Assembly: GCA_025056565.1 (NCBI GenBank)
Contig: JANWWA010000003.1
Location: 164,263-228,262, forward strand
Length of the DNA stretch: 64,000 nt
Origin: Chloroherpetonaceae bacterium
GTDB taxonomy: Bacteria > Bacteroidota > Chlorobiia > Chlorobiales > Thermochlorobacteraceae
Direction of reading: 5' to 3'
Below the pieces are notes generated by a model. That model ran no database searches. It was not told the origin of the DNA and saw only the letters and a program-made list of their open reading frames with translations. Within the stretch, counting starts at the first letter, position 1, and every line of letters starts with the position of its first letter. The translations under genes and the position numbers were made by a program. This document shows, piece after piece, positions 1 to 64,000 of this stretch.

Positions 1-1183
1 CCTTTGCATCAAAATACTTTTGGACAATCCAGCGTGTCTTTACTGCTTGCGCCAAAGAAAGTTTCCAAACTTCATCTGTCGTAAGTTTGCCCAAAATTAC
101 TTCTGCACCCTCGCAGCCGTAGTCTGACTTCATGACCCATTGGTCTTTTTCATCGCAAAGCTGTTCAGGTGAGACATCAATTAAGCGATAAGTCTCAGGA
201 ATGTAGGCTTTGATCGCAGCTTGTGAGGCGGGCGAGAAGCGATGCCGATGTGCCCACAAGAATGCCAGCGTGAGTTTATTCTGCGTGAGCACAGCGCCGA
301 AAGGATTGAGAACAGAGACTTGATGCATCGCTTCTGCTTCCAATACCGCCAGCAGCTGATTGTGCATTGGGTAAGGGTCTGGGTAATCGTCTTCGTCATA
401 CCAAACAGGCAAGCGCTCGCCCCACCAGTCTGTTTTGTAATGGCGAATCACAATGTCAATTGGGCGAGAGAAAAGCCGCAGCGCATCAGGCGTTTTAGAC
501 AAGTTAAACGGTGAACCCAAAACCGTCTCAAATCCACGCTTTTCAAACCAATGTTTGTAGAGCAAAATCATTGACAGGTCTTCAGTCAAGTCCGTCGGGT
601 AGATGATACCAATGGTGGGAGAGGCTTTTGGGCAAGCTACATCAGCGCGATACATGGCCAGCATTGCATCAACGAACTGCGACTCAAAGTGAGCATTAGG
701 GTTGCAAAGTTTGGGCGTATTAGGATGAAGCAGTTCGTTAAGGAAAACGGCTTCGGCTTCACCGCTGGGTGTATCGCTATTCATCTCGCAGATTTTAATG
801 CCGCCTGCGCTATCCTGAAAGACGTCCAAGCGAGCGATAAAATGCCAGCGTCCACCTGACGAAAGCCACATGAGTTTTTGATAGGGCGTGAGGTGAAAAA
901 AGTCATCTAACCAATTCGGCTCTTGCCAGATAAGCTGTGCGAGTTCATCGTAGACTTGTCCCACCGTCTCCGCAGCAATTTGCATAGCTTGGGCTTCTTT
1001 GGCTGAAAGAATAACAGGCTCAAGCAAGAAACGCTCTTCGCCGTTGAGCCATGGGTCGGTGAGAATGTGCGTGCGGTAAAGCTGCTCAGCGAGTGCTTCA
1101 TACCGTGCTTGATAAGTTGTTGCATCGCTAAGCTGCGCAGCATGATGCGACATGAAGGGCAATGAGGTCTCGTTTTCAGTCAT
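1..1183 (-). CDS. Glutathionylspermidine-synthase-like ATP-grasp protein (3' end beyond window edge)
   Basis: About 394 codons are open from an ATG at 1183 to the left edge, so the C-terminus is missing. The translation has the marks of the circularly permuted ATP-grasp family of glutathionylspermidine synthases: CEMNSDTPSGEAEA in the middle, NPFGAVLTQNK, and MKSDYGCEGAEV near the edge, which is the nucleotide-binding part. By family, such enzymes form an amide bond between a carboxylate and an amine at the cost of ATP; E. coli YjfC is a homologue of unknown substrate. It lies 20 bp downstream of a DUF350 gene on the same strand, an arrangement also known for yjfC and yjfL, so the two products probably act together. 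The real substrate is unknown; there is no evidence here for trypanothione-type chemistry. The family call is firm, the function is not. Confidence 0.82.
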   Translation of the reverse strand, partial: MTENETSLPFMSHHAAQLSDATTYQARYEALAEQLYRTHILTDPWLNGEERFLLEPVILSAKEAQAMQIAAETVGQVYDELAQLIWQEPNWLDDFFHLTPYQKLMWLSSGGRWHFIARLDVFQDSAGGIKICEMNSDTPSGEAEAVFLNELLHPNTPKLCNPNAHFESQFVDAMLAMYRADVACPKASPTIGIIYPTDLTEDLSMILLYKHWFEKRGFETVLGSPFNLSKTPDALRLFSRPIDIVIRHYKTDWWGERLPVWYDEDDYPDPYPMHNQLLAVLEAEAMHQVSVLNPFGAVLTQNKLTLAFLWAHRHRFSPASQAAIKAYIPETYRLIDVSPEQLCDEKDQWVMKSDYGCEGAEVILGKLTTDEVWKLSLAQAVKTRWIVQKYFDAK

Positions 1184-1203
1184 CACCAAAGTCTTATGAT
1201 GCG

Positions 1204-2079
1204 TTACATCAATCGCGTAATGAGCAAGGCGGTAGCAATGTAGGCGGCAGCTTCAATGGCGCCCGCTGCGATATTGCGGTCGCGGCTGATTTCCTCATCG
1301 AGTGTGCCACCGTAGAGCGAGAAACTGCCGCCAACCAAAATGCCTTGCACCAGAAACTGACGAATCGGGTAGAAAGCAAGAACAATCAGCATTGACTTGC
1401 CGTATGCCAGCAAACCTGCCGCATAGCCGATAAATTCGCCCTTGATGCCTTTGTGAATCGCAAGGCTAACGCCAATCATAAGACCAGCGTAGCTCAATGC
1501 GGCTGCGATGTTGCCACTGGCAAGCTCTTTGGCATCATCATATGCAGTGAGGAGTCGGAAAAGCCGAGTTACAACAATGAGCGTAAGCTGACCGACAAAG
1601 AAAAAAACAAGCGAAGCTAAGGCTGCACCCCCTTCTGAAAGGGCGATGTCGCTGTCGCCTGTGTTTTCGCCCGAAACCGCAGCCGCAATAATGCTGGAAG
1701 TGGCAATAAAGCGCGCAGCAGCGACAATGCCTACAGCGACATTGCCTTTTTGCACTTCTTCGGTGTAATCGACTCCGTGAAAGAGCTTAAAGCCGAAGAG
1801 CGAAAGAAGTGCAAGCAAGATGATGCCACTTAGCCCCCACAGTGCAACCAGTCCTGCGTCAATGAGCAAGCTGCCATGTCCCTCACCAGCCAAGACTTCG
1901 CTGGTGATTTGCACGACACCGAAAAGAAAGCCCGCAAGCGCAATACCAACAGCCGTCTGATCTTGCTTCGTAATCACCTCTGTCATATTCGCTTTGAAGA
2001 TGAACTGGTTGACTAACCGCGCCATAGTGAGCATTGCAATAAGCGTAGCGCCAATGAAAAGAATCGCTTGCCAAGCCAT
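1204..2079 (-). CDS. DUF350 (YjfL-type) membrane protein
   Basis: 291 residues, almost entirely hydrophobic, with about eight predicted membrane segments in two related halves, as expected for a tandem DUF350 protein. Charged residues recur at similar places in each half (TKQDQTAVG, DYTEEVQKGNVAVG, EEISRDRNIAAG), each followed by a small-residue helix that is typical of DUF350. I start it at the ATG at 2079 (MAWQAILF), where the first membrane segment begins; a longer reading from a TTG at 2121 adds 14 polar residues. It sits between a lipM-like gene and the ATP-grasp gene on the same strand, probably one operon. The biochemical role of DUF350 is unknown; the pairing with a glutathionylspermidine-synthase-like enzyme is recurrent in bacteria. 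Confidence 0.8.
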   Translation of the reverse strand: MAWQAILFIGATLIAMLTMARLVNQFIFKANMTEVITKQDQTAVGIALAGFLFGVVQITSEVLAGEGHGSLLIDAGLVALWGLSGIILLALLSLFGFKLFHGVDYTEEVQKGNVAVGIVAAARFIATSSIIAAAVSGENTGDSDIALSEGGAALASLVFFFVGQLTLIVVTRLFRLLTAYDDAKELASGNIAAALSYAGLMIGVSLAIHKGIKGEFIGYAAGLLAYGKSMLIVLAFYPIRQFLVQGILVGGSFSLYGGTLDEEISRDRNIAAGAIEAAAYIATALLITRLM

Positions 2080-2130
2080 ATTCTGACAATGGTTTTGGAG
2101 AAAAATAGCCGAAAATCGCAAAATCTCAAC

Positions 2131-2922
2131 CTAAGCGTGCTCGACATAGCTAGGCAGCACCTCGAGCAAAGCAGATTCTGGAAGCACAGAAAACGAGGCT
2201 TGCCATGCAGTGCAAAATCCATAACTGAAAGCAGAGACAGCCTCACGGTAAGACACGTCCTGTCCTAAGCATTCGGCGACAGAAGTGGTTTTTGCAATTA
2301 AGTCTTGTGCGATGCGTGCCTTCACATCGGGGTGAGCACAGAGGTATTTGGTAAGCTCGCGATGCTTGGGCGAGAGCAAAATAGAGCCGTGCTGCAGCAA
2401 AATGTCGCCGTAACGCCGCTGTGCAGAGCCAATGATTTTTTTGCCCTTCACCTCTAATTCGTCTCTGGCTGAGGCGGTAAAGCAGGGCAGGCTTTCTTCA
2501 GAAGCGTATCGGGCGCGCAAATCAGGTTGGCGGCGCTGAAAGTGTGCCTCAATGCCAAGCTGGCAAAGTCCAGCACGAAGTGCCTGCGCAATTGCAGCAT
2601 AGCAATCTGCATTAGAGTGCCGCGTGCGCATCACGACTGCATAGGTTAGTTCATCGGCGTGGAAAACGGCTCTCCCACCTGTAGGGCGACGCACCCAGTC
2701 AATCCCATCGTGCTGCAGGGCAGCAAAGTCAAGCGAGGTCTCTTTTTGGTGGTAGCCAAGTGAAACGCAAAAGGGCGACCACTGGTAGAAACGAAGGAGC
2801 ACCAGTGGCTTGCCAAAGCGAGCTTCTAAGGCGGCAAAGTGAAGCGCCAGTGCTTCATCAAGCCACATCTGAAAAGCGCCATGGTGCGCGCCAGAGTCAA
2901 TCAGAAAAATTTTGCCGAACAT
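2131..2922 (-). CDS. lipM: Octanoyltransferase LipM-type / lipoate-protein ligase family protein
   Basis: 263 residues, a single BPL/LplA/LipB catalytic domain without the C-terminal accessory domain of classical LplA. The substrate-binding loop RRPTGGRAVFH is present near residue 78, followed by a conserved Cys in PCFTASARDELEVKGKK and then GSAQRR and LQHGSILL, which is the pattern of LipM-type octanoyl-ACP:protein transferases with a Cys nucleophile. By family it moves octanoate from acyl carrier protein to the lipoyl domain of GcvH or 2-oxoacid dehydrogenases in the cytoplasm. A lipoate ligase role cannot be excluded. It is transcribed divergently from the CoA-binding protein gene, with under 50 bp between them, and heads the minus-strand operon with the DUF350 gene. 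Confidence 0.78.
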   Translation of the reverse strand: MFGKIFLIDSGAHHGAFQMWLDEALALHFAALEARFGKPLVLLRFYQWSPFCVSLGYHQKETSLDFAALQHDGIDWVRRPTGGRAVFHADELTYAVVMRTRHSNADCYAAIAQALRAGLCQLGIEAHFQRRQPDLRARYASEESLPCFTASARDELEVKGKKIIGSAQRRYGDILLQHGSILLSPKHRELTKYLCAHPDVKARIAQDLIAKTTSVAECLGQDVSYREAVSAFSYGFCTAWQASFSVLPESALLEVLPSYVEHA

Positions 2923-2968
2923 TTCAGAGTTATGTTCAAATTTCTAAATTGCTGACTGTGTGTCGCAA

Positions 2969-3376
2969 ATGACAATCCCAGATATCCTGAGGACATATCG
3001 CACGATTGCGGTCGTAGGACAGTCTGATAAACCCGACCGACCAAGCTATGCAGTTTCAAAATATATGCTGGTTCAGGGCTACAAAATTTTACCGATCAAC
3101 CCGAGCCTAAGCTATGCCTTGAACCTGCCGTGCTATCCAAGCCTGAGAGAATTACCCGATGCGCTAAGACGAAGTGTGGAGATTGTTAATGTGTTTCGCA
3201 GACCTGAATATGTGATGCCAGTGGTAGAAGAAGCTATAGAAATTGGGGCAAAGGTGGTGTGGATGCAATTAGGAGTGGTGAATGAACAAGCCCGCCGCCG
3301 TGCGGAGGAAGCAGGCTTGATAGTCGTGCAGAACCGTTGTATTGCCGTTGAGCACCGTTTGCATATCCTGACATAA
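2969..3376 (+). CDS. CoA-binding domain protein (YccU family)
   Basis: 135 residues, all one Rossmann-like CoA_binding_2 domain. Visible are the N-terminal nucleotide-binding strand-turn (IAVVGQSDKPDRPSYAV), the INPS turn after the second strand, VEIVNVFRRPE, and VWMQLGVVNEQARRRAEEAG followed by NRCIAVEHR at the C-terminus, all hallmarks of the YccU family related to the N-terminal domain of succinyl-CoA synthetase alpha. Members bind CoA; their physiological role is not settled. The ATG at 2969 is preferred over an in-frame GTG three codons upstream. It is followed after 14 bp by the Omp85-like gene on the same strand. Confidence 0.85.
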   Translation: MTIPDILRTYRTIAVVGQSDKPDRPSYAVSKYMLVQGYKILPINPSLSYALNLPCYPSLRELPDALRRSVEIVNVFRRPEYVMPVVEEAIEIGAKVVWMQLGVVNEQARRRAEEAGLIVVQNRCIAVEHRLHILT

Positions 3377-3390
3377 CTTTCGCTTGTGGA

Positions 3391-4953
3391 ATGAATCGCC
3401 AGAGCAATATGCCTTGCTGCGCACCATGCTGCTTGATGGGGTTGGTCTGCTTGATACTCACGGTGTGGAGCGTTTCGCCCGCAGTGGCAGACTCAGAGCG
3501 TCGTTATGGCTTTTTCTTTACACCAGCGGAAACTGAAGCAGCATGCGGCACTGTAATTGACCGCATCGTCATTACAGGCAATACAACCACCAAGCCTTTT
3601 GTAGTGCGCCAAGAAATGCCCTTCAGTGAAGGGGACACGCTCACAATGGAGGGACTGCAAACGGCGCAGCAATTGATTTACAACCTGCAGCTCTTCAATG
3701 TGGTGTTCGTTTCAGCCAAGCGTTTTTTCCCAAATGAACCGCCTGCACCGATTGCGATAGAGGACGAATACGATTCCCTGTTTGCCGCATTTGTGCATCA
3801 ATGTTACGAAGAAGCGCAAATGCGCCAGTCACCGCTAACGGTGGTGCTGGTCTCTGTCCACGAGCGCTGGTATCTGTTCCCACAACCGCGCTTTGACTTG
3901 CGAGGAGTGAGCCTTGCAAACTGGATTCGAAATCCGACGATTGCGAACCTAAACATTGGCATCATTACTACGCATCAGAATCTAACAGGGCTAAATGACC
4001 CATTTTCCGTTGCGTTTGGGGTCGGCTTTGATCCCTACATTCGTATTTCTTACTACACACCATATCTATTTGGCACATCGCGCACAGGCGCAGGCTTTGC
4101 GCTAACTTGGCGAGACCTAAACAACCTTGCCTACGACACCCAGACCGAGACGATTCCACGTTACATTCAAAAAACTTTTACTGTCTCAGGCGCACTCAGC
4201 CAACGCTTATCGCCATTTGCCTTTTTCAATCTTAATTTTGGTTACAGCCGCGTCTCCGTTTTTGATGAAACCAAAGCAGCCTATCCAAGCGCCACCGTTG
4301 CAGCAAATGGGCAAGACGACTACCCATGGCTACACCTAAACTATGTGTATTCGCAGCTGGATCTCAATCAGTGTCCAACCAAAGGTTGGTTTATTTCGCT
4401 GAATTTTTTCCAGCTCGGCTTGCCATCTTGGCACGATAAGATGAACATCACACGCGGCATCTTCGACATTCGCTTCTATGAAAAAATCTGGGGAGAGCTT
4501 TCACTGAGCTTGCGTAACTACACGGCAATTTCACTAAATGCGCCCGTGCCAAACCACGAGCGGCTTTTCTTTGGCTACACACGCATTGTAGTCAGAGGTT
4601 ACACGCGAGAGGTGTTCGAGGGCGATAACTTGCAGCTCAACTCCATTGAGCTGCGCTACCCACTGGTGCCGCTGCGCACAATGCGCTTCGATTTTGTGCC
4701 CGTAGAGCAGTTCAAGGTGATGCAATGGGCGCTATATGCCACAGCGTTTCTTGACGCAGGTAACATCTGGTATAACTCCCGCACGGTCTTCTTCGGCAAC
4801 CGTCCTACACGCTTTGAGTGGCAAAATACGCAATACGGCTACGGTGCAGGCTTGGTGTTGATTGGAGGATATCGACTGGCAGCTCGAGTAGACTTTGCGT
4901 GGAATCAACGTGGGACATTAGACATCATTTTTGAAAACATTGTCTCATTCTGA
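3391..4953 (+). CDS. Omp85/BamA-superfamily outer-membrane protein with POTRA domain
   Basis: 520 residues. A signal peptide (hydrophobic core GLVCLILTVWSV, cleavage near AVAD) is followed by one clear POTRA domain at about residues 45-110 (VIDRIVITGNTTTKPFVVRQ, FSEGDTLT, NLQLFNVVFVSAKR) and then a long array of amphipathic beta strands ending in FENIVSF with a C-terminal Phe, the usual outer-membrane barrel signature. BamA normally carries five POTRA domains, so this is a smaller family member (TamA-like or surface antigen D15-like), not BamA itself. Likely roles are insertion or secretion of outer-membrane proteins. It shares a plus-strand run with the CoA-binding protein and the glycosyltransferase, whose start lies 3 bp after its stop. 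Confidence 0.82.
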   Translation: MNRQSNMPCCAPCCLMGLVCLILTVWSVSPAVADSERRYGFFFTPAETEAACGTVIDRIVITGNTTTKPFVVRQEMPFSEGDTLTMEGLQTAQQLIYNLQLFNVVFVSAKRFFPNEPPAPIAIEDEYDSLFAAFVHQCYEEAQMRQSPLTVVLVSVHERWYLFPQPRFDLRGVSLANWIRNPTIANLNIGIITTHQNLTGLNDPFSVAFGVGFDPYIRISYYTPYLFGTSRTGAGFALTWRDLNNLAYDTQTETIPRYIQKTFTVSGALSQRLSPFAFFNLNFGYSRVSVFDETKAAYPSATVAANGQDDYPWLHLNYVYSQLDLNQCPTKGWFISLNFFQLGLPSWHDKMNITRGIFDIRFYEKIWGELSLSLRNYTAISLNAPVPNHERLFFGYTRIVVRGYTREVFEGDNLQLNSIELRYPLVPLRTMRFDFVPVEQFKVMQWALYATAFLDAGNIWYNSRTVFFGNRPTRFEWQNTQYGYGAGLVLIGGYRLAARVDFAWNQRGTLDIIFENIVSF

Positions 4954-4956
4954 GCG

Positions 4957-5679
4957 GTGAAGGTTTCCATTATCATTCCGACGCTCAACGAAGAACAATA
5001 CATTTCAAACGCGCTCCAGAGCATTGCCATGCAGGCACTTCCAGCAGGTGTAACCACCGAAGTGCTCATCGTAGATGGAGGTAGCACCGACCAGACCACA
5101 CAGAAAGTGGAGAAGTTCTTCGAAACAATTGATTCCTTGCCTGTGCGGGTGTTTGCAAGCATAAGGGGACGCGCCGTGCAAATGAACTGCGGTGCTGCAT
5201 TTGCGAGAGGTGATGTGCTGCTATTTCTCCACGCCGATAGCACGCTCTCGCCAAATGCGATTTCAGAATTAGTCGCCACGCTTGAAAACCCAGCCGTGCA
5301 ATATGGCTACTTCCCAATGAACTTCAGTAGCAATCACCCGCTGGCGCAGCTATACGCTGCAGCCACGCGCATCAATTCAATCCTGACGCACTACGGCGAT
5401 TCAGGCATCTTTGCGCGCAAAGAGTTTTTCGAAAAAGTAGGACAATTCCCAGAGCAAGAGTTGATGGAAGATGTGGAATTTCTCTTTCGTGCGCGAGCCA
5501 TCTCTGAACCAACTTTGATTCGAAATGCCTTTGTAACCACCTCGGCGCGTCGTTTCGAGAAAAATGGATTTCTGCGACAGCAGTTGCTCAACATCTATCT
5601 GGTCGTGCAGTATATCTTCGGCGCTGATGTGGCCACACTGAAAGCGCAATACGAGACAGGAAAATGGTTATTGAGATAA
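4957..5679 (+). CDS. Family 2 glycosyltransferase (TIGR04283-like)
   Basis: 240 residues with a GT-A fold. The N-terminus VSIIIPTLNEEQYISNAL, the strand VLIVDGGSTDQT, and the metal-binding region VLLFLHADSTL (DxD-like HAD) are those of family 2 glycosyltransferases. The later segments GDSGIFARKEFFEKVG and LMEDVEFLFRAR match the TIGR04283 subgroup (transferase 2 associated with rSAM/selenoprotein loci). The start is GTG, 3 bp after the stop of the Omp85-like gene, so the two are almost certainly cotranscribed. Sugar donor and acceptor are unknown. No membrane segment is visible, so it is probably cytoplasmic or peripheral. Confidence 0.85.
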   Translation: MKVSIIIPTLNEEQYISNALQSIAMQALPAGVTTEVLIVDGGSTDQTTQKVEKFFETIDSLPVRVFASIRGRAVQMNCGAAFARGDVLLFLHADSTLSPNAISELVATLENPAVQYGYFPMNFSSNHPLAQLYAAATRINSILTHYGDSGIFARKEFFEKVGQFPEQELMEDVEFLFRARAISEPTLIRNAFVTTSARRFEKNGFLRQQLLNIYLVVQYIFGADVATLKAQYETGKWLLR

Positions 5680-5708
5680 AATTCCTTGCTCAGGCGATGC
5701 GTTCTGGG

Positions 5709-7241
5709 TTACTGCCGCAGCTTGGGCATTGTGGTAATGGTTAGAGCAGTTTCGCCAAGTTTTAAATCTTTGGCAGATGCACTTTTCTTTAAGCCGCGCG
5801 TTTTAGTAAGTGACTGTGCCAGCGGCTCTGCAATCACCTCATATTCCTCGCCGGAAATCTTTTCTACCTTCACACTTGGCTTGGGTGGTTCGCTGCTGAA
5901 CGCCGTAACAATAAGCCGCTCTACGCCAAAGGGAGGTGAGCAGACAAGCTCTGAGGGATACTTTACTACTTGATTGACACGGTCAATGCCGATGTAGAAC
6001 TTTTCCTCCAGCAAAACTTGCTGCCCAGTTGAGAGCAAATAAGTGAGACGCAAAAATGCAGGCTGATTGACGCGAAAGTAAAGCTCAACTTTTTCGCCCT
6101 CTTGGAAAGCCACGTGCTCTAAGTTTCTACCCTTATTTGTCCACACCTCGACGCTAATGCCGCCTTCTACTAGAGCCCCCTCTGCAATCACTTTTTGGTC
6201 TTTGAGCGCCTGTTCAAAATTTCTTGGCTTGATTTCTATATCCTTTGGCACAATAGTCTTCGGAAAAGTGAGCGAGACGCTACCGATTTTTTCGCCGTTT
6301 GTCTTCTGTGCCAGAAGCACCAGTTCAATTGCGTTGCCGCGCTCCCAATAACTACCACGCACAACTTGCGACTCGGGGCTGCGTTTGGGTGCGCTGCTTA
6401 ATTGAGCATCTAACTTGCGCGCAAAAAATGCACCGAAAACACTGGAAAAGTCAGAGTCTTGGTAAGTCAGGTCTAACACTTGAATGGTGCCAATCGCCAT
6501 ACCTTGAAGTTGCAACTGCTGCACCGCATTTGCAGCGGCGTCATCGAGCGAGGCAATCGGTTTCTGGAGCAGCGTATTGACTTTTGTGCGGGTTTCTTGC
6601 TCACGATAAGCCAAGAATTCCATAGCGCTGGAACGCACTGGCACACCGATTTCATCGGACGAGAGGGATTTACCCGTTAGGGCACGCACAAGCGCAACCC
6701 ATTCCAAGAGTTCCGAGAAACGCAGCAAGGTAGCAAGATACTTCTCTACGGCAGCAGTGGGGTTAGATGTGTCTTCCGCTTGGGAAAGTGTGGCTTGAAG
6801 CCGCACTAGACCAGCTTTGATGCGCTGAGTGTATGCGTCGCCTAACTCAGCACGCTTGATAAATGCCAGCGCATAGAAGTTCTTGTCGTCCTTTGCTGTA
6901 AGATATTCAATCCCTTCAAGCTGCAGGGCACTAACCGACTGCACCACCGAAGTCAGGCTTGAGGAAAACTTGCCGTCAATCTCTTGCGAGATGGAGACCA
7001 TATCGCTGGAAACCGTCACTTGGATTTTCTTGATAAGGTCTGATGCAGCTTGCGCTTTGGCATTCTCTAAGGCAACAGACTCAGCGCCCGCCAGCATAGC
7101 CATTCCGAACCCTGTTAGATGGGTGCTGCGTGAGAAAGGAATGTTTGAGCCGTAACTTTGGGCCCATTCAGGCAGTTGTGCAAAGCTGGAGAGCGGAAAA
7201 GCAAGCAAAAGAAGCAGTGCAAGTCGACGCATAGCAGGCAT
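5709..7241 (-). CDS. Secreted LPP20-like / DUF4384 protein
   Basis: 510 residues from the ATG at 7241, which places a standard signal peptide (MRRLALLLLLAFPLSSFAQ) at the N-terminus; the ORF is open further upstream but adds only a charged leader. The N-terminal half resembles the LPP20 lipoprotein domain: a conserved small-residue turn GFGMAMLAGAESVALENAKAQA followed by the predicted helix QAASDLIKKIQVTVSS. The C-terminal part (about residues 370-480) has the DUF4384 pattern, GISVEVWTNKG, GEKVELYFRVNQPAFLRLTY and FGVERLIVTAFSSE, a beta-sandwich seen in periplasmic or surface proteins. No lipobox Cys is present, so it is secreted rather than lipidated. Convergent with the glycosyltransferase gene (29 bp gap). 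Function unknown. Confidence 0.7.
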   Translation of the reverse strand: MPAMRRLALLLLLAFPLSSFAQLPEWAQSYGSNIPFSRSTHLTGFGMAMLAGAESVALENAKAQAASDLIKKIQVTVSSDMVSISQEIDGKFSSSLTSVVQSVSALQLEGIEYLTAKDDKNFYALAFIKRAELGDAYTQRIKAGLVRLQATLSQAEDTSNPTAAVEKYLATLLRFSELLEWVALVRALTGKSLSSDEIGVPVRSSAMEFLAYREQETRTKVNTLLQKPIASLDDAAANAVQQLQLQGMAIGTIQVLDLTYQDSDFSSVFGAFFARKLDAQLSSAPKRSPESQVVRGSYWERGNAIELVLLAQKTNGEKIGSVSLTFPKTIVPKDIEIKPRNFEQALKDQKVIAEGALVEGGISVEVWTNKGRNLEHVAFQEGEKVELYFRVNQPAFLRLTYLLSTGQQVLLEEKFYIGIDRVNQVVKYPSELVCSPPFGVERLIVTAFSSEPPKPSVKVEKISGEEYEVIAEPLAQSLTKTRGLKKSASAKDLKLGETALTITTMPKLRQ

Positions 7242-7436
7242 AGTTTGAAGTTTAAGAGTAGCAAGGTGAAGAGCCGTTGGCAAAGCGAGCAGCGTGCTGA
7301 GTCAGTCAATGCCGCTTGCGTCACCCACAATTTCTGCACCACAATGCTGCAGAGAATATCGCAAAGTTTGAGCTTTTGCAAAAAAAGAAAGCGCTGCTTT
7401 GTGCAGCGCAAGCAATTGAGACATCAGGCGCTGGCC

Positions 7437-8069
7437 TTAGCCTAAACCGACTGATAGTCCTTCACTGACTGGAGCAGAGCTAATGCTGCTGCCGTCTTTA
7501 GTGCTTGACTTACTTTGAATATGCCGCACAGGCAATCGCCGACTGACAGGGCTTTGTGGCACAAACCACTGCTCAATGCGGTATGCTTCGAGCAGCAGCT
7601 GCTTGTCAATGCCAACGGTCTCACGCACTTTACCGAGCGGCCAGTCGAGCATTGGGCGGAAATCAACCTTGTAGATTTCCTTGCATGGCGATTTGATACC
7701 GCACTCGACACCCAAGTCAAAGATTTTAAGGTCGTTGTCGTCGAAGCGATACTCCTTAGGGTAGAGCTTCTGTGTGGCGAACTTAAAGAAGTTACGTTGC
7801 CAGCGCGGCAAGCGCTTGCTAGTGCCCATTGTGAAGCCAATAACGAAGGCTTCATCCTGTGCAAGCAAGCCCCTACCTAAGAGCACATGCACGCAATCGT
7901 GTCCGAAAAGGTCAATAGCTCCTGTCAAAGCAAAGGGGCTTTTAGGATTCTCCAAAGCTCTAACCAGCCAGCTAATCTCGCTCTGTGAGTATCCGGGCAG
8001 GGACTCATAGACTTCACGCAGCGTGAGATCGTCGTTGTTCAGACCGGGATTCCACTCCATCCAATGCAT
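7437..8069 (-). CDS. Coq4-like protein
   Basis: 210 residues. The core holds H57-D58-x2-H61-x11-E73 in FGHDCVHVLLGRGLLAQDEA, exactly the HDxxH(x11)E metal-binding signature of Coq4, the ubiquinone-biosynthesis protein. It also has the preceding small-residue helix and the following helix found in that family. The last 30 or so residues are Ser/Arg-rich and look disordered. Coq4 takes part in oxidative C1 processing of the quinone head group; Chlorobi are known for menaquinone and chlorobiumquinone, so the substrate here is an open question. The start at 8069 is backed by a strong ribosome-binding site (GGAGGG, complementary to 8074-8079). A TACTTTTG promoter-like box lies 68 bp upstream. Single-gene unit between the LPP20-like gene and the long regulatory gap. 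Confidence 0.62.
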   Translation of the reverse strand: MHWMEWNPGLNNDDLTLREVYESLPGYSQSEISWLVRALENPKSPFALTGAIDLFGHDCVHVLLGRGLLAQDEAFVIGFTMGTSKRLPRWQRNFFKFATQKLYPKEYRFDDNDLKIFDLGVECGIKSPCKEIYKVDFRPMLDWPLGKVRETVGIDKQLLLEAYRIEQWFVPQSPVSRRLPVRHIQSKSSTKDGSSISSAPVSEGLSVGLG

Positions 8070-8137
8070 ATAACCCTCCGTCTTAATAATTAAGGCATTT
8101 TTGGCACTTCAGTGCTAAATGCAGTAGCAAATTTAGA

Positions 8138-8145
8138 CAAAAGTA
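8138..8145 (-). promoter_or_regulatory. Promoter-like -7 box TACTTTTG
   Basis: Matches the TAnnTTTG element used by Bacteroidota/Chlorobi-type housekeeping sigma factors. It reads toward the Coq4-like gene and ends 68 bp before its start. No convincing -33 TTTG is seen at the usual distance. Confidence 0.4.
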
Positions 8146-8205
8146 ACCCAAAAATCCAAGCCGAATGATCCCGAAAGATAGCGAGACTGAGTATGTGAGT
8201 GTGGA

Positions 8206-8254
8206 AAAAATGCGTTTTTTCGCATAAAAACGCAATTTTTTGCATAATTATGCA
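8206..8254. repeat. A/T-rich palindromic cluster
   Basis: TGCG-T6-CGCA forms a small hairpin, CGCAT and ACGCA repeats follow, and the cluster ends with TGCATAATTATGCA (8241-8254), a perfect 14-bp palindrome. It looks like an operator or DNA-bending site upstream of the Coq4-like gene rather than a terminator, because the T runs lie within the repeats, not after a GC stem. Confidence 0.5.
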
Positions 8255-8318
8255 ACCGAGACTGTGTCAGAAATTTGCTGGGAGAAATATATGTAGATAG
8301 CTATTTAGTAATAGAATG

Positions 8319-8341
8319 AATGCCTTAATTTTTAAGGTATT
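8319..8341. repeat. Inverted repeat AATGCCTTAA / TTAAGGTATT
   Basis: Two 10-bp arms separated by three T, matching at 9 of 10 positions. The same decamer occurs once more at 8090-8099 in the opposite orientation, just upstream of the Coq4-like ribosome-binding site. Three half-sites in one gap suggest a regulator-binding sequence. Confidence 0.5.
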
Positions 8342-8526
8342 TGTAAGCCTCGAGGCCTCTTTTTATGCAGCGAGAGGCAAATAATGAGATAGTGTGTAGA
8401 GGGATTGGGTTAGGCTTTGCGGAGTTAAGTGCAGAGGGGGCACAAGTGGGTGCAAGCAGCATATGGGTGCTCTAATTTGGAGTACTAATGCATAAGGGGG
8501 GACTAGTGGCTCTTGCTCAATGCGGA

Positions 8527-11500
8527 TTAGTTCTTGCGCAGGTCATCCAGTCGGGCGGCAACTAACTTCGAGACCCCCTCTTCTTCCATCGTAACGCCGT
8601 AGAGCGTATTAGCCGCTTCCATCGTACGCTTGTTGTGCGTTACAATGATAAACTGCGTGTCTTTGGAAAACTTCTTGATAAGCCGAACAAAGCGGTCAAT
8701 GTTGGCGTCATCAAGCGGGGCGTCAACTTCGTCAAGGATGCAGAAAGGACTAGGCTTGACAAGGTAAATAGCAAACAGTAGCGCTGTGGCGGTCAATGTT
8801 TTTTCGCCGCCTGAGAGCAGCGTGATAGCTTGTGGACGTTTGCCTTTGGGCTTAGCGATGATTTCAATGTCGCTTTCAAGAGGGTCTTGCGGGTCTTTGA
8901 GTAAAAGATCAGCCTCGTCACCTTCGCTAAAAAGCTCACGGAAAATGGTAATAAAGTTTTGCCGAATGGCTTGAAAAGTTTTGTTAAACAGCTCAATCGC
9001 TGTTTTGTTGATTTCTTCAATTGTATCGCGGAGCTGTTTTTCAGCGTTCAGAAGGTCATCGCGCTGTGAAGTAAGGAACTCTAAGCGCGCCTTTTCTTCT
9101 TGAAATTCCTGCAGCGCTAGCTCATTAATCGGGCCAAGTGACTTGAGCTTTTGCCTAAGCTGCTGCACGCGCTCTTGAGCAGCGGAGATTTGAAAGTCGT
9201 CGTGTTCAGGGAATTCTTTTTGCTCAAGTTCAAGGTCATATTCGGTTTTGATAACAGTGCGGATGTGTTCAGCTTTGACCGTGTTGTGCGAAATCTGCTG
9301 CTGAAATTCCAGAATGAGGTGCGAGACCACTTCACGCTGGCGAGAGAGGTCGCGCAACTTGGCTTCGTGGGCACTGATTTCGCCTTTGAGCGAAGAAAGC
9401 GTGCCTTCAAGCTCAGCAAGTCGGGTTTGCACCGTATCGCGCTGGGCATAGAGCACGCGCAAGTTGGCGTTCATCGTTTCAAGCTCGGCACGCAGGCGGA
9501 AAATTTCATCACGGTTTTGCTCAATTTGCAAGGTGAGTCTTTCCTTTTGCCGCTCCTTAGCAAGCTGTTCTTGCTCAAGATTCTGCAGGGCGGAGCGAGT
9601 TTTCTCGAGGCTAAATTCAGCTTCTTTGAGCCGAAGGCTTTGCTGCTGGAGGGCTGCGTTTTCAGCTTGCACAGCTTGCTCACGCTCCCCAATGAGGCGC
9701 TGCTGGACTTCGAGCGCTGCACTAAGTTCAGAAAGCTGCAGATTCAGTTCAGCTTGTTCGGGCTGGCGCATAGCCAGCGTTTGCTCAAACTTGATTTTCT
9801 CGCTGGCAAGTGTAGCAAGGCGGGCAGCCAGCTCAGCACTTTCAGTTTCAAATGAGCTGCGTTCAAACTCTGCCTGCGAGAGGCGCTTTTCCAGCTCGGT
9901 AATGGAAAGCTCAGTGCGGCGAATCTCTTGTTCCATTTCGGCAAGACGGATGTCGCCGATGGTGCGCTGCAGCGTCGCAATGTATTGCTCCAAGTGCTCA
10001 ATGTGAGCATTCAGTTCATGTTGCTCGCTAAGCAAGCGCTCCATTTCTTCGCGCTTGCCGATGCGCAAGCCTTCGGATTCCTTAATGCTACCGCCACGAA
10101 CAAATCCACGCAGGCTATACCTTTCGCCCGAGCGCGTAACGGCTTCAAGGTGAGGAGCCGTTTGCAAAAGTGCATGAGCGTGGGCAAAGTCATCAGCGAT
10201 AATGATATGCCCAATCAGTGCAGCAAGAAGCGGACGGATTTCAGGGGCGCAGCGCACCACATCCAACAGGCGTAAGGCAGAGGGCGGCAGAGCTGGCTCG
10301 GGTAAAGTGAGCGCAGCAAAGTGTTCCAGCACAGCAAATGTCAGCTTGCCTTTGGCAGAGGCACGCAGCATCTCAATCGCTTGCAGGGCGGAGTCGGCAG
10401 TAGGAGAGACGTAGAAACTTTGTGCTTCGCCTAAGGCAGCCGCTAAGGCAAGTTTGTATTCTTCATCGGTGGAGACAAGGTCGGCAAGACTGCCCAAACC
10501 GAAGCGTTTTTGTGCATCAATATCCAGAAATTTCACGCCCTCAGGTAACCCCTCGTAGCTCTCCAAAAGCGATTGCAGCACGGCGATTCGTCCAGCTGTA
10601 CGGTCGCGCTCGGCGCGAGCTTGTAGCAATTGCTCTTTGTGGCTATCCAGCTCGGCTTGCAGATGGGTGCGGCGCTGTTTGGCTTCCGAAAAGGCAACCG
10701 TAGCAGCCAACAAGGCATCTTGCGCTTGTGCAAGAGCGGCTCGGGTGCTTTGTAGGTAGGTTTCGCGTTCCTGAATTTTTTGTGCTAAGTCCTTTTGGCG
10801 CGCTTCGTATTGCTGGCGCTGTGAGTCAAGGTTTTCAATGCGGCTTTGAATTGACTGAATCTCGAGGGCAAGGGTGCTAGATTTTTTGCTCAGTTCTGCG
10901 GCGCTGGAGCGCGTCTGTTCCAGCAAAAGCCGTTGCTCGCGCAGTTGCTGTTCTGATGCAGCAAATGCACGGCGCTGCGCTGAGAAAGTCTCCTGAGCCT
11001 GTTGCAGCTCCAATTCTTTTAAGCGCAATTCTTCTTGCAGTGCAAGTTGTCGGGCTAATAGCTCGCCAAGCTGAGTTTGCAGAGAAGCTAACTCGGCTTC
11101 AGCACGCTGAATCGTTTCGGCAAGAGATTTTGTGCGCTCTTCGTTGGCAAAAATCTGCTTTTCTGTAGCGGTAATCCGTTCCGTTTGCTGGCTCAGCTCC
11201 TTTTGCACTGCAGCTAATGCTTTTTCAACTTCAAGCAGCGAAACGGCTTTCTGCTGAAGCTCGGCATCTAAAGTGTCGATTTGCGTCGTAAGTGAGAGTT
11301 TTTCTTTCTCGTGTTCGCTAAGTCGCTGCGACAGCGGCACTATAAGGCGATAGAGGCTTGCAAGCTCGCGTTCAGCGATAGCAACTTCTAACTCACGCAG
11401 CTCGGTTTTCAGTTGCCGAAATTGCTCGGCTTTTTTGGCTTGGCGTTCCAGCGAAGAGACTTTCTTTTCAACTTCCAGCACAATGTCCTGCACGCGAGAG

Positions 11501-12063
11501 AGGTCTTGTGAGGTGGTTTCCAGTTTCTTGAAAGTTTGCTTACGACGCTGTTTGTATTTCGTAATGCCCGCTGCTTCCTCAAAGAGCCGGCGCCGTTCTT
11601 CGGCGTTCTCGGAGAGGATTTGCTCAATCATTTTTAGCTCAATGACGGAGTAGGCATCGCTGCCCATGCCAGTATCGGCAAATAAGTCAGTGATGTCTTT
11701 GAGGCGGCAGGGCACTTTATTGAGAAGGTATTCACTTTCCCCGTTACGGTAGAGTCGACGCGTGATGGTAACCTCGCTGTATTCGGTGGGCAAAATGTTG
11801 CGCGTGTTTTCAATCGTGATGGAGACTTCCGACATACCCAACGGCTTGCGTGTCTTAGTGCCGTTGAAGATGACATTTTCCATCTTGTCGGAGCGTAGCA
11901 CGCTGGTCTTTTGCTCACCAAGCACCCAGCGAATCGCATCGACAAGGTTAGTTTTGCCGCAGCCGTTGGGACCGACAATAGCAGTCAGCCCACTGTCGAA
12001 CTTAATTTGAACGCGCTGTGCAAAACTTTTGAAGCCAAAAAGCTCTAAGCGGGAAAGATACAT
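8527..12063 (-). CDS. smc: Chromosome segregation protein SMC
   Basis: 1178 residues, the usual SMC length. The N-terminal ATPase half carries the Walker A GPNGCGKTNLVDAIRWVLGE near residue 32. Two long heptad coiled coils flank a globular hinge at roughly residues 510-670 with conserved glycines (SLRGFVRGGSIKESEG). The C-terminal half has the ABC signature LLSGGEKTLTATALLFAIY and Walker B CILDEVDAPLDDANIDRF. SMC dimers with ScpA/ScpB organise and segregate the chromosome. Its start lies 20 bp after the stop of the GH2-like gene, so the two are probably cotranscribed; scpA and scpB are not nearby. Confidence 0.97.
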   Translation of the reverse strand: MYLSRLELFGFKSFAQRVQIKFDSGLTAIVGPNGCGKTNLVDAIRWVLGEQKTSVLRSDKMENVIFNGTKTRKPLGMSEVSITIENTRNILPTEYSEVTITRRLYRNGESEYLLNKVPCRLKDITDLFADTGMGSDAYSVIELKMIEQILSENAEERRRLFEEAAGITKYKQRRKQTFKKLETTSQDLSRVQDIVLEVEKKVSSLERQAKKAEQFRQLKTELRELEVAIAERELASLYRLIVPLSQRLSEHEKEKLSLTTQIDTLDAELQQKAVSLLEVEKALAAVQKELSQQTERITATEKQIFANEERTKSLAETIQRAEAELASLQTQLGELLARQLALQEELRLKELELQQAQETFSAQRRAFAASEQQLREQRLLLEQTRSSAAELSKKSSTLALEIQSIQSRIENLDSQRQQYEARQKDLAQKIQERETYLQSTRAALAQAQDALLAATVAFSEAKQRRTHLQAELDSHKEQLLQARAERDRTAGRIAVLQSLLESYEGLPEGVKFLDIDAQKRFGLGSLADLVSTDEEYKLALAAALGEAQSFYVSPTADSALQAIEMLRASAKGKLTFAVLEHFAALTLPEPALPPSALRLLDVVRCAPEIRPLLAALIGHIIIADDFAHAHALLQTAPHLEAVTRSGERYSLRGFVRGGSIKESEGLRIGKREEMERLLSEQHELNAHIEHLEQYIATLQRTIGDIRLAEMEQEIRRTELSITELEKRLSQAEFERSSFETESAELAARLATLASEKIKFEQTLAMRQPEQAELNLQLSELSAALEVQQRLIGEREQAVQAENAALQQQSLRLKEAEFSLEKTRSALQNLEQEQLAKERQKERLTLQIEQNRDEIFRLRAELETMNANLRVLYAQRDTVQTRLAELEGTLSSLKGEISAHEAKLRDLSRQREVVSHLILEFQQQISHNTVKAEHIRTVIKTEYDLELEQKEFPEHDDFQISAAQERVQQLRQKLKSLGPINELALQEFQEEKARLEFLTSQRDDLLNAEKQLRDTIEEINKTAIELFNKTFQAIRQNFITIFRELFSEGDEADLLLKDPQDPLESDIEIIAKPKGKRPQAITLLSGGEKTLTATALLFAIYLVKPSPFCILDEVDAPLDDANIDRFVRLIKKFSKDTQFIIVTHNKRTMEAANTLYGVTMEEEGVSKLVAARLDDLRKN

Positions 12064-12082
12064 TTCAGCGTGTTTGGAAAGT

Positions 12083-14737
12083 TTAATATGGTTGAATAGG
12101 TAAGTTTTTCAGCCCGTACTGATACTGTAAATACGCAAAAGTGTGATTGGAACTCTCTGTCCAATACACCAATGCCCCGAGGCTCAGCACGATAAACAAA
12201 ATTCCAACCAGAGATACGCCGAAGCGATTTAGCTCGGCGACCACCGACACACCACGAAGAAGTCGCCCAACAGAAATCAAGAAAAGAAACAGCGAAAGCA
12301 AGAGCATGACATAGTTAAACTCTCGATTCTCCAAGCGTTCAATGAACGCAGCGGCAAAAATCAGCACAACCCACTGCGCCCACGACCAGATGCAGACATT
12401 AAGAAGTTGCAAATAAGTGGGGCAGTGTCGGTGCCGAAGTGTGATAAAGAGTCGCACAAGAAGCGGCAAAAGCAAGATGAGCACAAAGAAAGCGACACTG
12501 AATGCAAGCAGAGCAAGATGTGGGTTAATGATGAGCACATTGAGCCACTCTTTGAAACGAGAAGCGCCAAAAAAATGCGAAAGCCAAAAGTCCAATCCCT
12601 CGCTGTATCGCAAGCTGTAAAGAAAAGCGGCTAAAAGTGAGGCCCATATCAGTGAAAGAAGGGTGAGCATGAGCAACGGGTCGAAGGCAGCATAAAGCCG
12701 CTGGTCACGGATGTCCATAAAGAGATTGACAGGGCGAACCAGCGCACGCTGCAAGGTCTCTTGAAACCGCTTGTTGCCATTGAGCACATAGACGAAAAAC
12801 GCAGTCAAAAATACGCTCACCAAAATTAAGACAGGCGAGAAATCCGTCTGGGGATTGCCAACAGGAGGGTTGAATGCGCGCTCGCCTAAGTAAAGCGTTG
12901 TGAGCATCTGAAAGCTGGATTTTTTTTCGCGCTGAAGGGTGCAAAGCCCAAATGTGGCTAAGTCTTTGTCGCGCTCGCTGGCTTGCAAAATGGGCGCAAT
13001 TGCAAGGTGATAATCATAGAGCGTATGAACGAATCCGCCGCACACAGCGCTACGGCGTGTGTGTTCATCTTCTAACCAACGAAATCGGTCCAAAAGAAAC
13101 TTAGCTTGATGTTCTAAGGAGCGCGGGTCGCTGTAGCCGTTGTGGTTATCAGGCTGTGCTAAAACGCCATAGCTGAGCAGCAAGACCGGTTTTTCGGCAC
13201 TTGCAAGACTTTTTGCTGTCTCACCCAGTTGCTTGAAGTGCTCGAAGGAAGTGCCATAGTCAGTAAAGGCGATAAAGTCAATGTGTTGCCAAACCGTGTG
13301 GCTGAGCAGCGTCTTGGGTGCAAAATACACAAGGCTACCTGTAGCGGCTTTCACCAAATTGGTGAGCGTTTGAACATATTGCTCGGTGCGAGCGTCACGA
13401 AGGTCTAATCCCTCGCCCAAGCCGTAGCCAATCACCGATGGGTGAAATTGTGTGAGCGACAAGGTTTCTTGCAAAGCCAGTTCTGCTTGCTGAAAAAAGG
13501 ACGACTGCGTAAGGAGCGGAGTGGGCAGGTTGCGCACAGGCAGCTCAAGAAAAACTAACAGACCAAGACTGTCGCAAAGCTCAAAAGTAAGGGGGTGAGG
13601 AATATCGGTAAAGCGAATTGCATTTGCCCCTGTGCTGCGAGCCAATAGTAAATCACGCAAAATATCTTGCTCAGACATCACAGAGGCAGCTTGTGGGAGT
13701 TCTTCGGCAAGATGAATGCCTTTCAGAAAAATCGGTTTGTGATTGAGCGTCAGAGCGCCAGCGCGATTTTGCACAGTCCGAAAGCCAAGTCGATACTCGA
13801 GGTCATCGAGCGTGTCGCCAGCGGCTGTGCGCAGCACCAGTTTCAGGCGATATCGCACGGGCGCATTGGGCTGCCAGAGTGCCGCACCTAGCACTTGCAA
13901 AGTGGTTTCATATCGATGAACACGGTTGCTTTCAGCTTCAAACTGCCCAAGTTCAGTAGAAGGGGTAACAGGTAATGTATCCAGAAACAGTTGTGCCGTT
14001 GCCCTAAGAGTCGTTCTGCCAAGCGAATCGGGAGTCAGCTGAAACCCACGCAAATTGAACTGCTTAATGCTGACGGCAAGCGACACATGGACAACCACCT
14101 GTGTGTCGACTGGCTCTGTGCGGCGCAGCGTAAGGTTCGGTGAAAGAAGCGTATCGCGCACAGCATAGCGCACGGCCACTTCGCTAAATCGAATCGGTGC
14201 AGAGCGCACCAAATAAAGATTGCGAAAAAGCCCTGCATAAACCTTTTTGTCAAAGGCTTGTGAGCGGAGCGGAAAGCTAGTGCGCATATTCAGACGACTG
14301 TCGCAAACAATAGAGAGTTTGTTCTCGCCATCAGGGCGTAACATTTCGGCAGGAATATCCATCTTGAACGGGGAGTGCCCGACATGCGTGCCAACAAACT
14401 GGTCGTTAAAGAAAATCTCGCACCGATTGCCCATTCCTTCACTCACCAGCGTCAGCAAACTTGACCCGAAATGCTTAGGAAGCAAAAAGGTCTTCTCGTA
14501 GGTTACCTTGCCTGCAAACTCGAATGCCGAGGGCACACCAACTTCACTGGTCGTGCCATCTGGCAGTCTCACCGTCCATTTGCCTGCTAAGGGAAGAATT
14601 TCACGCGTCTTGGACGCTGGATATGCGCAGCGTGCCGTAGGAAGAGTCGCTGCATTCTCAAAAAAAGTATAGACTTGTGCGAAAAGAAGACATGGAAAAA
14701 GAACGCTAAGAGACAAAAAGAGTTGAAGCGCTCTCAC
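12083..14737 (-). CDS. Glycoside hydrolase family 2-like protein fused to a multi-pass membrane domain, probably inactive
   Basis: 884 residues. A signal peptide is followed by a GH2 sugar-binding beta domain (residues ~50-170; KTFLLPKHFGSS, FFNDQFVGTHVGHSPFKMDI), an immunoglobulin-like part, and a TIM-barrel region starting at LTLNHKPIFLKGIHL. From about residue 625 to the end there are six predicted membrane helices. GH2 enzymes place the acid/base Glu in HPS..(x)..GNE; here the segment (about 432-445) reads HPSVIGYGLGEG, with Gly at the Glu position. The nucleophile region KPI..SEYG is KPVLLLSYGV (about 516-525), with Ser in place of Glu. Both catalytic residues thus seem lost, so a carbohydrate-sensing, binding or structural role is more likely. 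Operon with smc. I know no named homologue. Confidence 0.72.
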   Translation of the reverse strand: MRALQLFLSLSVLFPCLLFAQVYTFFENAATLPTARCAYPASKTREILPLAGKWTVRLPDGTTSEVGVPSAFEFAGKVTYEKTFLLPKHFGSSLLTLVSEGMGNRCEIFFNDQFVGTHVGHSPFKMDIPAEMLRPDGENKLSIVCDSRLNMRTSFPLRSQAFDKKVYAGLFRNLYLVRSAPIRFSEVAVRYAVRDTLLSPNLTLRRTEPVDTQVVVHVSLAVSIKQFNLRGFQLTPDSLGRTTLRATAQLFLDTLPVTPSTELGQFEAESNRVHRYETTLQVLGAALWQPNAPVRYRLKLVLRTAAGDTLDDLEYRLGFRTVQNRAGALTLNHKPIFLKGIHLAEELPQAASVMSEQDILRDLLLARSTGANAIRFTDIPHPLTFELCDSLGLLVFLELPVRNLPTPLLTQSSFFQQAELALQETLSLTQFHPSVIGYGLGEGLDLRDARTEQYVQTLTNLVKAATGSLVYFAPKTLLSHTVWQHIDFIAFTDYGTSFEHFKQLGETAKSLASAEKPVLLLSYGVLAQPDNHNGYSDPRSLEHQAKFLLDRFRWLEDEHTRRSAVCGGFVHTLYDYHLAIAPILQASERDKDLATFGLCTLQREKKSSFQMLTTLYLGERAFNPPVGNPQTDFSPVLILVSVFLTAFFVYVLNGNKRFQETLQRALVRPVNLFMDIRDQRLYAAFDPLLMLTLLSLIWASLLAAFLYSLRYSEGLDFWLSHFFGASRFKEWLNVLIINPHLALLAFSVAFFVLILLLPLLVRLFITLRHRHCPTYLQLLNVCIWSWAQWVVLIFAAAFIERLENREFNYVMLLLSLFLFLISVGRLLRGVSVVAELNRFGVSLVGILFIVLSLGALVYWTESSNHTFAYLQYQYGLKNLPIQPY

Positions 14738-14854
14738 GACAAAATGAGTTTTTTGGATTCAAGTGAAAAGCCATTGCAGCATTGTCAGAACCCGAAGCCA
14801 TATCGGAGCAAGCGTGTTGAACCACCTGCACCATCGGAGCTGCGCTGAGCGTGC

Positions 14855-14862
14855 AAATATAG
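14855..14862 (-). promoter_or_regulatory. Promoter-like -7 box TATATTTG
   Basis: TAnnTTTG in the minus direction, 117 bp before the start of the GH2-like gene; the likely promoter of the GH2-like/smc unit. It lies just upstream of comM's 3' end, so the unit is separate from comM. Confidence 0.38.
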
Positions 14863-14868
14863 GGCGTC

Positions 14869-16422
14869 TTAGGCATTCCAGAATTCTCTGTCAAGGCTGC
14901 GATACTGAATAGCTTGAATGAGGTGTTTCATTTCAATGCGCTCTGAATTATGAAGGTCGGCAATCGTGCGGCTCACTTTTAGAATGCGGTCAAGTGCGCG
15001 GGCAGAAAGGCTAAGGCGCTTCATACTTTCCAGTAAGCGCGCTTCACTGGCTGCGTCTAAGCGGCAAAATTCTTTGATAAGCTTTGTGTGCATCTGTGCA
15101 TTGCAAAAAATCGATTGCGCGCGGTATGGCTTAAAGCGGTGCTGCTGAATCTCACGGGCGCGCATCACACGCTCACGAATCACCTCAGAGCGCTCTGCAG
15201 GGCGCTTAGAGAGCAACTCTGAATGCTCTACTTTCGGCACATCAATGTGAATATCAATGCGGTCTAAGAGCGGACCAGAGATGCGCGAAAGGTAACGCTG
15301 AATTTGCTGTGGCGTGGCGGTTAGATTGCCGTGTTCATCTCGCAGGGCGCCAGCAGGACTGGGGTTCATTGCAGCAACCAGCATAAAGCTAGCAGGGTAT
15401 CTGACTGAAATCGCGGCGCGTGAGACGGTTACCTCACGGTCTTCAAGCGGCTGGCGCAAAACTTCCAGCGTTGTGCGTGCAAATTCAGGTAACTCGTCCA
15501 GAAAGAGCACCCCGTTATGCGCTAAACTGACTTCACCGGGCTTTGCCGCCGTGCCACCACCGATAAGCGCTACGCTGCTGGTCGTGTGGTGCGGGCTACG
15601 AAACGGGCGCGTTGTGATAAGTCCAACGCCAGCAGGCAATAGCCCCGCAACAGAATAAATCTTCGTGGTCTCCAGAGCTTCTTCAAAAAGCATTGGCGGC
15701 AAAATGCTGGGTAGGGCTTTGGCAAGCATCGTTTTACCGCTACCGGGCGGACCCATCATGAGAATGTTATGACCACCAGCCGCAGCAATTTCCATTGCAA
15801 GTTTGGCGTCTTGCTGTCCCTTGATATCAGCAAAGTCAACGGAATACGCAGGGGGCGTGGCAAACACATCTTGAAGCGAAACACGTGCAGGTTGAGCACT
15901 CTCAGGCTCATTCAGGATTTTGACTGCGTCCGCAAGCGAGTGAATACCGAAGACTTTTGTGCAGGATTCACCTGTAGCAATGGCTGCCTCAGACACGTTC
16001 TCGCGAGGTAGGAGCATCATGGAAAACTTTTCTTGCGCAGCCATCACCGCAATCGGTAGTGCGCCCGTAATGCGTCGCAGCATACCATCTAAGGCAAGCT
16101 CGCCCAGAATGAGCACGCCTTTTAGGCGCTCTGGTGCGACTACACCCATACAGGCCAAAATGCCAATCGCAATCGGAAGATCGAAGGCAGTGCCCTCCTT
16201 GCGCACATCTGCTGGGGCAAGATTGACCGTGATTTTCTTCGGCGGCACGGCATACCCAGAGTTTTTGAGCGCCGTGAGCACGCGCTCACGGCTTTCCTTG
16301 ATTGCGCTGTCAGGCAATCCAACGACGCTGAACGCAGGTAAGCCGTTATCCAAATTCGTCTCGACCTCAATGCGTAAGGCGTCCACACCGATAACGGCGG
16401 CTGAACAAAGCTGTGAGAGCAT
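14869..16422 (-). CDS. comM: YifB/ComM-family Mg-chelatase-like AAA+ ATPase
   Basis: 517 residues. The N-terminal ChlI-like domain (IEVETNLDNGLPAFSVVGLPDSAIKES shortened here: GLPAFSVVGLPD) with the RKEGTAFDLPIAIG segment is followed by the AAA+ core: Walker A GPPGSGKTMLAK, then GGGTAAKPGEVSLAHNGVLF, Walker B LFLDELPEF and the C-terminal helical part LSARALDRILKVSRTIADL. ComM is a hexameric helicase that extends heteroduplex during natural transformation in Vibrio; in most bacteria it is simply the conserved YifB. I start at the ATG at 16422 because a TATCTTTG promoter box (16456-16463) lies inside the longer reading that begins at 16515. Despite the Mg-chelatase name it is not bchI. Confidence 0.9.
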   Translation of the reverse strand: MLSQLCSAAVIGVDALRIEVETNLDNGLPAFSVVGLPDSAIKESRERVLTALKNSGYAVPPKKITVNLAPADVRKEGTAFDLPIAIGILACMGVVAPERLKGVLILGELALDGMLRRITGALPIAVMAAQEKFSMMLLPRENVSEAAIATGESCTKVFGIHSLADAVKILNEPESAQPARVSLQDVFATPPAYSVDFADIKGQQDAKLAMEIAAAGGHNILMMGPPGSGKTMLAKALPSILPPMLFEEALETTKIYSVAGLLPAGVGLITTRPFRSPHHTTSSVALIGGGTAAKPGEVSLAHNGVLFLDELPEFARTTLEVLRQPLEDREVTVSRAAISVRYPASFMLVAAMNPSPAGALRDEHGNLTATPQQIQRYLSRISGPLLDRIDIHIDVPKVEHSELLSKRPAERSEVIRERVMRAREIQQHRFKPYRAQSIFCNAQMHTKLIKEFCRLDAASEARLLESMKRLSLSARALDRILKVSRTIADLHNSERIEMKHLIQAIQYRSLDREFWNA

Positions 16423-16455
16423 ACCCTTTGGTGGCAAACGTTGGTCTAAACAAAT

Positions 16456-16463
16456 CAAAGATA
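16456..16463 (-). promoter_or_regulatory. Promoter-like -7 box TATCTTTG for comM
   Basis: Exact TAnnTTTG match, 33 bp upstream of the chosen comM start and within the longer alternative ORF, which argues for the shorter protein. Confidence 0.45.
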
Positions 16464-16551
16464 CGCACAGGCTGGAAACTTTTGCTGGGTCAGTGTCAAT
16501 CGCAATGAGCACCACCTGACCCTCTTAGCTTGAAAGGAAGCAGCTCGGCGG

Positions 16552-18207
16552 TCAAGTTTGAATCACGCCGACCTTGAATTCTGGTATGTATGGATTTTCA
16601 TTGACAAGCTCGAGACAATATGCCACTACTGAGCGCGTCTCTCTGGGGTCAATGATGCCGTCAACCCAAAGTCGAGCAGCGGCGTAGAGCGGATTCATCT
16701 GCGCTTCGTAGCGGTCGGAGATTTCTTTGAGGAAAGCCGCTTTTTCTTCTGGGCTAATTGTGCGACCTTCTTTTTCCAGCTGACTAAGTTTGATGGAAAG
16801 CAAGGTCTCAGAGGCTTGTTTGCCGCCCATCACCGCAATCTGTGCAGTGTGCCATGCAAAAATAAAGCGTGGGTCGTAGGATTTGCCGCACATTGCATAG
16901 TTGCCAGCGCCGAAACTGTTGCCCATAATGATGGTGATTTTGGGCACCACAGAGTTGGAAACCGCATTGACCATTTTCGCACCGTCTTTGATAATACCTC
17001 CGTGCTCAGCGCGGCTGCCCACCATAAAGCCCGTTACATCTTGCAAGAAAAGCAGCGGAATTTTGCGCTGGTTGCAGTTCATAATGAAGCGTGCGGCTTT
17101 GTCGGCGCTATCCGAGTAAATCACACCGCCAACTTGGATTTCGCCTTTGGCATTTTTTACAAGCAAGCGCTGGTTGGCAACAATGCCCACTGCCCAGCCA
17201 TCAATGCGAGCGTAGCCGCAGATAATGGTTTTGCCGTAGTTTTCTTTGTATGGCACAAAAGAGTCCGCATCGACAATGCGCTCAATGATGGGCATAACAT
17301 CGTAAGGTTTAGCGCGGTCTTCAGGAATCAAGCCCAAAATTTCCGAAGAGGGGTATTTGGGGGGTCTAGGTTCAATGCGGTTAAAGCCGGCTTTAGGGCG
17401 CTCCCCAAATTGCGAAACCAGCTCACGAATTCGAGCAAGGCAGGCTTCATCGTTAGGCATTTTGTGGTCAATGTTGCCTGAAATGAAAGTCTGTGTGGTA
17501 GCGCCGCCTAAGGTTTCATTATCAATAACTTCACCAATAGCAGCTTTGACAAGGTGCGAGCCAGCCAGAAAGACGCTGCCCGTGCCTTCTACAATAAGCG
17601 ATTCATCGCACATCAAGGGCAAATAAGCACCTCCCGCAACGCAAGGTCCCATCACTGCAGCAATTTGCGGAATACCCATTGCGCTCATGATTGCATTGTT
17701 ACGGAACTGCCGACCGAAATGCTCTTTGTCAGGAAAAACTTCATCTTGCATTGGCAGATAAACGCCAGCAGAATCAACAAGGTAGATGACAGGCAAGTGA
17801 TTTTCCATTGCAATCTCTTGGGCGCGAAGGTTTTTCTTAGCAGTCATTGGGAACCAAGCGCCAGCTTTGACAGTGGCATCGTTAGCCACAATGACGCAAT
17901 TGCGCCCGTGAATTTTGCCAATACCAACCACTACGCCCGCAGATGGACAGCCGCCTTCCGCTTCATACATCTCATATGCGGCAAAGAGTCCGATTTCTAA
18001 GAATGGTGAGCCTTTATCCAGAAGGAGCGCAATGCGCTCGCGTGCAGGGAGCTTGCCTTTGGCACGATGCTTTTCCATTGCAGACTTACCGCCACCCTGC
18101 TTGATTTTCTCGGCAATGGCGCTGATACGCTGCCACTTGGTTTTGAGAAGGTCTTCGCGCACATAGAATTCAGGGGGGTGCTCTAAAGTAAATTGTGACT
18201 GAGTCAT
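16552..18207 (-). CDS. Acyl-CoA carboxylase carboxyltransferase subunit (methylcrotonyl/propionyl-CoA type)
   Basis: 551 residues with the two crotonase-like carboxyltransferase halves. The N-terminal half has KLPARERIALLLDKGSPFLE, VIVANDATVKAGAW, PVIYLVDSAGVYLPMQDEVF and the oxyanion-forming GPCVAGGAYLPLMCDE. The C-terminal half has FLQDVTGFMVGSRAEHGGI and GNSFGAGNYAMCGK. The pattern DxxFPDKEHFGRQF, and the length, fit the methylcrotonyl-CoA carboxylase beta type best; propionyl-CoA carboxylase beta is the alternative, and a methylmalonyl-CoA mutase lies elsewhere in the window. It needs a biotin carboxylase/BCCP partner, which is not adjacent. Start at the ATG at 18207, 25 bp after a TATCTTTG box with a TTTG 20 bp further up. 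Confidence 0.9.
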   Translation of the reverse strand: MTQSQFTLEHPPEFYVREDLLKTKWQRISAIAEKIKQGGGKSAMEKHRAKGKLPARERIALLLDKGSPFLEIGLFAAYEMYEAEGGCPSAGVVVGIGKIHGRNCVIVANDATVKAGAWFPMTAKKNLRAQEIAMENHLPVIYLVDSAGVYLPMQDEVFPDKEHFGRQFRNNAIMSAMGIPQIAAVMGPCVAGGAYLPLMCDESLIVEGTGSVFLAGSHLVKAAIGEVIDNETLGGATTQTFISGNIDHKMPNDEACLARIRELVSQFGERPKAGFNRIEPRPPKYPSSEILGLIPEDRAKPYDVMPIIERIVDADSFVPYKENYGKTIICGYARIDGWAVGIVANQRLLVKNAKGEIQVGGVIYSDSADKAARFIMNCNQRKIPLLFLQDVTGFMVGSRAEHGGIIKDGAKMVNAVSNSVVPKITIIMGNSFGAGNYAMCGKSYDPRFIFAWHTAQIAVMGGKQASETLLSIKLSQLEKEGRTISPEEKAAFLKEISDRYEAQMNPLYAAARLWVDGIIDPRETRSVVAYCLELVNENPYIPEFKVGVIQT

Positions 18208-18232
18208 AGCTGAAATGCTGGTTTGAAGTGCG

Positions 18233-18264
18233 CAAAGATACGTGGAGAGGGAAGTTGCGCCAAA
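18233..18264 (-). promoter_or_regulatory. Promoter with -33 TTTG and -7 TATCTTTG
   Basis: TTTG (complement of 18261-18264), a 20-bp spacer, then TATCTTTG (18233-18240), close to the Bacteroidota consensus TTTG-N19-21-TAnnTTTG. It lies 25 bp upstream of the acyl-CoA carboxyltransferase start and is the best-formed promoter in the window. Confidence 0.6.
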
Positions 18265-18302
18265 TACTACAACGCAGCCAGAAGACGGCACAAGAACACG
18301 CT

Positions 18303-21140
18303 TTATCCTGTATTGCGAATGCCAGCGGCAATAGAGTTGACCGAGTTGCGCAAAACGGAGAGCAATTTTTTGCGCTCTTCTTCGCTGGCTTCAGAGCGAC
18401 GATATTTTTTGAGGGCAATGACTTGTATGTAGCTCAGTGGGTCAATGTAAGGCTCTCGGGCACGAATAGAGCGACGCAAAGCGGGGTTATTTTCCAAAAG
18501 CTCCTTTTGGCGTGTAATGGTGCAAATAAGGTCAATTGTGTGGTAAAAACGGGTGCGAATCGCCTCAAAGATGGTCATACCCATGGCAGTGTCACTGACC
18601 AGTTTGGCATACTCTTCGGCGACGCGAATGTCGCACTTTGAAAGCGACATTTGCATACTGTCAAGAAGTGTGCGGAAGAATCGCCAGCCATCATACATCT
18701 CTTGGAAAAGCGCAATAGAGGTGCCTTGTGCAAGCACGGCATCTACGCCGTCGCTAAAGCCAAACCAACTGGGCAGGGTAGCTCGACTTTGCGTCCACGC
18801 AAAAACCCAAGGAATTGCGCGCAAGTCTTCGATGCGTCCTGCGCCGCGCCGTTTGGCAGGGCGAGAGCCAATTTTCATTTCAGCAATAATGTCAATTGGC
18901 GTGGCTTCATAAAAGTATTCCACAAAGCGAGGATTGTCATAGATGAAGGCACGATAAGCTTTGAACGAGGCTTCGGCTGCCTGAGCCATGGCTTGTAGCC
19001 ACTCAGGTTTGGGGTCAGGTTCATTCTGCATATTGAGCGACGCAAGCATAACCGCAGTGGTCGTTAGTTCCAAGTTACGCGTGGCGATGTGTGGGGTAGC
19101 GTATTTGGACGAGATGATTTCACCTTGCTCCGTAAGTTTAATGCGTCCATCGACAGTGCCCTTGGGCTGCGCCAAGATAGCTTGATGAACTGGTGCGCCG
19201 CCGCCTCTGCCAACTGTGCCGCCTCGTCCGTGAAAGAGCTTGAGCTTGACGCCGTAACGCTCTGCGCAGGCTTTCAAGCGCAGTTGCGCATTGTAAAGCT
19301 CCCAACTCGATGCCAAAAGCCCGCCATCTTTGCTCGAGTCGGAGTAGCCAATCATCACTTCTTGCAGCATACCACGGGCACGCAGTTGCTTTTGATAGAC
19401 AGGCATTTCAAACAGCTCCCGCATAAATTCATCCGCATGCCGAAGGTCATCAATTGTCTCAAAGAGCGGGACAATGTTGAGGTCGCTTTGGAACTCATCG
19501 TTGTCCGTCAGACGAATCAGCGCCGCTTCTTTGGCAAAGAGCATGACTTCCAGAATGTGGCTCACCTTTGCGGTCATACTGACGATGTAGGTCTGGATAG
19601 CGCGTCGGCTGATAGATTCCAGCGAGCGGCGAATTTGTCGGAAGGTGCGCACGACCTCGTCAGTTTCTTCGGAAAAGCCCAGCTTGTAGGGCAGAATTGG
19701 ACGACGGCTTTGAATTTCCTGAGCAAGCCACGCTCGTTTTTCAGACTCATCCATTTCAGTATATCGCTTGGGCAGAAGCCGCAGTTGGGCTACAATTTCA
19801 TCGAGCGCTTGCGTGTGTTTGCTGCTATGCTGGCGAATGTCGAGCGTAAAGAACGAAAAGCCGAAAACTTCGGCGCGGCGAATCAGTTTGCGCACTTGCG
19901 TAAGGGCAAGTCGCTCACCTTTGTTCTGGTGTAGGCTGCGTTCAATGATGCGTAAATCCTCAAGGAAAGTCTCTTCGTCAGGGTAAGCGCCGGGCAAAGC
20001 TCGCTCTGAATCCAGCGATGCCAACGTTTGCGAAAGGCGATAGGAAATATAACGCAGTTTGATGCGATAAGGCTCATTAAAATTGCGCCCAGCCCAGCCA
20101 GCTTCAATAGCTGCGCGTCCATAGGCTTGCTCATCGCGCGCAATAGACTCGCGCAACTCACCTGAAATTTTCACGCGATTGAGCGAGCAACTAAGTTCCA
20201 CTACAGCAGCTTCCACCGCGTCAATGTATCTTTTGAGCACCTCGCGTTTGAGAAAGCGCAGCGTCTCACGCGTAACCTCATGCGTTACGAAAGGATGACC
20301 GTCACGGTCGCCGCCCGTCCATGAGTGAATGCGTAGGAAGGGTGGAATTTCAAAATGAAAGTCAGGATAAAACTCCGCCAGTGCATGCTCTAAATCGGCA
20401 TAGAGCTTTGGCAAGACGTCCCAGAAGATGTTTTCCAAGTAGTAGAGTTGGTTGCGAACTTCCTCGAAAACGGTAAGGCTGCCTTCGCGGACATCATCGG
20501 TCTGCCAGAGTGCAGTAATGATAGCAGTGAGTTCTTCGGTAAGGTCTCGGCGTTCATTAGGAGTAAGATTCGGCTGGTTGAGGCGCTCAAGCAAATACGC
20601 AATGTTACGTCGCTTAAAGAGCACGCTTTGTCGCACCGCTTCAGTCGGATGCGCAGTGAGCGTTGGCTCAATTGAAAGCCGATTAAACAGAGCCTGCAGC
20701 TCTTCGGCAGTTTTGCCTTCCTGTTTGAAGCGAGCAATCACATCGTAAAGTGAGCCTTCTAAGACAGGAGGGCGACCGCTTTCGGCTAACTCTCGCAAAG
20801 TTTCTCGGTCACGCCGAACTTGATGAACTTGTTCGGCCACATTCGTCAGATGAAAAAATGCGCCAAATGCACGTACCAAATTCCCAGCTTCCTCGATAGA
20901 GAGCGACTCAAGCAAATTCATCAATTCGGCACGCAGTGAATCCTTTTTGCCCATACGAATCTCTTTGCAGAGCAAGCGCACCTTTTCTTCCAGCTCCAAA
21001 AACTCAGCACTCTCTTGCTCAACCAGCACTTGCCCAAGCAAATTGCCAAGCATTTTGACATCACGCTGCAGCAGTGCATCGACGCTGGAGAGCTGAGCGT
21101 CAGCGGCAAACTCAACCTTCACTTCGGGACTGTGTATCAT
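18303..21140 (-). CDS. ppc: Phosphoenolpyruvate carboxylase
   Basis: 945 residues, typical of bacterial PEPC. Catalytic signatures are present in order: LTAHPTEAVRQSV (His near residue 160), SWTGGDRDGHPFVT, IGYSDSSKDGG, FHGRGGTVGRGGGAP, and RAIPWVFAWTQSR. It ends with GIRNTG, the conserved C-terminus. The enzyme makes oxaloacetate from PEP and bicarbonate, refilling C4 acids for the TCA cycle (reductive in green sulfur bacteria, oxidative in aerobic heterotrophs). It follows the RsbRD-N-like gene by 49 bp on the same strand; the start ATG at 21140 leaves a complete N-terminus. Confidence 0.97.
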   Translation of the reverse strand: MIHSPEVKVEFAADAQLSSVDALLQRDVKMLGNLLGQVLVEQESAEFLELEEKVRLLCKEIRMGKKDSLRAELMNLLESLSIEEAGNLVRAFGAFFHLTNVAEQVHQVRRDRETLRELAESGRPPVLEGSLYDVIARFKQEGKTAEELQALFNRLSIEPTLTAHPTEAVRQSVLFKRRNIAYLLERLNQPNLTPNERRDLTEELTAIITALWQTDDVREGSLTVFEEVRNQLYYLENIFWDVLPKLYADLEHALAEFYPDFHFEIPPFLRIHSWTGGDRDGHPFVTHEVTRETLRFLKREVLKRYIDAVEAAVVELSCSLNRVKISGELRESIARDEQAYGRAAIEAGWAGRNFNEPYRIKLRYISYRLSQTLASLDSERALPGAYPDEETFLEDLRIIERSLHQNKGERLALTQVRKLIRRAEVFGFSFFTLDIRQHSSKHTQALDEIVAQLRLLPKRYTEMDESEKRAWLAQEIQSRRPILPYKLGFSEETDEVVRTFRQIRRSLESISRRAIQTYIVSMTAKVSHILEVMLFAKEAALIRLTDNDEFQSDLNIVPLFETIDDLRHADEFMRELFEMPVYQKQLRARGMLQEVMIGYSDSSKDGGLLASSWELYNAQLRLKACAERYGVKLKLFHGRGGTVGRGGGAPVHQAILAQPKGTVDGRIKLTEQGEIISSKYATPHIATRNLELTTTAVMLASLNMQNEPDPKPEWLQAMAQAAEASFKAYRAFIYDNPRFVEYFYEATPIDIIAEMKIGSRPAKRRGAGRIEDLRAIPWVFAWTQSRATLPSWFGFSDGVDAVLAQGTSIALFQEMYDGWRFFRTLLDSMQMSLSKCDIRVAEEYAKLVSDTAMGMTIFEAIRTRFYHTIDLICTITRQKELLENNPALRRSIRAREPYIDPLSYIQVIALKKYRRSEASEEERKKLLSVLRNSVNSIAAGIRNTG

Positions 21141-21189
21141 AACTGCAACACAATAGGTTCAAGGTTACAACAACCGCCAGAGAGAAGCC

Positions 21190-21717
21190 TTACTTCGGCG
21201 CAGGACTTGTGCTCGGTGAAATGCGGAATGCACTGAAAAAAGCTTCAAAGATGCTGCCTTTTCGCTTTACAGCCGACTCTTCCTCACTCTGGGTCTCAAA
21301 TCCAATCGTCGTAAAGTAAATTGCCTTGTCATAGAAATAATTGAGACGCTGCGAAAACTCCAGCGCACGCTGCAACTCTAAGCTGTCCTCGAAGACGCCT
21401 TGACTGCTGACATAATTCCAAAGCTCGACGCGCGATAAAATAAGCGAATAGACAACCTCACTGAGCTTGAAACCTTGCTTGGCACGCTCTCGCCCAAGCA
21501 TAACGAAATACTCGGCAATGTCTTCTAAGGTTGACTCTTCCTTCTTAATCCAGTATCCCAAACGGCTATAAATCTGATAGACCGAATCATGCAGCGCCTC
21601 GTCCGAAAAGTTGCGATAACTTTTCGTGCAAGCGTTTGTTTTGACCTCTTGAATCCAAGACTTGGTGAGGGCTTCTGCGTGATTTTCAATCAGGTAAATG
21701 AAGCGATTGTACAGCAT
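21190..21717 (-). CDS. RsbRD N-terminal-domain-like protein
   Basis: 175 residues, all helical by inspection: WIQEVKTNACTKSYRNFSDE, LEDIAEYFVMLGRERAKQGFKLSEV and YSLILSRVELWNYV. The spacing of Trp, the GRERAKQGFKLSEVV turn and the following long helix resemble the RsbRD_N domain, a globin-like fold found at the N-terminus of stressosome and some histidine-kinase proteins. No STAS domain or kinase follows, so it would be a free-standing sensor or binding domain. The C-terminus (residues 155-175) is polar with a SPSTSPAP tail. It starts a minus-strand run that continues into ppc. Confidence 0.5.
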   Translation of the reverse strand: MLYNRFIYLIENHAEALTKSWIQEVKTNACTKSYRNFSDEALHDSVYQIYSRLGYWIKKEESTLEDIAEYFVMLGRERAKQGFKLSEVVYSLILSRVELWNYVSSQGVFEDSLELQRALEFSQRLNYFYDKAIYFTTIGFETQSEEESAVKRKGSIFEAFFSAFRISPSTSPAPK

Positions 21718-21904
21718 ACTGCAAATGAATTTGAGTGTTCAGTGTGTGAATGTAACGGATTTTGCCCTTCATTCAAAGGCGAACAAGTGTGGCAAAGAAG
21801 CCTTTCTGGCAAAAAGAAAGAGAAGTCTGCCTTATAGAATAAAGATTTCTCTGAGGAAGTCGCTATATTCCCTTGAGTGCTGACAGAATCAAATATGTTG
21901 CGTT

Positions 21905-23298
<1,394 letters not shown>

Positions 23299-23346
23299 TA
23301 CCTTGTCTTCTGCAAAGAGTGCGAATAACCCTTATCGCCAGACACG

Positions 23347-24411
23347 ATGAGACTTAAATTGAACTATGCCAAAGCGCTGGCATGGCTAATTGTCTTGATA
23401 GGTTGCTCTGGAGCTTGTGAGTCGCAGAGGCTTGCAACAAATAGAGATGGCAAATTTCAACCCAAGCAGCAAAGTCTAAGAATGATGGAAGAGTCAATTT
23501 ATCGTCCAGATGACCCGAAACCACATCCAGACCTCTTGCCAGAGGACGTTGTAAGGATTCAGCTACGCGCCTTGAAGCATAACGACAGTAGCAATCACGG
23601 CATTGCCGTGACCTATCGGTTTGCATCGCCTGACAATAAGCTTTACACAGGACCGTTGCCGCGATTTATTCAAATGCTGCATAATCCCCTCTACGCCCCA
23701 ATGCTGAACTACGAAACTGAAGAAATTGGCGAAATAAAAAAGAAAGGCAACTATGCAGAGCAGAAAGTTGTCCTAATTGACAAAACTGGGCGTGCCTACA
23801 CATACCTCTTTATGCTCTCCAAGCAAGAAGAAGGCGACTATAAAGGCTGCTGGATGACAGACGGAGTGCGCAACCTGACCGCTGAGCGACAAAGCGAAGC
23901 AACTCGACTGACGCTCACACTGGAGCAAAAGAAACAAATGCTGGATTCGCTTTTCGAACAGCTAAAAAACGCTGAAAGCGAAGAGGTAGCCACGTTTGTC
24001 GAAAACCTGATTTGGGAGCTTTGGATGACGAGTGAGCGAGAGGAAATCAATGTCTTGATGGCGCGAGGTATAGAAGAAATGCGTGAAAGTAACTACGCAC
24101 GTGCGATTCAAGTGTTCACGGCGATTACAGAACTGGCACCAGACTTTCCAGAAGGATGGAACAAGCGAGCGACGGCATACTACCTCAAAGGTGATTTTGC
24201 CAAATCGGTCAAAGACATCGAGCGCACTTTAGCTCTGGAGCCACGCCATTTTGGCGCACTGTCTGGCTTAGGGCTAATCTATTCAGCATTAGGCAATGAC
24301 CAAGCGGCGCTGAGAGCATATGAAGCTGTGCTGGAAATTCATCCGCAGCAAAAAACATTGCGAAAGTATGTCGAAGAACTGCGCCGCAAATTGGGCATTC
24401 GGCGATTGTAG
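23347..24411 (+). CDS. Lipoprotein with DUF4864-like and TPR domains
   Basis: 354 residues. A lipobox LIGC follows a short hydrophobic stretch, so Cys about residue 20 is probably lipidated and the protein is periplasmic or on the outer membrane. Residues ~60-180 match the DUF4864 pattern (LPEDVVRIQLRALKHND, GIAVTYRFASPDNKLYTGPL, RFIQMLHNPLYAPML). From about residue 240 there are three TPR units (ARAIQVFTAITELAPDFPEG, AKSVKDIERTLALEPRHFGA, AALRAYEAVLEIHPQQ). The combination suggests a protein-protein interaction role at the envelope. It follows the ferredoxin-NADP reductase by 48 bp. Confidence 0.68.
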   Translation: MRLKLNYAKALAWLIVLIGCSGACESQRLATNRDGKFQPKQQSLRMMEESIYRPDDPKPHPDLLPEDVVRIQLRALKHNDSSNHGIAVTYRFASPDNKLYTGPLPRFIQMLHNPLYAPMLNYETEEIGEIKKKGNYAEQKVVLIDKTGRAYTYLFMLSKQEEGDYKGCWMTDGVRNLTAERQSEATRLTLTLEQKKQMLDSLFEQLKNAESEEVATFVENLIWELWMTSEREEINVLMARGIEEMRESNYARAIQVFTAITELAPDFPEGWNKRATAYYLKGDFAKSVKDIERTLALEPRHFGALSGLGLIYSALGNDQAALRAYEAVLEIHPQQKTLRKYVEELRRKLGIRRL

Positions 24412-24476
24412 ATAAGCCGACTGAGAAAACATCGCAGCATGGCAAGTTTTCATTAACACGCCTAACCCTAGAACCT

Positions 24477-25394
24477 GTGAACGCATCGCATACTGTAAAG
24501 ATTGGATTGGTGCAGCGCAAAGGTGCACCAAATCCAGAGGAGAATATCGCCCGCACCTTCGCAGGCATTCGAGAAGCAGCGGCTCGAGGGGCACAGATTG
24601 TCTCCACGCAAGAGCTTTTTACGACACTGTATTTTTGCCAAACGGAAGACTATGCGCCTTTCGAATTTGCAGAGCCGATTCCGGGCGAGACAACCGACAA
24701 ACTGTGTGCTCTCGCAAAAGAATTAGGCATTGTGATTGTTGCGGCACTGTTTGAAAAGCGCACGCAAGGACTGTATCACAACACTGCCGTTGTGATTGAT
24801 GCCGATGGGACTTATTTAGGCAAATACCGCAAGATGCACATTCCTGATGACCCCGGCTTTTATGAAAAATTTTACTTTGCGCCCGGCGATTTGGGCTTTA
24901 AGGTCTTCAAGACCCAATTTGCAACCATCGGCGTATTGATTTGCTGGGACCAGTGGTATCCTGAGGCGGCACGACTGACTGCACTGCAAGGGGCACAGAT
25001 TCTTTTCTACCCGACAGCAATTGGCTGGGCAACAAATGAGCCTGACCCTAAGATGCGCGCCGAACAATATGCAGCGTGGGAGATGATTCAACGTAGCCAT
25101 GCAATTGCCAACGGCGTCTTTGTCGCTGTAACCAATCGGGTCGGTCGAGAAAATTCACCTGAAAATCCAGGTGAAGGCTTGGAATTTTGGGGACAAAGTT
25201 TCGTGGCTAATCCCTTCGGTGTCTGTTTGGCAAAGGCTTCTGCTGAACAAGAAGAAGTGCTCGTGGTCGAGTGCGATTTGTCTCAAATTGACTTCTATCG
25301 GCAGCATTGGCCGTTTCTACGCGACCGCCGCATTGATACCTATGCCCCGCTGACCAAACGATTTTGGGACAGCGAAACTGAAGCCGAAGTTTGA
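24477..25394 (+). CDS. aguB: N-carbamoylputrescine amidase-like carbon-nitrogen hydrolase
   Basis: 305 residues, one nitrilase-superfamily domain. The catalytic triad is visible: Glu in STQELFTTLYF, Lys in YRKMHIPDDPGFYEKF, and Cys in LICWDQWYPEAAR. The motif around the Cys (ICWDQWYPE) and the neighbouring YPTAIGW are typical of AguB, which hydrolyses N-carbamoylputrescine to putrescine in the arginine decarboxylase route. The start is GTG at 24477. A partner agmatine deiminase (aguA) is not adjacent. The gene follows the TPR lipoprotein gene by 65 bp. Confidence 0.88.
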   Translation: MNASHTVKIGLVQRKGAPNPEENIARTFAGIREAAARGAQIVSTQELFTTLYFCQTEDYAPFEFAEPIPGETTDKLCALAKELGIVIVAALFEKRTQGLYHNTAVVIDADGTYLGKYRKMHIPDDPGFYEKFYFAPGDLGFKVFKTQFATIGVLICWDQWYPEAARLTALQGAQILFYPTAIGWATNEPDPKMRAEQYAAWEMIQRSHAIANGVFVAVTNRVGRENSPENPGEGLEFWGQSFVANPFGVCLAKASAEQEEVLVVECDLSQIDFYRQHWPFLRDRRIDTYAPLTKRFWDSETEAEV

Positions 25395-25480
25395 GACCAA
25401 AGTGCTATTTTGCAGCTACGCTGGCAGAAAGCAACGACTGCCAGAAGAAAGTAACCCAAAACAGTAAAAACATCAATCAG

Positions 25481-26062
25481 ATGAAAAAAGCACTTATACT
25501 GGTTTGTCTGCTGCTGCTTCTTTCAGTTTCTGCTCAAGCTCAACTGCTGCCTTCGCTGCGATTGGGTGCAGGAGGCGGGTTTTCTGGCTCGAGTCAGACA
25601 ACCACCGTCTTGGGCAGAGACATTACCACTACATATGCAGGCTTTAACTTGGGAGGCAAATTTAAGGCGACGATTCCGCTCGTGCCGCTAACGCCTATGG
25701 TGTTTGTCAACTACAGCTCCTTTAGCCTCACGACCGAAAATGTAACCTCAGACATTCGCTCAACGATGCTTGCATATGGAATTGGTGCAGAGTTGGTCAT
25801 TTTACCCTTGCCTGTTATCTCACCGTATGTCGGCGTGGATGTGGGGCTTTACAGTGCCTCCTCGACAGCACAGAATGCCACGACCACCACACGTACAGGC
25901 GTAGGAGTGGGATTAGGGGCCGAAATCAGTGTGCCCCTCGTGCCGATTGCGTTTGAAGTAGAGGGCAAGTATCGCCTCTCAAACCTTCTTGGCAGACAAG
26001 AAGGAGAGCGTGCATTCAATTACTTCCAAGTCTCCGCAATGCTCATGCTGAAAATACTGTAA
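25481..26062 (+). CDS. Outer-membrane beta-barrel protein (paralogue 1)
   Basis: 193 residues from the ATG at 25481, which starts a clear signal peptide (MKKALILVCLLLLLSVSAQA, cleavage after AQA). The rest is Gly-rich alternating beta sequence, with LRLGAGGGFSG near the N-terminus and FEVEGKYRLSNLLGRQEG, then YFQVSAMLMLKIL at the end. This is an 8-strand OmpA/OmpX-like barrel pattern. The longer reading from 25391 adds a polar stretch before the signal peptide and is unlikely. It is paralogous with the gene at 26208-26864: both share LRLGxGGGF, the PxIxPYxGxDxGLY segment and the end. Confidence 0.75.
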   Translation: MKKALILVCLLLLLSVSAQAQLLPSLRLGAGGGFSGSSQTTTVLGRDITTTYAGFNLGGKFKATIPLVPLTPMVFVNYSSFSLTTENVTSDIRSTMLAYGIGAELVILPLPVISPYVGVDVGLYSASSTAQNATTTTRTGVGVGLGAEISVPLVPIAFEVEGKYRLSNLLGRQEGERAFNYFQVSAMLMLKIL

Positions 26063-26075
26063 GACAAGTAAAGCT

Positions 26076-26131
26076 GGACTGCATCTACCCCTCGCTTCCA
26101 CAGCATAGGTTAGGGGCAAAGATGCAGTTCC
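26076..26131. repeat. Long imperfect stem-loop between paralogous barrel genes
   Basis: GGACTGCATCT (26076-26086) pairs with AGATGCAGTTCC (26120-26131, one extra T), and CCCCT (26088-26092) pairs with AGGGG (26112-26116). That makes about 16 bp of stem with a bulge and a loop of about 19 nt. Only a short T run follows some bases later, so it is not a textbook terminator; an attenuator or mRNA-stabilising hairpin between the two genes is plausible. Confidence 0.55.
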
Positions 26132-26207
26132 GCACCGCTTTTAGAACATGACTTTGCTCATTCAAAAAATCTCAGTCGCATCAATCGCGGCAGAAAGGAG
26201 AGAAAAA

Positions 26208-26864
26208 ATGCGCACAATCAAAACTTTGATGCTCTGGCTTATCGGGGCTACGGTAATCGCAGATGTGGCAGTTGCACAGCCCGGACTGCGCTTAGGAATT
26301 GGAGGAGGCTTTACCGCAGGCGGGCATGATGTGTCTTACAATCCCGTTGCAGGCTCAGGATTTGTGTCAGCTGTGCGGAGTGCACAGTATAGCGGTGGCA
26401 ACATCAACGGCAAGCTCAAGCTGGACTTTCTGCTCACGCTAACAGGACACCTGACATACAACTTGCTAACGACTTCTTCGCAAACTGCTGTAAATGTCGG
26501 AGGCGTCCCTATCAATAACCCGTTTGCGCCTACGGGCTCAAGGCTCAATGTGCTAAATGCAGCTGTGGGCTTAGAGCTGCCGCTACGCTTGCCCATTATT
26601 ACGCCCTACATTGGCGCAGATATTGGACTGTATAACATCACGCCAGAGGGACAGTCGGCTTACACGCGCTACGGAGCAGGCATTGGAGTTGGTGTAGAAA
26701 TCTACCCGCCGCTAATTCCAATCGTCTTCGAGGTGGAAGCACGATACCGCTTTGCAAATCTCATCGGTCGTGAAGAAATCACGGTGCAAAACCTTGTGCG
26801 AGCGCCTGAAAATGCTCTAAATTATGTGCAGATTTCAGCAATGCTGCTCTTCAAGTTGTTCTAA
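26208..26864 (+). CDS. Outer-membrane beta-barrel protein (paralogue 2)
   Basis: 218 residues from the ATG at 26208, directly preceded by AAAGGAG (26194-26200). It has a signal peptide (MRTIKTLMLWLIGATVIADVAVAQ) and a barrel of the same plan as the preceding gene: PGLRLGIGGGFTAGG, then PIITPYIGADIGLYNI, GAGIGVGVEIYPPLIPIVFEVE and the C-terminal ISAMLLFKLF. The common end pattern and shared motifs show tandem duplication. The function of the pair is not known; small barrels of this type are often structural or adhesive. Confidence 0.78.
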   Translation: MRTIKTLMLWLIGATVIADVAVAQPGLRLGIGGGFTAGGHDVSYNPVAGSGFVSAVRSAQYSGGNINGKLKLDFLLTLTGHLTYNLLTTSSQTAVNVGGVPINNPFAPTGSRLNVLNAAVGLELPLRLPIITPYIGADIGLYNITPEGQSAYTRYGAGIGVGVEIYPPLIPIVFEVEARYRFANLIGREEITVQNLVRAPENALNYVQISAMLLFKLF

Positions 26865-26922
26865 CGTTTCGGAAATCATCAGTCTTAGGTTGAAAAATCG
26901 TAACTAAAGCTGCATGTGCACT

Positions 26923-27657
26923 ATGCGAGTAAGTGTGTACCTTGTTGCTTTTCTTGCTTTTGCGAGCTCAGCGCTGGCGCAATTTGAAGGCGTCATAGAG
27001 ATGAAAATGACCGCAACAAGTGCCGCAGGGCAGGAAACAATGACTGCGACAATGGTAAACTCCATTAAAGGTGCTTCGTTTCGTGGGGAAACTAGCACAA
27101 GCGTAGGCGGCACAGTAATCAAGCAAATTATGCTGCTGCGAGGAAGTGAGCCGAACAAAATCTATATGCTGAATCCAGACACGAAGACCTACACGGAAAT
27201 GGATATAGCAAGTATGACAGACGCGATGACGCAAAGCGACGAAGACTATGAGGTAAAAAAAGTAGGGAGCGAGAAAATTCTGGGCTACAATTGCACCCGC
27301 GTGCAGGTCAAGTGGAAGAAAAGCCAGCTCACAATGGAGATGTGGACGACAAAAGATGTGTTGGATTGGGCAACCTATGTGAGAATGCAAAATAACCCTG
27401 CTTTGCGTAATAACAAGCTCGCCACTGCGCTGCGTAACGCTGGAGCTGATGGAATGGCGCTGAAAGTGGTAAGCGAAACGCAAGATGGAGGCAAGAACAT
27501 AATGGAGGTCGTAAAAGTTGAGAGGAAAGCAGTGCCTGCATCGCTCTTTGAGATTCCGAAGGATTACAAGAAGTCCGAAGGAATGTTCGGCATACCCGGC
27601 ATGACGAAGGAAAAAATGCAAGAGATGATGAAGCAAATGAAAAAGCAGCAAAATTAA
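26923..27657 (+). CDS. Periplasmic DUF4412-domain protein
   Basis: 244 residues. A signal peptide ([20 protein letters not shown]) is followed by the DUF4412 pattern: [17 protein letters not shown], then [42 protein letters not shown] and [14 protein letters not shown]. This LolA-like fold in Bacteroidota/Chlorobi is periplasmic. The C-terminus is Met/Lys-rich ([13 protein letters not shown]). I start at the second Met (26923) so that the signal peptide begins with MRVS; the ATG at 26914 is possible. No partner is obvious. Confidence 0.78.
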
Positions 27658-27758
27658 CCCAAAGCTTTCAGCAAGTCGCAGGCAAAGTACGCCCCAGTGC
27701 AATTGCCAGCGGCACATTTCACCTCTTTTCATCAAACCAAACCTTGTGCAAAACATCT

Positions 27759-29204
27759 GTGGCAGAGAAAATTACGCCTCGTGCAAAAGATTATTCCCAG
27801 TGGTATATCGATATTGTCCGAGAAGCCAAACTGGCTGATTACAGCGATGTGCGCGGCTGTATGGTGATTCGTCCCAATGGTTATGCAATTTGGGAGAAAA
27901 TGCAGGCGGCACTGGACAAAATGTTCAAGGATACAGGTCACGTCAATGCCTACTTCCCGCTCTTTATTCCCGAATCTTTTATGAAAAAGGAAGCAGAGCA
28001 TATTGAGGGCTTTGCGCCAGAGTGTGCCGTAGTAACGCATGCAGGCGGTGAAGAATTGCAAGAAAAGCTCTATGTGCGCCCAACTTCAGAGACGATTATT
28101 TGGTCGACCTACGCCAAATGGATTCAATCGTATCGCGATTTGCCGATTCTAATCAATCAATGGGCAAATGTGGTGCGGTGGGAACTGCGCACGCGACTGT
28201 TTTTGCGCACCGCTGAATTTCTCTGGCAAGAAGGACACACCGCACACGCCACCGAAGAAGAGGCGATTGCAGAAACCCTGCAGATGATTGAAGTCTATCG
28301 CCGCTTTGCCGAAGAGTATATGGCGCTGCCAGTAATTATGGGCAAAAAAACAGAGTCAGAGAAATTTGCAGGCGCAGTCGATACCTACTGCATTGAAGCA
28401 ATGATGCAAGATGGCAAAGCACTTCAAGCAGGCACATCGCACCACTTGGGGCAAAACTTTGCCAAGGCCTTCGACTGCCGCTACCAAACCAAAGACGGTA
28501 AGTTGGAATACGTCTGGGCAACCAGTTGGGGCGTCTCTACGCGGCTCATTGGCGCACTGGTTATGGCACATTCTGACGACAAAGGGTTGGTGCTGCCACC
28601 GAAGTTAGCATCTCGTCAGGTCGTCATTGTGCCAATTTTCAAAGGCGATAAAACAGCTGTCGTAGAAAAATCACATCAAGTTGCTCAGATGCTCCGAGAA
28701 AAAGGCATTACGGCATTTGTTGACGATAGTGAGCAAAACACACCCGGCTGGAAATTTGCGGAGTATGAACTGCAGGGCATTCCTGTGCGTCTGGAAATTG
28801 GACCAAAAGACCTTGCAGCCGAGCAGTGCGTAGCCGTGCGACGCGATACAGGTGAAAAAACCACGCTGCCTATTAACACGCACCTTAGCGAATGCATTAC
28901 TGGACTGCTGGATGCGATGCAGCAGAATCTCTTTGCACGGGCAAAAGCCTTCCGCGACGCCAATACCAAAGAAGTGCATGACTATGACGAGTTCAAAGCC
29001 CAAGTAGAAAAAGGCTTTGCAATTGCACACTGGGACGGCACACGCGAAACCGAAGCCAAAATCAAAGAAGAAACCAAAGCCACGATTCGATGCATTCCAA
29101 TTCAGAAGGAGTTCATTGAGCAATATCGCTTGCACGAAGAAGGCAAGTGCATTTACTCGGGCAAGCCATCGAAGCAAAAAGTGGTCTTTGCAAAGGCATA
29201 TTAG
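27759..29204 (+). CDS. proS: Prolyl-tRNA synthetase (archaeal/eukaryotic type)
   Basis: 481 residues. Class II motifs are visible: motif 2 region [28 protein letters not shown], and motif 3 [22 protein letters not shown]. The anticodon-binding domain follows. The C-terminus ([22 protein letters not shown]) is the zinc-domain remnant ending in Tyr of the shorter, archaeal-type ProRS, not the insertion-containing bacterial type. There is no ATG start. The GTG at 27759 gives [15 protein letters not shown], which aligns with the family's N-terminus; an upstream TTG at 27744 adds five residues. It charges tRNA-Pro. gltX follows on the same strand but has its own promoter-like box. Confidence 0.94.
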
Positions 29205-29220
29205 CCTCAGAGTGTTTTTG

Positions 29221-29228
29221 TATCTTTG
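29221..29228 (+). promoter_or_regulatory. Promoter-like -7 box TATCTTTG for gltX
   Basis: Exact TAnnTTTG match, 36 bp upstream of the gltX ATG and inside the longer ORF that opens at 29226. It supports the ATG at 29265. Confidence 0.45.
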
Positions 29229-29264
29229 CGCCTTCGTTACGCTAACTCAACGCTGAAAACGACA

Positions 29265-30767
29265 ATGGTTCGCACGCGCTTTGCGCCGTCGCCGACGGGC
29301 TATGTCCACGTAGGTGGGCTTCGCACGGCACTCTACAACTACCTCTTTGCCAAGAAACACGGCGGCAAATTCATCTTGCGCATTGAGGATACCGACCAGA
29401 CGCGCCTTGTAGAAGGGGCAATGGAAGGAATTATCAATGTGTTGGAATGGGCAGGTATTGTGCCTGATGAAAGCCCAAAGCATGGGGGTGAGTTTGGTCC
29501 TTACATTCAATCGCAGCGGTTGCAGCTTTACCAAAAGCATTGTGAAGAACTGATTGCCAAGGGGTATGCCTACTATGCGTTTGAGACGCCTGAAGAATTG
29601 GAAGAGATGCGTAAGCTGCAAATCAAGCAGGGATTGCAGCCGAAGTATAACCGTAAGTGGCTGCCAGAGTCAATGGGCGGCACAATGCCAGAGAGCAAAA
29701 TCAAAGCGGCGCTAGAGTCTGGAATGCCCAAAGTGGTGCGAATGAAAATTCCTGACCACCGCACCATCAAAGTAGAGGACAAAATTCGTGGTGTGGTGGA
29801 GTTTGATTCGTCCGTAATTGATGACCAAGTATTGCTGAAAGCCGACGGCTTCCCAACTTACCACCTTGCTGTGGTCGTCGATGACCACTATATGCAGATT
29901 TCACACGTAATTCGCGGCGAAGAGTGGCTGTCCTCGACACCGAAGCATGTCTTGCTCTATGAATTTTTCGGCTGGGAAAAACCAGTCTATGCCCATGTGC
30001 CACTGCTGCTCAATCCTGACCGCACAAAGCTCTCCAAGCGTCAGGGGGATGTAGCTGTTGAGGACTACATCAAGAAAGGTTACAGCAAAGAAGCGCTAGT
30101 CAATTTTGTGGCGCTGCTGGGCTGGAATCCGGGCGGCGGCTCTGAGCAGGAGATTTTCACGATGCAAGAGCTGATTGAGCAATTTTCACTCGAACATGTG
30201 GGTAAGTCTGGCGCAATTTTCAATCTGGAAAAGCTCAGCTGGATTGAAAAACAGCACATTCGCCGCCAGTCGAATGAGGAACTGGCACGACGCATCAAGC
30301 CCATCTTACTCGAGCACTTGAAAACAAAGCCTACAGAAATGCCGCTCGAGAAAATCACCAGCGAAGCCTACCTTGCCGAAGTGGCAGGGCAAATGAAAGA
30401 GCGAGTGGATTTCATACACGAGTTCGTAACATTTAGCAGCTACTACTTCTTCGAGCCCGAAGAGTATGAAGAAGAAGCCGTGCGAAAACGCTGGAAACCA
30501 GAGACAAACGCGCAGCTTATCGCCTTTGCAGAGCGGTTGCGTGCGCTGCCAGACTTCTCCGCACAGGCTATAGAATCGGAACTCAAAGCCTTTGCAGCAT
30601 CGGTCGGCATTAAGGCGGCTGATTTGGTGCACCCAATTCGCTTAGCCGTTACAGGCAGAAGTTTTGGCGCAAGCCTTTACCATCTCTTGGAGACGCTCGG
30701 CAAGGAAACCGTTCTACGCCGCATTGAGCGAGCCGTGCATTCCATCAAGGCTGAACCAGTGGGATAA
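29265..30767 (+). CDS. gltX: Glutamyl-tRNA synthetase
   Basis: 500 residues. The class I HIGH-like motif [20 protein letters not shown] is at residues 6-25 and the KMSKS-like motif [14 protein letters not shown] near residue 250. Between them are the tRNA-acceptor segments [12 protein letters not shown] and [23 protein letters not shown]. The C-terminal helical domain binds the anticodon stem. The start ATG at 29265 gives [10 protein letters not shown], as in the family. It makes Glu-tRNA, which is also the precursor of tetrapyrroles in organisms using the C5 route. No ribosome-binding site is obvious. Confidence 0.97.
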
Positions 30768-30885
30768 AAATAGCGCGGTGGCAACAGGGCCTTCAAGCGA
30801 AGGTGAGCGACGCTAAGCATGCTTCGTGCAGTCACTGCGAGTGCTTCTTTCTGAGCAAAGGAGTCTATCTCTGCAAGAAAAGTGT

Positions 30886-30893
30886 TACTTTTG
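30886..30893 (+). promoter_or_regulatory. Promoter-like -7 box TACTTTTG for nuoE
   Basis: TAnnTTTG in the 195-bp gap between gltX and nuoE, 69 bp before the nuoE start and in its direction. Confidence 0.4.
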
Positions 30894-30962
30894 TAGAAAG
30901 TCTTTGCATAGTTAGAGCATCGTTGAAGTTTCTGAACCAACACTACTGCAGTACGACGAAGT

Positions 30963-31571
30963 ATGACAAACACACCTGAGCATGGACATCGCAACGGAAA
31001 GCAGCAGCGCTTTGCACCGGGCACACACGGCGATAGCTTAGAACCTGCCACAGGTATTCAAGAATTTCACTTGCGGCATGCTGAAGACCCCACTAAAATT
31101 TTCTTTACCGAAGAAGACAAGCGAAAAATTCAGGAATTCATTGCGCGCTATCCCGCAAAAGAATCGGCTGTAATGCCTGCACTGTGGTATGCACAAGAGA
31201 AATTTGGTTGGCTCTCAATTGAAGCCCTCAACCTCGTGGCGGATACCATTCCGATGCCGCGCGCCGATGTCTATGGCGTCGCCAGCTTCTACACCATGTA
31301 TTGGAAAAAGCCAATGGGCAAGACGCACCTTGCCATCTGCACCAACATTTCTTGTATGCTTTGCGGGGCATATGAACTTTACAACTACATCAAAAAAACA
31401 TATCGGATTGGCAACGGAGAAGTAACGCCCGATGGCTTGCTATCGCTGGAAGAAGCAGAGTGTTTAGGTAGCTGCGGCACTGCGCCCGCAATGCAAGTCA
31501 ATAACTACGAGTATGTCGAAAATCTCACGCTCGAAAAGCTCAAGGCGTTTCTGAAAGAGCGCGGTCTGTAG
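30963..31571 (+). CDS. nuoE: NADH-quinone oxidoreductase subunit E-like [2Fe-2S] protein
   Basis: 202 residues. The thioredoxin-like [2Fe-2S] domain starts around residue 60 (ESAVMPALWYAQEKFGWLS, VYGVASFYTMYW). All four cluster Cys are there: C-x4-C in CTNISC and C-x3-C in ECLGSCGTAPAM. The first ~55 residues are a Gly/Thr/His-rich leader not needed for the fold. NuoE carries cluster N1a of complex I, next to NuoF; standing alone, such proteins also serve NAD-dependent hydrogenases and formate dehydrogenases. No other complex I gene is in the window. Convergent with the large outer-membrane protein gene. Confidence 0.88.
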   Translation: MTNTPEHGHRNGKQQRFAPGTHGDSLEPATGIQEFHLRHAEDPTKIFFTEEDKRKIQEFIARYPAKESAVMPALWYAQEKFGWLSIEALNLVADTIPMPRADVYGVASFYTMYWKKPMGKTHLAICTNISCMLCGAYELYNYIKKTYRIGNGEVTPDGLLSLEEAECLGSCGTAPAMQVNNYEYVENLTLEKLKAFLKERGL

Positions 31572-31624
31572 GTGAAATGAGTGGCTTGCCTATTCAATCC
31601 CACTGACGCATAGCCGAGCATAAC

Positions 31625-33976
31625 CTAATTCAAAATCAGCCAACTGATACCAAAGCGAATCGCACGAGGCGGAAGCGGGAAAATCGGGGCGCGAATGAGT
31701 GCCAGTCCGGGCAAATTTTCCCACATCAGAAAAGCCGTTGCACTGCCAATTTTTGCCCAAACCTGAAAATCAACTCGCCCAGAAAGTCCCTGCACGCCAA
31801 ATTGAAGGTTGTTATCAACATACTCGCCTCTGCCGCGCTCGTAGAGATTGAAGTAAAAAATAGTCTGTCGCTCACTGTTGCGCAGTGATGCGGAAAAGTC
31901 TGAAAAGGCAAACCCTGCAAAGCCAATTTTTAGGTCTAATGCGCCTCGAAAGAGCTTGTCGTGAAAAAAGAGACCAAAGCTGCCATAAATGCGTGGCAAG
32001 TAAAAAATGCGGCTGGTGGTCGTGTCAATGAAGTCATCAATGCGCTGAAAAGTAAAGCCCACTTCATACTCACGGTCAGGGGCAGGCACCATAGTGTAGT
32101 TCAACACAAAAGTGGCATCAAGAAAACCCTCGAGTTTCCACAATTGCGTTTTGAGACTGATGCCCACGCCTGTGTAAGTCAGGGACAGATCTTTCAGCGG
32201 ACGAAATTCACCACGATACTCGACACGCACCGTGTCCAACTGACGCAGCGCTTGCACAACCGCAATGGGTGAGAAGACTTGATTGTTCAGAAACGACACA
32301 CGTAGGCTGAGGAGACTATCAAGCTGCAGCAAGCTACCCGCTTCGAATTGGCGAATAAGCTCACTTTGCCAGTCCAGCGAGCCTTGCAAACGGTCGTCAC
32401 GCGAAAAAACCTCTTGGAGCGTGGCAAAGCGCGTGGTAAAAGAGGCGTTGAGAAAACCACCAAGACTGGAGGAACGCGCAAGTGGCAACGGGAAAGCAAT
32501 TTCACCACCAAAGCCGCTGTTAAGTGCTGTGCCCGTAAAATCATTTCCACCCGTTTGACTGACAGATGTCGTAAGCCAACTAAGTGCACCGCCTACTTCT
32601 AAATCTTGCCCAAAAAGCAATTTTTCTAAGCGCAATTTGCCTCCCGCATTGAGGTCGAATGTGGCAACCGTTGGCAAAAAGAGTGTGTCACCTGCTGAAT
32701 TGCGTAGCGTGTTTTGTGAATGCACACGGTCAAAGAGCAAGGTAGCTTTTCCTTGCAGCGAAAGAATCCAGAGCTTTAAGGCTTGCTTTGCGCCAAAGCC
32801 AAGACGGGAGGTGTTCTCAAGGTCAGAAAACGGCAAAATTTGATAGACCGTATCGGGGCGAGTTTTCACAAACTTACGCTCAAAGCGAGCCAAATATGCC
32901 CAGACCTTGAACAAATTGAGTGAATCTTGCATAAACGGTAGCGCAGTTTGAAACTCGCCCTTGATGACACTGAGAAATAAATCACGTCGCGTGAATTGAT
33001 TAACGATAACAGCATTTCGAGAGTCCAGTCTATCAATAAACCCGAGACTTTGCATGAGGTCAATGCCGCCAAAAGGAAGCATACTAACCGTGTGGTTCTC
33101 AATTGCTAGCGTGGCGAAAGTGCGTTCCGAGAAGTGGTAACGAAGCCGACTGCGAATGTAATTGCCAAGACTGTTAGAGCCAAATCGCTCTATGCCGATT
33201 GCATTGAGGTTGGAATAATTGCCGTCTGTGCCCTCGTATTTGTAACCAGCATAGAAGTTAAGTCGCTCAGAAAGATTGAGCGAAAAAGTAAAGTCGAACT
33301 TGGTGGTGATGCCTGCAAATTGGAAATAGCGTGCCTTCACATAGCCTTTTAGTGCAGTAAGGCGCTGCGTATGGGATTCCAAGACTTGCGGTGCCGATGA
33401 CTCTGCAAGCGCACGGTAACCTGTAAAAAAGGAAAGTCGTGAAAAAGACTCACTGGAAAGAAAGTTGAACGGTGCAATTCGCATAACCGGGTCGTTGAGT
33501 AAAATTTCATCTAGCAAGATGTGTTGCTGGCGCATTCCCAAGCCGCCATACAGGAGTTCGTTGATTTGACCAAACTCGCTTTTGTCGCGCAGGTAAAAGT
33601 GTGCTTGCTCGGCAAAGTAGTCTTCCACAAAGCGATGGTAGAGCATATCCCGCATAGAGTCGCGCACAAGGTAAGGCGTGGCAAATAGTGATGGCGTCTC
33701 ATAGAACTTGTAGAAAAGACGCAGCGAATCCATCGGCGAGAGTGGTTTTGCTGCTTTGGGAGCAGTAGCAGAAGACACTGTGCCGACAAGTGTATCTACT
33801 GCCAGCGTATCAGGCAACAGCACTGGTGGCATGATTGCTTGGGGAAGTGTATCAGGCTGAGCCTGCACAAGCAAATGTGTGCAAGAAGAAAAAGGAACAC
33901 GATAAGCAGACGCTTTGTTGAAAAAAGAGAACAGTAAAAGCGCAAGAATGGTTAGTTGCAATATGCCTTTGAGCAT
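31625..33976 (-). CDS. Large outer-membrane beta-barrel protein, putative porin-like
   Basis: 783 residues. A signal peptide starts at the ATG at 33976 (MLKGILQLTILALLLFSFF). A proline/serine-rich linker (DTLPQAIMPPVLLPDTLA) leads to a long stretch of alternating hydrophobic strands with aromatic girdles and ends with IRFGISWLILN. By plan it resembles the putative porin family (Porin_10-like) of Bacteroidota/Chlorobi, and the phrase EGTDGNYSNLNAIGIERFGS is typical of such barrels. There is no TonB box or plug domain. Substrate unknown. It is divergent from ftsH across 190 bp. Confidence 0.68.
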   Translation of the reverse strand: MLKGILQLTILALLLFSFFNKASAYRVPFSSCTHLLVQAQPDTLPQAIMPPVLLPDTLAVDTLVGTVSSATAPKAAKPLSPMDSLRLFYKFYETPSLFATPYLVRDSMRDMLYHRFVEDYFAEQAHFYLRDKSEFGQINELLYGGLGMRQQHILLDEILLNDPVMRIAPFNFLSSESFSRLSFFTGYRALAESSAPQVLESHTQRLTALKGYVKARYFQFAGITTKFDFTFSLNLSERLNFYAGYKYEGTDGNYSNLNAIGIERFGSNSLGNYIRSRLRYHFSERTFATLAIENHTVSMLPFGGIDLMQSLGFIDRLDSRNAVIVNQFTRRDLFLSVIKGEFQTALPFMQDSLNLFKVWAYLARFERKFVKTRPDTVYQILPFSDLENTSRLGFGAKQALKLWILSLQGKATLLFDRVHSQNTLRNSAGDTLFLPTVATFDLNAGGKLRLEKLLFGQDLEVGGALSWLTTSVSQTGGNDFTGTALNSGFGGEIAFPLPLARSSSLGGFLNASFTTRFATLQEVFSRDDRLQGSLDWQSELIRQFEAGSLLQLDSLLSLRVSFLNNQVFSPIAVVQALRQLDTVRVEYRGEFRPLKDLSLTYTGVGISLKTQLWKLEGFLDATFVLNYTMVPAPDREYEVGFTFQRIDDFIDTTTSRIFYLPRIYGSFGLFFHDKLFRGALDLKIGFAGFAFSDFSASLRNSERQTIFYFNLYERGRGEYVDNNLQFGVQGLSGRVDFQVWAKIGSATAFLMWENLPGLALIRAPIFPLPPRAIRFGISWLILN

Positions 33977-34165
33977 TGAGCGAAAGCGCCGTTTGCAAAA
34001 CAGCAAATAGTTTGGCAATATAAGGCATCTTTACTAATTGCTCTCGAGTGCAAGTAGCAGAAGGAGGCGAGCACAGAGAGTAACCAAATGTGGAAAAGTT
34101 ACGAATAGAAACGCAAAGATGCTCTAAGCCAGAGAACTTACAACCTGCAAAGAAAGGAAATTTTT

Positions 34166-36217
34166 ATGGCAAACAATTTTTTTGACTTTAACGACGACAG
34201 CAACGACAAGCCGCGCAAGGAAAAAAACAAGTTTCCGACGGCAATCTGGTATGTGATGGCCATCCTTATCTTGATTGGCATTCAGATTACGTTTCTGTGG
34301 TCAAACACCACGACTGAACTGCCTTACAGCCAGTTCCGAAAAGAGCTGGAGCGTGGCAACGTAGAATCAGTGAAAATTTCGCCCACTCGAACATGGGTGC
34401 GCACAAAGGAAGAGCTGGTGTTCTCCAATCCGCCCAATTCCCTAATGCGAGCACGCCCAGCAACCAAAGAATTCTACACCATTGCCCCAATGACGCTGGC
34501 AAACAATGAATTCGTCAAAGAACTGGAAGAAAAGGGCGTCAAGTATCAGTTTGTGCAAGATGGCAACTGGTTCACCGATATGCTCCAGTGGATTTTCCCA
34601 TTTATCATTCTACTGGGCATTTGGATGTTTGTCTTCCGACGAATGAACCCCAACTCTCAGGTGATGAACATTGGCAAAAATAAAGCTGCCCTGTATGAAG
34701 AGCCAGCGGATGGCAACCGCATTACCTTCAAAGATGTCGCAGGCTTAGAGGAAGCCAAAGAAGAGGTAATGGAAATCGTAGAGTTTCTTAAAGATCCGAA
34801 AAAATTCACCAAGTTAGGCGGCAAGTTGCCCAAGGGTGTGCTACTGGTTGGACCTCCAGGAGCTGGCAAGACTTTGATGGCAAAAGCGGTTGCAGGTGAA
34901 GCAGGCGTGCCATTTTTCTCGCTTTCTGGCTCTGACTTTGTGGAGATGTTCGTAGGTGTCGGCGCTGCACGCGTGCGCGACCTATTCCGCACCGCTAAGG
35001 AGAAAGCACCATGCATTATCTTCATTGATGAAATTGATGCAGTCGGTCGCTCTCGTGGCAAGGGAATGATGATGGGCATCAATGATGAGCGTGAAAACAC
35101 TTTGAACCAGCTACTGGTCGAGATGGACGGTTTTGCGACCGACAAAGGCGTGATTATTATGGCTGCGACGAACCGTCCAGACGTGCTCGACCCTGCCCTC
35201 TTGCGCCCCGGACGCTTCGATCGCCAAATCGTGATTGACAAGCCAGACCTCAATGGGCGTATTGATATTTTCAAGGTGCATACAAAGAATATCCCACTGG
35301 CAAAAGATGTCGATATTCGTGCCTTAGCCGCTCAAACGCCGGGCTTTGCAGGAGCAGAAATTGCCAACGTGTGCAATGAGGCAGCTTTGTTAGCGTCAAG
35401 ACGCGGCAAAGATGCTGTGGAGATGATTGATTTTCAGGACGCAATTGAACGCGTCATTGCAGGCTTAGAGAAGAAAAATAAAGTCATCAATCCGAAGGAA
35501 AAGCGGATTGTGGCCTATCACGAATCGGGTCACGCTATCGTAAGCTGGCTATTGCCCGGCTGCGACCCACCGCAGAAAGTAACTATCGTGCCACGTGGCG
35601 TAAGCGCCTTAGGCTATACGCTGAATACGCCACTCGAAGACCGCTACTTGATGACACGTGAAGAACTCTTTGACCGAATCTGCGGCTTGTTAGGCGGTCG
35701 TGTAGCCGAAGAGATTGTCTTCGGAGAAATCTCAACTGGTGCGCAAAATGACCTCGAGCGTGTAACGGATATTGCATACAGTATGGTTGCGATCTATGGA
35801 ATGAGCGAAAAACTGGGCTACTTGTCGTTTGCAGACACCAGCAATGCCTTCTTGCAGGGCATTGGAATTGAGAAACGATATGGCTCTGAGATTGCGCATC
35901 TGATTGACTCCGAAGTCAAGCGAATTGTCGATGAAGCGCGTGAGCGGACACGGAAACTGCTCACCGAAAACCGCGACAAACTGGAGCAAATGGCACAGGA
36001 GTTACTGAAGCGTGAAGTGCTCACTGCAAAGGATATTGAAGAAATTTTAGGCAAACGACCTAATCCTGACGATGGTCTTGGAAGAGAAGAGCGCGCCGCA
36101 CCACGAAGTGAAGCCAGTCACGAACCTGTGGCAGTAGGCACCATGTCAAGTGAAGAGCGTGCCGAGTTGGAGGCGGCAGTAGAGAGAATTAAAGCAAAAC
36201 GGGCTTTGGAAAACTGA
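34166..36217 (+). CDS. ftsH: ATP-dependent zinc metalloprotease FtsH
   Basis: 683 residues. Two membrane segments ([20 protein letters not shown] and [16 protein letters not shown]) bracket a small periplasmic domain. The AAA+ module has Walker [13 protein letters not shown] near residue 228, Walker [16 protein letters not shown], and the second region of homology [20 protein letters not shown]. The zinc site HESGH lies near residue 451, with a conserved Asp downstream ([14 protein letters not shown]). Membrane quality-control protease that degrades misassembled membrane proteins and regulators. The start has an AAAGGAAA-like ribosome-binding site. acyP follows 15 bp later. Confidence 0.97.
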
Positions 36218-36232
36218 AACCTGCAGTGTCAA

Positions 36233-36511
36233 ATGCAAACGCGTGTCTATGCGATTGTCTCAGGTAGGGTGCAAGGCGTAGGCTATCGCTGGTTTATTCA
36301 GCATCATGCCGAGCAACTGGGACTATCGGGCTATGTGCGCAACTTGCCCGATGGGCGCGTAGAAATGGAATTGCAAGGCGAGACCGCAATGGTGGAAGCC
36401 TTACTGGAAAAAGCGCGCATCGGTCCGTGGGCAGCGCAAGTGAGCAGCTTGAAAACGGAGGTGCGGCCTGTGCAGCCACTGGCGCAACCATTTTTCGAGA
36501 TTCGCCGATAA
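36233..36511 (+). CDS. acyP: Acylphosphatase
   Basis: 92 residues, the standard size. The family pattern is complete: YAIVSGRVQGVGYRWFIQHHAEQLGLSG, with the catalytic Arg in GRVQGVGYR and Asn in VRNLPDGRVEMELQG. It hydrolyses carboxyl-phosphate bonds such as acetyl phosphate or 1,3-bisphosphoglycerate. Start 15 bp after the ftsH stop, so probably the same transcript. Confidence 0.95.
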   Translation: MQTRVYAIVSGRVQGVGYRWFIQHHAEQLGLSGYVRNLPDGRVEMELQGETAMVEALLEKARIGPWAAQVSSLKTEVRPVQPLAQPFFEIRR

Positions 36512-36571
36512 AACATTTGCCACCTGAAAAGTGGCATTTAATAATCAATCGCATTGAAAAAGGAGGGAAGT

Positions 36572-36772
36572 ATGACTCGCATGCAAGGCTTGCTCATTGG
36601 CGCAATTTCGTTTGCAGCCGGTGTCGCAATTGGAATGCTCTTTGCGCCAAAATCAGGCAGAGAACTCCGCCAAGAGCTGCGTGAAACCGCTAAGAAACTT
36701 CCAGACCTATACGACGACCTCAAACTCCCAAAAGTCTCATCAAGCGAGATTGAGCGAGAGCTGGTCAAGTAA
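36572..36772 (+). CDS. YtxH-domain small membrane protein
   Basis: 66 residues. A membrane segment (LLIGAISFAAGVAIGMLFAP) is followed by KSGRELRQELRET, the YtxH pattern, and an amphipathic tail. The ATG at 36572 follows an AAAGGAGGG ribosome-binding site (from 36560), which outranks the upstream TTG. YtxH proteins are stress-linked in Bacillus; here the role is unknown. It lies 60 bp downstream of acyP and ends 3 bp before the convergent YbbR gene. Confidence 0.82.
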   Translation: MTRMQGLLIGAISFAAGVAIGMLFAPKSGRELRQELRETAKKLPDLYDDLKLPKVSSSEIERELVK

Positions 36773-36775
36773 CGC

Positions 36776-37702
36776 TTAGCGCCGCAAGATATACTGTAGC
36801 CGCTCTGGATACTGGTGGAGCACTTTGAGTCGTTCTGGCAAAATCACGGTTGGTTGGACAGAGCCTGTGGTGTCGCTGAGCACATCGTAGTATCGGACAA
36901 AAGCAGTAATTTGTTCAGTGCGCAGCGTCTCTAAATCGCTCACAGCCCCACCAACCGTGAGCTTGATTTTGTTTGGAATAAGCGTAACCGATGCTTCGGC
37001 AGAAGCTTGGACCAGCTGAACAGGGATGTCGGCAAATTCAATCTGGGCGAGCTTGTCTGAAATGCCTGTAAGCGTAACTTGGCTGGGGGAAATGTGAAGA
37101 TGCGGCGCAAAGCGACTGTCGGATACTGTGGCACGAATCGAAAAGTTACCCTTCAGGTTGTTACTTTGTGGCACAACTTGCAAATACTCAATAGGTTCAA
37201 CCAAGCTAAGGGCCCCCGTAACGGTTGCGCTATCAGGGTTGAGTTGATAGCTTACAATAACATATCCACTGGCAGGTGTAATAGTCTGAGCAAGGCGTAG
37301 CGGCACCACCTTCGTAACCTTTTTTTCCAGCTCGACAACCAGCACAGGTGGCTGAACATCGAGCACCGTCAGCCCTTCTGGAAATGGCTTAATGTATTGT
37401 GCGGCATTAGGCACGGTTTCAATCGTAAGGCTGGGGCGCTGTAGCTCATTAGCAAGGTCAATTGACCACTCAGGGCGATTGAGATAGAGTGAGAGAATTT
37501 TCCAGCCCTCACCTGATACCTTCACTTCAATTTGCTTGGGCAAAGTGCTGCGGACAGCCAAGGACGAGCGTTCCATCTTTACCGAAAGCGGAATCAACTG
37601 CGTGGCAACATAGCGTTTGGACATTGCAACGAAGATCCACGCCAGCATAGCAAATAGTGCAGCACCAGTTAGTGCAGGAACTCGAGCCAGAAGTTGCCGC
37701 AT
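36776..37702 (-). CDS. YbbR-like domain protein
   Basis: 308 residues. One N-terminal membrane helix (LTGAALFAMLAWIFVAM) is followed by repeated YbbR-type beta units: LPKQIEVKVSGEGWKIL, PSQVTLTGISDKLAQIEF and TVGGAVSDL with the typical LxVxG(I/S)xxxL turn. In Firmicutes, CdaR of this fold regulates diadenylate cyclase CdaA; no cdaA-like gene is adjacent here. The ATG at 37702 is used; a GTG directly upstream is equally open. Confidence 0.75.
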   Translation of the reverse strand: MRQLLARVPALTGAALFAMLAWIFVAMSKRYVATQLIPLSVKMERSSLAVRSTLPKQIEVKVSGEGWKILSLYLNRPEWSIDLANELQRPSLTIETVPNAAQYIKPFPEGLTVLDVQPPVLVVELEKKVTKVVPLRLAQTITPASGYVIVSYQLNPDSATVTGALSLVEPIEYLQVVPQSNNLKGNFSIRATVSDSRFAPHLHISPSQVTLTGISDKLAQIEFADIPVQLVQASAEASVTLIPNKIKLTVGGAVSDLETLRTEQITAFVRYYDVLSDTTGSVQPTVILPERLKVLHQYPERLQYILRR

Positions 37703-37728
37703 CACTGCAAAGTCTGAGGTCTATCCTT

Positions 37729-37760
37729 GAAAAGAAAAAGGCAACGCCAAATGGGTTGCC
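37729..37760 (-). terminator. Rho-independent terminator
   Basis: On the minus strand, GGCAAC pairs with GTTGCC across an 9-nt loop (37740-37760), followed at once by TTTTTCTTTTC (37739-37729). It ends transcription of the TlpA-like thioredoxin gene before the YbbR gene. Confidence 0.75.
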
Positions 37761-37789
37761 TAAGGTGTGAGAAAATGGTCTGCTGTCGC

Positions 37790-38320
37790 CTACTGAATTG
37801 CGCGCTGAATTGCTGCTTCAAACGTGCGCTTGTCGCGTGCGCCGACAAATGCTTCAATAATTTCACCTTTTCTGTTAATTACAAACGAGGTGGGAATACC
37901 GCGAATTTGACCGCCCTCTACGAACTTACCATAATCGCTAATCACCTTTTCATCGCCCATCACGACAGGATAGTTCATACCTTGTGCTTTGACAAATGCA
38001 GCAACCTTCTCGGCTCGGTCGTTAATTACAATGCCGATGAAGGTAAATTTGTCTTGATAGGCTTTTTGTAACTCAATCATATCAGGAATTTCAGCACGGC
38101 ATGGTGGACACCAAGTTGCCCAAAAATTGAGAATCACACCTTTGCCTTTGAAGTCCGAAAGGCTGACCTTTTTGCCGTCGAGGGTCTCAAGCGTAAAATT
38201 CGGTGCTGGTGCCGCTGATACCGACAAGTCTGGCGAAGCGGGCACACCAGTATTCCGAACGCGAGTCGGTCCCGTCGCTACAATTGCAACAAGCAAAGCA
38301 GGCAAGATGAAGAGCTTCAT
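37790..38320 (-). CDS. TlpA/ResA-family thiol-disulfide oxidoreductase
   Basis: 176 residues. A signal peptide (LFILPALLVAIVATG) is followed by a thioredoxin domain: APNFTLETLDGKKVSLSDFKGKGV, the active site ATWCPPCRAEIPDM, then GIPTSFVINRKGEI with the cis-Pro. The CPPC-type motif and the ILNFWATWC strand are those of TlpA/ResA proteins, which reduce disulfides in the periplasm, for example in cytochrome c maturation. A terminator follows at 37729-37760. Neighbours give no partner. Confidence 0.9.
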   Translation of the reverse strand: MKLFILPALLVAIVATGPTRVRNTGVPASPDLSVSAAPAPNFTLETLDGKKVSLSDFKGKGVILNFWATWCPPCRAEIPDMIELQKAYQDKFTFIGIVINDRAEKVAAFVKAQGMNYPVVMGDEKVISDYGKFVEGGQIRGIPTSFVINRKGEIIEAFVGARDKRTFEAAIQRAIQ

Positions 38321-38382
38321 TGTGAGTGGTGTTTAGGTTACATTCATTGACGCTTTTAACGAAAGTGTGCGCAAGAAGTTAA

Positions 38383-39501
38383 TCAGAGATTTCCACGCGC
38401 AGCTTGGTCACGCTCAATGGCTTCAAAGAGTGCTTTGAAGTTGCCTTTACCGAAGCTCTTTGAGCCACGCCGCTGAATTATCTCATAAAAGAGCGTTGGA
38501 CGATCTTGCACAGGCTTAGTAAAAATCTGCAGCATATAGCCATACTCATCTTTGTCAACCAAGATGTGCTGGGCTTTCAGCTCTGACAGCGGTTCACGCA
38601 CCTCAGGCACGCGCTCGAGCAGCGTATCGTAGTATGCATCTGGCACGCTAATAAACTCTACCCCGCGTGCACGCATTTCCTTAACGGTGTGAAGAATGTC
38701 GTCTGTAAGCATCGCAATATGCTGAACCCCTGCACCACGATAAAACTGAATATACTCTTCAATCTGAGAGCGCTTTTTCCCCTCTGCAGGTTCATTGATA
38801 GGAATTTTAATTCGCTCCGTGGCATTGGTCATTACTTTGGAACGCAAAGCAGAAAACTCCGTTGAAATGTCTTTGTCGTCAAAGCTTTGGAATTGGTGGA
38901 AATCAAAAACGCGCTCATAGAATTTCACCCACGTTTCCATCTGATTCCAGTCTACATTGCCGACGATATGGTCAATCGCTCTTAGACCAACAGGTGAAGT
39001 CGCCTCAGGTTGGCGAGCAACAAAGCGCGGTAAAAACGCTCGGTAATTTTTTCGCTCAATGAAGCTATGCACCGTGTCGCCAAATGTGCGAACCGTAGCA
39101 CGAATGAGCGTGCCGTGTTCATCAGAGTAGGTAGTGGGCGGCAGCACACTTTCCGCACCCCGAGCAACGACTTGTTCGTACACCCGAGTGGCATCGCCGA
39201 CCTCGAAGGCAATGTCGCGCACGCCATCCCCGTGCCGCTTGATGTGTTCAGCGATTTCGGAGTCAGGTGAAAGTGGGGAGGTAAGCACAAAGCGAATTTT
39301 GCCCTGCTCGAGGAGATAGGATGCCTTTTCACGCTCCCCAGTTTCTGGTCCAGCATAAGCTGTGATGCGAAACCCGAAAAGCGTGCGGTAATAATGCGCC
39401 GCTTGTTTGGCATTGCCTACATAGAACTCAATGTGGTCAAAGTCGCTAAGCTGCAGCGCTTGATTGGATGCAAGGGTGGTGTATTGTTCGAGAACTTGCA
39501 T
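38383..39501 (-). CDS. hpd: 4-Hydroxyphenylpyruvate dioxygenase
   Basis: 372 residues from the ATG at 39501, the usual HPPD length; the ORF extends 49 codons upstream without conserved sequence. Two vicinal-oxygen-chelate domains are seen. The Fe(II) ligands fit AIDHIVGNV (His), GVQHIAMLTDDI (His) and FYEIIQRRG (Glu), with the C-terminal helix GNFKALFEAIERDQ. The enzyme uses O2 to turn 4-hydroxyphenylpyruvate into homogentisate, the second step of tyrosine catabolism, or the first step toward tocopherol-like quinones. It is an O2-consuming enzyme, notable in a Chlorobi-like genome. The box CACTTTTG (39523-39530) is one base from the promoter consensus. No hmgA is adjacent. Confidence 0.94.
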   Translation of the reverse strand: MQVLEQYTTLASNQALQLSDFDHIEFYVGNAKQAAHYYRTLFGFRITAYAGPETGEREKASYLLEQGKIRFVLTSPLSPDSEIAEHIKRHGDGVRDIAFEVGDATRVYEQVVARGAESVLPPTTYSDEHGTLIRATVRTFGDTVHSFIERKNYRAFLPRFVARQPEATSPVGLRAIDHIVGNVDWNQMETWVKFYERVFDFHQFQSFDDKDISTEFSALRSKVMTNATERIKIPINEPAEGKKRSQIEEYIQFYRGAGVQHIAMLTDDILHTVKEMRARGVEFISVPDAYYDTLLERVPEVREPLSELKAQHILVDKDEYGYMLQIFTKPVQDRPTLFYEIIQRRGSKSFGKGNFKALFEAIERDQAARGNL

Positions 39502-39723
39502 AACCGTTGGATTTTGTATTAGCAAAAGTGCTGCAGAATTTAGCAAAAAGTTTAGGAAATAGGCTTGCGGCGTGGGGAGCAAAGAATCGATTGGACGCCT
39601 CACAATTAAGTAGCCTGCCTTCATTTCTATGAGAAAAAAGTGGAGCAAAGCGCTCCAAGAGTGGCACAGGCTAAACAGCTTTGCACCGATTCATCAGTCT
39701 ACACCCTTTGCGTGAGGAATAAG

Positions 39724-41514
39724 TCAGGTGGCACTGTTCGTAGGCGTTGGAGCAGGCTGCAGAGTATGACGCAAGTGACTGCGGCGGTAGCCGTATAAGA
39801 AATAAATTGCAAGGCCGAAAGCAACCCAAAGTGCGAAGCGAATCCAGTTGGCCGTGCCCAATTCGGTCATCAAATAGCCAACCGAAAGCACAGCAAGGGC
39901 GGGGATAAGGGAAAATTCTCGCATGTAGCAGTAGTAAGCCAGAATAATGGTGCCAATTGCGTAGAGCGTTAGCGGTATGCGGTGTCCTATCTCTGTCCAG
40001 AGCGATTCATTGGTTTGCCCAATTGTGAAGAACGCCTGAAATCCTTGCCAATTAAAGACTGCCACCGAGCACCAAATAGCGATGACAATAAGTGGCACGA
40101 GGTATTTGCCATTCACAAATGGAATCTTGAACTTGCGCTGGATAAGTGGCTCTGACTTTTCCAGCACCATCACGCCGCTTGAAACCAAGAGAAACGCAAA
40201 AAGGGTGCCGATGCTGGTGAGGTCTGTCACGACAGTCATATTTGCAAAAAGTGAAGGAATCCCAACAAGGAGACCTGTAACAATAGTAGAAAATGAAGGG
40301 GTTTTGAATCGTGGATGAATTTTGGCAAAACGCTTGGGTAGAAGACCATCACGGCTCATCGCCATCCAAATGCGCGGTTGCCCGAGTTGAAAGACCAGCA
40401 TCACAGACGCCATTGCAATCACGGCGCTGAAGGCAACCAGACCAGAAACCCACTGCAGGTTGGCGCCTTCAGGACCGAAAACAAAAGCTAAGGGGTCGCC
40501 CACATTGAGCAGCTTGTGATTGCTCATTCCTGTGAGCACAAGCGCAACAGCAATGTAGAGCAGTGTGCAAATAAGCAGCGAGTAAATCATTCCACGTGGC
40601 AGATCTCGCTGAGCATCTTTGCATTCCTCTGCAGTGGTAGAAATCGCATCAAAGCCGATATAGGCAAAGAACACAGCAGACACACCCTGCATCACGCCTG
40701 AAAGACCGTTTGGAGCGAAAGGACGCCAATTATCTGGATTGACATAAAAAGCACCCAGCACTACCACCAAAAGCACAATACCCACTTTCAGGAATACCAT
40801 AATGTTCGTTGTAGTGCGTGATTCCTTAATGCCGATATAGACAATAGCAGTAATAATGGCGTTGATAAAGAAGGCGGGTAGGTCACATATCAAACGGAAG
40901 TTGCCAATCTGCGGGGCGCTTATCCAGGCCGTGTAGCCATCTAATGCGGTAGCAAAGTCTAGATTGTTTTTCAGAGCGTCTATTGAAACACCTTTCGCAA
41001 GCTCTGCTTCTACTTTGGCAGCGGCTTCTGAGGCAGTGAAGTAATCCATACAGAGGTAATCAGGAATGTGAATACCGTAGCCAGCCAGCAAGCCTGTGAA
41101 GTAGTCGCTCCACGAAATTGCGACGACGATGTTGCCGACAACGTATTCCATAATCAGTCCCCAGCCAATTACCCACGCAAAGAGTTCGCCAAAAGCAGCA
41201 TATGCATATGTGTAAGCCGAGCCAGAAACTGGAATGAGAGAGGCAAACTCAGCATAGCAGAGCACCGAAAAACCGCAGGCAATAGCTGTAAAGACAAAGA
41301 GCAATGAAACAGCGGGACCACCAGAATACGCTGCATTGCCAATGGTAGAAAACACCCCTGCACCGACGACGGCAGCAATGCCTAACATGGTGAGGTCAAA
41401 GACCCCTAATGCTTTAACAAGTGAGTGTGCTGGCTCGCTATCTCCAAAGCCATTTTCTATGTCGTGTCGAATCTGTTGAATTGTTTTTTTGCGAAAGAGC
41501 GAGTGATTCAGCAT
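39724..41514 (-). CDS. APC-superfamily amino acid permease
   Basis: 596 residues with about 12-14 membrane helices. The first helix region GVFDLTMLGIAAVVGAGVFSTIG contains the substrate-binding G-(A/S)-G-V/I-F turn of APC transporters, and a large extracytoplasmic loop follows at YFTASEAAAKVEAELAKG. The features FFAYIGFDAISTTAEECKDAQRDLP and the length fit the cationic amino acid transporter (YfnA/CAT) subgroup. It probably imports amino acids by proton or sodium symport. The C-terminal tail is proline-rich. Downstream of hpd in the opposite direction of substrate flow logic, it suits amino acid use. Confidence 0.88.
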   Translation of the reverse strand: MLNHSLFRKKTIQQIRHDIENGFGDSEPAHSLVKALGVFDLTMLGIAAVVGAGVFSTIGNAAYSGGPAVSLLFVFTAIACGFSVLCYAEFASLIPVSGSAYTYAYAAFGELFAWVIGWGLIMEYVVGNIVVAISWSDYFTGLLAGYGIHIPDYLCMDYFTASEAAAKVEAELAKGVSIDALKNNLDFATALDGYTAWISAPQIGNFRLICDLPAFFINAIITAIVYIGIKESRTTTNIMVFLKVGIVLLVVVLGAFYVNPDNWRPFAPNGLSGVMQGVSAVFFAYIGFDAISTTAEECKDAQRDLPRGMIYSLLICTLLYIAVALVLTGMSNHKLLNVGDPLAFVFGPEGANLQWVSGLVAFSAVIAMASVMLVFQLGQPRIWMAMSRDGLLPKRFAKIHPRFKTPSFSTIVTGLLVGIPSLFANMTVVTDLTSIGTLFAFLLVSSGVMVLEKSEPLIQRKFKIPFVNGKYLVPLIVIAIWCSVAVFNWQGFQAFFTIGQTNESLWTEIGHRIPLTLYAIGTIILAYYCYMREFSLIPALAVLSVGYLMTELGTANWIRFALWVAFGLAIYFLYGYRRSHLRHTLQPAPTPTNSAT

Positions 41515-41535
41515 ATCTCAGGAAATAAGTTTTTC

Positions 41536-41560
41536 GCCTTACGCAGCCTTTTGCGTAGGC
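41536..41560. repeat. Short hairpin downstream of the universal stress gene
   Basis: GCCTTACGCA (41536-41545) pairs with TGCGTAGGC (41552-41560) with one bulged T, in the gap between the stress protein and the permease. No T tract follows it in the minus direction, so it is at best a weak terminator. Confidence 0.4.
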
Positions 41561-41610
41561 TGTACGTCAGTGTTGAGAGTGCAGCGGCGGCGATGCATAA
41601 GATAGGGCAT

Positions 41611-42486
41611 TTAAAGCGACCAGTCAATTTTGCGCACAACCAGTACAGGGCATTCGCTGCGGCTGGAAACTTCTACTGCCGTAGTGCCTAAGAAAAACTG
41701 TTTGAACCCGCTTGCGCCGTGCGCCGAAAGAATGATGAGATCAATTGCATGTTCTTTGGCATACTTCAAAATTGCTCCGCCCGGCGTAATACCTTCAATG
41801 TGGTCATTCACAAAAAGTCGCTTAAGTCCATTGAGTGTGGCGGTGCGTTTCAGTGCATCCATCTCGAGCTTGGGGTCACGGGTTAGGGTGCTTTGCACTT
41901 GGCGGAAGTGCACAAGATGCACATCGGAATCATACTCTTTGGCAAACTTGAAGAGGTAGGGCAGGGCTTGTTGTGAAAGCTCAGAAAAATCGGTGGGGAA
42001 AAGTAACCGAATCGGACGAAACTTTTGCTCAGGGCGAGAAAAGACCATTAGAGGACAAGGTGCAGTGCGAATAATGCGGTAAGTTGTGCTGCCTAAAATG
42101 AACTGGTTGGTAATGCCCATACTGCGCGTCGCCATCATAATTAGACCCGCATGTTGCTCTTTACCAATGCGCGTAATCATCTCCGTGGGCTTACCGAATG
42201 CAGTCAGCATCGCAACCGATTGAGCTGTGCGCAATCGTGGCTGAATATGCATTTTCATTCGATTCTGCGAATCTTGCTCCAAGGTGCGACGGAGCATTGA
42301 GATGTCGCTGCTGGATTTACGATAGGGAGCATACTCTGGTGCAAGGTCATCGACCACATTGAGGATCGTGATTTTGGAATTAAAAATCTCTGCAACTTTG
42401 GTTGCATGCTCCACAACCGCTTGCGATTGCGGCGAAAAATCCACTGGGCAGAGAATGTTTCGAACCACCGCTTGTTGCATAGTCAA
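41611..42486 (-). CDS. Tandem-domain universal stress protein
   Basis: 291 residues, two UspA domains. Domain 1 begins RNILCPVDFSPQSQAVVEHA and ends with MGITNQFILGSTTYRIIRTAPCPLMVF; domain 2 begins RLLFPTDFSELSQQALPYLF and ends with HGASGFKQFFLGTTAVEVSSRSECPVLVV. Both ends have the G-2x-G-9x-G(S/T) nucleotide-binding pattern in part, so ATP binding is possible. The start overlaps the stop of holA by 4 bp (ATGA), so it is translationally coupled to it. Likely role: stress response regulator or chaperone; unclear. Confidence 0.9.
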   Translation of the reverse strand: MTMQQAVVRNILCPVDFSPQSQAVVEHATKVAEIFNSKITILNVVDDLAPEYAPYRKSSSDISMLRRTLEQDSQNRMKMHIQPRLRTAQSVAMLTAFGKPTEMITRIGKEQHAGLIMMATRSMGITNQFILGSTTYRIIRTAPCPLMVFSRPEQKFRPIRLLFPTDFSELSQQALPYLFKFAKEYDSDVHLVHFRQVQSTLTRDPKLEMDALKRTATLNGLKRLFVNDHIEGITPGGAILKYAKEHAIDLIILSAHGASGFKQFFLGTTAVEVSSRSECPVLVVRKIDWSL

Positions 42487-43553
42487 GGTTCTGTCAGGGT
42501 TTGAGTGTTCGAGACCAATTTCTGAATGAGATCCAGCGTCAAAAGTGGTTCATCGAGCTGAGGCGTGATGCCTTTAAGCGCTAAATCAGCTTTGTGCAAA
42601 GCCAGCAGGGCCCGCTCAATGTCGCTGATGGAAAAGACTTCTGCATACCGCCGATACTCTTTAAGGAAGTAAATCTGCCCACCGAAAAGCCCAATTTCCT
42701 TTGCAGCATCTTGGTCATTCATTCGCAACACGGCTGGTGATTTAAGTTTCCAGAGCTTGGTAAAAAAAGCGGCAAAGTAGTTGATGATAGGCATCAGAGT
42801 ACCTTCCTTTTCCAAAATTTTGAGCGCAATGCCTGAGGCTTGGCGTAAATCTCGCTCGGCGATAGCTTTTTGCAAGGCAAATACGTCATACTCTTTGAGC
42901 ACCGCCACAACATTCAGTACATCTTGACCAGTGATGGTTCGATCGTTCCGAGAACCCACATAGTTGATAATTTTTTGAATTTCGCTGCCCAGTTCGCGAG
43001 TGGAATTGCCGACGAAGATGTCAAGGTTGCGGGCTGCTTCAGGAGTGAGTCGCCAACCTAAGCGTGCAGCATATTGCTCGGCAAACTCTGCCCCTGATTT
43101 TAGTGGCGCAAATTCGTAGCTCATCTTTTCAAGCCACATGAAAGGCTCTTTTTTCAGCTCCTGCCTGTCGAGCGCACCTGCAACAAGCACCAGCGTGGTC
43201 GTAGGCAAGGGGTCTTGTAAGTAACGCAAGAACTCCGTGAGGTGCGCTGCTTGCTTGTCCTTGCTGGATTCCTTGCGCACTTTCTCAAACTGGCGCACAA
43301 TGACCAGACGTCGCTCAGAAAACATTGAATATTCTGAGGCTACTGAGACAATCGTGCCTAAGCTGATGTCTGGACCGTAGAGCACTACGGTATTTGCAGC
43401 TTGCTCCAGCTCACTACTAAACAGGGCACTTTTAAGTGCGCTGAGGGCTTCCTCAATAAGAAAATCCTCTTCGCCAAAGAAGAAGTAAATAGGCTCGAGC
43501 TTTTTCTTCTGAAACAGTCTATCGAAATCGGAGAGAGAGGCGTGTCTTGACAC
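42483..43553 (-). CDS. holA: DNA polymerase III subunit delta
   Basis: 356 residues. The N-terminal clamp-loader domain starts PIYFFFGEEDFLIEEALSALK (degenerate Walker A), followed by VLYGPDISLGTIVSVASEYSMFSERRLVIVRQ and later SNSTRELGSEIQKIINYVG. The C-terminal collar segment GTLMPIINYFAAFFTKLWKL is typical. Delta loads the beta clamp. Its stop overlaps the start of the stress protein gene. tRNA-Val lies upstream on the same strand. Confidence 0.93.
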   Translation of the reverse strand: MSRHASLSDFDRLFQKKKLEPIYFFFGEEDFLIEEALSALKSALFSSELEQAANTVVLYGPDISLGTIVSVASEYSMFSERRLVIVRQFEKVRKESSKDKQAAHLTEFLRYLQDPLPTTTLVLVAGALDRQELKKEPFMWLEKMSYEFAPLKSGAEFAEQYAARLGWRLTPEAARNLDIFVGNSTRELGSEIQKIINYVGSRNDRTITGQDVLNVVAVLKEYDVFALQKAIAERDLRQASGIALKILEKEGTLMPIINYFAAFFTKLWKLKSPAVLRMNDQDAAKEIGLFGGQIYFLKEYRRYAEVFSISDIERALLALHKADLALKGITPQLDEPLLTLDLIQKLVSNTQTLTEP

Positions 43554-43618
43554 AGTTACGATGCTTTATGGCAAGATACGCAGTAGCACGTGCATTTGAA
43601 AGAAGACACTGGGGGTTG

Positions 43619-43692
43619 TGGGCAATACTAGATTCGAACTAGTGACCTTTCGCGTGTGAAGCGAACGCTCTAACCAGCTGAGCTAATTGCCC
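43619..43692 (-). tRNA. tRNA-Val (CAC)
   Basis: 74 nt cloverleaf read on the minus strand: acceptor GGGCAAT pairs with ATTGCCC, D-arm GCTC/GAGC, anticodon stem TTCGC/GCGAA with loop TTCACAC (anticodon CAC), and T-arm ACTAG TTCGAAT CTAGT. The discriminator is A and no CCA is encoded. CAC reads the Val codon GUG. Both the stems and the TTCGAAT loop are intact. Confidence 0.96.
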
Positions 43693-43838
43693 ATTCTTGA
43701 TGCAACGAGAAATATATTGCCTGCAATGCAAACTTCAAAATCGAAGTAGCGCCAGAAAAGTTTCAAGCAATCTGAGCTGCATAGCTCAGAGATTCAGGGT
43801 GGTCAAGTGCAGCCAACAGTAATACAGAGTGCGGCGAC

Positions 43839-44756
43839 TTAGAAGATGCGATGCCGCTTTTTGAGATATGCAAGTAAGGCAATATCGAAGGGCTGAGCTG
43901 TGTCAATAGCCACGTAATCAATTCCACTGTCGACTAATGCTTGCTGAAGTGTGCGGGTGCGAGCTTGCAGAGCAGCTTGGTAAGCTGCTTGCAGTTGGCG
44001 CGGACTGGTGAAGAGTCGCTCACCAGTTTCAAGGTCAATAACTTCTACATCTGTGGCGAAATCAAAGGTCTTTTCCTTAGGGTCAAGGATGTGGAAGGCA
44101 AGCACCTCATTATGCTGGTGCTGGAAGTGTTTGAGGGCAGCCGCCACCTTTTCTGGCGTGTCCCAAAAGTCGCTCAGCAGAATAATCAAGCTGCGTTTGC
44201 TAAGGTGCTTTGCAAAGTCTTTCAGAGCGGCTGAGGTGTCTGTAGTTTGATGGCGTGCCTGCTGTGTAGCTTGGCTGGTCTGATGCAGCGTCTGCAAAAT
44301 GAGATTTTGGTGTGAGGGCTTGAGACTAGGTGGCAGAAATGTATGAAGTGTATTGCTGTATGTGGCAAGGCTGACCGCATCACGCTGCCCCATCATCAAA
44401 AGCGTTAGAGCAGCGGCAATGTAACTTGCATACTCAACTTTGGGCAAAAGGCTCTTGGAGGAGTGAAATGACATTGAGCTGGATTGGTCGAGCAAAATGT
44501 AGCAGCGTAGGTTGGTCTCTTCTTCATACTGCTTGATGTAATACTTGCCAGTTCGTCCATAGACGCGCCAATCAATGTGGCGCGGTTCATCGCCAAAGGT
44601 GTATTGACGGTGCTCCGCAAACTCTACGCTGAACCCGTGATAAGGGCTTTTATGCAACCCAGTGATGAAGCCTTCGACAATCATTTTAGCTTTCAGCTCA
44701 ATAGAGCCTAAGCGCGAGACCACCTCAGGTTGCAGATATTTGCGATAGTCTTGCAC
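43839..44756 (-). CDS. DUF58 domain protein
   Basis: 305 residues. The DUF58 signature GEPRHIDWRVYGRTGKYYIKQYEEE (read as GDEPRHIDWRVYGRTG) is present near residue 75, followed by a VWA-like fold: ILLDQSSSMSF, SYIAAALTLLMMGQRDAVSL and LIILLSDFWDTPE, with a MIDAS-like DxSxS. Such proteins often sit next to MoxR ATPases and help folding or cofactor insertion of partners; none is adjacent. It lies 11 bp downstream of sppA on the same strand and probably shares its transcript. GTG start. Confidence 0.85.
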   Translation of the reverse strand: MQDYRKYLQPEVVSRLGSIELKAKMIVEGFITGLHKSPYHGFSVEFAEHRQYTFGDEPRHIDWRVYGRTGKYYIKQYEEETNLRCYILLDQSSSMSFHSSKSLLPKVEYASYIAAALTLLMMGQRDAVSLATYSNTLHTFLPPSLKPSHQNLILQTLHQTSQATQQARHQTTDTSAALKDFAKHLSKRSLIILLSDFWDTPEKVAAALKHFQHQHNEVLAFHILDPKEKTFDFATDVEVIDLETGERLFTSPRQLQAAYQAALQARTRTLQQALVDSGIDYVAIDTAQPFDIALLAYLKKRHRIF

Positions 44757-44767
44757 GCCAGTGGACG

Positions 44768-46588
44768 CTATTTGACGATAATCTCTCGTGGCAGACGCGC
44801 CATAAGTGTCAAAGGTGAGCGCAGCATTTCAGTGAGTGCATTTCGCCAGCGCTGTGCTTCCTCGGCAGCCACTGGGCTGAGGAAAAGTTCCAGATACATT
44901 TCTCGCCGAAAAGCGGCCTTGAGCCATTCATACAATTGAGCTTGTGCATCGCTATCATCATCTTCACCGAAAAGAAGGTCAAAGAAGCTCTTGCGCTTGG
45001 GATATTCTACAAACTGGACGCTGGTCTCGGGTTGAATGCCTGCCAGTTCTTTGGCAATATCGACGGCACGGTAAAATCCACCCAGTTCGTCGACAAGTCC
45101 GAGGTTCTTAGCGGTCTCACCGATCCAAACTCGTCCCTGCGCAATGCTGTCGACTGCAGCAGTCGTCATATTCCGTCCGTTTGCCACACGAGAAAGAAAG
45201 CGCTGGTAACCTTCGTTAATCAGCGCATCGACTTTTTGGTAGGCTTCAGGCGAAAGTTTCTCAAAGAGATTGTACGCATCGGCGTATTTGCCACGCAGAA
45301 GCACTTGGCGCTTCAAGCCAATTTCATCTTGCAACTTTTTGAGGTTGGGTTTGAGTGCGAAAATGCCAATGGAGCCCGTAATGGTAAGGGGATGTGCAAG
45401 GATTTTGTTTCCATCAGCTGAAATCCAATAGCCACCCGATGCAGCAACGCCTGACATAGAGACGACCACTGGTTTTTTTGCTTTGGCTTTGAGAATGGCT
45501 TGTGCCATTTTCTCAGAGGCAGTAACAGAGCCGCCAGGGCTGTCAACACGGAGAATAATCGCTTTGATGCTTTCGTCTTCTCTGGCATCTTCGAGAGCTT
45601 TGGTGATAGGAGAGTCGCCTGTGTTGTCATTGCCGTCAGGTTGTGGCGCACCTTTGCCGTCGACAATGCCGCCCTGCACATAGACCACCGCGATTTTCTC
45701 ACCTGTCTTTTCCCGCGTCTCTTGAGCATAATCAGAAAGGTCAATGAAAATCTCTTCGTCGTCGTCCGAGATGCCGAGCTGTGATTTAAGACGCTCTTTC
45801 AAATCATTCATATAAGTTACGCTGTCCGCTAGCTTAGCGCTCACAAATGCGTTCTCTGAAAAATATGCGACATCGTTAATGAGCTGGCGCACTTCACTTT
45901 CCGACAAATTCCGACCCTTTGCAATTGCTTGAACGTATGCCTTGTCAAATGCGTCAAGTATGGCTTCATCTTGCTCGCGGTCAGCATCGCTTTGGCTATC
46001 ACGCGTAAATTGCTCAACCGCACTTTTGTATTTGCCCCGTCGGATAGCTTCTACTTCAATGCCCACTTTTTCCAGCGCGGTCTTAAAGTAGAGGCTCTCA
46101 AAACTGAGTCCGTCAATGATGAGCACACTGTAGGGCTCGACGTAGATTTTATTGCAAGCAGTTGCAAGGTAGTATTCTTTGTCGCTCCCGCCACGCAGGT
46201 ATGCCCAAACTTCTTTGCCAGACTGACGAGCTGCTTCAACAGCTTCACGAAGCTCGGCGATTTTTGAGAATGAGGCAGAAAGATTAGAAATGTTAAGCAC
46301 AACGAGTCTGATGCGTGCATCACTTTTGGCGCGGTGAAGAGCACGCAAAATGCTCTGAAAAGTTGGAAGAGGCTGTGATGAACCGAAGGGGGCATCAAAC
46401 GGTGGAGCATCAATGAAAATGCGCTCGGGCAGCGGCCCTCTTACTTCTAACATTAAGACTGCCTTTTCAGGAATGCGACTTTGGGGCTGCAAGGCACGAA
46501 AAATGACAATTGCACTGATAATCAGTAGCAACAAAAGAAGAACGAGCGTGATGCGGCGTGAGCCACTGGGCTTTTTCTGTTCAGGCAT
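44768..46588 (-). CDS. sppA: Signal peptide peptidase SppA, 67K type
   Basis: 606 residues. An N-terminal membrane anchor (ITLVLLLLLLIISAIVIF) is followed by two tandem SppA domains. The Lys in AIRRGKYKSAVEQF (first domain) and the Ser in MSGVAASGGYWIS (second domain) form the Ser/Lys dyad of the bacterial long form. The substrate-groove region RVDSPGGSVTASEK is also there. SppA degrades cleaved signal peptides in the membrane. Downstream by 11 bp is the DUF58 gene; oppF's 3' end is 37 bp upstream. Confidence 0.95.
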   Translation of the reverse strand: MPEQKKPSGSRRITLVLLLLLLIISAIVIFRALQPQSRIPEKAVLMLEVRGPLPERIFIDAPPFDAPFGSSQPLPTFQSILRALHRAKSDARIRLVVLNISNLSASFSKIAELREAVEAARQSGKEVWAYLRGGSDKEYYLATACNKIYVEPYSVLIIDGLSFESLYFKTALEKVGIEVEAIRRGKYKSAVEQFTRDSQSDADREQDEAILDAFDKAYVQAIAKGRNLSESEVRQLINDVAYFSENAFVSAKLADSVTYMNDLKERLKSQLGISDDDEEIFIDLSDYAQETREKTGEKIAVVYVQGGIVDGKGAPQPDGNDNTGDSPITKALEDAREDESIKAIILRVDSPGGSVTASEKMAQAILKAKAKKPVVVSMSGVAASGGYWISADGNKILAHPLTITGSIGIFALKPNLKKLQDEIGLKRQVLLRGKYADAYNLFEKLSPEAYQKVDALINEGYQRFLSRVANGRNMTTAAVDSIAQGRVWIGETAKNLGLVDELGGFYRAVDIAKELAGIQPETSVQFVEYPKRKSFFDLLFGEDDDSDAQAQLYEWLKAAFRREMYLELFLSPVAAEEAQRWRNALTEMLRSPLTLMARLPREIIVK

Positions 46589-46625
46589 AGTCTAGATTGA
46601 GGCGTTAGATTTCATTTCGCAAAAT

Positions 46626-47660
46626 TTATGTGCGTGCATTTTCTTGCACAAGAAAAGAAGACTCATACAGCAAACAGCTAACAGAATGCGCGGTGTCGCT
46701 CTGGATAGTGTGCAAGGTGGGTGCAATATGCTGGCAGCGTGCCTCTGCTTTGTGACAGCGTGGGTGAAAAGCGCATCCACTGGGCACATTGATAGGACTG
46801 GGAATATCGCCTGTAAGCACAATTCTCTTTCGCTTGACATTTGGGTTCGGAATTGGCACGGCTGAAAGCAGCGCTTCCGTGTATGGATGCTTAGGCTGGC
46901 GATAGAGTTGCTCGCAAGGGGCTATCTCCACAATTTTGCCTAGATACATCACAGCGACGCGGTCAGAGATGTGCTCCACTACGGAAAGGTCGTGCGCAAT
47001 GAAGAGGTATGTGAGCCCCAATGATTTCTGCAAATCCTGTAAGAGATTAATGATTTGCGATTGAATTGAGACATCTAAGGCTGAAACGGGTTCATCGCAG
47101 ACGATAAATTTCGGCTCCACAGCCAATGCGCGCGCAATACCTAAGCGCTGCCGCTGACCACCTGAAAATTCGTGTGGGTAGCGGTTCAAATACTCACGCG
47201 ACAGACCGACTTGCTCCAGCAACTCTGCGGCTCTCTTTTCAGCTGCTGCCCCTTCGGCAAGCTGATGCACTTGCAAGACTTCAGTAAGCATTTGCCCAAC
47301 CGTAAGGCGTGGGTTGAGCGAACTAAACGGATCTTGAAAGATAATTTGCATCTCCTTGCGAATCTGGCGAAGCAAAGACCGCTCCATTTTGAGAATGTTC
47401 TGACCGTTGAAGAAGACTTCACCGCTGGTCGGCTCAATAAGACGCAAGAGACTTCGCCCTAAGGTAGTTTTGCCGCATCCAGATTCGCCAACTAATCCAA
47501 GCGTCTCACCACGTCGAATCACAAACGACACATCATCGACGGCTTTAACATAGCCGACCACTTTTGAAAAAAAGCCTTTGCGGACTGGAAAGTAAGTCTT
47601 GAGATTCCTAACGACGAGCAAAGCATCTTGGTCGGACACTGGCGCTGAAGGCACTGACAT
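46626..47660 (-). CDS. oppF: Oligopeptide/dipeptide ABC transporter ATP-binding protein (OppF/DppF type)
   Basis: 344 residues. Walker [17 protein letters not shown]-loop [13 protein letters not shown], signature [17 protein letters not shown] and Walker [14 protein letters not shown] are complete. The C-terminal extension has the oligopeptide-specific [16 protein letters not shown] and the CAFHPRC-x-KAEARC cysteine motif that binds a 4Fe-4S cluster in this family. The ATG at 47660 is used; the ORF opens 63 codons further up, into kdsA's upstream region. No oppA-D components are adjacent, so the permease genes must be elsewhere. Divergent from kdsA. Confidence 0.93.
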
Positions 47661-47838
47661 AGCTTTCATAGAAATGCTCAGAAGCAAAATACACGATAGC
47701 GAGCATATTGCATAAGAGAAATCTTGCGGTTTGGCTCCAATGTGGTGAAGAGCAAATTCTTGCTGATAAGCCGTCACGCTCAGAGTCTTGAAATTTGCGA
47801 ACGGTGAATTAGATTTGCAGTTTAGACTAAACACACCC

Positions 47839-48681
47839 GTGAAAAGCACTTCATTTTACATTGATGCACTCAAGATTGGTGACCCAAATGAGCTGTTTTT
47901 CATCGCTGGTCCGTGCGTGGTAGAAAGCCGAGACTTGGTGATGCGAACTGCAGAAAAGTTGAAGCAAGCTGCAGAGAAAGTTGGGGTCGGGCTGATTTTT
48001 AAGGCGTCCTACAAAAAAGCCAACCGCACCTCTGTGAAGTCCTTCACAGGCATCGGCGATGAGGCAGCGCTTCGGATTTTGCGTGAGGTGAAAGAAAGCC
48101 TTGCGTTGCCCGTGCTAACGGATGTGCACTCGGTTGAAGAAGCAGAGTTAGCAGCAGGCTATGTCGATGTGTTGCAAATCCCTGCCTTCCTGTCGCGCCA
48201 GACGGAGCTTCTGCAGGCTGCAGGAAAAACAGGCAAAGCCGTCAATATCAAGAAGGGGCAGTTTATGGCGCCTGGCGATATGCATCAAGCAGCGGAGAAA
48301 GTGCTGGCAACAGGCAATCGAAAGGTGATGCTCACAGAGCGCGGCGCCAGTTTCGGGTATCACAATCTGGTAGTGGATTATCGTTCCTTGCCGATTATGC
48401 GTGAGACGGGTTTGCCAGTTGTCTTCGATGCCACGCATAGTGTTCAGCTACCGAGTGCAGGTAACGGAGTGTCAGCCGGTGAAAGACGGTTTATTCCCGC
48501 CCTAGCGCGTGCTGCAGTAGCCGTAGGCGTCTCTGGCGTGTTTATGGAGGTGCACCCCAATCCGCCTGCTGCAAAGTCTGATGCCGCAACACAAGTGCCG
48601 CTGAGACAATTTGAACCGCTTGCACGTGAGCTGAAAGCGCTTTTCGAACTGTCTAGAACCTTTAAAGTCAAACTCGCATAG
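47839..48681 (+). CDS. kdsA: 2-Dehydro-3-deoxyphosphooctonate aldolase (KDO-8-P synthase)
   Basis: 280 residues from the GTG at 47839; a TTG at 47788 would add 17 residues. Family motifs: [61 protein letters not shown] and [20 protein letters not shown]. It condenses PEP with arabinose 5-phosphate to KDO 8-phosphate, the first committed step to lipopolysaccharide inner core. The Asn in KKANRTS is where metal-independent members carry Asn and metal-dependent ones carry Cys, so metal independence is expected. It is followed by kdsC 5 bp later. Confidence 0.95.
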
Positions 48682-48686
48682 CAACT

Positions 48687-49253
48687 ATGGAGTTCATGGG
48701 CGTACCCGTACCAGCAATAGATGAACAAGAACGTTACAAACGCTACCGAGAAGCACTAAAGCAAATTCGAATTATCATCTTGACCGTCGACGGTGTGCTG
48801 ACGGATGGCCATATCAATTACACAGAGTCGGGTGATGAAATTCGCACATTTTTTGCCCGTGATGGCTTTGCGATTAAAGAAGCGCTGGCGCAAGGTCTGA
48901 GGGTTGTGGTGATTTCCACACGTCCCTCGAAAGCAACCATGCGCCGAATGATTGAACTCGGTGTAACCGATGTCTATTTAGGCATTCGCAATAAGCTGGA
49001 GACTTACGAAGAAATTAAGATGCTCTATGGCGTAACTGACGAGGAATGTCTTTACATTGGTGATGATTACGATGACCTGCCAATCCTGAAGAAGGTTGGC
49101 TTTTCAGCAACGCCGCTCAACGGCATTGAAGCATTGCGTTACAATGTAGGCTATGTATCTGCCTTCGAGGGCGGTAAAGGGTGTGTGCGCGACGTGATTG
49201 AACTGACGCTAGTCGAACAAGGCAAATGGCAGTATGGCGAACTTTATCGCTGA
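48687..49253 (+). CDS. kdsC: KDO-8-phosphate phosphatase (KdsC)-like HAD protein with altered active site
   Basis: 188 residues, the size of KdsC. The order of HAD segments is right: ILTVDGVLTDGHINY (motif I), RTFFARDGFAIKEAL, VVISTRPSKATMRRM (motif II), LGIRNKLETYEEI (Lys) and GDDYDDLPILKKVG (motif IV). The catalytic DxD should be D33-x-D35, but residue 33 is Thr (ACC codon), while D35 is kept. The nucleophilic Asp is therefore lost and hydrolysis is unlikely unless another residue substitutes. KdsC normally makes KDO from KDO 8-phosphate. It sits 5 bp after kdsA and pfkA follows in 72 bp. A regulator role, or a second true KdsC elsewhere, is possible. Confidence 0.85.
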   Translation: MEFMGVPVPAIDEQERYKRYREALKQIRIIILTVDGVLTDGHINYTESGDEIRTFFARDGFAIKEALAQGLRVVVISTRPSKATMRRMIELGVTDVYLGIRNKLETYEEIKMLYGVTDEECLYIGDDYDDLPILKKVGFSATPLNGIEALRYNVGYVSAFEGGKGCVRDVIELTLVEQGKWQYGELYR

Positions 49254-49325
49254 GGCCAAATTTCACGGCTGCAGCCTCTTTTCGTATCTTGATAGGCAGA
49301 ACCAACAACCAAATTTGCAGGCAGT

Positions 49326-50507
49326 ATGGAGTCCGCAGTTTTATCCACACCAGAGAAAGCCCACTCCTTTGCATCACCACAAGCAGCGGATGGCAGAAAA
49401 GTCAAGACGGTTGGCGTGCTCACAAGTGGGGGAGATTGCTCTGGGCTTAATCCAACACTGCGCGCCCTTGTCAAGACGCTCATCAATGTCTATGGTGTCA
49501 AGGTGATTGGCTACCGCGATGGCTTTCGCGGAATGATTGAAAACGACTATGTCGAGCTGGACCTAAGGAGCGTGTCAGGTATCATTGACAAGGGGGGCAC
49601 CATTTTGGGCACATCGAATAAAGCCAACCCATTCCGACAGTATCAGCCTGAAACGGGTGAATTCAAAGATGTCTCCCAAAAAGTTGTAGCCGATGCGAAG
49701 AAACTGGGTATTGATGCACTGGTTGCAATCGGGGGCGATGGCACGATGTCCATGGCTGCACGTTTCACCGATATGGGCTTGCCGACTGTAGGCATTCCCA
49801 AAACAATTGACAATGACCTGATGGCAACGGACCTCACATTTGGATTTCACAGCGCCGTGCAAGTGGTCTGCGAAGCTATTGACCGCATCAATACGACGGC
49901 AATGTCGCATCACCGCGTCATGATTATCGAGGTGATGGGGCGATACGCAGGGTGGATTGCGCTTTACGGCGGCGTTGCAGGAGGCGCAGACGTGATTCTC
50001 ATTCCTGAAATCCCCTACTCTGTCGAGACCGTTGCTAAAGTTTGCGACCGTCGTAATCAGCAAGGCAAAGGTTTTACGATTATCGTGATTGCCGAAGGGG
50101 CGAAGCCAATCGGTGGGGAGCTCACGGTGCAAAAAATTGTAAAAGATAGCTTCGACCAGATTCGCTTAGGGGGCGTTGGAATGCAGCTGGCAAGCCAGCT
50201 CGAGCAACTCATTCCGCGTCTGGAAGTGCGCGTAACCATCTTGGGGCACTTGCAGCGAGGGGGCTCACCAATTGCTTTTGACCGATTGCTCTCGACGCGC
50301 TTTGGCGTCTATGCGGCGCATATGGTGATGCGCGGCGAGTTTGCAAAGATGGCAGCGCTGCGCGGTAACGAGATTGTCTCCGTCCCAATCGCTGAAGTCG
50401 CAGGTAAAAACAAATTTGTGCCCTTAGACCACGACCTCATCCATGCAGCAAAGTGCGTAGGCACTTCATTCGGCGAACCTGAAGAAAACACATCTAAGCA
50501 GGCTTAG
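49326..50507 (+). CDS. pfkA: 6-Phosphofructokinase
   Basis: 393 residues. Motifs: VGVLTSGGDCSGLNPTLRAL, IGGDGTMSMAARF, IPKTIDNDLMATDLTFGF, VMGRYAGWIALYGG and LGHLQRGGSP. The GGDGT motif has Gly at the position that separates ATP from PPi enzymes (Asp in PPi types), so ATP use is predicted; however, the Lys in PKTIDND is the residue typical of PPi-type and a subset of ATP-type enzymes. It phosphorylates fructose 6-phosphate in glycolysis. A TATCTTGA near -50 is a weak promoter candidate. The three-way junction repeat starts 36 bp after its stop. Confidence 0.95.
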   Translation: MESAVLSTPEKAHSFASPQAADGRKVKTVGVLTSGGDCSGLNPTLRALVKTLINVYGVKVIGYRDGFRGMIENDYVELDLRSVSGIIDKGGTILGTSNKANPFRQYQPETGEFKDVSQKVVADAKKLGIDALVAIGGDGTMSMAARFTDMGLPTVGIPKTIDNDLMATDLTFGFHSAVQVVCEAIDRINTTAMSHHRVMIIEVMGRYAGWIALYGGVAGGADVILIPEIPYSVETVAKVCDRRNQQGKGFTIIVIAEGAKPIGGELTVQKIVKDSFDQIRLGGVGMQLASQLEQLIPRLEVRVTILGHLQRGGSPIAFDRLLSTRFGVYAAHMVMRGEFAKMAALRGNEIVSVPIAEVAGKNKFVPLDHDLIHAAKCVGTSFGEPEENTSKQA

Positions 50508-50543
50508 TGCTGGGCGGTGCATTAGGCAGATTAGGCACCTAAC

Positions 50544-50621
50544 CCTACCTCGCCCCTAACGCCTCTCCCTACGAAGGAGAGAGAATGATTCTGACGACGT
50601 CAGAATCGGAAGTGAGGTAGG
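50544..50621. repeat. Three-way-junction palindrome
   Basis: CCTACCTC (50544-50551) pairs with GAGGTAGG (50614-50621), closing two internal hairpins: CTCTCC/GGAGAG (50563-50568 with 50576-50581) and GATTCTGAC/GTCAGAATC (50587-50595 with 50599-50607, 9 bp, loop GAC). The nested arrangement on one 78-nt unit looks like a folded RNA or a palindromic repeat element. No ORF lies in it. It fills the gap between pfkA and the convergent gpmA. Confidence 0.6.
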
Positions 50622-50747
50622 AGCACTGCAGTTACACTGTATCCACGAGACTGTGGAAACCACACTGCCGCAATAAAATCACGGCGTCATAGTGTGCCTG
50701 CGGCTGGTTGCTTGGGCAGTTCTGTGAGTTTGATAACACGACATAAA

Positions 50748-51383
50748 TCAAAGCATTGTCTTGGAGACAAGTCGCGTGCCATCATACTCATAGACAATCG
50801 GAATACCGTTTGGAATGTTTAGCTCAAGCACCTCTTCTTTGGTAAGCTGGTCAAGTTCCATCACGATAGCGCGTAGGCTATTGCCATGCGCAGAAACTAA
50901 CACGTTTTTGCCTTCGTGCACTTTGGGTAGGATTTCCTTGTGGAAGTATGGCAGAGCGCGGGCGGCTGTGTCTTTGAGACTTTCTGTGTAGCCATCTGGA
51001 TTGAGTTCGGTAACATCGTTAGGTGGCGGAATGTCGTAACTGCGTCGCCAAAGTTTAACCTGCTCTTCTCCGTATTTCTTTGCGGTTTCTGCTTTGTTAA
51101 GCCCTTGCAGGGCGCCATAGTGGCGTTCATTGAGAGCTTTGTTGAAATAGGTAGGCACGCAGTCAATTTGTCCAGCAGCAGTTAGGGCAAGAATGTGTGT
51201 TTCAATGGCGCGGTAAAGCACAGATGTATAGCCGAAGTGAATAGGAATATGTTTGATTTTTTCCCCGGCCTCACGCGCTTCACGTCGACCTTTATCTGTT
51301 AGGGGCACATCAACCCAGCCTGTGAAGCGGTTTTCTAAGTTCCACTGTGATTCGCCATGACGGACGAGAATAAGTTTTGCCAT
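50748..51383 (-). CDS. gpmA: 2,3-Bisphosphoglycerate-dependent phosphoglycerate mutase
   Basis: 211 residues from the ATG at 51383, which gives the conserved MAKLILVRHGESQWN. The catalytic His is in RHGESQWN; later NRFTGWVDVPLTDKG, LNERHYGALQGLNKAETAKKYGE and VSAHGNSLRAIV complete the dPGM set. The protein is shorter than the 250-residue E. coli enzyme but like the shorter dPGMs. It interconverts 3- and 2-phosphoglycerate. The ORF opens ten codons earlier. Confidence 0.93.
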   Translation of the reverse strand: MAKLILVRHGESQWNLENRFTGWVDVPLTDKGRREAREAGEKIKHIPIHFGYTSVLYRAIETHILALTAAGQIDCVPTYFNKALNERHYGALQGLNKAETAKKYGEEQVKLWRRSYDIPPPNDVTELNPDGYTESLKDTAARALPYFHKEILPKVHEGKNVLVSAHGNSLRAIVMELDQLTKEEVLELNIPNGIPIVYEYDGTRLVSKTML

Positions 51384-51550
51384 TTGAGCAGAGCGTTTTT
51401 CAGATGTGTGCAATTGTCAGGGTTAGCTTAGCTATAATGCCAAATTACGCATTTTTTTCAAATGAACCCTTCGCAGAAAAGAAAGGGTGCGGATTGGGGA
51501 GAAAATTGAGGAAACAATGCAAGTGATTAACGCAGGGTGCCAGTCGAGGC

Positions 51551-52465
51551 TTAGACGGCAGCACTTTCCATAAATTGATGTTTGAAAATTCGCAGACTTT
51601 CTTCTACACCTAAAAAGTTGATACCCAGTTCGGACTGTGCTTTAATCGTAATCAAGCCTGATTGCAACGGTCGGGGGGCTAATTGGTTAAGGTCTGCCGT
51701 CTTGATAGGCGTAATGAGCGATTTATCGAAGCCAAAAACCTCAGCCAGCTTGAGAGCAAACTCGTAGCGAGAAAGGTAATCGGCTCCGGCGATATGATAG
51801 ACGCCTCGTTTGCCCCAGCGAACCAGCTCGTAGATGCCACGAGCAAGGTCGTCAGCCAGCGTGGGGTTACCGTATTGGTCATCAACCACCGTGACAGGGC
51901 GGCGATTTTTCAGCTCTTGCGTCAGCCAAATAGCGAAGTTTTTCTTAACACGGGGTGCAACACCATAAACTACATTTGTTCTCACAATAAGCCAGTTTTC
52001 ACCTGAGGCACGCACTGCATTCTCAGCAGCCAGTTTTTCGCGACCGTAGTAGTTAAGTGGATTAGGCAGGGCCGTCTCGTCGTAAGGACCGGCTTTACCG
52101 TCAAAGATATAATCAGTTGAAATCTGCACGACGCAAGCTTCTACCAAACGTGCGCCAGCAAGCAAATTCTCGACCGCCGTTACATTTGCTTTCCAAGAGA
52201 GTTCTTTTTCGCGCTCACATGCGTCGACATCCGTGAAGGCTGCAGCGTTGATAATGTAGTCGGGTGAAAAATTCCAGATAAGCTCTTTGACCGCGCCACG
52301 TTGCGTAATGTCAAGTGAAAGGTAGCCGAAACTCGCTAATGCATTATACGGTGCAGGCTGGCGGGCACAGACCAAAAGGTCAAACTGGCGGTCTCTGGAA
52401 AAGACCTCTACTAACTTTTGCCCGACCAGTCCGTTAGCTCCCGTTATGAGAACACGCTTATACAT
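51551..52465 (-). CDS. RmlD-family dTDP-4-dehydrorhamnose reductase-like protein
   Basis: 304 residues, an extended SDR fold. NAD(P) binding is shown by VLITGANGLVGQKLVE, then LDITQRGAV and DYIINAAAFTDVDACE. The catalytic YxxxK is in YYGREKLAAE, and QISTDYIFDGKAGPYDE is typical of RmlD. It would reduce dTDP-4-keto-rhamnose to dTDP-rhamnose, or act on another nucleotide sugar. No rmlABC genes are adjacent, so the assignment to rhamnose is inference. A TATTTTTG box lies 32 bp before the start. Confidence 0.82.
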   Translation of the reverse strand: MYKRVLITGANGLVGQKLVEVFSRDRQFDLLVCARQPAPYNALASFGYLSLDITQRGAVKELIWNFSPDYIINAAAFTDVDACEREKELSWKANVTAVENLLAGARLVEACVVQISTDYIFDGKAGPYDETALPNPLNYYGREKLAAENAVRASGENWLIVRTNVVYGVAPRVKKNFAIWLTQELKNRRPVTVVDDQYGNPTLADDLARGIYELVRWGKRGVYHIAGADYLSRYEFALKLAEVFGFDKSLITPIKTADLNQLAPRPLQSGLITIKAQSELGINFLGVEESLRIFKHQFMESAAV

Positions 52466-52497
52466 TCACCTGCCTGAAAAATTTCGACTGCATGTCG

Positions 52498-52505
52498 CAA
52501 AAATA
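52498..52505 (-). promoter_or_regulatory. Promoter-like -7 box TATTTTTG
   Basis: TAnnTTTG in the minus direction, 32 bp upstream of the RmlD-like gene. Confidence 0.4.
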
Positions 52506-52698
52506 CGCAAACTCACTTACGCTAATTGCGAGGCAATGTTTAGTGCGGCTAAAGCAGGAAGCAGAGGCAATAATGTGCAAGCAAGTCCAACAGCCACTCA
52601 TTTCGCTGAGGTTGGTATGCGATGTGGCTGGTAAAAGGAAGGTGAAGTGCTGGAAAGAGAGCAGAACGTGACCGCTACAGTGTTGCAATTCCCAAATT

Positions 52699-54060
52699 TC
52701 AGGCTGATTCATTTTCTACCTCGACAGGGGTAGCAAGTGGCACACTCTTGGGAGAGTAGGTTGGTTCAGCAGATTCTACCCATGCTGCCAGCGTAATATC
52801 GCCTGTTACATTAACAACGGTGCGGCTCATATCTAAAATTCTATCTACGCCCAAGATAACGCCAATCCCTTCGACAGGCACACCAACTTGCTGCAAGACC
52901 AGCACCACCAACGGCAGCGAGCCGCCGGGCACACCGGCAGTGCCAACCCCAGCTAACACTGCAAGCATCACGACCAGCACTTGCTGTCCCAGACTAAGGT
53001 CAATCCCATAGAACTGAGCAAGAAAGAGCACTGTAATACCTTCATAGAGCGCTGTGCCATTTTGATTGGCGGTTGAGCCAATGGTAAGCACAAAGTTTGA
53101 AATGTCGCGATTGATACGCAGAGTCTCAACTGAGACACGTAGTGAAGTAGGCAGTGTGGCATTAGATGAGCTGGTAGAGAAAGCCGTCAGCATCACTTCT
53201 ACGATGCCCTTGAAAAATTCAATCGGGTTACGTTTGGCGCCCAGCTTGAGGATAATTCCATAGGTTACAAACTGGTGGAACGCTAGCGCAAAGAGCACAA
53301 CAAAAACATACTTTGCTAAGACAGCAATGATTTGAAAGCCAAGCTGCGAAGTGGCGGTAAAAATCAGTGCCGCAACGCCGTAGGGGGCAAGCTGCATGGC
53401 AAGGTCAATGATTTTCATAACTGCATCATTAATGCCTTGCAGCACTTTGGTCAGCGGCTCAATGCGTTCAGGTGCGCACATTGTCATTGCAATGCCGAAA
53501 ATGAGCGCAAAGAACATAATTGCAATCAAGCCGCCACCACGATAGTTCGGGTCGAGAAAAAAGGTAACTTCTACAAAAGGATTGCGAGGAATGAAGTCCA
53601 AAAGCGTTTGCGAAAAGGATTTGCTTTCACTGGCGCTGGTCAGAATGCTGCTAACTGCCTGATTGTTTGAAAGCGTGCTCATCAGCAGCTTACGGCTTTC
53701 TTCTGAAAGACCGACGCCGGGCTGAATAAGATTGACCAGCACGATGCCAACCACAACCCCCAGTGCAGTAATCACTACGGTAAAGAGCAAAGTTTTAATG
53801 CCCACTCGTCCAATTTTCTTCACATCGCCTAAGTCCGCAACACCCAAGACTAATGCAGAAAAAATCAGCGGCACAATCACCATAAAAATGAGGCGCAAGA
53901 AAATCTGCCCGACTGGATAAGCAACTTCTTTGGCAATCCACCTAACGGTTTCATCATTTGGGAAAAAGAGATTCGCAATTAACCCAGCTAGCAATCCAAC
54001 TGCTAGCCCAATAAAGATTTTGGTGTGCAAAGCGAACTTTTTGGGTTTTGGTGTCTCCAT
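52699..54060 (-). CDS. Dicarboxylate/amino acid:cation symporter (DAACS family)
   Basis: 453 residues with the usual eight membrane helices plus two re-entrant hairpins. The signatures are TAFSTSSSNATLPTS (serine-rich hairpin 1), LTIGSTANQNGTALYEGITVLF (NMDGT-like motif of helix 7) and GGSLPLVVLVLQQVGVP (hairpin 2), then LGVDRILDMSRTVVNVTGD. GltP/DctA relatives take up glutamate, aspartate or C4-dicarboxylates with H+ or Na+. The ATG at 54060 is preferred; a GTG at 54126 adds a polar leader. It is divergent from the BchH-like gene. Confidence 0.92.
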   Translation of the reverse strand: METPKPKKFALHTKIFIGLAVGLLAGLIANLFFPNDETVRWIAKEVAYPVGQIFLRLIFMVIVPLIFSALVLGVADLGDVKKIGRVGIKTLLFTVVITALGVVVGIVLVNLIQPGVGLSEESRKLLMSTLSNNQAVSSILTSASESKSFSQTLLDFIPRNPFVEVTFFLDPNYRGGGLIAIMFFALIFGIAMTMCAPERIEPLTKVLQGINDAVMKIIDLAMQLAPYGVAALIFTATSQLGFQIIAVLAKYVFVVLFALAFHQFVTYGIILKLGAKRNPIEFFKGIVEVMLTAFSTSSSNATLPTSLRVSVETLRINRDISNFVLTIGSTANQNGTALYEGITVLFLAQFYGIDLSLGQQVLVVMLAVLAGVGTAGVPGGSLPLVVLVLQQVGVPVEGIGVILGVDRILDMSRTVVNVTGDITLAAWVESAEPTYSPKSVPLATPVEVENESA

Positions 54061-54227
54061 GTTCTCAGCAGCTTGCTTATGCGGTTTCTTACCGCTGTTT
54101 CGTGTTTGCTGAAAGAAATTGTGCACAAGAATTGGAGTATAACACTTTTGGGCAAAATGTTAGAGTGATAGAGGTGCAAAGCAGCCACAGCACTACTCTA
54201 GCAAAGCAGAGCTAAGGTTAGCGAGCG

Positions 54228-54256
54228 TTGCGCACACTATTCCATTCTTGTATCTT
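54228..54256 (+). promoter_or_regulatory. Promoter-like pair TTGCGC-N17-TATCTT
   Basis: A -35-like TTGCGC (54228-54233), a 17-bp spacer and a -10-like TATCTT (54251-54256) lie 54 bp before the BchH-like start. The TATCTTAC string also approaches TAnnTTTG. It is in the right place to express the gene on its own. Confidence 0.4.
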
Positions 54257-54310
54257 ACGCTATGCGCTGCAGCGCAAGCAGTTACAGAAACATTTACAAA
54301 GGAGTTGGCT

Positions 54311-55708
54311 ATGAACGACAATGCAGCAAAGCCGGTGCGCCCCCTTTCGCCAGAGGAACAAAAGCAACTGGCTCATATCGTGCACGAGGGCAAAGCACTG
54401 CTCTCCAAGCTACTAACCAATCAAGAAGAATTGCGTGCGCTCATCAACGGGCTAAATGGAGGTTATATTGCTCCACAATTCGGCGGCGATGTGATTCGTG
54501 ATGGGGCACGTGTGTTGCCAACAGGACGCAACATCCACGCAATGGATCCATGGCGAGTGCCTTCCGACCTTGCAATGAAGCGTGGGGAGATGATTGCACA
54601 AAAACTTTTAGATGCGCACTATCAAGAGTCGGGCAAGCTGCCTGAAACGGTTGCTCAAGTGCTATGGGGAATGGATACCATCAAGACCAAAGGAGAGCCA
54701 ATTGCAATAGCACTTGCCTTGATGGGCGCACGACCCGAAAAAGATGCACACGGCAAGATTTCTGCCTACAAGCTCATTCCACTGAGCGAACTGGGGCGAC
54801 CCCGCATTGATGTTTTGATGACTGCCTCAGGCATTTTTCGTGACACTTTCGCAATGCAGATTGACTTTTTAGATCGGCTTGTAAAAGATGCGGCGCAAGC
54901 AGATGAACCGCTCGAGATGAACTTTATCAAAAAGCATGTGCAAGAATTGATGTTAGAACGGCGCGTCAGTTTTGAGGAGGCAACGGCACGTGTATTCACC
55001 CAGCGCCCAGGAGACTATGGTAACTATGTCGATGATATGATTGAAAATAGCTCATGGCAAGAAGAGAGAGAGTTAGGCGAGATGTTTGTAAAGCGCAATG
55101 GTTATGCATATGGTGGCGCAAAGCAAGGCAAGCTCTGTGCAGCTGTGTTAGATGCACTGATGTCAAAGGTAGAGCGGATTTCTCAGGAAATTGATTCGGT
55201 GGAATACGGCATCACTGACCATCAGCATTACTTTGCTGAGTCAGGCGCACTGCGTCAAGCCGTGGCAAATCGGACCAATCGACAGGTGCAGGTCAGCTAC
55301 ATTGAGTCCTTCACAACAGAGACGACGGTGCGCAGCTTGGAAGCCACACTGCGAATGGAAGTGCGCACGAAACTGTTGAACCCGAAATGGTTTGAGACAA
55401 TGCTCAAAAACGAAGCCAGTGGCGCAGCAGAAATTTCCAGCCGATTTACTTACCTCTTGGGTTGGTCAGCAACTGCAAAAGCAGTAGACAAGTGGGTGTT
55501 TGATGAATCTGCCAAGACCTACTTGCTCGATGAGGCAATGCGCAACCGTCTGCTCAAGCTCAACCCAGCGGCTTTGAAGAATATGACAGGACGCTTGTTG
55601 GAAGCCGCTGGGCGAGGACTCTGGCAGGCTGACCCAGATATGCTCGAGAAACTGCGCGACCTTTACGCCGATTTGGAAGACCGACTGGAAGGCGCAGTCG
55701 TCTCTTAG
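54311..55708 (+). CDS. Stand-alone C-terminal part of magnesium-chelatase subunit H (BchH-like)
   Basis: 465 residues, corresponding to the last third of BchH/ChlH (about 1200-1300 residues in the intact protein). Conserved landmarks in order: LPTGRNIHAMDPWRVPS (70-86), VLWGMDTIKTKGE (117-129), IPLSELGRPRIDV and SGIFRD (to 178), ADEPLEMNFIKKH, SVEYGITDHQHYF, RTKLLNPKWFETM, GWSATAKAVDKW (384-395), LNPAALKNM. The match is closer to BchH than CobN. The gene begins cleanly with MNDNAAKPVR; AAAGGAG (54298-54304) sits six bases before the ATG. No N-terminal half is adjacent: both flanking genes are on the minus strand. So this is a separate gene, not a frameshifted copy within an intact bchH locus. 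Function by itself is unknown; porphyrin binding in BchH needs the full fold. Confidence 0.88.
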   Translation: MNDNAAKPVRPLSPEEQKQLAHIVHEGKALLSKLLTNQEELRALINGLNGGYIAPQFGGDVIRDGARVLPTGRNIHAMDPWRVPSDLAMKRGEMIAQKLLDAHYQESGKLPETVAQVLWGMDTIKTKGEPIAIALALMGARPEKDAHGKISAYKLIPLSELGRPRIDVLMTASGIFRDTFAMQIDFLDRLVKDAAQADEPLEMNFIKKHVQELMLERRVSFEEATARVFTQRPGDYGNYVDDMIENSSWQEERELGEMFVKRNGYAYGGAKQGKLCAAVLDALMSKVERISQEIDSVEYGITDHQHYFAESGALRQAVANRTNRQVQVSYIESFTTETTVRSLEATLRMEVRTKLLNPKWFETMLKNEASGAAEISSRFTYLLGWSATAKAVDKWVFDESAKTYLLDEAMRNRLLKLNPAALKNMTGRLLEAAGRGLWQADPDMLEKLRDLYADLEDRLEGAVVS

Positions 55709-55737
55709 AGCGGTTACGACGATTTCAAGTGTGCACC

Positions 55738-57069
55738 TTATACGGCATCTGAAAGGCTGGTAAAGGTGAAATCACGCACACGAATAGGCGGAATAAGACT
55801 ATTGCCGATACGCTCGGGCTTGCCTATTGCGTCTAAGTTATTGAGCATAATAATCGGGCTTTCATTGAAGCGGAAGTTCTTAACGGGATACTTGATTTTG
55901 CCATTTTCAATGTAAAACGTCCCATCACGTGTGAGACCAGTAAAGAGTAATGTTTGAGGATCAACAGGGCGAATATACCAGAGACGCGTAACCAGAATAC
56001 CACGCTTGGTGTCTTTGATAAGGTCTTCAAGAGTCGCATTTGTGCCTTCCATAATGACGCCGCCGGGCGGTGGAACGGCTTTCTTACCTTGCTTTTCAGC
56101 CCAGTAGCGCGAGTAGAAGAGATTTTTCACGACACCTTTTTCAATCAGCATCATTTTTTCACGTGGGCGACCATCAGCTACAAAAGGTGCGGAAGGGATT
56201 TCAGGGTGCTGTGGGTCCGCATAAATCGTAACACGCTCATCGACAATTTGCTCGCCAATTTTGTTGCCACCGCCTTTCTTAGAAAAGAAACTCCGTCCTT
56301 CATCGGCTTGCCGCGCATCCATCGCAAAGAGCATACCACCTAAGAGACTGGCATCAACAGTGCTAACCAGCGCTGCAGGTTCGAGAATCACCGTATATTT
56401 GCCGGGCTCGAGAGCGCGGGGATTACGCGACATCAAAGCTTTGTCGATTGCAATTTTAGAAGCTTTGGCTGAATCAAACTTTCGCACATCGCTGTAAGAG
56501 CGCACAGCATAGCCAGACCCTGTGCCATCTTCGGTGCGCATCGTTACAGAAAAATCCATCGTGGTGTATTTGTAGTAAGCAAAAAGTCCGCGCCGATTCA
56601 TCAAAGCTTGGAAACCCGTTGTGTCGTTAAAAAAGCCGGCAGCCGTAACCTTTTTAGCGGCAGCTGGCACAATGCTGTCTTCGGCAACTTTTGCACGGAA
56701 CTCTGGCGTAATGTTCTCGGTAGATTCAAATGCGCCTTTGACCTCTAAGTAAGTTTGCGGCTCCAAAGAAGGCATGGTCTCGGGGTTATCTGGCGCTAAC
56801 TGAGCCAGCTCTTCTGAGCGACGCACACATGCCTCTAAGGAGGCATCATCAAATTCATTGATGCTGGCGGAGCCAACTTTCTTGCCAAAGCGAGATTGCA
56901 CAGTGAGCGTCAGCGTGTCTTGCAAGCCGCTGGTGGTGACGGTATTGCGCGCGTAGCGAATGTTGCCTTCTATGCTACCATTTAGCGTAGCATCAATGTC
57001 GTCCGCCTTCGAGAACGAGATGACTTTTTTGAGAAGCGCTTCAGCTTCGCTCTTAGATAGAATCGCCAT
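55738..57069 (-). CDS. TldE/PmbA-family metalloprotease-like protein
   Basis: 443 residues. The family pattern is seen in the N-terminal part (NIRYARNTVTTSGLQDTLTL, GKKVGSASINEFDDASLEA, RRSEELAQLAPDNPE) and the C-terminal part (IVDERVTIYADPQHPEIPSAP, GTNATLEDLIKDTKRGILV, NFRFNESPIIMLNNLDAIG). No HExxxH zinc site is present, which makes it the PmbA/TldE-like partner rather than the catalytic TldD. In E. coli the pair matures microcin and processes peptides. A tldD partner is not in the window. Confidence 0.85.
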   Translation of the reverse strand: MAILSKSEAEALLKKVISFSKADDIDATLNGSIEGNIRYARNTVTTSGLQDTLTLTVQSRFGKKVGSASINEFDDASLEACVRRSEELAQLAPDNPETMPSLEPQTYLEVKGAFESTENITPEFRAKVAEDSIVPAAAKKVTAAGFFNDTTGFQALMNRRGLFAYYKYTTMDFSVTMRTEDGTGSGYAVRSYSDVRKFDSAKASKIAIDKALMSRNPRALEPGKYTVILEPAALVSTVDASLLGGMLFAMDARQADEGRSFFSKKGGGNKIGEQIVDERVTIYADPQHPEIPSAPFVADGRPREKMMLIEKGVVKNLFYSRYWAEKQGKKAVPPPGGVIMEGTNATLEDLIKDTKRGILVTRLWYIRPVDPQTLLFTGLTRDGTFYIENGKIKYPVKNFRFNESPIIMLNNLDAIGKPERIGNSLIPPIRVRDFTFTSLSDAV

Positions 57070-57378
57070 TTGAGTGTGTGTTTAGAGTTACTGAATTCAC
57101 CATTGAGGTGATCAAACTCGCCGAAGCCATTTCGCATACTAAGGAACAGGTGTCTCCATTCGTCTCTGTAACAATCGTAAATGTGGGGACGCAGAACCGA
57201 TGCCGAATTTACAGCTTCAGCGGTGAAATGCAAATTGAAGTGGCTGCACTGAGTGCAGGTGCAGTGCGCTAAGTTGAGAAGAAAAAGCATAGCAGGCCAA
57301 ATGCACGCCAAACTAAGCGATGAAGAGAAAAGTGGGTGCAAGCTGCTGTGCAGAGGTGCAATGATTCAAATTGGGGCT
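57070..57378. other. 309-bp gap, no gene seen
   Basis: Between the start of the PmbA-like gene and the end of the Crp-like gene. Short ORFs here have no recognisable sequence. No T-tract terminator or clear promoter box was found; it probably contains the PmbA-like promoter. Confidence 0.6.
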
Positions 57379-58077
57379 TTAGAATTCGCCAAACTTGCGC
57401 TTGAATTCTTCAAAGTTATTGATAATGATTTTGTTCATATCGCGCTCAATAAGACCATCGCGCTCGAACATAGTCAGCACGCGCGAAATTGTTTCACGTG
57501 ATGTCGCCGCATAGTTGGCGATTTCCTGCTGGCTGGCGAAGTTTTCAATCTCGACCCGCCCCTTACGAACTCGCCCCACATCGTTGGCTAAGCGCACAAT
57601 CACAGATGCCACCTTTCCGACAGCATCGGCAAGTGAGATGCTCTTGATTTGCCCATCTGTCTTGCGCAGTCGTGAGACCAGCTCGCGTAGCAGCGCGAGT
57701 GCTAACTTGGGGTATTTTTCAACAAACTCTAAAAAGACCTTACCATCAATGCGCAAGACTTGGACTTTGGATAGCGCAACCGCATCGGCAGACCGAGTCG
57801 CACCGTCGATGACCGACATTTCACCGAAGAATTCCTTTTCACCCAATATTGCTAAAATGACTTCCTTGTAGTCATCATTAGTGCGGCTGATTTTGACCAT
57901 TCCTTCAAGAATCACATAGACGCAGTTGCCTTCCTGACTTTCAAAGATGATGACATCATCTTTTTTGAAAGTCATAACTTGGCTTCGCGCAACCAGATCC
58001 GCCAGTTCTTTTTCACCCAAGACTTCGAAAATGCTGACTTCCTCGAGTTGTCGAATCAGTTCCCGTTGATCCATCAT
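57379..58077 (-). CDS. Crp/Fnr-family transcriptional regulator
   Basis: 232 residues from the ATG at 58077; an earlier ATG at 58110 adds 11 residues. The cyclic-nucleotide-binding domain (VIIFESQEGNCVYVILEGMVK, LAILGEKEFFGEMSVIDGATRSADAVAL) and the C-terminal winged helix (FASQQEIANYAATSRETISRVL, then FERDGLIER) are complete. The FGEMSVIDGATRSA phosphate-binding cassette is Crp-like; there is no N-terminal Cys cluster as in FNR, so cAMP or another small ligand is more likely than oxygen sensing via Fe-S. Its gene lies 36 bp downstream of the propeller histidine kinase and could be cotranscribed. Confidence 0.93.
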   Translation of the reverse strand: MMDQRELIRQLEEVSIFEVLGEKELADLVARSQVMTFKKDDVIIFESQEGNCVYVILEGMVKISRTNDDYKEVILAILGEKEFFGEMSVIDGATRSADAVALSKVQVLRIDGKVFLEFVEKYPKLALALLRELVSRLRKTDGQIKSISLADAVGKVASVIVRLANDVGRVRKGRVEIENFASQQEIANYAATSRETISRVLTMFERDGLIERDMNKIIINNFEEFKRKFGEF

Positions 58078-58113
58078 CTCTGGTAAAGTTTTGTTATAGC
58101 AATATAGCATTTT

Positions 58114-61100
58114 CTAAGTCGTTATGGAATGCTGGGGCGCAGGGACAGATGCAGGAAGCTCAAATGAGAACGTCGTGCCTTTGTGCTTCCCTTCCGACTC
58201 TGCCCAGACTCGACCACCGTGCATTTCAACAAGCTGCTTGACAATTGATAGACCTAGTCCGGTGGAAGGTTCGCCGCCTGTGGGCTTGGCAGAAAGTTTC
58301 TGAAACTTACCAAAAAGTTTTTTCATATCTTCTTCAGTCAAGCCTTGTCCTTCATCTTTGACTGAGACGATAATCGAAGGGGGCGGCGCAGTGCTATCAG
58401 CTTGACGGGCTTGTGCAGGAACAGTAGGCGACGAGTCTTTCCGACGCACGCTCACCCAAATTCGCTTGCCAGTTGGTGAGTATTTGATGGCGTTGCTAAT
58501 GAGGTTATCAATAATTTCCGCTAAGCGTGCAGGATCGGCGAAGACCAAACAGTCATTATCGGCACTAAAAATCAGCTCTTGCTGCTTGCGCTTGGCTTGC
58601 GGCACATTTTGTTCCACAACAGTCTGAGCGATGCGCTCAACATAGCAGGGTTGGCGATTGAGCGTTACCTTCCCCAAATCCACTTCAGTCGATTGCAAGA
58701 GGTCGCTAATCAACTGCACCATATTTCTGGATGAGCGCTCAATCACAGCTGCGGCGCGTGAAACTTCTGCGTCAGGGTGTTCTTTGAGCAGGGAAGCAAA
58801 CCCAATGATAGATTGCAGGGGACTTTTGAGGTCATGTGCGGCAATGCCCAGCAGTTCTGTTTTAAAGGCATTGGCTTCCTCCGCGCGTTGCTTTTGTGCA
58901 CGTGCTTCCCGGAGCGCTTCAGCGAGTTCCTCGGTGCGCTTGGTAACCTCGACTTCCAACTCGTAGTTGCGCTGATTAATAGTGCGAATGCGAAGCGTGT
59001 AGGCATAATAGACAGCACCTAACACGCACATAACAAATAGCGCTACGGCCTGCCACCTTTTCCAGAAGGGTGGATGCACGATGATGTGAAGCGTCGTGCC
59101 AGCTTCGTTCCAAATCCCGTCGCTGGAACACGCTTTGAGGCACAGACGATATGCACCACCATCTAAGTTGGTGTAACTGGCAAAATGACGCGAGCCGCTG
59201 TAAGTCCACTCCTTGTCCAGTCCTTCTAACTTGTAAGCATAAGTGTTTTGAGCTGGGTTACGGTAGTGCAAAGCTGCAAACTCAACGGAGAAAAACGGTG
59301 CATCGGGCGGAAGATGAAAAGTGTTGGATGACAAGGGTAGCGACTCATTACGCACCATAAAACCTGTAACCACAACAGGGGGCGGCAATGAAATCTCGTG
59401 AAGAGAGTCAGGCGCAAAGCACAAAATTCCTTTTGCTGTTACCATATAGAGCAGACCACTTTGGCTGCGCCAGTAGCCATTGATGCCAAACTCATTGCTG
59501 GGTAAGCCATCGCTGGTGTTGTAGGTTCTAACACGAAAAGTAGTGCGATGAAAGCGACAAAGTCCATTGCTGGTGCCAAGCCAGAGATGCCCACTGGCAT
59601 CAGGCAAAATGCCAAAGATGTGATGACTCGGTAAGCCATCACGGGTGGTAAAGTGCTTGAAGCGAGCGGTATCTGATTGAGCACTGGGGTCAAAGCGGAG
59701 CAGGCCTCCATCGTAAGTGCCAATCCATACCACGCCTGTTGAATCTTCATAAATAGACCGAATAATTTTGGGCAAAGGCGCTGATGAACGAGCTATCTCC
59801 ACATATTGCTCTGTCGCTGGATTGAAACAAGCAAGACCGTCCTCCTCGAAGCCAACCCACAGCCAGCCATTTCTGCTCAGGCGAAGCATACGCACTTTCC
59901 GATAGGCATTGCTTTTGGAAGACTCTTGCGGGTGAGCGAAGCGTACGAAAGTCTGAGTTTCAGGGTTAAACTTCTTTAAGCCGTTCCATGTACCAACCCA
60001 TAAATTGCCCTGTGCGTCTTCGCAGATCGTAGCAATAAAATTATCCTTCAAGCTATCGCTGCTGTGATGGCGAAAGGTGCGAAAGCGTTTCGAAGCTGCA
60101 TCATAGAGTACAAGGCCGCTGCCCCATGTGCCAATCCACAGCCTGCCCTTGCGATCTTGATACAGTGAAAGAATCATATTAGAGCTTAGCTCTGAGTCTT
60201 GTCCAAAAGCCCCCTTGCGATACTGTTTCCACGCTTTCGTGTGAGGAGAATGTTGATACAAGCCGCTGCCAACTGTGCCAATCCAGAGTGTGCCATCTTG
60301 TGTTTCAAGAATAGATTCAATAGCGGTGCGTGTTCCAGAAGGCAATGCCAAAGTGCCAAAATGCACCGCTGCAGCGTAGAACTTATTTAGCTTGCCGTTT
60401 GCAACACCGACCCACACGACACCACTTCTATCTTGGAAAACGGCTTCTACTTCAGCATCACTGAGGCTGTATGGGTTGTCACTTTCAGGCAAAAAAAGTA
60501 GCAAACGATTTTCAGCAGGACGAAAGTAGCCCAAGCCGTGACTTTGTGTGCCTAACCACAAGCCACCATGGTTGTCAGGACAAAGTGCGTTGATGATAAG
60601 GGAGGTTGTGGTGCCAAATGCATTGCGTTGCTTAAAGTCGTATCGAGTGATGTAAGCACCTGTGTCTGTTTCCACAAGGGCATTTAAGCCTCTGTCAGTG
60701 CCGACCCATAGTGTGCCGTTTGGCGCAAAGTAAAGCGAGCGAATATGGTTGCTGCTAAGCGAGCGCGAGTCTTCTGACTGGTGATAGTATCGTATGAGAG
60801 TGCCGTGATGCAAATCCAGCTGGTTTAGTCCGTTGTCAGTGCCCACCCAGAGCGTATGACCATTGCCAACAGCCAGTGCCGTGATGCGGTTGCTGCTGAG
60901 CGATGCGGAGTCATTGGGATTGTGCGTGTAGCGTTCTGCTATGCCTGTCTCAGGATTAAATCGGTTCAGTCCTGTCAATGTGCCCACCCAAAGCATACCG
61001 CTCGAATCCTGTGTGACGGCGGTGACTGCACCGCTGGTTAGACTCTCAGGATTGTCGGGCTGATGTTGATAGTGAGTGAAAGTTTCGGTTTGAAGGTCAA

Positions 61101-61431
61101 AGCAAGACAGCCCTGCGTTGGCCCAGGTGCCTATCCAGAGTCGCCCCTTTCGGTCTTGATAGAGCGTACGCACGCCTTTGCCCAAAAGCGAGTGGCGGGG
61201 GTTGGGGTTGAAAGAGTAGTTGGAGAACGTGTAACCGTCGTATTTGCTGAGTCCATTAGCTGTGCCAAACCAGAGATAGCCAACTTGGTCTTGAAAAATC
61301 GCATAAATGCTTTCAGATGGAAGCCCTTGCTCCACACCGAGATGCTCAAACTTAATTTTGATGTCTTGTGCCCTCGCCTCTGGCCAAAGTAGTAGTATCA
61401 ATGCGCTGAAGAGATAACCTTGCGGACGCAT
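58114..61431 (-). CDS. Two-component regulator propeller-domain sensor histidine kinase
   Basis: 1105 residues. A signal peptide (LFSALILLLWPEARAQD) is followed by two periplasmic propellers made of Reg_prop repeats (for example LYQDRKGRLWIGTWANAGL, VTQDSSGMLWVGTLTGLN, WVGTDNGLNQLD, ILPDASGHLWLGTSNGLCRF) and a Y_Y_Y domain (FFSVEFAALHYRNPAQNTYAYKLEGLDKEW shortened: NTYAYKLEGLDKEW). One membrane helix (AVALFVMCVLGAVYYAY) leads to a HisKA domain with His in GIAAHDLKSPLQSIIGF and an HATPase domain (DNLISNAIKYSPTGK, VKDEGQGLTEEDMKK, GLGLSIVKQLVEMHGG). No receiver or AraC domain is attached, unlike the Bacteroides hybrid systems. Ligand unknown. Confidence 0.93.
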   Translation of the reverse strand: MRPQGYLFSALILLLWPEARAQDIKIKFEHLGVEQGLPSESIYAIFQDQVGYLWFGTANGLSKYDGYTFSNYSFNPNPRHSLLGKGVRTLYQDRKGRLWIGTWANAGLSCFDLQTETFTHYQHQPDNPESLTSGAVTAVTQDSSGMLWVGTLTGLNRFNPETGIAERYTHNPNDSASLSSNRITALAVGNGHTLWVGTDNGLNQLDLHHGTLIRYYHQSEDSRSLSSNHIRSLYFAPNGTLWVGTDRGLNALVETDTGAYITRYDFKQRNAFGTTTSLIINALCPDNHGGLWLGTQSHGLGYFRPAENRLLLFLPESDNPYSLSDAEVEAVFQDRSGVVWVGVANGKLNKFYAAAVHFGTLALPSGTRTAIESILETQDGTLWIGTVGSGLYQHSPHTKAWKQYRKGAFGQDSELSSNMILSLYQDRKGRLWIGTWGSGLVLYDAASKRFRTFRHHSSDSLKDNFIATICEDAQGNLWVGTWNGLKKFNPETQTFVRFAHPQESSKSNAYRKVRMLRLSRNGWLWVGFEEDGLACFNPATEQYVEIARSSAPLPKIIRSIYEDSTGVVWIGTYDGGLLRFDPSAQSDTARFKHFTTRDGLPSHHIFGILPDASGHLWLGTSNGLCRFHRTTFRVRTYNTSDGLPSNEFGINGYWRSQSGLLYMVTAKGILCFAPDSLHEISLPPPVVVTGFMVRNESLPLSSNTFHLPPDAPFFSVEFAALHYRNPAQNTYAYKLEGLDKEWTYSGSRHFASYTNLDGGAYRLCLKACSSDGIWNEAGTTLHIIVHPPFWKRWQAVALFVMCVLGAVYYAYTLRIRTINQRNYELEVEVTKRTEELAEALREARAQKQRAEEANAFKTELLGIAAHDLKSPLQSIIGFASLLKEHPDAEVSRAAAVIERSSRNMVQLISDLLQSTEVDLGKVTLNRQPCYVERIAQTVVEQNVPQAKRKQQELIFSADNDCLVFADPARLAEIIDNLISNAIKYSPTGKRIWVSVRRKDSSPTVPAQARQADSTAPPPSIIVSVKDEGQGLTEEDMKKLFGKFQKLSAKPTGGEPSTGLGLSIVKQLVEMHGGRVWAESEGKHKGTTFSFELPASVPAPQHSITT

Positions 61432-61708
61432 GCTGCAACTCTGGGAATTAGTCAAGCAAAAGTTAAGAATAAAATGCGGCAAAGTTTACGCCAAAGAGCG
61501 TGGCGAGAGCGGCACTGCACCATAAGCCCCTTCACTTTACAGAGAGAGAAAAATCCGTGCCACAAATTGCAGAGGTAGCTGTCTCTCATTCGGCAGAGCG
61601 GCAAAGGCTTGCTTTGAAAACCTGCAGCCATGCGCTAACTTTATGCAGCAGTCGCAATCGCAAAGGCGATTTTCAGTTGTGGTAGCAACCTTTCGAAAGG
61701 AGAACACT

Positions 61709-62071
61709 ATGGCGGACGAACCGAAAAAACTTTCGCCGATGATGGCGAAAAAATTGGCGCAGCAAAAAGCAGCGGAGGCAACACCAGCAGAAACGACAGC
61801 AGCGCCTACAGCAGCAGAAAAGCCCGTCGAAGCCGATGCACCAGCAGCTAAGCCAATGACAGTGCCTATTGCAAAGACCGCGCCGGCAAAGGCAGATACT
61901 GCTCCGAAAAACCCAGATGGCACGCGTTATGGCTACAGTGATGGGATGCCATCTGTCTTTGGCACACCGCCCGCTATTGATGACGCATACTTTGTGGTGA
62001 AAACCTTAGCGTCTATTCCCGCAGCTATACTTGACGGCGCAATCGGCTTCTTCAAGAAAGTAACCAGCTAA
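61709..62071 (+). CDS. Ala/Pro/Lys-rich small protein with C-terminal hydrophobic segment
   Basis: 120 residues. The ATG at 61709 is preceded by AAAGGAG (61696-61702). The first 80 residues are low-complexity (PTAAEKPVEADAPAAKP and repeats of AAP/KTAPAK) and probably disordered. The end, YFVVKTLASIPAAILDGAIGF followed by FKKVTS, is an amphipathic or membrane-associated helix. I do not recognise the family. It is a monocistronic gene with a strong terminator after it (62100-62140), so it may be highly expressed. A membrane- or envelope-tethering role is possible but unsupported. Confidence 0.55.
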   Translation: MADEPKKLSPMMAKKLAQQKAAEATPAETTAAPTAAEKPVEADAPAAKPMTVPIAKTAPAKADTAPKNPDGTRYGYSDGMPSVFGTPPAIDDAYFVVKTLASIPAAILDGAIGFFKKVTS

Positions 62072-62099
62072 GTTCTGCTGAATAAGCTCAAGCTGAGGC

Positions 62100-62140
62100 A
62101 ACCTGCCAAGCGCTCAGGCAGAGACACTTGGCAGGTTTTT
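62100..62140 (+). terminator. Rho-independent terminator
   Basis: ACCTGCCAAG (62101-62110) pairs with CTTGGCAGGT (62127-62136), 10 bp without mismatch, followed by a T run to 62140. It terminates the Ala/Pro-rich gene from the left. On the minus strand no T run follows, so it is not bidirectional. Confidence 0.85.
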
Positions 62141-62149
62141 GAGCAAGCC

Positions 62150-63826
62150 TTAGAACACAGGTGTTTCTTCATAGATGCCGAAAACTTCACGCAAGACATC
62201 GCAGATTTCGCCGAGCGTAACGAAATTGTGCATGGCTTCAATAAGTGGCGGCATAAGATTCGTGCCATCTTGAGCGGCAGTGCGAATTTTTGCCAGCGAC
62301 TGTTCAACTGCCTCTTGATTGCGCGAGGCTTTCACTTCACGAAGGCGCGCAATTTGTTTCGCTTCAACTTCTGGTGTGATGGTTAGAATCGGGATATCGA
62401 TTTTTTCGTCAGGTTCTTGGAATGCATTGACACCCACGATGATACGCTCTTTGCGGTCGATTTCCTGCTGATAGCGGTAGGCTGCGTCGGCAATTTCCTT
62501 CTGCATATAGCCTTGCTCAATAGCGGCAATCACGCCCCCTAAGGCATCAATTTTTTCAAAATACTTTTCTGCTTCTTGCTCCATTTTCATGGTGAGTGCC
62601 TCGACATAGTAGCTGCCGCCGAGCGGGTCAACGGTGTTTGTAACACCTGTTTCATAGGCGATAATTTGTTGGGTGCGCAAGGCGATTTTAACGGCTTTGT
62701 CGCTGGGCAGCGCCAGTGCCTCATCCATTGAATTGGTATGCAGCGATTGCGTGCCACCTAATACAGCAGCTAAGGCTTGAATGGCAACGCGCACGATGTT
62801 GTTTTCAGGCTGCTGCACCGTGAGCGTACAGCCGGCTGTTTGCGTGTGGAAGCGCAACTGCCAAGAGCGAGGGTCTTTTGCGCCATATTTGTAGCGCAAG
62901 CGTTTTGCCCAGATTTTCCTTGCGGCGCGGAACTTTGCAATTTCTTCAAAAAAGTCGTTGTGGGCATTGAAGAAGAAGGAGATACGCGGGGCAATCTCAT
63001 CTACGTCTAATCCAGCAGCAAGCGCATGCTCTAAGTAACAAAACCCGTCAGCAAGCGTGAAAGCCAACTCTTGCACCGCCGTAGAACCCGCTTCACGAAT
63101 ATGGTAACCACTGACCGACACGGGATTGAACTTGGGCATCTCTCTGGCGCAGTAGACGAACATATCGGTGATAATGCGCATTGACTGGCGAGGAGGAAAG
63201 ATATACTCTTTTTGTGCGATATATTCCTTCAAAATGTCGTTCTGAATTGTGCCACGCAGTTTCCTGATGTCTCGTCCTTGCCGTTGTGCCGTAGCGATGT
63301 AGCCAGCAAGCGCAACCATGGCGGTCGAGTTAATGGTCATTGAAGTTGAAATCTCCTCGAGGTTGATACCGCGAAAAATCACTTCCATATCGGCTAAGGA
63401 AGAAAACGAGACGCCGCAGACACCCACTTCACCTTTTGCAAAATCTGAATCGCAATCGTAGCCCATTAACGCAGGGAGATCGAAGGCAACCGATAGTCCC
63501 GTTTGACCACGCTCCAAGAGAAAGTGGTATCGAGCGTTGGTTTCCTCTGGCGTGGCAAAGCCTGAAAATAGGCGCATGGTCCAGAGTTTGCCACGGTAGA
63601 GATTGTTGTGAATAGAGCGTGTATAAGGGAACTCGCCACTGTGTCCAATTTCCTTGAGGTAGTCAATGTCTTTTACATCTAAGGGCGTGTAAAGTGGCTT
63701 AATTTTCTCCCAGCTTAGGTTTTCATACTTGCCGGGAAGTTCTTTGGTCTCACGATTTTTTTCAAGCCACCGCTGGTAACTGGCTTCTAAATCTTGCCAA
63801 GCGTGTTCAGTAGAGATGTGTGCCAT
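62150..63826 (-). CDS. Methylmalonyl-CoA mutase large chain without B12-binding domain
   Basis: 558 residues. The TIM barrel is present with LWTMRLFSGFATPEETNAR, GQTGLSVAFDLPALMGYD, STSMTINSTA, SVSGYHIREAG (active-site His) and RFHTQTAGCTLT. The C-terminal cobalamin-binding domain (DxHxxG) is missing, so it needs a separate small subunit, as in the split McmA1/McmA2-type enzymes. The tail of the barrel ends at YEETPVF. Starting ATG at 63826 (MAHISTEHAW); the ORF is open 28 codons further. By family it converts methylmalonyl-CoA to succinyl-CoA; isobutyryl-CoA mutase and similar mutases are alternatives. No small subunit is in the window. Confidence 0.9.
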   Translation of the reverse strand: MAHISTEHAWQDLEASYQRWLEKNRETKELPGKYENLSWEKIKPLYTPLDVKDIDYLKEIGHSGEFPYTRSIHNNLYRGKLWTMRLFSGFATPEETNARYHFLLERGQTGLSVAFDLPALMGYDCDSDFAKGEVGVCGVSFSSLADMEVIFRGINLEEISTSMTINSTAMVALAGYIATAQRQGRDIRKLRGTIQNDILKEYIAQKEYIFPPRQSMRIITDMFVYCAREMPKFNPVSVSGYHIREAGSTAVQELAFTLADGFCYLEHALAAGLDVDEIAPRISFFFNAHNDFFEEIAKFRAARKIWAKRLRYKYGAKDPRSWQLRFHTQTAGCTLTVQQPENNIVRVAIQALAAVLGGTQSLHTNSMDEALALPSDKAVKIALRTQQIIAYETGVTNTVDPLGGSYYVEALTMKMEQEAEKYFEKIDALGGVIAAIEQGYMQKEIADAAYRYQQEIDRKERIIVGVNAFQEPDEKIDIPILTITPEVEAKQIARLREVKASRNQEAVEQSLAKIRTAAQDGTNLMPPLIEAMHNFVTLGEICDVLREVFGIYEETPVF

Positions 63827-64000
63827 TGTCGAGTTAATTGGAATTGTGTTGAAATGTGTTGGGAAAGTTACACAATCTTCCGAAAAACGGAAGTTGCGGC
63901 AAGCTAGCAAGTCGGGGCATCACACAGGCAATAAAGAAAAATCGTGGAGAGCAAATTCCCACGAGCGAGATCGCTTCTGCACTACTAACCTTTTGGGCGA

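Follow-up and report, generated by a model that had tools for sequence, protein, structure and literature searches.

Magnesium chelatase inserts magnesium into the precursor of bacteriochlorophyll, and the porphyrin-binding H subunit is its largest component. Chlorobaculum tepidum has three H paralogues, BchH, BchS and BchT, which are proposed to serve different pigment pools. The naming of these paralogues used here follows PMC9316378. No structure of the whole magnesium chelatase complex exists (PMC13297055). In Synechocystis ChlH, residues H621, E660 and H1174 are essential, and E625 is strictly conserved and located at the end of a solvent channel (PMC13297055). No mention of a split bchH was found in the openly available papers searched, a set outside which the study of Liu et al. 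2012 on Thermochlorobacter falls.

The window analysed here is a stretch of 64,000 nucleotides from a Chloroherpetonaceae bacterium (GCA_025056565.1, contig JANWWA010000003.1). It carries a gene for the C-terminal part of an H subunit (BchH-C), and a second gene elsewhere in the genome encodes the N-terminal part (BchH-N). The pair resembles BchH/ChlH (TIGR02025; 4zhj and 6ysg) in that it matches the whole length, keeps the essential residues and has BchI and BchD as partners, but it differs in being made from two unlinked genes, with a break in the linker before approximately ChlH residue 904. It lies in the same large H clade as C. tepidum BchS (CT1295) and BchT (CT1955), whereas these two are full-length proteins and the pair falls outside the Chlorobi S/T clade. 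A piece nearly equal to BchH-C folds as a unit in the isolated C-terminal pieces of ChlH (the T_926 truncate 6ys9, and 5ewu) and of CobN (9fpc); those pieces are laboratory constructs, whereas BchH-C is a natural gene. The same superfamily fold is found in CobN cobaltochelatase and HmuS heme dechelatase (7c6o and 9d26), but the sampled CobN-like sequences lack a His at the ChlH 1174 position.

BchH-C is encoded on the forward strand at 54311–55708 as an uninterrupted frame of 465 amino acids, with its ATG at 54311 and its stop at 55706–55708. TIGR02025 (BchH) matches the protein with E=2.9e-193 and 644.7 bits over model positions 822–1271 of 1271 (about ChlH residues 904–1330), and PF02514 (CobN-Mg_chel) matches with E=3.5e-160 over profile positions 676–1089 of 1090. 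Homology is limited to the C-terminal 37% of BchH, and the preliminary description had likewise seen a match to the last part of the subunit only. In the two models it begins at about residue 15–21; the first 14 codons (54311–54352) form a leader without clear BchH homology, and the junction alignment places the breakpoint in the ancestral linker here. A Shine-Dalgarno sequence, AAAGGAG, was read directly at 54298–54304, 6 nt ahead of the ATG. An alternative in-frame TTG at 54248 would give a protein of 486 amino acids, and nothing speaks in its favour. The flanking frames are both on the reverse strand: a 475-amino-acid ORF upstream (52699–54126), which we take to be dicarboxylate-transporter-like by family resemblance, and an ORF downstream (55738–57069), presumably TldD/PmbA-like on the same ground. 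The ribosome-binding site, undamaged frame and opposite-strand neighbours described earlier are thus borne out. The plausible promoter also proposed there is not: it is indistinguishable from chance, and shuffled sequence contains promoter-like sites at a frequency not clearly lower than that around the gene. BchH-C is located in the interior of the 231-kb contig C3 (C3:218561–219904), and therefore no N-terminus was removed by an assembly break.

A lone N-terminal domain was sought across all 75 contigs of the genome (2.92 Mb, 100% complete). Three genes with PF02514 were found: contig C16 carries a full-length BchH, C3 carries BchH-C, and C12 carries a gene for the N-terminal part alone. The last, BchH-N (L002:988–3408), is intact, encodes 806 amino acids and has an ATG preceded by the Shine-Dalgarno sequence AAAAGGAG. 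It matches TIGR02025 at model positions 2–796 with 745.7 bits, and its stop follows no more than about 10 residues after the homology ends. The equivalog cut-off of this model is 829 bits for the full model in one protein, and each half alone scores below it. Jointly, the two proteins cover all 1271 positions except the linker, with a sum of about 1390 bits. Alignment with fused relatives revealed no missing conserved stretch, and the break lies inside a linker of variable length. Neither half reaches the CobN-model thresholds (375 against 1468 for BchH-C, 275 against 822 for BchH-N), which short length alone would also prevent, and for both the CobN scores are lower than the BchH scores. An assembly break was rejected as the cause of the short genes, since both genes lie inside long contigs.

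The active-site residues are distributed over the two proteins. After a 20-residue offset between PDB-chain and native ChlH numbering was applied, the named residues fell on the expected Glu and His. In the alignment, BchH-N carries His587, Glu591 and Glu626, equivalent to ChlH His621, Glu625 and Glu660, and BchH-C supplies His306 (codon 55226–55228, motif TDHQHYF), equivalent to His1174. A complete active-site set is impossible in either half alone. All four residues are conserved in each of the five pairs described below. At the ChlH 1174 position, where the pair has His, Arg is found in BchT-type proteins of C. tepidum (L128:3265–7152), Chlorobium and Chloroherpeton. In H proteins of Chloroflexia, Asn occupies this position in two sequences and Thr in one.

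The distribution of the two genes was followed in nine genomes of Thermochlorobacteraceae (G000–G008, with the window genome as G000 and GBChlB as G001). The window genome, G007 and G008 are congeneric with Candidatus Thermochlorobacter aerophilum. The N/C pair is present in five genomes of three genera (G000, G007, G008, G001 and G002), all of them drafts, and the breakpoint is in the identical linker position in all five. The fourth genus, with four genomes, has fused BchH only, of which G005 shows just a piece at a contig end. BchH-C is intact in all five split genomes, and so the same short gene, sought in relatives, was found in four of them without the decay that would have marked it as debris. 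BchH-N is frameshifted by indels at poly-A runs in the drafts G007 and G008; these are probably sequencing errors, although the N gene may be decaying there. In four genomes the two genes lie on separate contigs, and in G001 a distance of about 24 kb separates them. No conserved neighbours of the halves were seen across genera, and operon logic therefore lends no support to their connection. In the rest of the class, nearly all H proteins are full-length among the matches listed. A cross-phylum spread of the split was rejected, as the closest non-Chlorobi relatives (Roseilinea and Thermoflexales, Chloroflexota) are full-length, as is every H among the matches listed from 41 Chloroflexia genomes.

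A full-length H was not found in the drafts G001, G007 and G008 (100, 99 and 96% complete, respectively). One BchI, one BchD and one BchX above the cut-off are present in each of the nine family genomes, the window genome included, and the FMO protein is also present in all nine; it scores above the cut-off in every one of the five split genomes, and the draft G005 has only a fragment of it. A published description of GBChlB presents it as a photosynthetic member of the Chlorobi that is potentially aerobic and carries genes for making bacteriochlorophyll (PMC4161750). In G001, G007 and G008, which have the rest of the chelatase, no H candidate other than the split pair was therefore found, and because of this the two pieces very probably join. 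The best explanation, to which we give a probability of about 0.86, is a naturally split BchH in which two polypeptides assemble one chelatase H subunit with a shared active site. BchH-N and BchH-C, encoded by two unlinked genes, would fold separately and associate non-covalently in equal stoichiometry to rebuild the usual H subunit. BchH-N would contribute the N-terminal two thirds including His587, Glu591 and Glu626, and BchH-C the C-terminal body part including His306. The composite H would bind protoporphyrin IX, and the BchI–BchD ATPase would drive Mg insertion. The preliminary description had offered the C-half of a genuinely split chelatase as one of several possibilities, and the lone N-half in the genome, together with the pair in four relatives, three of them without a full-length H, strongly supports it. 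A chelatase regulator, which it also suggested, is unlikely, since three genomes have the remaining chelatase and no H was found in them other than the pair.

Trees built from the N part, the C part and both jointly recovered one split clade with SH-aLRT support of 97–100%, and in the careful tree its support was 100/100, in a sampling that left out Chloracidobacterium BchH. Within the family, the clade branches on the side of BchS/BchT. Membership in the Chlorobi BchS/BchT clade was rejected (AU p=2.6e-7), as was descent of the split pair from the fused gene that the family itself carries (AU p=6e-70), and a sister relation with the H of Chloroflexales was not rejected (AU p=0.13). The split pair is a third deep H lineage in the Chlorobi, separate from both BchH and BchS/BchT. 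The identities of both halves drop with genus distance as BchD does, and therefore the pair was probably inherited by the three genera from one common ancestor.

Full-length BchH stands beside the split pair in G000 and G002, and so the pair is not the sole H there. In these two genomes, the split chelatase might serve a different pigment pool, a tentative refinement of the split-subunit explanation that we consider possible but rather unlikely. The position of the split clade outside the Chlorobi S/T clade is consistent with it, and so is the apparently genuine presence of the full-length gene of the window genome (L001, C16:38379–41651). Contamination as the source of this gene was considered and is not supported, because two of its neighbours are about 82–83% identical to orthologues from the same genus, which in G007 and G008 are located close to BchH-C. 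Against a separate pool stands the fact that in G001, G007 and G008 the pair, being the only H found, must serve all pools. The earlier idea of a duplicate kept for another tetrapyrrole task thus survives for G000 and G002 alone, and there as a two-part enzyme; elsewhere it fails. The C16 gene is 79–81% identical to the BchH of the fourth genus and is absent from the other two same-genus genomes; it was either gained by transfer or lost repeatedly in relatives. The full-length BchH of G002 (L007, C4:898333–901590) has an unusually long branch of about 0.6–1.0 in the trees, as if, next to the split pair, it had become relaxed or specialised.

Structure models were compared with the known proteins. 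The AlphaFold2 model of BchH-C has a mean pLDDT of 86.9, matches ChlH and is close to 6ys9 and 5ewu (rmsd 1.5–2.2 Å, TM 0.94–0.96 normalised to the target). The C piece therefore corresponds to a known autonomous unit. Such unaided folding, as in the solved C-terminal ChlH truncates, is also what would be required if BchH-C, a protein characterised by homology only, acted independently of BchH-N, whether by binding porphyrins, by regulating or by holding the following enzyme as a scaffold. This is very unlikely, given that an N-half with the shared breakpoint is present in all five genomes, that essential residues are kept in both halves and that no full-length H was found in three genomes. 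The isolated BchH-N model has a mean pLDDT of 81.1 and is poorly determined where the active-site motifs lie. Its global accuracy is low (TM 0.51–0.54 to ChlH), and therefore only its confidence profile was used. Invariant residues of BchH-N are enriched at pLDDT below 50 (12 of 46, against 56 of all 806 residues, p=2e-5), and a matching enrichment in the BchH-C model was not significant (p=0.095). The enrichment in the BchH-N model fits a site that needs a partner, and a shallow alignment could contribute to it.

Pairwise dN is 0.10–0.25 for BchH-C and 0.12–0.36 for BchH-N, with dS saturated or above 2, which shows purifying selection on both halves. The frameshifts of the N gene in two drafts would suit a non-functional relic, with pieces of a broken bchH merely persisting, but such selection with dS saturated, together with the retention of all catalytic residues, frames intact in three genera and the lack of any alternative H found in three phototroph genomes makes this highly improbable. 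Rejoining of the halves by trans-splicing or a split intein is the least credible reading, since one breakpoint is indeed common to five pairs, but BchH-N has its own stop and BchH-C its own ATG, Shine-Dalgarno sequence and short leader, and the ends of the two proteins leave no room for an intein half.

For a split H subunit, the natural break puts the essential E660 and H1174 on two chains and provides a ready-made tool. The halves can be expressed, labelled and mixed, so that porphyrin binding, BchD docking and domain movement become assignable to each half. Because the active site would be complete only when both H polypeptides meet, H assembly might also be a control point. A reversible assembly that controls bacteriochlorophyll synthesis, in a four-gene enzyme (BchH-N, BchH-C, I and D) that is the sole chelatase of aerobic hot-spring green bacteria, is a speculative and improbable extension.

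Other members of the pathway and superfamily were also surveyed. None of the nine Thermochlorobacteraceae genomes has a match to TIGR02021 (BchM, Mg-protoporphyrin methyltransferase) that exceeds the cut-off. When C. tepidum BchM (L128:11951–12649) was used as the query, eight family genomes, with G005 excluded, gave weak generic methyltransferase matches of at most 31 bits, and the same query, as a control, matched Chloroherpeton and G096 at 54–57% identity. BchM is also absent from the Roseilinea-type Chloroflexota G099 and G101. The methyltransferase step in genomes without BchM may be carried out by a different enzyme. An extra CobN-like large subunit, seen in some Chlorobiaceae and in Chloroherpeton (G028, G030 and G095), is lacking in the nine Thermochlorobacteraceae genomes. 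In a Methanomethylicota archaeon (L125/G102), PF02514 occurs as separate pieces (6–526, 557–662 and 676–1088) on two contigs; this may reflect contig ends, or else a CobN-like gene that is split or frameshifted.
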